DNA of 27,597 nt from Armatimonadota bacterium (lineage in GTDB: Bacteria; Armatimonadota; JAAZEB01). A model generated the notes under the pieces. That model was not told where the DNA came from and searched no databases. It saw only the letters and a program-made list of their open reading frames with translations. The stretch is taken from assembly GCA_012841485.1 (NCBI GenBank), contig DUUU01000342.1, positions 1 to 27,597 on the forward strand. Direction: 5' to 3'. This document shows positions 1-27,597 of the stretch, in pieces. The stretch's first letter is position 1, and each line of letters starts with the position of its first letter. A program made the translations under genes and the position numbers.

Positions 1-963
1 GCGCCAGATCGGGCCCCGTCCGGCCAGGTGGACCCCACCCACCCAGCGGTCGATGCCGTTGAGGCGAATCCGATCCTCCCTGCCTGCCAGCACGGCGCGC
101 CCAGCCGGGGTGAGCGAGAAGCGCCACTGCTCGAGAGAGACGGGCGGGTCATCAAAGCGCGGGAGCGGCCCGGGGCCATCGATCGTGACGAGGGGCGTTT
201 CGTCGGAAGCGAGCTCCTCCAGGAGGCCCCAGAGCATCGTATCGCCGATAAACGGGCGTGCCTCGCGCTCATCTACGGCGCGAAAGAGGGAGAAGGGGCC
301 GTCGTGCCCCTCGGCGATGGCTTCCAACGCCTCCTGCTCCAGGCGGTCCAGGCCGTTCGTGGTAGACGGAAACTGCTCCAGGCGGCGGGCGAGCGCCTCG
401 CCCAGGTAGGGAAGCGGGGCGGTCTCTGCGCGCGCCAGCGCCGCCAGAGCGGTCGGTTCGGGCGCGGTCCAGGCTTCCCACGCCCGCCGCGCCAGCGCGA
501 TCTGCTCGGGCGTGACAGGCTGGCGCGTGGGGAAGAGGGAGGCGAGTTGCTCCGGGTGCAGTTCGCCCAGGCCACGGAAGCGCGCGAAGCCGGGAAAGTC
601 GCCAATGCAGATGAGGCTGAGCCGCGTCTTATCGAGCGGGAGGCGCGAGAGCCGGTCGAGCAGGCAGATGAGAATCGACTGGTCGAAGAGGCAGGCATCA
701 AACCACAGGACCACTTCGTCGTGCTCGGGCGCGCGTGCCAGGGCATCGTCTTCCGCCTGGAGCCGCCGGGCCACGTCCGCAGCGGTGAGCCGGGCGGCGG
801 TGATCGCGAGATACCCGGCGCGAAGCCTGTGCCACGCCTCTCCCGAGAGCCCCGCAGGCGTCGGACCCTGGACGACAGGATCACACCAGACGGTTACCTC
901 GCCCGGCATGCCGCTTTGGCGCAGCGTTCCCGCCGAGGAATCCCCGCAATGGATGTGAAGCAT
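1..963 (-). CDS. DUF1835/DUF3658 domain protein (3' end outside window)
   Basis: The minus strand reads open from an ATG at 963-961 to the window edge, 321 codons with no stop. The N-terminus MLHIHCGDSSAGTLRQSG, followed by an acidic VWCDPVVQGPTP segment, is the typical opening of DUF1835 proteins. Near the visible end, the phrase NGIDRWVGGVHL resembles the C-terminal DUF3658 region, so probably only a few residues are missing. A GGAGGAGA Shine-Dalgarno lies about 5 nt before the ATG, which fixes the start. No signal peptide or membrane segment is seen, so it is probably cytosolic. The molecular function of the family is not established. It is divergent from the LolA-like/ABC operon at 1193, with about 230 bp between. 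Several open frames on the plus strand here are shadows of this gene. Confidence 0.85.
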   Translation of the reverse strand, partial: MLHIHCGDSSAGTLRQSGMPGEVTVWCDPVVQGPTPAGLSGEAWHRLRAGYLAITAARLTAADVARRLQAEDDALARAPEHDEVVLWFDACLFDQSILICLLDRLSRLPLDKTRLSLICIGDFPGFARFRGLGELHPEQLASLFPTRQPVTPEQIALARRAWEAWTAPEPTALAALARAETAPLPYLGEALARRLEQFPSTTNGLDRLEQEALEAIAEGHDGPFSLFRAVDEREARPFIGDTMLWGLLEELASDETPLVTIDGPGPLPRFDDPPVSLEQWRFSLTPAGRAVLAGREDRIRLNGIDRWVGGVHLAGRGPIWR

Positions 964-1172
964 TGAACTCTCCTCCGGGGGGCGGCGGAAAACGGCCCGC
1001 TCACGCCCAAAGCGAGGTTCTCTCCCCGGATGAAGGAGTCCTCCCATCCGCCTGGGGCTCGCAGGGGCCGAGGATGACGTTCGCGGGTGGCCTGGAATCT
1101 GCGGGCCGACTGGGGTTGGCGGGGGAGGATCCGTTCGTTCCTGGTTGAACGGGCATGAGCGGGGGCGCGTCC

Positions 1173-1181
1173 TGGTATAAA
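1173..1181 (+). promoter_or_regulatory. possible extended -10 promoter element before the LolA-like operon
   Basis: TGGTATAAA fits an extended -10 (TGn plus TATAAA). No convincing -35 hexamer is found at 16-18 nt: a TTGAAC at 1145-1150 is 25 nt away. If used, transcription would start near 1188, within or just after the Shine-Dalgarno of the ATG at 1193. That would favour a downstream GTG start at 1244. Confidence 0.3.
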
Positions 1182-1192
1182 GGGAGGAGACC

Positions 1193-2005
1193 ATGCGAGT
1201 CTTTATTCGCGGATTATTGGCGCCGGCACGCGGGGGTGCAGGCGTGATCCGTTCTTGGGTGGTCGGGCTGCTGATTGCCCTGGGGGCCTTGCCGGGCGCA
1301 TCGCTCCACGCGGGCCCGAGGCCACCGGATGTGAACGCCGTGCTCGCCAAGCTCGATGACCTCTATAAGTCGAGCGGGAGCATCGGGAAGGTAGAGATGA
1401 CGGTGGTTCGCCCTGGAAGCACGCGCACGCTGGTGATGCGCGTGTGGACTCGGGGGGAAGACCGCGCCCTGATCATCATCGACTCGCCCGCGCGCGAGGC
1501 AGGAACCGCGACGCTGCGCGTTGGACAGAACCTTTGGAACTATCTGCCGCGCATCGCGCGCACGATTCGCATCCCGCCGTCGGCGATGCTCAGCCCCTGG
1601 ATGGGGAGCGATTTCACTAACGATGATCTGGTGCAGGAGTCGTCGTATCGAGAGGATTACAACGCCCGGATCACCGGTCGCTCCACGGACCCGCCAGGTT
1701 GGCAGCTCCGCCTCGACGCGAAGCCGGACACGGTGGGCCTCTGGAGACGGATCGATCTGGTGGTTTCGGACGACGGTTGGCTGCCGGTGGTCGAGAGGCA
1801 CTATGACCGCCGGGGCGACCTGGCGCGGGTGATGCGCTTCGACCAGGTGCGCGTGATGGGCGGCCGGCGCATCCCGACGCGCGTGGAGGTGACGCCGACC
1901 GGCAAGCCGGGCCATCGGACGGTGATGCGCTACCTGGAGATGCAGTTCAACGCGAACGTCCCGGAGAGCACCTTCAGCCTGCAGCGCCTTGAACGGAACC
2001 GGTAA
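1193..2005 (+). CDS. LolA-like outer membrane lipoprotein-sorting protein
   Basis: This 270-residue exported protein has an N-terminal hydrophobic stretch at about residues 22-38 (WVVGLLIALGALPGASLHAG), read as a Sec signal. The rest matches the LolA-like family (PF17131 type): KVEMTVVRPG, then MRVWTRGEDRALIIIDSPA, RVGQNLWNYLPRI and SPWMGSDFTNDDLV. Family members are periplasmic half-barrels thought to bind lipid or lipoprotein. The ATG at 1193 has a strong GGGAGGAG Shine-Dalgarno 5 nt upstream. A GTG at 1244 would give a shorter, more classical signal peptide and is the alternative start. It is first in an operon with two FtsX-like permeases and an ABC ATPase, a common arrangement for this family. 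That supports a periplasmic carrier role for the transporter. The exact cargo is unknown. Confidence 0.85.
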   Translation: MRVFIRGLLAPARGGAGVIRSWVVGLLIALGALPGASLHAGPRPPDVNAVLAKLDDLYKSSGSIGKVEMTVVRPGSTRTLVMRVWTRGEDRALIIIDSPAREAGTATLRVGQNLWNYLPRIARTIRIPPSAMLSPWMGSDFTNDDLVQESSYREDYNARITGRSTDPPGWQLRLDAKPDTVGLWRRIDLVVSDDGWLPVVERHYDRRGDLARVMRFDQVRVMGGRRIPTRVEVTPTGKPGHRTVMRYLEMQFNANVPESTFSLQRLERNR

Positions 2006-2016
2006 GGAGAGTGGGG

Positions 2017-3252
2017 ATGCGCTCGAGCACGCTGCGCCTGGCATGGCGCAACCTGGGCCGCAACCGCAAGCGCACTGGCCTGGCGCTCGCCGCCATCGGC
2101 CTGGGGCAGTTCGCGCTGCTGGCGATGAGCGGGATCACCCGGGGCTACACCGACGCGATGCTCGAGACGATCACCGGTCCGATGGTGGGCCATGTGCAGA
2201 TCCACGCGCCGGGGTGGCGCGATGAGCAGAGCCTGGAGCTGTCGGTGACCGCGTTGGCTGCCCGGCTCGACGCGCTCCGCGAGAATCCCGGCGTGGCGCG
2301 CGCCTCGGCGCGGATCTACGCGCCTGCCCTGGTGGCCGTCACGCGCGATGCCCAGGCCGCCATCGTCCTCGGGATCGACCCGGAGGCGGAGTCCGGCCCG
2401 AAGGGCCTCCTGGCGACGGCGCCAGAAGGCGCCCGGCCGGGCGAGTATCGCGTGCTCGTTGGCCGGGCACTCGCCCAAAGCCTGGGGGTGACTCCAGGGA
2501 GCGAGCTGGCGGTGGTGGGGCAGGGGAAGGATGGCTCGATTGCCAACGACCTCTACACCGTCGCCGGCGTGCTCCCCAGCGCTATCGATCTGGTGAACCG
2601 GCAGGGCGTGCTGATGTCGCTGGAGGACGCGCAGCAGCTCTTCGTGATGCCGGACGAGGCGAGCGAGATCATTCTCCACGCGGCGCGTCCGGAGGCGGCG
2701 CGCGAGCTGGCCGGCGGGGTGGCCGCGCGCCCGGCGTTTGCCGGCCTGGAGGTGCTCCCCTGGCAGGATGTGGTGCCAGAGCTGGTGGCGATCCTGGAAC
2801 TAGCCGACGTTTCGAGCTACATCGTCTTGATCTTCGTCTTCGTGGCCGCGGCGGCGGGTGTGGCGAACACGATGATGATGGCGACCTTCGAGCGCCTGCA
2901 TGAGTTTGGGATGCTGCTGGCCCTGGGCGCCACGCCGGGGCGGATCATGCGCCTGATCGTGGCAGAGGCAGCATTGCTGGGGCTGCTTGGGGTTGCACTC
3001 GGCACGCTCCTTGGCGCCGGTTTCGTGGCGGCGACGCAGGGGAGCGGCCTCAACCTGGCGGCGCTGGGGGGAGAAGCCGCCGCCGAGGCGACCTGGCAGG
3101 GCATGGCGATCCCGATCCACATCTTCCCGAGGCTCGCGGCGACGGATGTCCTGGTGGGTGTGGCCGCCGTCGCCGTCACCTCGCTCCTGGCGGCGCTGTG
3201 GCCGGCATGGCACGCGGCGAGACTGGAGCCGATGGAGGCGATGCGCGCATGA
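2017..3252 (+). CDS. FtsX/MacB-type ABC transporter permease (first)
   Basis: Integral membrane protein of 411 residues with the classic MacB/LolCE layout. TM1 is at about 14-38, followed by a long periplasmic domain (about 40-265). Three further helices lie near 268-290, 313-337 and 378-400. Conserved FtsX-domain phrases include ANTMMMATFERLHEFGMLLALGA and the C-terminal WPAWHAARLEPMEAMR (coupling region). An AGGAG at 2005-2009 sits 7 nt before the ATG at 2017. An in-frame GTG at 2011 lies only 1 nt from it and is unlikely to be the start. The gene starts 11 nt after the LolA-like gene and overlaps the second permease by ATGA. It probably forms a heterodimer with that permease, energised by the ATPase at 4484, to move a lipid or lipoprotein through the envelope. 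The cargo is inferred, not shown. Confidence 0.9.
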   Translation: MRSSTLRLAWRNLGRNRKRTGLALAAIGLGQFALLAMSGITRGYTDAMLETITGPMVGHVQIHAPGWRDEQSLELSVTALAARLDALRENPGVARASARIYAPALVAVTRDAQAAIVLGIDPEAESGPKGLLATAPEGARPGEYRVLVGRALAQSLGVTPGSELAVVGQGKDGSIANDLYTVAGVLPSAIDLVNRQGVLMSLEDAQQLFVMPDEASEIILHAARPEAARELAGGVAARPAFAGLEVLPWQDVVPELVAILELADVSSYIVLIFVFVAAAAGVANTMMMATFERLHEFGMLLALGATPGRIMRLIVAEAALLGLLGVALGTLLGAGFVAATQGSGLNLAALGGEAAAEATWQGMAIPIHIFPRLAATDVLVGVAAVAVTSLLAALWPAWHAARLEPMEAMRA

Positions 3253-4487
3253 CGCTCTCCCCGCTCGGAAAGTATGCTCTCCGTAGCCTGACGCGGCACT
3301 CGCGCCGGACGCTTCTCTCAGTGCTCGGCATCGGAATCGGGTGCGCGGTCGCCCTGATCGCCACTGCCTACATCCGAGGCGAGGGCGACCTGATCGAGCG
3401 CGCCGCTGCGCTGAGCGGCACCGGGCACCTCCGCATCTCACCGGCCGGCTGGCTCCCCCAGCGCGATGACCGGCTCCGGCTTCGCGATTGGCAGCAGGCC
3501 CTGGCCATCGCCCGCCAGACGCCGGGCGTCGCGGCGGCGACGCCCCGGGCACGATCCAACGGTCTCCTCGCCTTCGGCACGCGCGTGGCCGGTGTGGAGA
3601 TCGTCGGCGTCGATCCGGCCACCGAGCCCCGCCTCAACCGGGTGGTCCGCAGTATCGGCGCCGGGCGCTACCTGCGCCTCGATGACCGGGGCGCGACCGT
3701 GATTGGCCAGGGGGTGGCCGACCGGCTGCGCGTTCGCCTCGATGATGAGTTGCTCGTAACCGTGGCGGCGCGCGACGGCAACCTGCAGAGCGCGATCCTG
3801 CGGATCGTCGGCATTGTCCGCACTGGCAGCCAGACCGTGGATGCCACGGTCTGCCAGATCCGCCTGCCGGAGCTGGAGGCGCTCACCGGGCGCCCCGGCG
3901 CGGCGGAGGTGGCCGTGCTCCTGGAGCGTTCCGAGGAGATGCCGACCGTGCAGGCAGCGTTCGAGAAAGCGCTGCCTACCGGAAACGTGGTGCATACCTG
4001 GATTGAGGTCCTCCCGGAGCTGAAGGCCAGCTTTGACCTGGACCAGGGCTTCACGCGGCTGCTGATCGGCACGATCATCCTCGTCGTGCTCCTTGGGATC
4101 ACGAGCGCGCAGCTCGCGTCTGTGCTGGAGCGCCGGCGCGAGTTCGCCGTCCTCTCCGCGCTGGGGATGAAGGAGCTCTCCATCGCGCGCCTGCTCCTCC
4201 TGGAAGCTGGGGTGCTTGCCCTGTTGGGCGCCGTGACCGGGCTTCTCCTGGGCGTTCCGGTGGTCTACTACCTGGCGACGGTTGGGATTGACTATGGCGC
4301 GTTTATCGACGCGGACCTCGCCATCTCCAACGTGCTGATTGACAAGGTGTTTCACGCCGATATGGGGTTCTGGCTGGTGCCGCAGGCGCTTGCCATCGCA
4401 TTGGGGGCCACGCTGGTTGCCACGGTCTACCCGGCGTGGTTTGCGGCGAAGACGGATCCTGCCTCGGCGCTTCGGGTGGCCCAATGA
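3249..4487 (+). CDS. FtsX/MacB-type ABC transporter permease (second)
   Basis: A 412-residue paralogue of the preceding permease. One N-terminal helix (about 16-38, VLGIGIGCAVALIATAYI) is followed by a periplasmic domain. Three C-terminal helices begin near 271, 317 and 383, with the FtsX signature ERRREFAVLSALGM and the ending YPAWFAAKTDPASALR. The start is the ATG at 3249, whose ATGA overlaps the stop of the first permease. An upstream in-frame ATG at 3198 lies inside that gene and has no reason to be used. Its own stop overlaps the ATPase start by the same ATGA device, implying translational coupling and a fixed stoichiometry. Two different permeases with one ATPase is the LolCDE arrangement, although MacB-like exporters can also look like this. 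Confidence 0.9.
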   Translation: MTLSPLGKYALRSLTRHSRRTLLSVLGIGIGCAVALIATAYIRGEGDLIERAAALSGTGHLRISPAGWLPQRDDRLRLRDWQQALAIARQTPGVAAATPRARSNGLLAFGTRVAGVEIVGVDPATEPRLNRVVRSIGAGRYLRLDDRGATVIGQGVADRLRVRLDDELLVTVAARDGNLQSAILRIVGIVRTGSQTVDATVCQIRLPELEALTGRPGAAEVAVLLERSEEMPTVQAAFEKALPTGNVVHTWIEVLPELKASFDLDQGFTRLLIGTIILVVLLGITSAQLASVLERRREFAVLSALGMKELSIARLLLLEAGVLALLGAVTGLLLGVPVVYYLATVGIDYGAFIDADLAISNVLIDKVFHADMGFWLVPQALAIALGATLVATVYPAWFAAKTDPASALRVAQ

Positions 4488-5173
4488 ACCAGACAGCTCT
4501 TGTAACGGTGCGCGATGTCACCAAGCTCTTTTCCACGGGCCGGAGTGAAGTCCAGGCGCTGCGTGGGGTGACACTGGATGTGCGCCGCGGCGACTTCCTG
4601 GCTCTGGTCGGCCCCAGCGGGAGCGGCAAGACGACGCTGCTCAACCTGATCGGCGCGCTCGACAGCGCCACGAGCGGCACGATCACGCTTCTCGGGCGGG
4701 ATCTGGGGGCGATGAACCGGCGAGAGCGCGCGGATCTACGCCTGCACACGATCGGGTTTGTCTTCCAGGCGTACAACCTGATCCCCGTGCTCACCGCGCG
4801 CGAGAATGTCGAGTTCGTCCTCGAGCTTCAGGGCGTGGGTGCTGAGAGGAGCGAGCGCGCTCTCCGCGTTCTGGAAGAGCTGGGCCTGGGGGAGCTTGCG
4901 GATCGCCGGGCGAATGAGCTCTCTGGTGGCCAGCAGCAGCGCGTGGCCGTCGCGCGCGCTGTCGCCTCGCGCCCGGCCTTGGTCTTGGCCGACGAGCCGA
5001 CGGCGAATCTGGATACGGCCAACGCCGAGGTGCTGATGGGGCTGATGCGCCGGCTGCATGACGAGCACGGCATGACCTTCGTCTTCTCCACGCATGACCC
5101 GCGCGTTGTCGCCCACGCCACGCGCGTCGTCACGCTGCAAGACGGATGTGTCGCAGCCGACGAAGAGCGCTAG
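4484..5173 (+). CDS. ABC transporter ATP-binding protein (LolD/MacB type)
   Basis: This 229-residue soluble nucleotide-binding subunit is close to the length of LolD. Walker A is GPSGSGKTT (43-51), the Q-loop lies in FVFQAYNLIPVLTARENV, the ABC signature is LSGGQQQR (about 146-153) and Walker B is LVLADEPT with D170/E171. The H-loop is in FVFSTHDPR. All catalytic residues are intact. The ATG at 4484 overlaps the preceding stop (ATGA). The QAYNLIP and ENV segments are those of the MacB/LolD/FtsE branch, which powers mechanotransmission rather than classical substrate import. It is the last gene of the operon 1193-5173; no clear terminator follows it. Confidence 0.93.
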   Translation: MNQTALVTVRDVTKLFSTGRSEVQALRGVTLDVRRGDFLALVGPSGSGKTTLLNLIGALDSATSGTITLLGRDLGAMNRRERADLRLHTIGFVFQAYNLIPVLTARENVEFVLELQGVGAERSERALRVLEELGLGELADRRANELSGGQQQRVAVARAVASRPALVLADEPTANLDTANAEVLMGLMRRLHDEHGMTFVFSTHDPRVVAHATRVVTLQDGCVAADEER

Positions 5174-5243
5174 CCCGAGCGGCCGCGCGAATAGCATCCG
5201 CGAACCGAATTGCTGCCCGTCCGAAAAACGCACGGTTGATGGG

Positions 5244-5273
5244 TTGACAGGCGCTTGCCGGGGGTGCTACAAT
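5244..5273 (+). promoter_or_regulatory. near-consensus sigma-70 promoter
   Basis: The -35 TTGACA (5244-5249) and -10 TACAAT (5268-5273) are separated by 18 nt. The predicted transcription start is near 5280, leaving a leader of about 230 nt before the pseudopilin ATG. It is the best promoter match in the window. Confidence 0.75.
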
Positions 5274-5375
5274 GCGCGCAAATCGATTGTGTGGCTGACC
5301 ATCGGGGTTTGCTGCCGGCGCTCGCGAGGCACGGACGGAATGGGACCGATGGGCGTGACCCGGCTTTGCCGGACA

Positions 5376-5387
5376 CGGATCGATCCG
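5376..5387. promoter_or_regulatory. 12-bp perfect palindrome in the pseudopilin leader
   Basis: CGGATCGATCCG reads the same on both strands, and a further GATCGA follows at about 5390. Lying about 100 nt downstream of the promoter, it could be a repressor site or simply a chance GC-rich palindrome. Confidence 0.25.
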
Positions 5388-5513
5388 ATGATCGACGCGC
5401 GCAATCTGGATACATCCTTTTCGTTCTGTGCTTTCGTTGCGCGTGACGTTGTCTGAGCGTACGCAGAGACCCCTAGCCAGCCCTGCGGCCATCGGCCGAG
5501 AAGGAGGGTTCCT

Positions 5514-6191
5514 ATGCGTCAGCTTCAGTCAACCCGGGGTTTCACGCTGATTGAGCTGCTCGTCGTAATCGCCATCATCGCGATCCTGGCTGCGATCCTC
5601 TTCCCGGTGTTTGCCAGGGCTCGCGAGAACGCGCGCAAGGCGAACTGCCAGAGCAACTTGAAACAGCTCGGTACCGCGTTTACCTCCTATGCTCAGGACT
5701 ATAGCGAGACCCTTCCATCCTTCAACGCCTACTTCTCCCCCCCAATGTTCTTCCAGACGCTGCTGGAGCCGTATCTGAAGAACACTGAGGTGTGGACGTG
5801 CCCGAGCGCTCGCAACAAGTACTGGGCGACCTATGGCGTCCCGACCGAGATGGTGACCAACAAGACGGTCACCTATGGCGTCAACGACATCTTCTTGCTC
5901 CCGGGCAACGGTATCAGCGCGAACGACTTCTTCGGGCGCGCCCGCGTGGCAAAGACGATGGCGATGATCGAACGCCCGGCGGAAGTCTTCGTCCTCGGCG
6001 ACTCCGGGTACTACACGATCTGGATGCGGACGCTGACCGGTGGCACGCTGCAAATGGATTCCGCCGGGCTCAATCGGATTCGCTTCCCGCATGGGGAGGG
6101 GGCCAACTTCGCCTTCGCGGATGGCCACGTGAAGTGGTATAACGAGCAGGGCGTGCGCAGCGGCCAGGTGGGCGAAGTCTACTGGCAATAG
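5514..6191 (+). CDS. type IV pilin-like / pseudopilin protein with H-X9-DG motif
   Basis: A 225-residue protein with a class III signal: a short leader ending in G9, then [20 protein letters not shown] with the conserved Glu at +5 (E14). Prepilin peptidase should therefore cut after G9 and methylate F10. After the helix comes [21 protein letters not shown], typical of the huge pseudopilin families of Armatimonadota, Planctomycetes and relatives. The C-terminus carries the processing-associated H-X9-DG motif (H193, D203, G204, in [17 protein letters not shown]). An AAGGAGG lies at 5501-5507, 7 nt before the ATG. It has its own strong promoter and sits between the ABC/LolA operon and the barrel-like gene. 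Its role in a pseudopilus, secretion or surface display is unknown. Many genomes have dozens of paralogues, so a specific function cannot be assigned. Confidence 0.88.
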
Positions 6192-6351
6192 GCCGGCAGC
6201 CAGGGGTTAGGGGTCTCTATTGGGCATCATGGCCCCCCCGGGGGCGATACGCCCGCTGCATTTGGGTGAACTGTGGGGCACGTCGCGGGCGGGTGACCAT
6301 TCAGGAGGGCGGCCTCGCGCCGTGTGGGGAGTCCATCGGAAGGGAGCGCGG

Positions 6352-7629
6352 GTGAGGAAGCGGTTCCTCTGCCTCGGTATCGCGGGCCTGTGCCTCGGGC
6401 TGGTCGCGGGGCCGGCCGCCGGCGAGGTAGAGAGCGAGGATGCGCCTGCCGAGAGGCGCTTCACCCTGCGCACGGGGCTCAAGTCCAGCCTGCTGATCTC
6501 GCGCGGGCCGGAAGATCCGCTGCTCCCTTCCGAGCGTGACCAGGCCACCGCGCTCTGGCGGTTTCGCTTCGACCTGACGGCCCGGCTCTCGGAAGAGACC
6601 ACCGCCGCCGTGGCCTACGAGCATCGCGCGCGCGTCGTCTCGGAGGGCCGGCAGACCGCTTTGAGCCTGGGCATCCTCCCGCCGGCGGCGCCGGCGCCCT
6701 ACCGCATCTGGCAGCTTGATGCCGCGCTCGCCTCGGCGGGCGATTCCTTCCAGTACCGCCACGAGCTCGACCGCGCCTACGTGGCGAAGCAGATCCCGCG
6801 CGGAGAACTCACGGTTGGCCGGCAGGCGGTTGGGTGGGGAAGGGGCGTCCTCTTCAGCGCCGTGGATCTCTTCGCGCCCTTCTCGCCGCTGGAAGTAGAC
6901 CGCGAGTGGCGCCGGGGCGTGGATGCCGTGCGCACCGAGGTGCGCCTCTCGGATACCACATCGCTCGACGCGGTGGCCGCTCTTGGCGAGAGCCTGGCGG
7001 AGTCTGCGTTCGTGGGCCGGCTGCGCGGCTACCGCGGTCGCGTGGATGCCGAGGTGATCTTTGGGAAGCGCGCGCGTGATGTGGTGGCCGCCGGCACAGT
7101 CTCTGCCGCCGTGGGCGATGCCGAGGCGCACGCGGAGCTGGCGATCTTCAACACCCCGGAGGCGTTTCCGGGCTCCGGCCTCTTCGGAGCAGACCACCTC
7201 GTCCCGAAGGTGGTGGTGGGTGGCTCCTACACCTTCAACGTGGGGCAGGGGCTCACGCTCCTGGGTGAGTATCACTACTCCGGCTTCGGAGCGGGGAGCA
7301 TCGCCGAGGCGATCCAGCGCCTGCTGGACCCACAGTTTCGCGAGCGCTTCCTCCGTGGCGACACCCAGATCGTGGAGCGCCAGGCGGCGGCGCTCCAGGC
7401 CTCCTACCCGGTGAACGAGGCGCTCTCCTCGTCGCTCCTCTGGTTGCACAGCCCGCAGGATGGCTCCGGCGTGGTGGCACCGGCGCTCTCCTGGAACATC
7501 AGTGATCAACTCGGCCTGACGGGCCAGTTCTTCTTTCCCTACGGCCGCGGCCCCGTCAACGGTGTGCCGCGCACCGAATACGGCAACAGCGAGCTCACCG
7601 GCTTCATCCAGCTCCGCTTGGATTACTGA
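6352..7629 (+). CDS. exported outer-membrane beta-barrel-like protein
   Basis: A 425-residue protein with a Sec signal (RKRFLCLGIAGLCLGLVAGPAAG, residues 2-24). The GTG at 6352 is preceded by GGAAGGGAG at a good distance. The frame is open from 6220, but that extension lacks a ribosome site and would bury the signal peptide. The mature part shows alternating hydrophobic strands, the motif ELTVGRQAVGWGRGVLFSAVD (about 145-165) and a block around DREWRRGVDAVRTEVRL. Similar blocks occur in outer-membrane porin-like proteins found beside LolA-like/transporter cassettes. It ends in LRLDY, an aromatic C-terminus suited to BAM-dependent insertion. I infer an outer-membrane channel or partner for the 1193-5173 transporter, although the pseudopilin gene separates them. 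No named family is certain. Confidence 0.7.
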   Translation: MRKRFLCLGIAGLCLGLVAGPAAGEVESEDAPAERRFTLRTGLKSSLLISRGPEDPLLPSERDQATALWRFRFDLTARLSEETTAAVAYEHRARVVSEGRQTALSLGILPPAAPAPYRIWQLDAALASAGDSFQYRHELDRAYVAKQIPRGELTVGRQAVGWGRGVLFSAVDLFAPFSPLEVDREWRRGVDAVRTEVRLSDTTSLDAVAALGESLAESAFVGRLRGYRGRVDAEVIFGKRARDVVAAGTVSAAVGDAEAHAELAIFNTPEAFPGSGLFGADHLVPKVVVGGSYTFNVGQGLTLLGEYHYSGFGAGSIAEAIQRLLDPQFRERFLRGDTQIVERQAAALQASYPVNEALSSSLLWLHSPQDGSGVVAPALSWNISDQLGLTGQFFFPYGRGPVNGVPRTEYGNSELTGFIQLRLDY

Positions 7630-7649
7630 GCGCCCCGGGCCCGGGCCGG

Positions 7650-8714
7650 CTACTCCGCCTCGGGATACGACCCCAGCACCTTCACGAACTGCACTTCCTG
7701 CTCCAGGTGGCGCAGTGCCTTCTGGACGTGTGGGTCGCGACAATGGCCCTGGAAGTCAACGAAGAAGATGTACTCCCACGGGGTGCGCTTGCTCGGGCGC
7801 GATTCGATCATCGTCAGGTTCACGTCGTACTTATCAAAGATCGCGAGAGCCCGGAAGAGCGAGCCGGCGCGGTGCTTCACCGACATCAAGACGGACGTCT
7901 TATCGTGCCCGCTCGGTGGGGTCTCCGTGTGCCCGACGACGAGGAAACGGGTGCGGTTGTAGGGCGAGTCCTCGATGTGCTCCTGCAGGATGCGCAGGTG
8001 ATACAGCTCGGCAGCCATGGTGTTGGCAATCGCCGCGGTGGCGGGGTTCTCGGCGGCAAGCTGCGCCGCGCGCGACGTGGTGGCCACCTCGCAGATCTCC
8101 ACGCCCGGCATGTGGTGCTCCAGCCACTTGCGGCACTGGGCCAGCGGCTGCGCGCCGGTATACACCCGGCCAACCTCATCCAGCGATGCCGCCAACGATA
8201 GGAGGTTGTGCGCGATCTCCACGTACACCTCCGCGCAGATCACCAGATCGGACTCGCTGAAGGTATCCAAGGTATACTCGACGATTCCCTCTGTAGAGTT
8301 CTCGATGGGCACCACGCCATAGTCTGCCTGCCGCTTGCTCACGGTGGCAAAGACATCCGAGACAGACTCGCGGGCGAGATACTCGGTGAGCGAGCCAAAG
8401 CGCTGGAGGCTGGCCACGTGGGTAAAGCTGGCGGGCGGCCCCCAATAGGCGACGCGAAGAGGCTTCTCCAGCGCCCGGCATGCGGAGATGATCTCGCGGT
8501 AGATGGCGCGCACCGCGGCTTCAGGCAAGGGGCCGTCGTTCCTGTGCAGCAACCCCTGGATCACCTGTTTCTCGCGGGTGGGGGCAAAGAAGCTCTCCGT
8601 GCGATCTGCTTTCCGGTGTCCGATCTCCATCGCCAGACGGGCGCGCTCGTTCAACAGCGAAAGCACCTCCGCGTCGATGGCATCGATGCGGGCGCGTAGG
8701 TCTTGGATCGTCAT
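7650..8714 (-). CDS. pheA: bifunctional chorismate mutase / prephenate dehydratase
   Basis: P-protein of phenylalanine synthesis, converting chorismate to prephenate and then phenylpyruvate; 354 residues. The N-terminal AroQ helix bundle (about 1-90) starts IQDLRARIDAIDAEVLSLLNERA. The prephenate dehydratase domain (about 95-270) begins RVAYWGPPASFTHVA and contains the catalytic NRTRF (T255). The C-terminal ACT domain has GSLFRAL and the phenylalanine-binding ESRPSK (304-309), so feedback inhibition by phenylalanine is likely. The ATG at 8714 has GGAG 6-7 nt upstream; an in-frame ATG at 8756 lacks one. A TATAAT with extended TG lies about 60 nt upstream on the minus strand. It ends 20 bp from the convergent barrel-like gene and is divergent from accD. 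Confidence 0.95.
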   Translation of the reverse strand: MTIQDLRARIDAIDAEVLSLLNERARLAMEIGHRKADRTESFFAPTREKQVIQGLLHRNDGPLPEAAVRAIYREIISACRALEKPLRVAYWGPPASFTHVASLQRFGSLTEYLARESVSDVFATVSKRQADYGVVPIENSTEGIVEYTLDTFSESDLVICAEVYVEIAHNLLSLAASLDEVGRVYTGAQPLAQCRKWLEHHMPGVEICEVATTSRAAQLAAENPATAAIANTMAAELYHLRILQEHIEDSPYNRTRFLVVGHTETPPSGHDKTSVLMSVKHRAGSLFRALAIFDKYDVNLTMIESRPSKRTPWEYIFFVDFQGHCRDPHVQKALRHLEQEVQFVKVLGSYPEAE

Positions 8715-8771
8715 GCGGGTCTCCTCGAAACAAAGGGGTGGTCTTCTGCCATCCAAAGATCAGGCACCTCC

Positions 8772-8780
8772 ATTATATCA
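8772..8780 (-). promoter_or_regulatory. extended -10 promoter of pheA
   Basis: Read on the minus strand the site is TGATATAAT, a perfect -10 hexamer with the TGn extension. The -35 region at 17 nt is poor, as is usual for extended -10 promoters. The predicted start near 8765 gives a leader of about 50 nt before the pheA ATG. Confidence 0.6.
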
Positions 8781-8910
8781 TGCCAGGAAAGGAAAAGGAA
8801 ACCCGGGCGCGCAGGTCGTATATGGGATCCGTATACATCGCAAATCAGAAACTCTACATCTGCACCACAGTTCCGGATCTCACCCGGCTAGTGCCCAGGA
8901 GGAAGTGTGC

Positions 8911-9804
8911 ATGGCACCTAATGGTTGGTTCCACCGTTACCCCAGGATCAAAGGGGGCGGCGAGCCCAAGGCCCAACATGTTCCGGAAGGCATCTTCGAG
9001 AAGTGTCCAAAATGCGGCGAGGCGCTGCTGGTCAAGGAGCTGGAGAAGAACCTGAAGGTGTGCCGCAAGTGCGGCTACCATTTCCGGCTGAGTGTGCGGG
9101 AGCGGATCGAGCTCCTCACCGATCCCGGGAGCTTTCAGGAGATCGCCACCGGGTTGGCGAGCGTGGATATTCTCGAGTTTCCCGAGTACCCGGAGAAGCT
9201 GGCGAAGGGCCGCGCGAATACGGGCTTGAATGATGGCATGGTGATCGGGAGCGCGCGCATCGCCGGGTGGCCGGTCCTCCTTGGGGTGGCAGACTTCCGC
9301 TTCATGGGTGGAAGCATGGGTTCGGTGTATGGCGAGCGCGTGACGCGTGCCCTGGAGGAGGCGCTGGAGCGGCGCGTGCCGGCGATCCTGGTCTGCGCCT
9401 CCGGCGGCGCGCGCATGCAGGAGGGCCTCGTTTCGCTCATGCAGATGGCGAAGACGAGCGCCGCAGTCGGGCGGTTGAACGAGGCGGGCGTTCCCTACAT
9501 CACGGTGCTCACGGATCCCACGACGGCGGGCGTCTTTGCCAGCTTCGCGTCGCTAGGCGACATCATCATTGCCGAGCCAGGCGCGCTGATGCGTTTCGCG
9601 GGCGAGCGCGTGGCGGCCCAGGCCGGCCCCGCCAAACAGCCGCCCCCAAACTTCCAGACGGCCGAGTTCTACCTGGAGCACGGCGCCATCGACCTGATCA
9701 TACACCGCAAGGATCTCCAGGATACCCTTTCGCGGATACTGACCTTCTGCTGCCACGGGCGATTGGCTCGCGAGGGCGGCGAGGCGTTGGCCGCGGTGCG
9801 TTGA
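8911..9804 (+). CDS. accD: acetyl-CoA carboxylase carboxyltransferase subunit beta
   Basis: The beta subunit of carboxyltransferase, which with AccA moves the carboxyl group from carboxybiotin to acetyl-CoA to make malonyl-CoA for fatty acids. It has 297 residues, near the usual length. The N-terminal zinc ribbon has Cys32, Cys35, Cys51 and Cys54 (CPKC...CRKC). The crotonase-fold domain follows, with DFRFMGGSMGSVYGERV and SGGARMQEG (164-172). The ATG at 8911 has AGGAGGAAG about 6 nt before it. The frame stays open far upstream, but that part overlaps pheA antisense and is not coding. accA follows after 78 nt. accB and accC are not in this window. Confidence 0.96.
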   Translation: MAPNGWFHRYPRIKGGGEPKAQHVPEGIFEKCPKCGEALLVKELEKNLKVCRKCGYHFRLSVRERIELLTDPGSFQEIATGLASVDILEFPEYPEKLAKGRANTGLNDGMVIGSARIAGWPVLLGVADFRFMGGSMGSVYGERVTRALEEALERRVPAILVCASGGARMQEGLVSLMQMAKTSAAVGRLNEAGVPYITVLTDPTTAGVFASFASLGDIIIAEPGALMRFAGERVAAQAGPAKQPPPNFQTAEFYLEHGAIDLIIHRKDLQDTLSRILTFCCHGRLAREGGEALAAVR

Positions 9805-9882
9805 GACTTCTCCGGAGGCATCCCGGAGGAGGCTTTGCCCCACGCGGGAGCTTTTCGGATCGGCCCGATGAGGAGTGTGGGT

Positions 9883-10854
9883 GTGGCCACTATACGCAAC
9901 CTTTTGGACTTTGAGAAGCCTCTGCACGAACTCGAGGAACAGGTAGAGGAGTTGAAGCGGTTCACGGCTGCGCAAGGGATTGATCGCAGTCAGGAGATCG
10001 CAGCGTTGGAGTCTCAGCTGAGGGCAGTCACTCAGAGAATCTACTCGCAGCTTGCCCCGTGGGACAAGGTGCAGCTGGCGCGCCATCCCGCACGGCCCTA
10101 CACGCTCGATTTCATCCGCATGATCTTCGACGACTTCCTCGAGCTGCACGGCGACCGTACCTATGGTGATGACCCGGCGATTGTCGGTGGACTGGCCGTG
10201 CTCAATGGCGAGCCCGTGATGGTGATCGGCCATCAGAAGGGCCGCGATATCAAGGAGCGGAGCCTGCGCAACTTCGGGAGCGCCCGGCCGGAGGGCTATC
10301 GCAAGGCCGTCCGCCTCCTCAAGCTGGCGCAGAAATCCGGCCGGCCCGTGGTCTCCTTCATCGATACCCCGGCAGCCGATTGCAGCGTCGGCGCCGAGGA
10401 GCGCGGGATCAGCGAGGCAATTGCGCGCAGCATGATGGAGATGTCTGGCATCCGCGTGCCAATCGTGGTGGCTATCACCGGCGAGGGCGGCAGCGGCGGC
10501 GCGATTGCCACGGCCGTAGGCGACCGCATCCTGATGCTGGAGCACGCCATCTACTCGGTGATCCCCCCGGAGGGGTGCGCCGCCATTCTCTGGCGCGATC
10601 CGGGGAAAGCCCCCCAGGCCGCCGCGGCGCTCAAGCTCACCGCCAAGGATGTGCACCGCCTGGGCATCGTAGACCGCGTCATCGCCGAGCCTCTCGGAGG
10701 GGCCCACCGCGATGCCTCTGGCGCAGCGCAGCTCCTGAAGCAGGCAATCGTCGAGAGCATGGATGAACTGCGCGGCCTCTCGGCCAGCGAGCTGCTTGAG
10801 CGGCGCTACAACAAGTTCCGCGGTATGGGCCGCTACCTGGAGGTGGCCGGCTGA
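9883..10854 (+). CDS. accA: acetyl-CoA carboxylase carboxyltransferase subunit alpha
   Basis: The alpha subunit of the acetyl-CoA carboxylase carboxyltransferase, 323 residues, partner of AccD. It opens with NLLDFEKPLHELEEQVEEL, the usual helical N-terminus. It continues with HPARPYTLDFIRMIFDDFLELHGDR, GHQKGRD, the FIDTPAA region and GEGGSGGAIA (200-209), whose glycines form the oxyanion pocket. I prefer the GTG at 9883, with AGGAG at 9871-9875 (7 nt). An ATG at 9868 and a TTG at 9835 (behind GGAGGAGG) are in-frame alternatives that would add 5 or 16 residues. A small inverted repeat (CTCCGG/CCGGAG, about 9810-9828) lies between accD and the TTG. It is co-transcribed with accD. Its stop is only 4 bp from the convergent HerA-like gene. 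Confidence 0.95.
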   Translation: MATIRNLLDFEKPLHELEEQVEELKRFTAAQGIDRSQEIAALESQLRAVTQRIYSQLAPWDKVQLARHPARPYTLDFIRMIFDDFLELHGDRTYGDDPAIVGGLAVLNGEPVMVIGHQKGRDIKERSLRNFGSARPEGYRKAVRLLKLAQKSGRPVVSFIDTPAADCSVGAEERGISEAIARSMMEMSGIRVPIVVAITGEGGSGGAIATAVGDRILMLEHAIYSVIPPEGCAAILWRDPGKAPQAAAALKLTAKDVHRLGIVDRVIAEPLGGAHRDASGAAQLLKQAIVESMDELRGLSASELLERRYNKFRGMGRYLEVAG

Positions 10855-10858
10855 TCGC

Positions 10859-12799
10859 TTAGTCGCCACGCCCCGTTTCGGCCCGGACGCCGGATTTGAA
10901 CACCTGCCAGAGGCTGATGATGCCGCGCGGGTTGTACTTCCGGCGCACGTACTCCAGGATGCGCTGGATCGCCTCATCATCCAGCGCATCCAGCCTCCGG
11001 CGCATCTCCTCCACGGGAATCTCCGCCGAGGGATCCAGCGCCTTCAGCTCGTCGAAGACGCGCTCGATGGAGTTCGAACGCCGCTGCGGCCACAGCGTGA
11101 GACCATCCTTGCCGCGCAGAACGGGCGGCACGGGGAAGCGCACCCAGATCGGCTGCTTGAAGTGCGGGTGGCGCAGGAGCAGCTCACCCTTCTCCAATGA
11201 GAGCAGCTTCTCCTTGACCGTCTCGGAGAACATCCGGTAAGGCGGTTCGATGATCTCCTCGGCATCCATGCGCCCATAGAGCGAGGTCGCCGTGTTGCCG
11301 ATCACCTCGGCATCGACCTTCGAGCGGAACTGCTGGGCGCCGAAGAGCACAAACCCGATGTAGCGCCCCCGGGCGGAGATCTCCACGAGCCCGCGCTTCA
11401 GAGGCGTCTCGCCCTGCCTGGGCGCGAACTTGTTCAGCTCATCCACAAAGACGATGACATGCTCGACCGGCAGCTCGTCGCGCTCCTTCAACCGGCTGAG
11501 CCGCCCGATCACCTTCTGGAAGACCAGGTCTTGCGCCGTCGTGCCGATCCCGGAGACGTCGATCACGAAGATGTCGCGGTCCTGGAGCTGCTCCAGGGGA
11601 ATATCATCGCCCTGGCTGACGCGCCCCCGGGTGATCAATCCGGGGCAGCGAGAGGGAATGTTTACCAGACGGTTTCGCATCTTGCGCAGGGTTGCCAGGT
11701 GGTGGCTATGGTACTGGCTGACGTCGCGATCCTCCAGATCCTCGATGATCGTGTTGAGCTTGAGCTCCAACTCGTCAAACGAGAGGACTTCCTCTTTCTG
11801 CACCCAGCGGTCGCGAACAAAGGCGAGAAACGCATCGGCCTTCTCATCCATATCGTCGCGGCCGACCAGCGAGCGGATATCGCCGATCACATCCTTGAGG
11901 CCCCAGACGAAGGGCCGGACGTTGCCACACACCTCGGGGTGAGTGCGCGTGGTGTTGAGAGCCTGTCCGTCGGCCTTGTAGGGCGCGAAGACGCGCACCT
12001 GCTCGAAAGGCGTGGGCGGAAGGCCGAGCGCCTCGTACATTCGGAGTTGCTCTTCGGGCATCACCTTCACGCCATGCGCCTCGTAGCGCGCCTGGAGCGC
12101 CGGGTCGGTGGGGATGTTTGGCTTGTCCAGGAAGAGCAGGTCGGGGCCCTTCACATTGAAGCAGACCACGGCGATGCTGCGCCGCGAGTGGGCGAAGAGC
12201 GAGCGGAGCAGAAACTCGATGTAGGAGGTCTTCGTCGCCAGACCGGAGACGCCGGTGACGTTCAGGTGCGCTCCCTCCATGCCGAGGAGAAACTCTTCGT
12301 CGATATGGATGGGAGTGGTGGAGCCATCGCTGTTTGAGAAGAGCCCGGCCGGGATGCGCCGTTCCGGGTCGATGCGGTCGGCATACATGGCGAACTCGAT
12401 CCCCCGGGGCGTGGGGAAATAGACGTTCCCCGGCGGCGTCGGGCGCATGCGCTCGGACCAGCTCTGCGCGATGGGATCCCGTACCAGCGTGCGGAGCACC
12501 TTCGCCTTGAAGACGAGGACATCCGGGGGGGCCGTCGGCGCGTCGGTGGTCACATCGCCGAAATCGTGGGCGATGTAGTCGTCCATGAAGGAGTGAAGAT
12601 CGGAGTAGCGCTGCGGCTCATCGAGAAGGCCGAAAGTCATCCCCTCGTGGCTGGTCGCGACGACGATAGAGCCGACCTCAATCGCGAGGTTATCACTGCG
12701 CGTCCAGAAGTAGAACTCAGCGGCGGTGGCGGGGCGCGACTCAGTGGCCACCACCTTCCCGATTACTCCGGGCTTGATGTAGAGATTGGGATCGTCCAT
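10859..12799 (-). CDS. HerA-like ATPase (DUF87/AAA, FtsK-HerA superfamily)
   Basis: A 646-residue cytosolic P-loop protein. The N-terminal HAS-barrel-like part (about 1-70) reads IKPGVIGKVVATESRPATAAEFYFW. A nucleotide-binding core follows, with GVSGLATKTSY (183-193, K190) as P-loop and HVIVFVDELNKFAP as Walker B (D453/E454). Then come GLVEISARGRYIGFVLFGAQQFRS (sensor/arginine-finger region) and a C-terminal helical tail. HerA proteins are hexameric DNA translocases often paired with NurA nuclease, but no nurA is seen here. The P-loop lacks the usual GSGKS: Thr precedes the Lys and the loop seems one residue longer. The ATG at 12799 is chosen because the family-like sequence begins there; an ATG at 12826 is possible, and neither has a strong Shine-Dalgarno. 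The substrate could be DNA, but this is inferred from the fold. Confidence 0.85.
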   Translation of the reverse strand: MDDPNLYIKPGVIGKVVATESRPATAAEFYFWTRSDNLAIEVGSIVVATSHEGMTFGLLDEPQRYSDLHSFMDDYIAHDFGDVTTDAPTAPPDVLVFKAKVLRTLVRDPIAQSWSERMRPTPPGNVYFPTPRGIEFAMYADRIDPERRIPAGLFSNSDGSTTPIHIDEEFLLGMEGAHLNVTGVSGLATKTSYIEFLLRSLFAHSRRSIAVVCFNVKGPDLLFLDKPNIPTDPALQARYEAHGVKVMPEEQLRMYEALGLPPTPFEQVRVFAPYKADGQALNTTRTHPEVCGNVRPFVWGLKDVIGDIRSLVGRDDMDEKADAFLAFVRDRWVQKEEVLSFDELELKLNTIIEDLEDRDVSQYHSHHLATLRKMRNRLVNIPSRCPGLITRGRVSQGDDIPLEQLQDRDIFVIDVSGIGTTAQDLVFQKVIGRLSRLKERDELPVEHVIVFVDELNKFAPRQGETPLKRGLVEISARGRYIGFVLFGAQQFRSKVDAEVIGNTATSLYGRMDAEEIIEPPYRMFSETVKEKLLSLEKGELLLRHPHFKQPIWVRFPVPPVLRGKDGLTLWPQRRSNSIERVFDELKALDPSAEIPVEEMRRRLDALDDEAIQRILEYVRRKYNPRGIISLWQVFKSGVRAETGRGD

Positions 12800-13143
12800 G
12801 TGGGTTTGCCTGGGTCTCCTGGGCATTCGCTCGGACTACAGAGCGTTCGATGGGCGCGGCGGCACCATGTAAAGCGGTTCGCCGGAAGCCGGCTGCCCTC
12901 CTGCCGTCGCTTGAGCGGTACCGATAGTGGCGGGACCGGCAACCTGCAGGCGCCGGCGACGATACCACGGATGGACAGGACGGACGCGGGCCTTGGGGAT
13001 GCTCCCATTTACCTGTGTCCATCTGCGTCATCTGCGGATAGCGAGATGCCCGCTTTCAGGGGAAGGGAGAGGCTTCTCCTCTCACGAACTCCCGAATGGC
13101 GCGGTTCCCCGGGAAGGCGCGCCAGGGAGCGAGGAGAGAGGCG
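12800..13143. other. 344-bp intergenic region between divergent genes
   Basis: I see no gene here. It should carry the promoters of the HerA-like gene (-) and the dehydrogenase (+), but no convincing -35/-10 pair stands out. It contains the short 9-nt-period repeat at 13012-13038. The last 15 nt hold the ribosome site GAGGAGAGAG of the dehydrogenase. Confidence 0.5.
13012..13038. repeat. three imperfect copies of a 9-nt unit
   Basis: The stretch can be cut into CCTGTGTCC, ATCTGCGTC and ATCTGCGGA, a 9-nt period with 2-3 differences between neighbours. Similar ATCTGYGTC-rich pieces are familiar as dispersed intergenic repeats in several environmental bacteria (from memory, not searched). Only one copy occurs in this window. 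Confidence 0.45.
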
Positions 13144-14133
13144 ATGCGGGCAGTGAAGTTCCTCGGGCGGGAGCGGGTGTCCGTCCGGGAGTATCCGAAC
13201 CCCGAGCCCCAGGAGGGGCAGGTGGTGGTCAGAATCCGTGCCTCGGCACTGTGCGGCAGTGAGCTGCACGCCTACCGCGGCGAGCAGGCGCTGGAGTCTA
13301 ACCCGGGCCACGAGCCCGCGGGCATCATCGTGGATGCGTCGCGTTCACGCCGGTGGCGCAAGGGCGATCGGGTGGGCATCCACGCGGTGTGGGGCTGCGG
13401 CACCTGCGATTGGTGCCTTCGCGGCGTGTTCACCTTCTGTGACCAGAAGCGCTTCTGCCCGGGCGCGCATGCCGAACTGATGGCGGTGCCGGACCACGCA
13501 TGCGTGCCCCTCCCGGAGGATCTCTCCTTCGCGGCGGGCGCGCTTCTCGCGGGTGATGGGTTGGGCGTGCCCTACCACACCAGCCGGCGGTTGCCAACTC
13601 GCGGAGGCGATACCGTCGCCGTGATCGGCTGTGGCCCCATCGGATTGGGCAGCGTGATGGTGCAGGCGTTCTTGGGCGCGCGCGTGATTGCCCTGGACCG
13701 CGTTCCGGATCGCCTTCGCATGGCGCGCGACCTGGGCGCGGCCGAAACGGTGAACGTGAGTGGCGCCGACCCGGTAGAGAGCCTGCGCGACCTGACGAGC
13801 GGGCGCCTGGCGGATGCCGTGATCGAGGCCAGCGGTCGTCCCGATGGCTTCGCCCTGGCGCTGAAGATCGTGGGCAAGGCGGGAACCGTGGCGTGCAACG
13901 GCGAGAACGCCGAGGTGAGCCTGCACGTGGGCACCGACCTGATCCGGCGCGACATCACCCTCTTCGGAAGCTGGTTCTACCACATCTGCGAGTATCCGGA
14001 GATGCTCGATCTGGTGCGCCGCGGCCTCGCCGTAGAGAAGTTGATCACCGCCCGCTATCCCCTGACGGAGGCGCAGGCGGCCTACGCCGCGTTCGTCAGG
14101 GGCGAGACCGCGAAGGTGATTTTGGAACCGTGA
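13144..14133 (+). CDS. zinc-dependent medium-chain alcohol/polyol dehydrogenase
   Basis: A 329-residue member of the MDR superfamily (sorbitol/threonine dehydrogenase type). Catalytic-zinc ligands are C37 (ALCGSELH) and the H56-E57 pair (GHEPAG). The structural-zinc lobe has four cysteines, C85, C88, C91 and C99 (C-x2-C-x2-C-x7-C). The Rossmann fold shows GCGPIG (162-167), with an acidic residue after the second strand (ALDRVPDR), suggesting NAD rather than NADP. The ATG at 13144 is preceded by AGGAG at 7 nt; an earlier ATG at 13096 has none. The substrate is probably a sugar alcohol or other secondary alcohol but cannot be read from sequence. It precedes the ceramidase-like gene by 120 nt in the same direction, so they may share a catabolic unit. 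Confidence 0.9.
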   Translation: MRAVKFLGRERVSVREYPNPEPQEGQVVVRIRASALCGSELHAYRGEQALESNPGHEPAGIIVDASRSRRWRKGDRVGIHAVWGCGTCDWCLRGVFTFCDQKRFCPGAHAELMAVPDHACVPLPEDLSFAAGALLAGDGLGVPYHTSRRLPTRGGDTVAVIGCGPIGLGSVMVQAFLGARVIALDRVPDRLRMARDLGAAETVNVSGADPVESLRDLTSGRLADAVIEASGRPDGFALALKIVGKAGTVACNGENAEVSLHVGTDLIRRDITLFGSWFYHICEYPEMLDLVRRGLAVEKLITARYPLTEAQAAYAAFVRGETAKVILEP

Positions 14134-14253
14134 GCAACGGAGAGGCTCGAATGCCGTGGCGATGGAGCAGGGGAGCGGCTGTCGGCGCCTCGGCGCGCCC
14201 GGCATCCCTCAGCGGGTTCTCGCCGTTTGCGTTGATAGATGAAGGAGCATCTG

Positions 14254-15564
14254 ATGCCTGAAAAAACCCTTCGTGCGGGAGCATCCCTGAGCAATATCAC
14301 GCCGGCCCTGGGGAGCGCCCTGAGCGGCTCGTTCCATCCGCGCTATGCCGATGACGTTGAGGATGATCTGCATGCCCGCGCGCTGGTCCTCGATAGCGCC
14401 GAGATGCGTCTGGCCCTGGTGGTGTGCGACCTGATCTGCCTGCCGCGCGCGGGCGTCGATGCCGCGAAGGCGCGGATCGCCGAGCGCTGTGGGATCGCGC
14501 CGGAGGCGGTGATGATCTCCTGCACGCACACCCACTCGGGTCCGGCCACGTGCGGCCTGCTGGGCACGGATGAGGTGCCTGGGTATGTGGATTTTGCCGT
14601 GCCCCGGATCGCCGACGCGGTGGAGCGCGCGTGCAGGCGCCTCGCCCCGGCCCGGGTGGCCTGGGGCGCCGGATGCGAGCCGGGTCTCGTCTTCAACCGC
14701 CGCTTCCGGATGAAGGATGGGAGCGTGCGCATGAATCCCGGCTACCAGCACCCCGATCTGGTCGAGCCGGTCGGGCCGACCGACCCCGAAGTGGGCGCGC
14801 TCTTCGTAGAGACACCCGAGGGCCGGCCCATCGCCGTGCTGGCAAACTATGCCCTCCACTACGTGGGCGGTGCGCCTGGCACGAGCATCTCGGCCGACTA
14901 CTTCGCGCGCTTCGGAAAGGCGCTGCAGCGCATGCGCGGAGAATCGTTCGTGGTCCTGCTGGGCAACGGCTGTTGCGGCGACGTCAACAACTGCAACTAT
15001 CGTGGCCCGGCGCCAACCCCGGCGCACCGCTGGGAGCGTGCCGACCGCGCGGCCAATCTGCTTGCCGCCGAGGTGATGAAGGTGTGGCAACGCGGCTCCT
15101 TCCGCCAGGAAGTGACGCTGGATTGCCGCCTGGAGGATGTGACCGCCGCGGTGCGCCAACCCGATGCCGAGACCCTGGCGAAGGCGCGCGCGATGCCCTC
15201 CAAGCCGGTGCCAGAGATGGATCGCGACGAGCTCTACCTGCGCGAGGCACTCATCCTGACGCAGGAGGCGCCCGAAGTCCGGACGCCGGTCCAGGCGCTG
15301 CGCGTTGGCGACCTGGGGATCGCGGCGCTCTCGGGGGAGGTCTTCTGCCAGTTCGGGCTCGACATCAAGGCGGCGTCCGGGTTTGAAACCACGATGGTGA
15401 TCGAGCTGGCGAATGACTACACCGGCTACATCCCGACGCTGGCGGCGTTCGAAGAAGGCGGCTATGAAACGTGGCTGGCGCGTTCCAGCAAGCTGGAGCC
15501 CGCCGCGGGCCCGCGCATGGCCGAGACGGCGATCCGCCTGCTCGCGGAGCTGCGCCCGGCGTGA
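14254..15564 (+). CDS. neutral/alkaline ceramidase-like hydrolase
   Basis: A 436-residue protein related to the N-terminal domain of neutral/alkaline non-lysosomal ceramidases, zinc amidases of a distinct fold. It has the early phrase GASLSNITPALG (ceramidases start with a similar ITP motif), then SCTHTHSGP (90-97, with zinc-ligand-like H92/H94). Next come NYALHYVGG (H202, cf. the second zinc His) and GNGCCGDVNNC (237-247), at the place of the ceramidase nucleophile loop. No signal peptide is seen, unlike secreted ceramidases. The AAGGAG at 14242-14247 sits 6 nt before the ATG at 14254, so the in-frame ATG at 14239 is excluded. Such short homologues are common next to sugar and lipid catabolic genes, and their true substrates are unknown. 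It may be an amidase or lactonase of small molecules rather than of ceramide. Confidence 0.75.
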   Translation: MPEKTLRAGASLSNITPALGSALSGSFHPRYADDVEDDLHARALVLDSAEMRLALVVCDLICLPRAGVDAAKARIAERCGIAPEAVMISCTHTHSGPATCGLLGTDEVPGYVDFAVPRIADAVERACRRLAPARVAWGAGCEPGLVFNRRFRMKDGSVRMNPGYQHPDLVEPVGPTDPEVGALFVETPEGRPIAVLANYALHYVGGAPGTSISADYFARFGKALQRMRGESFVVLLGNGCCGDVNNCNYRGPAPTPAHRWERADRAANLLAAEVMKVWQRGSFRQEVTLDCRLEDVTAAVRQPDAETLAKARAMPSKPVPEMDRDELYLREALILTQEAPEVRTPVQALRVGDLGIAALSGEVFCQFGLDIKAASGFETTMVIELANDYTGYIPTLAAFEEGGYETWLARSSKLEPAAGPRMAETAIRLLAELRPA

Positions 15565-15651
15565 GGTGGTTTCAGAGGAGGGCTTTGGCTGGCGAACCGC
15601 CCCTTATCTTGGCGGGCGCGTCGCCAGCCTGGCCCCGAGGAGGGCAGGAGA

Positions 15652-16137
15652 GTGATTGAGGAGGGCGTGATACGCGTGGCGACCCCGGAGGAGATGCGCG
15701 AGCTGGGCCGGCTCCTTGGCGAGGAGCTGCGTCCGGGCGACACAATCTGCCTGCGGGGCGACCTGGGCGCGGGGAAGACGACGCTGACCCAAGGGATTGC
15801 CGCCGGCATGGGCACGTCTGGGACGGTCGCGAGCCCCACTTTCACTCTCGTCCACGAGCACCCCGGCAAGGTGCCGCTTTTCCACATGGATGCCTACCGT
15901 CTCGACTCCTCTGAGGAGCTGTGGGACCTGGGCTTCGATGACTACCTGCGCGCCGGGGGCGTCGTCGTGATCGAGTGGGGCGAGCGCGTCTCGGAAGCCC
16001 TGCCGGACGAACGCCTCACCCTGATGTTGGCGCATGCTGGTGACGCGCGCCTGGTGAGCATCCAGGCGCATGGCGAACGCGCGAGAGAATTGGAGAGTGT
16101 CTTGAGGACGAAGTGGGGAGCGAGGGAGATCGCGTGA
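15652..16137 (+). CDS. tsaE: tRNA t6A threonylcarbamoyltransferase complex ATPase
   Basis: A 161-residue P-loop ATPase required with TsaB and TsaD for N6-threonylcarbamoyladenosine on ANN-decoding tRNAs. Walker A is GDLGAGKTT (36-44), SPTF lies at 61-64, HMDAYRL at 78-84 and IEWGER at 107-112 with E108 in the Walker B-like position. The GTG at 15652 has GAGGAGG at 15638-15644, 7 nt upstream. It overlaps tsaB by GTGA (16134-16137), so the two are translationally coupled. It lies 87 nt after the ceramidase-like gene and may be read through from it. Confidence 0.95.
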   Translation: MIEEGVIRVATPEEMRELGRLLGEELRPGDTICLRGDLGAGKTTLTQGIAAGMGTSGTVASPTFTLVHEHPGKVPLFHMDAYRLDSSEELWDLGFDDYLRAGGVVVIEWGERVSEALPDERLTLMLAHAGDARLVSIQAHGERARELESVLRTKWGAREIA

Positions 16138-16847
16138 AGGTTCTGGCCGTGGATACAAGCACGGAGGTGGCTGGGATTGCCTTGCTGGAGGGGGGGCAGG
16201 TGCGCTTCTCCCACCGGTTCTTGCACCGCATGGATCTCTCGCGGCGCCTGCTGCCATCGCTCCAGTGGCTGCTTCAGGATTCGGGAGTGGCCCTCTCCGA
16301 GATCGATGCCCTGGGCGCTGGCTTGGGCCCCGGCTCCTTCACGGGAGTACGCATCGGCGTGACGACGATGAAGACGCTCGCCCAGGTCAACGCGCTGCCC
16401 ATCGCCGGGATCAGTACGCTCGCGGTGATGGCCGCCGGTTGCGCCCCTTGCCCCGGCGCGCTCATCTGCCCCTGCATCGACGCGCGCAAGCAGGAGGTGT
16501 ATGCCGGCATCTACCGCGCCACCGGGCTGGAGCCGGAGGAGCTGATGGCCCCGGCGGCGCTTCCCGCGGCAGCCCTGGCTACGCGCCTGGCCAGCTATGG
16601 CGAGCTGGTGCTCCTCTGCGGCACGGGCGTCGCGCGCTACCAGAACGTGCTGCGCCAGGCCCTGGGCGACCGGTTCTGCTACGCTCCCGGGCACGACTTT
16701 CCGGATCCCGTGGTGCTCGCCTACCTCGCGCTGGCCCGGCTGGAGCGTGGCGAGCGTGACGACCCCCTGGCGCTCGTTCCGATCTACGCGCGCCTCTCCG
16801 AGGCAGAGCGAAACCTGGCCGCGAAAGAGAACCCAGACGCACCCTAG
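16134..16847 (+). CDS. tsaB: tRNA t6A biosynthesis protein TsaB
   Basis: A 237-residue ASKHA-fold protein that scaffolds TsaD in t6A synthesis. It begins KVLAVDTSTEVAGIALL (family phrase LAIDTST). It carries GPGSFTGVRIG (65-75) and the DARKQEVYAGIYR segment, all diagnostic. The start is the GTG at 16134, overlapping the tsaE stop and preceded by AGGGAG at 5 nt. A GTG at 16113 would be an unneeded extension. It is followed by a stem-loop terminator at 16872-16915. tsaD and tsaC are not here. Confidence 0.95.
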   Translation: MKVLAVDTSTEVAGIALLEGGQVRFSHRFLHRMDLSRRLLPSLQWLLQDSGVALSEIDALGAGLGPGSFTGVRIGVTTMKTLAQVNALPIAGISTLAVMAAGCAPCPGALICPCIDARKQEVYAGIYRATGLEPEELMAPAALPAAALATRLASYGELVLLCGTGVARYQNVLRQALGDRFCYAPGHDFPDPVVLAYLALARLERGERDDPLALVPIYARLSEAERNLAAKENPDAP

Positions 16848-16871
16848 ACCCAGTGGATTGCCGGGAACGGC

Positions 16872-16915
16872 CCCGGCGAGGCCCCCGCTTCCCTGGCAGA
16901 TGCCTCGCCGGGTTT
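16872..16915 (+). terminator. Rho-independent-like terminator after tsaB
   Basis: A perfect 11-bp inverted repeat, CCCGGCGAGGC (16872-16882) and GCCTCGCCGGG (16902-16912), encloses a 19-nt loop and is followed by TTT. It lies in the 78-bp gap between the convergent tsaB and PAP2 genes. The U-tract is short but the stem is strong. Confidence 0.65.
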
Positions 16916-16925
16916 CGCCGCGCCG

Positions 16926-17696
16926 CTAGAAGCGGAATCCCAACAGGTTCGGGCCGCCGCGCACCGCCTGATTCCCGGCCAGGAGGCCAATCCCCGCGCC
17001 GACGACCACGTCGGAGGGGAAGTGCTTGTTTTGGAAGACGCGCGACGCGGCGACCGCCGTAGCGAGCGCGAAGAGGGGCACCTTGTAGCGTGGATACTCC
17101 GACCCAAGAACGGTCGCCATGGCGAAAGCCGCCGAGGTGTGCCCCGAGGGGAACGACTCGAAGTCGGATCCAGGGCCCTCGAAGTGGCCGATGCCATTCG
17201 ATTGGTTCGGCCGGCGCCGGCCGGTCGCCATCTTCACCAGCTGCGTGAGGATGCCGGAGGTGATCAAGGCGTTCGCCATCTTCGTCGCGGCACGCTTCTC
17301 ATGCGCTCCGCCGAAGGCATAGAGGGCGAGGGGAGTGCCCATATACACCGTTGGGGTTCCCAGGTAGCTGATCGAGTGCGATACGTCGCGCGTGGTGCTC
17401 CCGCCCAAGAGTTTCTGTAGGAAAGGTAGCGTGACCGTATCGGTCGCCAGGAGGAGGCCGGCGCCCAGGGCATACGGCACCCAGCCATCGCCCTCCAGGA
17501 AGAACCGCGGGTGTTTGCCGGCCGTGGTGCGGAAGCTGGCCCCCAGGGGGGGCACCGAGGCCTCGGAGACGGGAGCCACGCGGGTCTCTATCCGCGTGGG
17601 GAACGGATCGGCGGTGGCCGGGCCAATGCGCGCACAGGCGAACGAAGCAGTAAGCACCACAGAGAACAGGCCGCATGCGGCCAGGAGTCGGGTCAT
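16926..17696 (-). CDS. exported PAP2-family phosphatase
   Basis: A 256-residue type 2 phosphatidic-acid phosphatase/haloperoxidase-fold protein with the complete three-part active site. These are K-x6-RP (K155, KMATGRRRP), PSGH (183-186) and SR-x5-H-x3-D (S218, H225, D229). The N-terminus LLAACGLFSVVLTASFACA is a signal peptide with a lipobox-like SFAC that may make it a lipoprotein. The catalytic domain would act in the periplasm or at the membrane surface on lipid phosphates such as undecaprenyl pyrophosphate or phosphatidate. The ATG at 17696 has GGAG 8 nt upstream. The frame is open to 17909, but that part lacks sense and would bury the signal. It is convergent with tsaB and divergent from the ApgM-like gene. 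Confidence 0.88.
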   Translation of the reverse strand: MTRLLAACGLFSVVLTASFACARIGPATADPFPTRIETRVAPVSEASVPPLGASFRTTAGKHPRFFLEGDGWVPYALGAGLLLATDTVTLPFLQKLLGGSTTRDVSHSISYLGTPTVYMGTPLALYAFGGAHEKRAATKMANALITSGILTQLVKMATGRRRPNQSNGIGHFEGPGSDFESFPSGHTSAAFAMATVLGSEYPRYKVPLFALATAVAASRVFQNKHFPSDVVVGAGIGLLAGNQAVRGGPNLLGFRF

Positions 17697-18159
17697 CAAG
17701 GCTTCTCCGGATTCCATGGGATCAGGCACGCGATCTCGCGTCGGGTGCGCTTCCATCCGGCGATGATCCGGATTGGGCGGCCGCGTGCCTGGTTGATTCC
17801 GTTCGTGTCCACCGGGGTTCCACGGCGCGTGCCCGGCGCGCCGCCTTCCCGCGACACGGCGGGTCGGGACGGGCAGACCAAGGGCGAACCCACGGGAACC
17901 CGGTGCCAAAAACGCTGCTTAGAGGATCGACCGTGCCCTGCCGGGCAAGTGTTGCCACGGCTGGCGCAGGCGCGCCTCTTCACTCCCGCGATGGAATGCG
18001 GGGGAGAGGGCACAGGCGCCCACCAGCGCGCTGATAGAGCACGCCATTGGGCGCATGCAGTAAGATTGTTCGATAGGCGCGGGCGGATTCCTTCTCGGCT
18101 TGCGCGCCAGCCAACGCCTTGTGCCGGATGGGAGTTGTTGGGGTAGGAAAGAGCTCGAG
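17697..18159. other. 463-bp intergenic region between divergent genes
   Basis: I see no convincing gene, tRNA or known RNA. Open frames across it look like codon-bias shadows and lack ribosome sites. It should contain promoters for the PAP2 gene (-) and the ApgM-like gene (+), but no good -35/-10 pair was found. An imperfect hairpin CTCCCGC/GCGGGGGAG lies at 17983-18006. A GGAAAGAG at about 18147-18154 serves as the ribosome site for the ATG at 18160. Confidence 0.5.
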
Positions 18160-19347
18160 ATGAAGTATGTGATGGTGGTGGCGGGAGGCAGCGGGGATCG
18201 TCCCGTGGGGGCGCTGTATGGGAAGACGCCCCTGCAGGCGGCGCGCCTGCCCGTGCTGGATCTTTTCGCGCGAGAGGGTTTGGTGGGAAGCGCGGACCTG
18301 ATACCGGAGGATGTGGCGATTGCGCCCGAGGCCGCGGCGATGGCCCTCCTGGGTTACTCCCCCGCGCGCTACTACACCGGGCCGGGGCCGCTGGATGCCG
18401 CCGGGCGCGGCGTCTCGCTGGAGCGGGGCGATGTGGCGTTCCGGGTTGACCTCGTCTCCTCCGACGGCGAGACGATCACCAATCCCACCGCGGGTGGCCT
18501 CACGGGCCGGGATGCGGAGGCGCTCTTCGCGCATGTATCTCAGCGGCTGAGGATGCTGAACCTGGCGTTCTATCCGGGGCGCGGGCGCCGGCACGCCCTG
18601 GTCTGGAGCGGCGGCCCCCTGGATGTGCGCACGCTCGCGCCAATTGAGGCGGCGGGGAAGCCGCTGGCGGAGGTGATGCCCGAGGGGGATGGCGAGTCGA
18701 TGCTGCGCGGCCTGATCTACGATTCGCTGGAGGTGCTGGATGGCCACGAGATCAACGCTCGTCTTCGTGACGAGGGGAAGCCACCGGCGAATATGATCTG
18801 GCCGTGGGGAGGTGGGCGCAGACCCTCGCTCCCCTCCTTCGCGGCAGCGCGGGGTGTTTCCGGCGCGGTGATCTCGCCGTCGGCCTACTGGCGGGGCCTG
18901 GCAAACCTGGCCGGATTGCGCGCGCCCGAGGTGCCAGGGGCGACGGGGCGAATCGACACGGACTACGCCGCGAAAGCATGTGCCGCGATTGCCGCGCTGC
19001 ACGAAGTGGAGTTCGCGCTGGTCCACGTGTGCGCGCCGGGAGTGGCGTCCGCGCGGGGCGACGCGGAGGAGAAGGTCGATGCCCTCCAGCGCCTCGATGA
19101 GCGTCTCCTGGCCCCGCTGGTGAAGAGCCTCAAGACGCTGGATGACTACCGGGTGATGGTCGTGCCGGACATCGTCTTCCCGGTGGAGACGCGCGTGCCC
19201 ACGCGCGACCCGGTGCCGTTCGTCCTCTACGCGAGCAGTGGCGTCCGGCGCCAGGTGCGCGCCGCTTTCGATGAGAGCGCCATCGAAGAGTCGCCTCTGC
19301 GCTACGAAGAAGGCTACCGGCTAATCGAGTTGCTCCTGGAAGGATGA
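18160..19347 (+). CDS. ApgM-fold protein lacking the catalytic residues (probable pseudoenzyme)
   Basis: This 395-residue protein follows cofactor-independent phosphoglycerate mutase of the archaeal type (ApgM, alkaline phosphatase superfamily) along its whole length. Matching segments include GDRP, GKTPLQAA, LLGYSP...YYTGPGPLDAAGRG, LERGDVAFRVDLVS, GATGRIDTDYAAK, EEKVDALQRLDERLLAPL and DPVPFVLY. The catalytic set is gone. The metal Asp of the first DG is G9 (VAGGSGDRP), and the nucleophile loop PGSD is replaced by APEAAAM (55-61). The APDEAGH motif is APGVASA (G294, A298), PDH is PDI (I338), and the late RTHT His is P347. The reading frame is intact, so it is not a decaying pseudogene. It probably has a binding, regulatory or changed catalytic role. 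The ATG at 18160 is preferred over an upstream one at 18100. Confidence 0.82.
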   Translation: MKYVMVVAGGSGDRPVGALYGKTPLQAARLPVLDLFAREGLVGSADLIPEDVAIAPEAAAMALLGYSPARYYTGPGPLDAAGRGVSLERGDVAFRVDLVSSDGETITNPTAGGLTGRDAEALFAHVSQRLRMLNLAFYPGRGRRHALVWSGGPLDVRTLAPIEAAGKPLAEVMPEGDGESMLRGLIYDSLEVLDGHEINARLRDEGKPPANMIWPWGGGRRPSLPSFAAARGVSGAVISPSAYWRGLANLAGLRAPEVPGATGRIDTDYAAKACAAIAALHEVEFALVHVCAPGVASARGDAEEKVDALQRLDERLLAPLVKSLKTLDDYRVMVVPDIVFPVETRVPTRDPVPFVLYASSGVRRQVRAAFDESAIEESPLRYEEGYRLIELLLEG

Positions 19348-19364
19348 GGCGCGCGCTTCCAGGG

Positions 19365-22300
19365 TTATGACCGGGCGAGCACCGCGTAGTCGTGGTCGGT
19401 CTTCTTCTGGGTCCACTCGACGCGCGATCTCCCCTGGCCTTGCCACACGCGCTCACGTGTGTCGAGATCCCAAATCTCCACCGCCGCCGGGCGGCGAAGC
19501 TCCAGCGTCAGGCGCAGGTCGCGCGGAACCCGCGTGCGCGCGTTTTGCGGCAGCATCTCGCCGGCGTTGCGCGCGTAGCCGAGGAGAACGCGGCCATCCT
19601 CGGACGTGAGCACTTTGCACTCGTAGCCGGGCGAGGCGCGCAGCGGCGCGGCCGAGGCCGGCACCTTGGGCTCGGTGAAGGGGCACGTGACGACCACCTG
19701 CCCGGGGGCCGAGGCCTCGCCGGCGCCGAGGAAACGGATCGGAACCCCGGTGCGCAGCGACCAGGCGCTATAGCGCGCCAGCGCCCCCAGCTCCTTCACG
19801 GGGTCCGAGACGCGCACGGCCACCGGCGGGGGCGCCTCCCGGAAGGTGGCCCAATCGATCTGACCAGCCAGGCGCGAGATCACCTCGAACTCGCGGGGAT
19901 CGGCGATGGCATCCCACGCGATGCCGCCCGGCGAGCCGCACAGGAAGGCGAGCCAGAGGCAATCGCGCGTGACCAGGGCGCGGTACTCGGGGTACGAGAC
20001 TTCCCGCAGGCGGTCGTTCCCGGTCTCGCCCAGGATGCTCGGCTTGCCGCCCAGGCGTTGGGCGAGGGCAATCGTGGCGGCATAGACGCCGATCTCGCGC
20101 GGCGCGTCTTGCCCCGCCGTGCTCCGCCACGAATGGTAGTCCGTGTAGGTGGGGTAGGCGTGCCAGTTGAAGAAGTCGAGCCGCGGAGTGCCGCGCATCC
20201 ATTCGATCTGGGGTCCGGGCGTCGCCTCGGCGGCGCTCGTCGTCGTCAGGTGGTTCGGGTCGACCTCCCGGATGGTGTCGAGGATCGCGTTTGTCCAACG
20301 TACTGAAGCCTGGAGGTCGCCGCCGGCGCGGTAGGTTTCGTTCATCACCTCCCACGCCAGGATGCGCGGGTCGTCCTTGAACGCCGTGACCACTTCGCGC
20401 ACATACTGCTTCTGGAGTTCCAGCGCCCGGGGGTTGGTGAACCAGTCGGCCTGCTCCTTGATCAGCGCGTCGTAGGCGGGGATGCCCTGGAAGCCGAAGT
20501 TGCGGTAGTGCCCCCACCACATCACCGGAATCGCGCGCACGCCCAAGGGGCCGATCAGGTCGAGGTAGCGCCGGAGGCCCTCAAGGATGAACGGGTCGGC
20601 GTGCCCTCCCTGGTCGCCTCCGAGGCTCGCCGTGCCTACGTTCACGCCAAAACGGACGCAGTTCACGCCGTAGGCGCGCAGGAGAGCGATCCATTCGCGG
20701 ATTGCGTCCTCGTCCGCGCGGCACCAGCCGACGGGGCCGGACGGGCGCTGGATCACCTCCGGGTCGGGCAGGTAAATTCCGTTGGTCGCAAAGCCCCAGG
20801 GGATGAACGGCCTGCCCTCCTTAGTGCGAAACTGCCCTCGGGTATCCAGGCGGATGATCCCCTCGCGCTCCCAGGGCCGGGCGGCGGGGTCGTAAACCAC
20901 GAACTTGACCGGAAACAGCCCGGCGCCGTCCACCCAGACGCGCGCGGTGTAGATCCCGGCCGGCAGCCGGCCCAATGAGGCGCCATAGAGGCCGTCGCCG
21001 AGGTCCTCAAGCGCCAGGGCGCGCTCGCCAACGCGCACCCTCAACCGGTGTCCGGGCACGGGCACGTCGGCGGAGTTACAGTAGCTCACTCGGAACTCCA
21101 CCGGCTCGCCAGTAGGGAAGGCAACTCGGGCCATGCGCACCCGGGGCGCGCGCAGGCGCATCTTCACGTCGCGCGTGAAGAGGAGCTTCCCATCCCGGCG
21201 TCCGGTGACGCGAACCGGATAGATCCCTGTGGGGAAGCCGGATGGTGGGCGCGCGACCAACATGCCCGGTGCCTCCGCCTGAAGAGGGAGAGGCCATCCG
21301 GCGACGCGCGCCTCGATAGTGATGCCTGCAGCCTCCTCCGGGCGCGAGAAACGCACGACCAGGGCGCCATCCTCCCGGCGGACGCGTGCCTCGACACCGG
21401 CGTAGTTGCCGAAGTGGTACGATTCGATCATGCACCAGTCCGCGCCGTCGTTATCCACGCGGATCCGGTGCTTGCCCGCGGGGACGGGCACGGAGTACCA
21501 CCCCTGGTTGCTTTTGATCGCCGCTTGCGTCTCGCCTGGGAAGTCGCGGCGCAGCGCCTCCTGGCCATCGATGAGGATGATCAGGCGCGAGCCGCCCCAA
21601 CCGGAGGTGTTGCCCACCTGCACGGCGAAGCTGCCTGGTTCCGCGTACTCCACGGCGAACTCAACCGGGTTGTGGAGCTCCCTGTGGTTGCGCACGCCGT
21701 GCAGGTAGCGGGGGAGCACGGTGCCGTCGGGCACGCCAGCAAAGGGGTCCACGGGCACGGCGCCCTCGGGTGCGGGCGTGTCCCATCCGCCGCGGGCCAG
21801 CAGGTCGAGATCTTGGCGGGTGCCGGCGGCTTCGGTTCTCTCGGCGGGCAGGAGCTCGATCTCGTCGACGAGGATGTCGATGGGGCGCGTGGTGCCAGAG
21901 GCGTTGAGCTGGATGAGGACCATCTCGCGCAGGGCGCCCGGCAGGCCCTCGGGAACGAAGTCGCGCAAAGGGATCGTCACCTGGCGCCAGCCGGTGAAGT
22001 CGAGAGGGATCCGATAGCGGAAGGAGAGGGGTGGCTTGCGCTCGTAGTTCCCGAACATCAGGTTGAGCGCCTCGCCGGAGCCATCGCCTTTCACCCAGAG
22101 GCGAACCCGATCTGGGCCGATGGCCGTCCACTCGGCGGGAACAATGCCCATCTGCACGTGCCCCCAGGTGTTGGGCCCGGCAGCGAAGCGGAGCCGGCCG
22201 GCGCCCTCGCCCCGTTTTGCTTCCACGGCAGGCGTGAGCGTGACGAACGCCTTCACGCCTTCCGGGATTTCGCCCTGAACGGCGTACCAGCGGCTCGTGC

Positions 22301-22418
22301 CGGTCTCGAAATCCTCGATCACCACCGGTTCCGGCGCATCGGCTGCCGCCAGGTGCCTGCCCGGGATGGCGGTTGCCAGCAGCGCCAGGCAGAAGAGATA
22401 CAAGCGCGAGCGTGCCAT
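19365..22418 (-). CDS. large secreted clan GH-A glycoside hydrolase with carbohydrate-binding modules
   Basis: A 1017-residue exported enzyme. After a signal peptide (about 1-25) comes a CBM11-like beta-sandwich (about 30-185; VIEDFETGTSRWYAVQGE, VRLWVKGDGSG, GWRQVTIPLRDF). A second beta-sandwich lies at about 230-340 and an Ig-like domain at about 400-510. The TIM-barrel catalytic domain (about 520-880) has acid/base E694 in AWEVMNET and nucleophile E798 in ILGETGN, the two glutamates of clan GH-A (GH5 type). A beta-rich C-terminus follows. The ATG at 22418 has GGGAGGG 5-6 nt upstream, and the longer open frame to 22913 is not coding. The substrate is a plant or microbial polysaccharide, not determinable here. 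It follows the fucosidase gene, after a hairpin, and is convergent with the ApgM-like gene, with 17 bp between. Confidence 0.85.
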   Translation of the reverse strand: MARSRLYLFCLALLATAIPGRHLAAADAPEPVVIEDFETGTSRWYAVQGEIPEGVKAFVTLTPAVEAKRGEGAGRLRFAAGPNTWGHVQMGIVPAEWTAIGPDRVRLWVKGDGSGEALNLMFGNYERKPPLSFRYRIPLDFTGWRQVTIPLRDFVPEGLPGALREMVLIQLNASGTTRPIDILVDEIELLPAERTEAAGTRQDLDLLARGGWDTPAPEGAVPVDPFAGVPDGTVLPRYLHGVRNHRELHNPVEFAVEYAEPGSFAVQVGNTSGWGGSRLIILIDGQEALRRDFPGETQAAIKSNQGWYSVPVPAGKHRIRVDNDGADWCMIESYHFGNYAGVEARVRREDGALVVRFSRPEEAAGITIEARVAGWPLPLQAEAPGMLVARPPSGFPTGIYPVRVTGRRDGKLLFTRDVKMRLRAPRVRMARVAFPTGEPVEFRVSYCNSADVPVPGHRLRVRVGERALALEDLGDGLYGASLGRLPAGIYTARVWVDGAGLFPVKFVVYDPAARPWEREGIIRLDTRGQFRTKEGRPFIPWGFATNGIYLPDPEVIQRPSGPVGWCRADEDAIREWIALLRAYGVNCVRFGVNVGTASLGGDQGGHADPFILEGLRRYLDLIGPLGVRAIPVMWWGHYRNFGFQGIPAYDALIKEQADWFTNPRALELQKQYVREVVTAFKDDPRILAWEVMNETYRAGGDLQASVRWTNAILDTIREVDPNHLTTTSAAEATPGPQIEWMRGTPRLDFFNWHAYPTYTDYHSWRSTAGQDAPREIGVYAATIALAQRLGGKPSILGETGNDRLREVSYPEYRALVTRDCLWLAFLCGSPGGIAWDAIADPREFEVISRLAGQIDWATFREAPPPVAVRVSDPVKELGALARYSAWSLRTGVPIRFLGAGEASAPGQVVVTCPFTEPKVPASAAPLRASPGYECKVLTSEDGRVLLGYARNAGEMLPQNARTRVPRDLRLTLELRRPAAVEIWDLDTRERVWQGQGRSRVEWTQKKTDHDYAVLARS

Positions 22419-22607
22419 GAGTCCCTCCCGGAGCGGCGGTCTACCTGGCGAAACGCACCTTGCGCCCGCGGGGCGCGGTGTTGCCAGGGTGTCGTCTCTC
22501 CGATAGCGTTGGGCATCCCCTCGCGGCAGATGGGGATCCGGGTTGCGATGGTGTTTCGATAGGCCCGGCCGTGGATCCTCCCGGTGAGAGAAGGCGCGGA
22601 GAACGCA

Positions 22608-22638
22608 CGCGGCGCGGGACCATAGGTCCCGCGCCGCG
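22608..22638 (-). terminator. strong hairpin between the fucosidase and GH-A glycosidase genes
   Basis: A perfect 14-bp inverted repeat (22608-22621 and 22625-22638) with a 3-nt loop ATA lies 19 nt after the fucosidase stop, on its transcript. There is no U-tract on either side. It could act as an attenuator, an mRNA-stability element or a Rho-assisted stop. It may set different expression of the two glycosidases. Confidence 0.5.
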
Positions 22639-22657
22639 CATGGAAGTGGGCAGCCCC

Positions 22658-23953
22658 CTACTTCAGGAACAGCTCGATCACCGGCACAGTGACGTTCGGC
22701 TTCTGTACCGGGAGCTCCAGCGTCAGCGTGTTCCGGCCCTCGGCGCCCGGTGTCTGGTGCGGCGGGACGGTCATCTTCACCTCGGAGGCGTCGTTCAGGA
22801 GCTGGGCGTACTCCACCTTGCCGGCGAAGCCGTCCAGGTGGAGGTGCTTGAACGGCCAGGCGAAGACGTGGACGTAGAGCCGCTTCTTCTCCGGGTTGTA
22901 GGTGAGCCGGCAATCCTGGGGCGCCTTAAACTCGTCTGGCGCCTGCGTGCATCCGTAGATCGAGCGGCTGTGCCGCTTCATCCACTCGCCGATCCCGGCC
23001 AGGCGCGAGAGCGCGCGCTCATCGAACTCGCCGCGCCCGGTCGGCCCGACGTTGAGCAGCAGGTTCCCGCCCTTGCTGACGGTGTCGACGAGCATCTGGA
23101 CGAGCTGATCCACGCTCTTCCAGGAAGCCTCGTCGCGGTGGTAGCCCCAGGAGCCGGAGAAGGTCTGACACGCCTCCCAGACCACCGGCTGGCCCTCTAC
23201 CCGCAGCCACTCGCGCGGCTGATACTGCTCGGGCGTCTTGATATCCCAGCCCTCCGGGAGATCGAGGCGGTCATTGAGGAGGATATGGGGTTGCAGCTCG
23301 CGGACCATCTTCAGCAGCTTCTCGCTCTGCCAGTCATCGCGGCCTTTGCCCACCCACGCCTGCGGACGGTTGCCGCCCGCGGGATAGGAGAAGTCGAACC
23401 ACAGGATGTCTACCTTGCCACACTGGGTGAGCAGCTCGCGCACCTGACCATGGAGGTAGGCGACATACTTGGATTGATCGCGCTTCTCGTTCAGCTTGGC
23501 GCGCTCGGGGTGGTTGCGCATCGAGTGGAGGTCGTCAATGACGAACTCCGGATGGTGCCAGTCGATGAGCGAGTGGTAGAAGCCGACGCGGAGGCCCCGG
23601 GCGCGGAACGCCTCCACCATCGGGCGAAGGACGTCTTTCCCGTAGGGGGTGTTCGGCGCCTTGTAGTCGGTGAGCGCCGAATCCCAGAGACAGAAGCCAT
23701 CATGGTGCTTGGTGGTGACCACGAAGTACTTCATGCCGGCATCGGCCGCGGCTTGCGCCCAGGCGTTCGGGTCGTAGAGGTCGGGGTCGAAGTGGCGGAA
23801 GTAGGTGTCGTAGACCTCATCCGGGATCTGCTCGCGCTGCTTGATCCACTCGTGGCGCGCGGGGAGGGCATAGATGCCCCAATGGATGAACAGGCCAAAG
23901 CGATCCCGGACAAACCAGCTCGTGTCACCCGGGGTGGGTCTCGTCTCTAGCAT
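22658..23953 (-). CDS. alpha-L-fucosidase, GH29 family
   Basis: A 431-residue enzyme removing alpha-linked L-fucose by a retaining mechanism. The N-terminal barrel shows FGLFIHWGIYALPARHEW, then YFVVTTKHHDGFCLWDS and GFYHSLIDWHHPEF. The nucleophile is D187 in ILWFDFSYP. The segment SKGGNLLLNVGPTGRGEF and a C-terminal beta-sandwich complete the family plan. No signal peptide is seen, so it probably acts in the cytosol on imported fucosyl-oligosaccharides. The ATG at 23953 has GAGGAGG 6 nt upstream, overlapping the rodA stop. The two genes are 11 nt apart and likely coupled. The frame continues open to 24946 inside rodA in another frame, which is not coding. Confidence 0.93.
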   Translation of the reverse strand: MLETRPTPGDTSWFVRDRFGLFIHWGIYALPARHEWIKQREQIPDEVYDTYFRHFDPDLYDPNAWAQAAADAGMKYFVVTTKHHDGFCLWDSALTDYKAPNTPYGKDVLRPMVEAFRARGLRVGFYHSLIDWHHPEFVIDDLHSMRNHPERAKLNEKRDQSKYVAYLHGQVRELLTQCGKVDILWFDFSYPAGGNRPQAWVGKGRDDWQSEKLLKMVRELQPHILLNDRLDLPEGWDIKTPEQYQPREWLRVEGQPVVWEACQTFSGSWGYHRDEASWKSVDQLVQMLVDTVSKGGNLLLNVGPTGRGEFDERALSRLAGIGEWMKRHSRSIYGCTQAPDEFKAPQDCRLTYNPEKKRLYVHVFAWPFKHLHLDGFAGKVEYAQLLNDASEVKMTVPPHQTPGAEGRNTLTLELPVQKPNVTVPVIELFLK

Positions 23954-23964
23954 GTGGTGCCTCC

Positions 23965-25059
23965 TCAGAAACGCAGATCCTCGCGGTGCCGCTCGATGTT
24001 GACCAGGACCGCGACGCACGCGAGGTTCAGGATCATGCTGCTCCCGCCGTAGGAGAGGAAGGGGAGCGGCACGCCAGTGACAGGCATGATATGGACCGTC
24101 ATGCCAATGTTCACGAAGACGTGGAAGGTGAACATCGCGATGATCCCGACGGCGATCAGGCGGCCATTCGGGTCGTCGCAGTTCCACGCCACGCGCAATC
24201 CACGGTAGATCAGACAGAAGAACAGGAGCAAGAGAACAGAAGAGCCGATGAAGCCCAGCTCCTCGCCGATCACGGTGTTGATGAAATCCGTATGCTGCTC
24301 TGGGATGAACCCACCCTGGCTCTGCGAGCCACGCAGCAGGCCCTTGCCGGTCAGCCCCCCGGATCCGATGGCGATCTTCGATTGGATGGTATGCCACCCG
24401 GAGCCGCGCGGATCGGCGGAGGGGTCCAGGAACGAGATCAGGCGTTGCTTCTGGTAATCCTTGATGAGCCCGACATGCCACAGAGCGCCGAACGCCACCA
24501 CGCCGGAGAGGGCAACAATCGCCAGGTGGAGGGCGCGCGCGCCCGCCACCCAGAGAATGCCGAACCACACGGCGATCAGAACGAGCGACGTGCCCAGGTC
24601 CGGCTGTTTCATGATCAGCGCCATCGGGGGCAGGATGAAGAGGAAGCTCTTGCAGAGGCCCCAGAAATCGCGCAGCGAGTGCCGGTGGTTCGTGCAATAG
24701 GTGGAGAGCGTGATGATCACCACGAGCTTGGCGATCTCGGAGGGCTGGAGCTTGAACCCGCCGGGCAGGGCGATCCAGCGTTGGGCCCCCATGGCCGACG
24801 AGCCGGTGAGCAGCACGGCTGCTAGCAGCACCAGGTTCAGAACGTAGAGCAAGCGACTGAGGCGCACCATCCCCCGGTAGTCCACCCGGGAGACGATGGC
24901 CGCGAAACCAGTGCCCAGGAGCAGCCACTGGCCCTGCCTCCAGCAATGGTCGCTGCCATCCATGCGCGTGGCGCTATAGATGGCGACGAGCCCGAGCCCG
25001 GCGAGGCCAAGTGCGCACGCAGGAAGCCATAGATCCACGCGCCGCTCACGCTGTATCAT
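23965..25059 (-). CDS. rodA: rod-shape SEDS glycosyltransferase RodA
   Basis: A 364-residue polytopic membrane protein of the SEDS family that polymerises lipid II for side-wall peptidoglycan. It begins RERRVDLWLPACALGLAGLGLVAIYSAT and has about ten helices. It carries KLQPSEIAKL, MKQPDLGTSLVL, PEQHTDFI (catalytic-Asp loop with the RodA/FtsW signature) and GVPLPFLSYGGSS. The NIGMTVHIMPVTG segment favours RodA over FtsW. The start is the ATG at 25059; its Shine-Dalgarno is weak. It lies 33 nt after the AAC(3)-like/TIM-barrel fusion and 11 nt before the fucosidase, all on the minus strand. This is unusual, since rodA normally sits beside mreBCD and mrdA. Confidence 0.95.
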   Translation of the reverse strand: MIQRERRVDLWLPACALGLAGLGLVAIYSATRMDGSDHCWRQGQWLLLGTGFAAIVSRVDYRGMVRLSRLLYVLNLVLLAAVLLTGSSAMGAQRWIALPGGFKLQPSEIAKLVVIITLSTYCTNHRHSLRDFWGLCKSFLFILPPMALIMKQPDLGTSLVLIAVWFGILWVAGARALHLAIVALSGVVAFGALWHVGLIKDYQKQRLISFLDPSADPRGSGWHTIQSKIAIGSGGLTGKGLLRGSQSQGGFIPEQHTDFINTVIGEELGFIGSSVLLLLFFCLIYRGLRVAWNCDDPNGRLIAVGIIAMFTFHVFVNIGMTVHIMPVTGVPLPFLSYGGSSMILNLACVAVLVNIERHREDLRF

Positions 25060-25092
25060 CCCTGTCTTACCGACTTCCCCTGGAGCAAGCCA

Positions 25093-26664
25093 TCAACAAT
25101 GGTCTAGCAAGAACCAAAAACGCTCCGCTTCTTCCCGCAAGCGTTCCGGATCGAAGCATCCTCGCGTCGTCGGACAGAGCGTGAAGAAGCCCCTAAAACC
25201 ACGACAGCGCAGGATGGAGATCAGTTCCTTCACCTCGCCATTTCCGCGTCCGGGAAGCGTGGGCGTACCGTCCCACAGGCCGTCGCAGATGTAGAGTTGG
25301 TCCATCCAGCGCTTGATGCGGCCCCTATAGTAGACGCGCAGGAACGGCTTATCACCCACGGCCGCAAAATGGGCGGGGTTGAAGGCCACGCGCACTGCGG
25401 GAGAGCCCGCGGCCGTCAGGATCTCCTCGGTGTGCCGCGCTGTGTCGCAGAACGTGCCCGGCTCGTTCTCCACCACCAGAACCGCGTTGCGCTCGCTCGC
25501 CGCGCGAGCGGCCGCCTGCAGCAGCGCCACCACCCCGGGCGTGGCCGATTGCCGGTCGTCGCCCGCCAGGAGGGCCGCCATGCGCAGGCGCTGCGTTCCG
25601 AGGCGCGGGAGCAGATCCAGGCTTTTCTCGAACCGCCGGTAATGGAACTCCTGGTCTTCTCCGGGAGTCACGCGGCCCAGGCCGGCGCCAAATGCTGAGA
25701 CGACCAGCCCCTCATCGCGCAGATTGTCGCCAAAACGCTGGATCTCGGCCAGGCGGCGTCGCAAGAGGTGATCGCCCAGGGTGTCGCCGATCTCCACGTG
25801 TCGGATCCCCTGGGCGCGCAGGCTCCGCGCAACGTCCGCGAGCTTGGCTGCCGGGTCATCCAGGACGGCCGCGAGCGTGAACTCCTCTTGTTGTAGGCGG
25901 GCCGCCTTGATCTTACCTCGCTGCATCTGGCAATCATCGCACGCGGGGTTATCGCAGAGGACCGCCGCCGGGTCCTCGCGCAAAGCGGCGACCGTCTCTT
26001 CGAACACTTCGCGTGCCGGCATCAGCCGGGCCGTGGCCTGCCCCACTTTGCCGACCCGCAACCAGCCTGCTCGGCGGAATCGGGGCTCGAGGCCGATGAA
26101 GTCGCGGTGCGGCCCGGGGTAGCGCTCCAGGCGAAGGGTGACCTCCTTGCCGGCATCATCGATGTAGGTGGCGTAGTGCTCCGAGAGGTAGGGCGCGTTC
26201 ACCGCCTCTTCGGCGCCGTGGAGCAGGGTGTTGCGGTCCTGGTCGACGCCCAGCAGAAGCACCTTGCCACGTAGTTCCACCAGACGTCCGAAGGGCGTCT
26301 CGGGGCCTACGGCCGTCGGCGAGAGTTCATGATCCTTGAGGAGGAAGGAGGCCCGCGGCCCGATGGCGGCCACGGAGTGCGTGGGGTGCAAACTGCGCAA
26401 CACCCCTGGGCGCTGCCGGAAGACCTCGGTGATCCGGCCGACGTTGGAAGGCGTGCTCTCGCGGCGGAAGACGCCCGAGGACATCGTGGGCATAGCGAGT
26501 GTGCCTTCCTTCCCGATCACGGCCAGCAGAGCATCGATCACGGTGTCGGCGCCGCCTTCGACTTCGCCAAGCGCGGAGAGCGCGCTATGCATCAAGACAA
26601 CATCGCCGTTTTCCAATCCGAGCGCGCGCAGATCGCGGGCGATTTGGTCTTTGGTAACCTTCAT
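25093..26664 (-). CDS. AAC(3)-family acetyltransferase-like protein fused to a xylose isomerase-like TIM barrel
   Basis: This 523-residue protein has two recognisable parts. Residues about 1-230 follow the AAC(3)/antibiotic_NAT family: IARDLRALGLENGDVVLMHSALSALG, then AMPTMSSGVF, HPTHSVAAIG, the GKVLLLGVDQDRNTLLH core and catalytic-type H149 with E152. A cysteine-rich joint, CDNPACDDC (C237, C242, C245), may bind metal. Residues about 260-523 look like an AP-endonuclease-2/xylose-isomerase TIM barrel: HVEIGDTLGDHLLR, LVVENEPGTFCDT, VAFNPAHFAAVGD and GRGNGEVKELISIL. Some usual metal ligands appear changed (Asp to Asn in FNPAH; the last Glu not seen). The ATG at 26664 is chosen because the family sequence begins there. 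It precedes rodA. It is probably not an antibiotic-resistance determinant: many such homologues act on other amines. Confidence 0.82.
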   Translation of the reverse strand: MKVTKDQIARDLRALGLENGDVVLMHSALSALGEVEGGADTVIDALLAVIGKEGTLAMPTMSSGVFRRESTPSNVGRITEVFRQRPGVLRSLHPTHSVAAIGPRASFLLKDHELSPTAVGPETPFGRLVELRGKVLLLGVDQDRNTLLHGAEEAVNAPYLSEHYATYIDDAGKEVTLRLERYPGPHRDFIGLEPRFRRAGWLRVGKVGQATARLMPAREVFEETVAALREDPAAVLCDNPACDDCQMQRGKIKAARLQQEEFTLAAVLDDPAAKLADVARSLRAQGIRHVEIGDTLGDHLLRRRLAEIQRFGDNLRDEGLVVSAFGAGLGRVTPGEDQEFHYRRFEKSLDLLPRLGTQRLRMAALLAGDDRQSATPGVVALLQAAARAASERNAVLVVENEPGTFCDTARHTEEILTAAGSPAVRVAFNPAHFAAVGDKPFLRVYYRGRIKRWMDQLYICDGLWDGTPTLPGRGNGEVKELISILRCRGFRGFFTLCPTTRGCFDPERLREEAERFWFLLDHC

Positions 26665-26722
26665 GATGAAGCCCCCCGATGAGCGAGTGTGGTTTCTCCC
26701 TTTTCGGTGGAGAGAACGCCAC

Positions 26723-26737
26723 ATCCTGCAGCAGGAT
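26723..26737. promoter_or_regulatory. 7-bp inverted repeat upstream of the AAC(3)-like gene
   Basis: ATCCTGC-A-GCAGGAT is a perfect dyad centred about 65 nt before the ATG at 26664, at a place suited to an operator. A second weak dyad (TCTCC...GGAGA) lies nearer the gene at about 26695-26713. No clear promoter hexamers were found. Confidence 0.3.
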
Positions 26738-26903
26738 AGTGTCAGGAAGCATGGCACGAAATGTTCGGGCGCCTGGCAGGCCCCTGGAATGCGCTCGGGT
26801 CCTAGCGCCCGTAGCCCGCAAAGCGATCAACGCTGTGCAGCCTGCGCTGGCGGCAGTGATTGCACCATGCCCGGCCTGGTGGCTGCGCCAAACTTGCCCA
26901 TAA

Positions 26904-27188
26904 ATGCTGACGCTATCCACTGATTCGGGGCAGCTTCACGACCAACAGCTGCTCAAAGAGCATAGGATGCTCTCATCCAGGAGTCCGAAGGGCGACTGCT
27001 GTGACAACGCCGCGATGGAATCATTCTTCCACATGCTCAAGACCGAGTTGACCAACAACCGGGTCTTGCACACTCTGAAAGGAGATAGGGGGGAGATCCT
27101 CGCCTCAGTCGAGGTCTGGTGTAACCGGCAGCGGCTGCACTCCGCGCTCGGCTACCAAGCCCCAGAAGAGTATAAGAGCATATGGTGA
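26904..27188 (+). pseudogene. IS3-family transposase (OrfB, DDE integrase core), 5'-truncated remnant
   Basis: The frame carries the C-terminal third of an IS3-type transposase. It shows TDSGQLHD (in place of the usual DRGSQY with the second catalytic Asp), QLLKEHRMLSSRSPKGDCCDNAAMESFF (third catalytic Glu), LKTEL, and the typical ending WCNRQRLHSALGYQAPEEY. The N-terminal part with the first Asp and the orfA partner are absent. The ATG at 26904 is incidental. About 30 nt upstream in another frame, PGLVAAPNLPIN faintly recalls the APNLL motif, suggesting an internal deletion. It is inactive and marks an old insertion between the AAC(3)-like operon and the HNH gene. Confidence 0.8.
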
Positions 27189-27202
27189 AAGTTGTGTAGC
27201 AT

Positions 27203-27230
27203 ACTATCCACGAAATCGAGGCAGGCGCAG
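27203..27230. mobile_element. possible right terminal repeat of the IS3 remnant
   Basis: ACTATCCACGAAATCGAGGC at about 27204-27223, just after the transposase stop, resembles the TGTCCACGAAATCGGGG-type ends of many IS3 elements (from memory). No matching left end or target duplication was found, consistent with a truncated copy. Confidence 0.35.
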
Positions 27231-27292
27231 ACTGTCTCTCTATCCCATCTGTGACAACCAGGTACCGGCTGCCCACGCAGCTCCCGGTGGCC

Positions 27293-27597
27293 TTACGGCT
27301 CCCACATCGCCAAGCCCCGCGTCGCCGCTAACTTCTGCATGGTTTCCCGCAGTCCGGCCAGGGCGCGATGCTCCCAATCTCTATTCTGTGGGTTACATCC
27401 CAACGCTCGGCTAATCTGGAAATCGAACCGACCCGGTAGTAGCGCCTGATACTCCCGCCAGTAGCCGATGATACATTCCGACCGCCTCTGGATCAGCGCC
27501 AGCGAGGGGAGTGCATCCTTCTTGGCGAGGTTTACTCGGGCGACACTCGGGAGCAGGTTCCATAGGTCGTTGTTCCCCCACACCGAAAACGGGATCA
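27293..27597 (-). CDS. HNH endonuclease family protein, C-terminal part (5' end outside window)
   Basis: The minus strand is open from the window edge to a TAA at 27295-27293, giving 101 visible residues. They begin IPFSVWGNNDLWNLLP and continue with VNLAKKDALPSLALIQRR and IIGYW. This is the second half of a beta-beta-alpha metal HNH site, as in (H/D)-xIPxSxWxNNDLWNLxP...N..K...LP proteins. The first His lies outside the window. No start is visible, and the GTG at 27583 is internal. Such HNH proteins include restriction enzymes and phage or mobile nucleases. Its position next to an IS remnant fits an accessory region. Confidence 0.75.
   Translation of the reverse strand, partial: IPFSVWGNNDLWNLLPSVARVNLAKKDALPSLALIQRRSECIIGYWREYQALLPGRFDFQISRALGCNPQNRDWEHRALAGLRETMQKLAATRGLAMWEP

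What the first reader, a model, noticed from the sequence alone, without database searches (positions are those of the whole stretch)
18160..19347. Intact ApgM-fold protein with nearly every catalytic residue replaced
The protein keeps the full-length architecture of archaeal-type phosphoglycerate mutase, including GKTPL, GYxP, YYTG, GDVAFR, GATGxxDT and DPVPF. Yet the metal Asp (G9), the phospho-Ser loop (APEAAAM), the DEAGH motif (G294...A298), the His of PDH (I338) and the late His (P347) are all changed. The frame is clean and the scaffold conserved, which implies selection for a non-mutase function, such as a sensor of phosphoglycerate, an enzyme regulator or a new activity. The motif comparison rests on remembered family consensus.
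Basis: partly seen in the sequence, partly recalled or inferred. Interest (0 to 1): 0.75.

Follow-up and report, generated by a model that had tools for sequence, protein, structure and literature searches.

The report
Dead enzyme kept by selection
A bacterial protein built like a phosphoglycerate mutase has lost almost all of its metal- and phosphate-handling residues, yet it and a family of similar copies appear to be kept by selection, which points to a second, non-catalytic job that is still untested.

Summary

It groups with PRK04200/TIGR02535-type proteins, the putative phosphoglycerate-mutase-like homoserine kinase (ThrB2), not with archaeal-type ApgM. Of 241 proteins retrieved, 86 lack ligands, in several patterns. 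In some Armatimonadota such copies still follow purC in a hom/thrC-purC-[ApgM]-tilS cluster, mostly in genomes with the unrelated kinase ThrB (degenerate in 11 of 16 with ThrB, 2 of 91 without; 4 of 9 and 1 of 90 without copies added by eye). This association is not shown to be independent of phylogeny.

Best reading: a pseudoenzyme derived from ThrB2, retained for ligand binding or regulation. Dead-but-selected is well supported; the role is inference. In the window's class the gene lies away from threonine genes and the genomes also carry an intact paralogue; the partner is unknown.

The parts
18160..19347 (+). Degenerate ApgM/ThrB2-type protein, 395 aa (stop included in the coordinates)
   Evidence: fold
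18184..18186 (+). codon 9: metal-site-2 Asp replaced by Gly
18322..18330 (+). codons 55-57: nucleophile loop Gly-Ser-Asp replaced by Ala-Pro-Glu
19039..19053 (+). codons 294-298: Asp-Glu-Ala-Gly-His (site-1 Asp and His) replaced by Gly-Val-Ala-Ser-Ala
19168..19173 (+). codons 337-338: Asp337 kept, site-2 His replaced by Ile
19198..19200 (+). codon 347: site-1 His replaced by Pro
15652..16137 (+). TsaE, conserved neighbour
   Evidence: Pfam; synteny with L001, L002
16113..16847 (+). TsaB-like protein (TsaD-family domain), conserved neighbour
   Evidence: Pfam; synteny
16926..17756 (-). PAP2-family protein, upstream neighbour on the other strand
   Evidence: Pfam; synteny

Best explanation
The gene encodes a pseudoenzyme: a stably folded relative of the phosphoglycerate-mutase-like putative homoserine kinase (TIGR02535/ThrB2) that should no longer carry out the two-metal, phospho-serine chemistry of its superfamily, because it lacks the nucleophile, all of metal site 1 and most of site 2. 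It is kept by purifying selection. SHOWN: predicted fold, residue losses, clade, selection, intact paralogues in related genomes, a wider graded family. INFERRED: it still closes around a small phosphorylated or amino-acid ligand in the cleft between the two domains (60 of 80 strongly conserved family positions are kept, and new clade-invariant arginines appear at 83, 141, 143 and 264) and thereby controls or stabilises a partner protein. The partner is unknown. In some related lineages the gene still sits with homoserine dehydrogenase, threonine synthase and purC, which makes the threonine or purine enzymes the first candidates; in the window and its nearest relatives the gene lies next to tsaE-tsaB-PAP2 instead.
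Against: No ligand, partner or phenotype is known; the regulatory step is inference. In the window-L001 pair the gene's dN/dS (0.137) is the second highest of nine genes compared (others 0.067-0.123, TsaB 0.251), so constraint is weaker than on most neighbours there. The gene is not beside threonine or purine genes in the window class, and the L003 copy has another neighbourhood (next to anthranilate synthase component I). Lost ligands do not exclude a metal-free activity. Asp337 is kept in 84 of 86 degenerate proteins, which I cannot explain. Nearly all evidence is from metagenome-assembled sequence; expression is not shown.
Confidence: 0.6

Rival explanations
1. Displacement relic: once the unrelated GHMP kinase ThrB took over homoserine phosphorylation, the PGM-like kinase was freed from catalysis and is slowly decaying, kept only by its place in an operon.
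For: In 107 Armatimonadota genomes with a ThrB2-like slot copy read here, it is degenerate in 11 of 16 with ThrB and in 2 of 91 without (Fisher p 1e-9). Eight of these copies were added by eye from lower-scoring hits after ThrB status was known (seven in ThrB genomes); without them it is 4 of 9 against 1 of 90 (p 1.6e-4). Some copies are very divergent (G222, G251, G280).
Against: Slot copies are near full length (362-410 aa for the 13 degenerate ones). In the window clade dN/dS is like that of other genes and replacements are clade-invariant. The association with ThrB is not shown to be independent of phylogeny: 5 supported independent pairs, none informative. G003 has the degenerate copy without detected ThrB; G001 and G002 have ThrB and also an intact copy.
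Confidence: 0.15
2. Neofunctionalised enzyme: a new, metal-independent or differently metallated activity in the old cleft.
For: Several otherwise conserved positions (D57, R75, S110, H162, D242, E291) are already changed, wholly or in half or more, in an intact-ligand group of the same superclade, suggesting that specificity changed before metals were lost. New polar residues are invariant in the window clade (Y20, E57, R83, D97, R141, R143, R264, D307). The largest sister group (45 proteins) keeps D337-H338 in all and D9 in 40 of 42 readable, i.e. most of metal site 2.
Against: The ligand positions themselves became Gly, Pro, Ala, Val or Ile. No model coordinates were at hand, so the new polar residues could not be placed and this rival is not excluded.
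Confidence: 0.15
3. Inactive subunit of a hetero-oligomer with the intact ThrB2-type paralogue in the same cell.
For: All 3 held genomes with the window clade also carry an intact PRK04200-type copy.
Against: G216 and G217 hold a degenerate copy and no intact PRK04200-type copy, only the archaeal type, so this cannot be the general reason for retention. In G001-G003 intact and degenerate genes lie on different contigs.
Confidence: 0.1

Closest known systems
TIGR02535 / PRK04200, PGM-like putative homoserine kinase (ThrB2; BT2402 of Bacteroides thetaiotaomicron)
   Same: Among the best-scoring models over the full length; the window clade branches among proteins of this type, not with the archaeal-type rows (one of them, P0016, checked over both cut-offs); some relatives sit with hom, thrC and purC.
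   Different: Below both curated cut-offs; the zinc-site residues that PMC9765024 (passage) reports as fully conserved in BT2402 are lost here. The kinase activity of the family is itself unproven: BT2402 is needed for growth without threonine but did not restore growth of an E. coli thrB mutant (PMC7311316 passage).
Archaeal-type ApgM phosphoglycerate mutase (2zkt, 3kd8, 3idd)
   Different: No nucleophile, no metal site 1, one of the four site-2 residues.
GpmI (iPGM), phosphopentomutase, alkaline phosphatase superfamily
   Same: Shared metalloenzyme domain.
   Different: Lacks the superfamily's metal ligands and nucleophile.
PhpG, phosphonoformyl transferase (NF038358)
   Same: A related family whose model name gives a non-mutase role.
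   Different: 180 bits against a cut-off of 545.

Membership tests
ApgM subfamily (TIGR00306) | score over curated cut-off, full length | tested here: met
   342 vs 320 bits, residues 2-393
ApgM subfamily (TIGR00306) | ApgM fold | tested here: met
   predicted model
active ApgM/iPGM phosphoglycerate mutase | phospho-accepting Ser | tested here: not met
   Pro56 in 14 of 14 window-clade rows
active ApgM/iPGM phosphoglycerate mutase | metal site 1: Asp, His, His | tested here: not met
   G294, A298, P347
active ApgM/iPGM phosphoglycerate mutase | metal site 2: Asp, Asp, His | tested here: not met
   G9, D337 kept, I338
TIGR02535 proposed homoserine kinase / ThrB2 | score over curated cut-off | tested here: not met
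   347.7 vs 446.3 bits
TIGR02535 proposed homoserine kinase / ThrB2 | threonine-gene neighbourhood | tested here: not met
   window: tsaE-tsaB-PAP2; met in some distant degenerate relatives
TIGR02535 proposed homoserine kinase / ThrB2 | homoserine phosphorylation | not testable with these tools
   needs an assay
pseudoenzyme (general kind) | conserved fold without the catalytic motif, under purifying selection | tested here: met
pseudoenzyme (general kind) | absence of the ancestral activity | not testable with these tools
   inferred from residues only

The most novel reading that the evidence does not exclude
The PGM-like 'homoserine kinase' family has a second, non-catalytic role in the hom-thrC-purC module (a metabolite-responsive regulator or assembly factor), old enough to have outlived its catalysis: when ThrB supplies the kinase step, the catalytic site is lost by more than one route while the protein stays. 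That would also bear on why BT2402 is needed for threonine synthesis yet did not replace E. coli ThrB.
Probability: 0.25. Interest if true: 0.8.

Novelty: new variant of a known kind. Interest (0 to 1): 0.58.

Why it matters
[quoted passage not shown] The graded series from seven ligands to one gives ready-made natural variants for the open question of what TIGR02535/ThrB2 does. No paper on a pseudoenzyme in this family turned up in the listings of the searches made; that covers only an open-licence library.

Tried and rejected
Sequencing or assembly error: rejected, since the losses recur in other records. Simple decay: not favoured.

One loss or many: the quick tree nests eight intact rows inside the superclade, but an AU test did not reject one clade of the 37 degenerate rows tested (p 0.666, and the constrained tree had the higher likelihood). 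So many independent losses are not shown by the trees. Complementary patterns argue for at least two routes if ligands are not regained: G218 keeps Ser56 and site 1 but lost D9 and H338, while G216 and G217 keep D9 and D337-H338 but lost Ser56 and site 1. All trees were 'quick' searches with SH-aLRT only, and several degenerate rows are long branches.

ThrB association: strong as a raw count, but the independent-pairs test gave 5 pairs, all uninformative. One search used a 280-bit cut on the list and left out G216 and G217; it counted as absent eight lower-scoring copies (G069, G070, G071, G073, G185, G222, G280, G281). I chose those eight by eye from that list, after ThrB status was known, and other low-scoring hits were not read. 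In one search the three genomes of the window class are counted by their intact copies; three contig-edge copies (G049, G066, G210) were intact wherever readable and are counted intact. ThrB absence may partly reflect incomplete assemblies; completeness was not given.

The group of alignment A6 (Ser-Pro type) was found in 0 of 291 phylum genomes at the strict cut used, so its hosts are unknown. No Rfam family in the window at gathering scores. No own-genome search was possible. Model coordinates are not in the box, so the geometry of the former metal site and of the new arginines was not inspected. In the lists, gene names outside those checked are read by eye.

Full report

The catalytic site. 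In an alignment of 161 rows (14 of the window clade, 147 others) the window clade lacks six of seven metal/nucleophile residues and keeps Asp337. PMC5382265 (passage) lists the iPGM sites as Asp-His-His (site 1) and Asp-Ser-Asp-His (site 2); assigning window residues to them rests on motif order and on the alignment to solved ApgM chains. Of 80 positions at least 97% conserved in 152 intact rows, 60 are kept and 20 lost in the 11 window-clade proteins; the lost ones include the six ligands and others such as G55, D57, R75, Y143 and T340. Fifteen positions are invariant in the clade but occur in under 3% of intact rows, among them new arginines at 83, 141, 143 and 264.

Not an error, and under selection. 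Ten database proteins of 64-92% identity share the losses; then identity drops to 50% or less. Three of the ten carry an organism name, all Armatimonadota/Armatimonadetes. Pairwise NG86 dN/dS is 0.137 (window-L001), 0.204 (window-L002), 0.213 (L001-L002) and 0.272 (window-L003). For L001-L002 the intact ThrB2-type paralogue of the same genomes gives 0.202, FtsW 0.232, TsaE 0.222, TsaB 0.185, fucosidase 0.158, and the archaeal-type ApgM 0.116. In window-L001 the gene ranks second highest of nine genes (0.067 to 0.251). YN00 failed for the deeper pairs, the fucosidase window-L001 pair gave an error, and synonymous divergence near 1 makes the deeper ratios rough.

Where it occurs. Three genome loci: L001 and L002 (Armatimonadetes MAGs AS09scLD_344 and AS09scLD_256) and L003 (NC_groundwater_1073). 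They lie in the 3 held genomes of their class. Of 291 held phylum genomes only these 3 score 757-779 bits; the next best is 451. The window's order tsaE-tsaB-PAP2-degenerate ApgM-glycoside hydrolase-fucosidase-FtsW is shared with L001 and, without the glycoside hydrolase, with L002; not with L003. Each of the three genomes also has an intact PRK04200-type copy, and G001 and G002 an intact archaeal-type ApgM. GpmI is not found over its cut-off in the three. The G003 intact copy lies next to threonine synthase; those of G001 and G002 lie next to an adenosine-specific-kinase-family gene.

A wider graded family. Searches with four degenerate hits and with a further alignment brought the set to 241 proteins, 155 intact at all seven sites and 86 not; the set is biased towards degenerate proteins by the queries, and each search listed only its best 120. 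Among 240 rows, 78 were degenerate: 45 mainly of the D-P-N-L-D-H-A type (site 2 without Ser kept, site 1 lost), 18 of the S-P-[LM]-R-D-L-P type, 11 of the window type, 4 of the H-[TS]-G-L-D-H-[VI] type. Asp337 is kept in 84 of 86. In the tree the 37 degenerate rows used and eight intact rows form one branch (SH-aLRT 99). Those eight already differ from other intact rows at D57, R75 and E291 (8 of 8 each) and elsewhere. Whether the degenerate rows are one clade is open.

Link to homoserine kinase. TIGR02535-type proteins are the putative ThrB2: complementary to thrB in gut genomes and clustered with thrC and hom (PMC9026213, passages); needed for growth of B. thetaiotaomicron without threonine but not restoring growth of an E. 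coli thrB mutant (PMC7311316, passages). In Armatimonadota I find a like complementarity: ThrB over its cut-off in 7 of 97 genomes with a copy of at least 280 bits and in 88 of 192 others, G216 and G217 left out. Of 13 intact-copy neighbourhoods fetched (L104, L105, L108-L118), four have purC directly before and tilS directly after the gene (L105, L108, L109, L118), one more has tilS (L113), and the other eight do not, some on short contigs; L109 shows hom, a threonine-synthase-like PALP gene, purC, ThrB2, tilS and an FtsH-like gene in a row. Reading the ligands of the slot copy in 107 genomes, 11 of 16 with ThrB are degenerate, against 2 of 91 without; without the eight copies added by eye, 4 of 9 against 1 of 90. 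Nine of the 13 degenerate slot copies directly follow purC (G030, G069, G070, G073, G216, G217, G222, G251, G281); in G071, G185 and G218 purC is on another contig and in G280 none was found. This fits relaxation of catalysis after displacement by ThrB. But independent pairs were uninformative, and the window class does not fit neatly: G003 shows no ThrB over the cut-off, and in G001 and G002, where ThrB is present, an intact copy remains and the ORFs seen around purC do not include an ApgM gene.

How it most likely works. A dead enzyme with a largely conserved cleft and clear constraint is most simply a ligand-binding or partner-binding protein. Which ligand and partner is not shown. The nearest hints (hom, thrC, purC, and in L095 also gapA-pgk) come from distant members of the superclade.

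Comparison and novelty. It is a member of the ApgM subfamily by sequence and fold, not an active mutase by residues, and not a TIGR02535 member by cut-off. Pseudoenzymes are a known kind; this family of them was not found in the listings of the paper searches made. Of papers I saw listings and, for PMC9026213, PMC7311316, PMC5382265 and PMC9765024, passages only.

Noticed in passing
window 25093-26757 (-): One 554-aa frame joins an aminoglycoside 3-N-acetyltransferase-family domain (below the cut-offs of the five AAC(3) models listed) to a xylose-isomerase-like TIM barrel; L001 has a 97% identical frame.
   Followed up: partly
window 10859-12826 (-): 655-aa frame, 96% identical in L001, without any Pfam or NCBIfam match at the thresholds used.
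   Followed up: partly
L139 (G030) versus L149 (G029): A close pair of slot copies, one intact and one that has lost four ligands (DGDYSHQ), in a genome without detected ThrB: apparently a recent loss.
   Followed up: no
L119, L120, L123, L125: Four genomes share a different pattern, DPDHTHH: site 1 kept, Ser56 and Asp337 lost.
   Followed up: no
window 26904-27188 (+): Frame matching integrase-core domains near the window's end, perhaps a mobile-element remnant.
   Followed up: no
window 14239-15564 (+) and L064 9499-10935 (-): Neutral-ceramidase-like proteins lie near both the degenerate copy and the intact paralogue of a related genome.
   Followed up: no
L011, L012 (Rokubacteria): Two distant ApgM-like loci have Glu in place of the site-1 His298 and are otherwise intact.
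   Followed up: no
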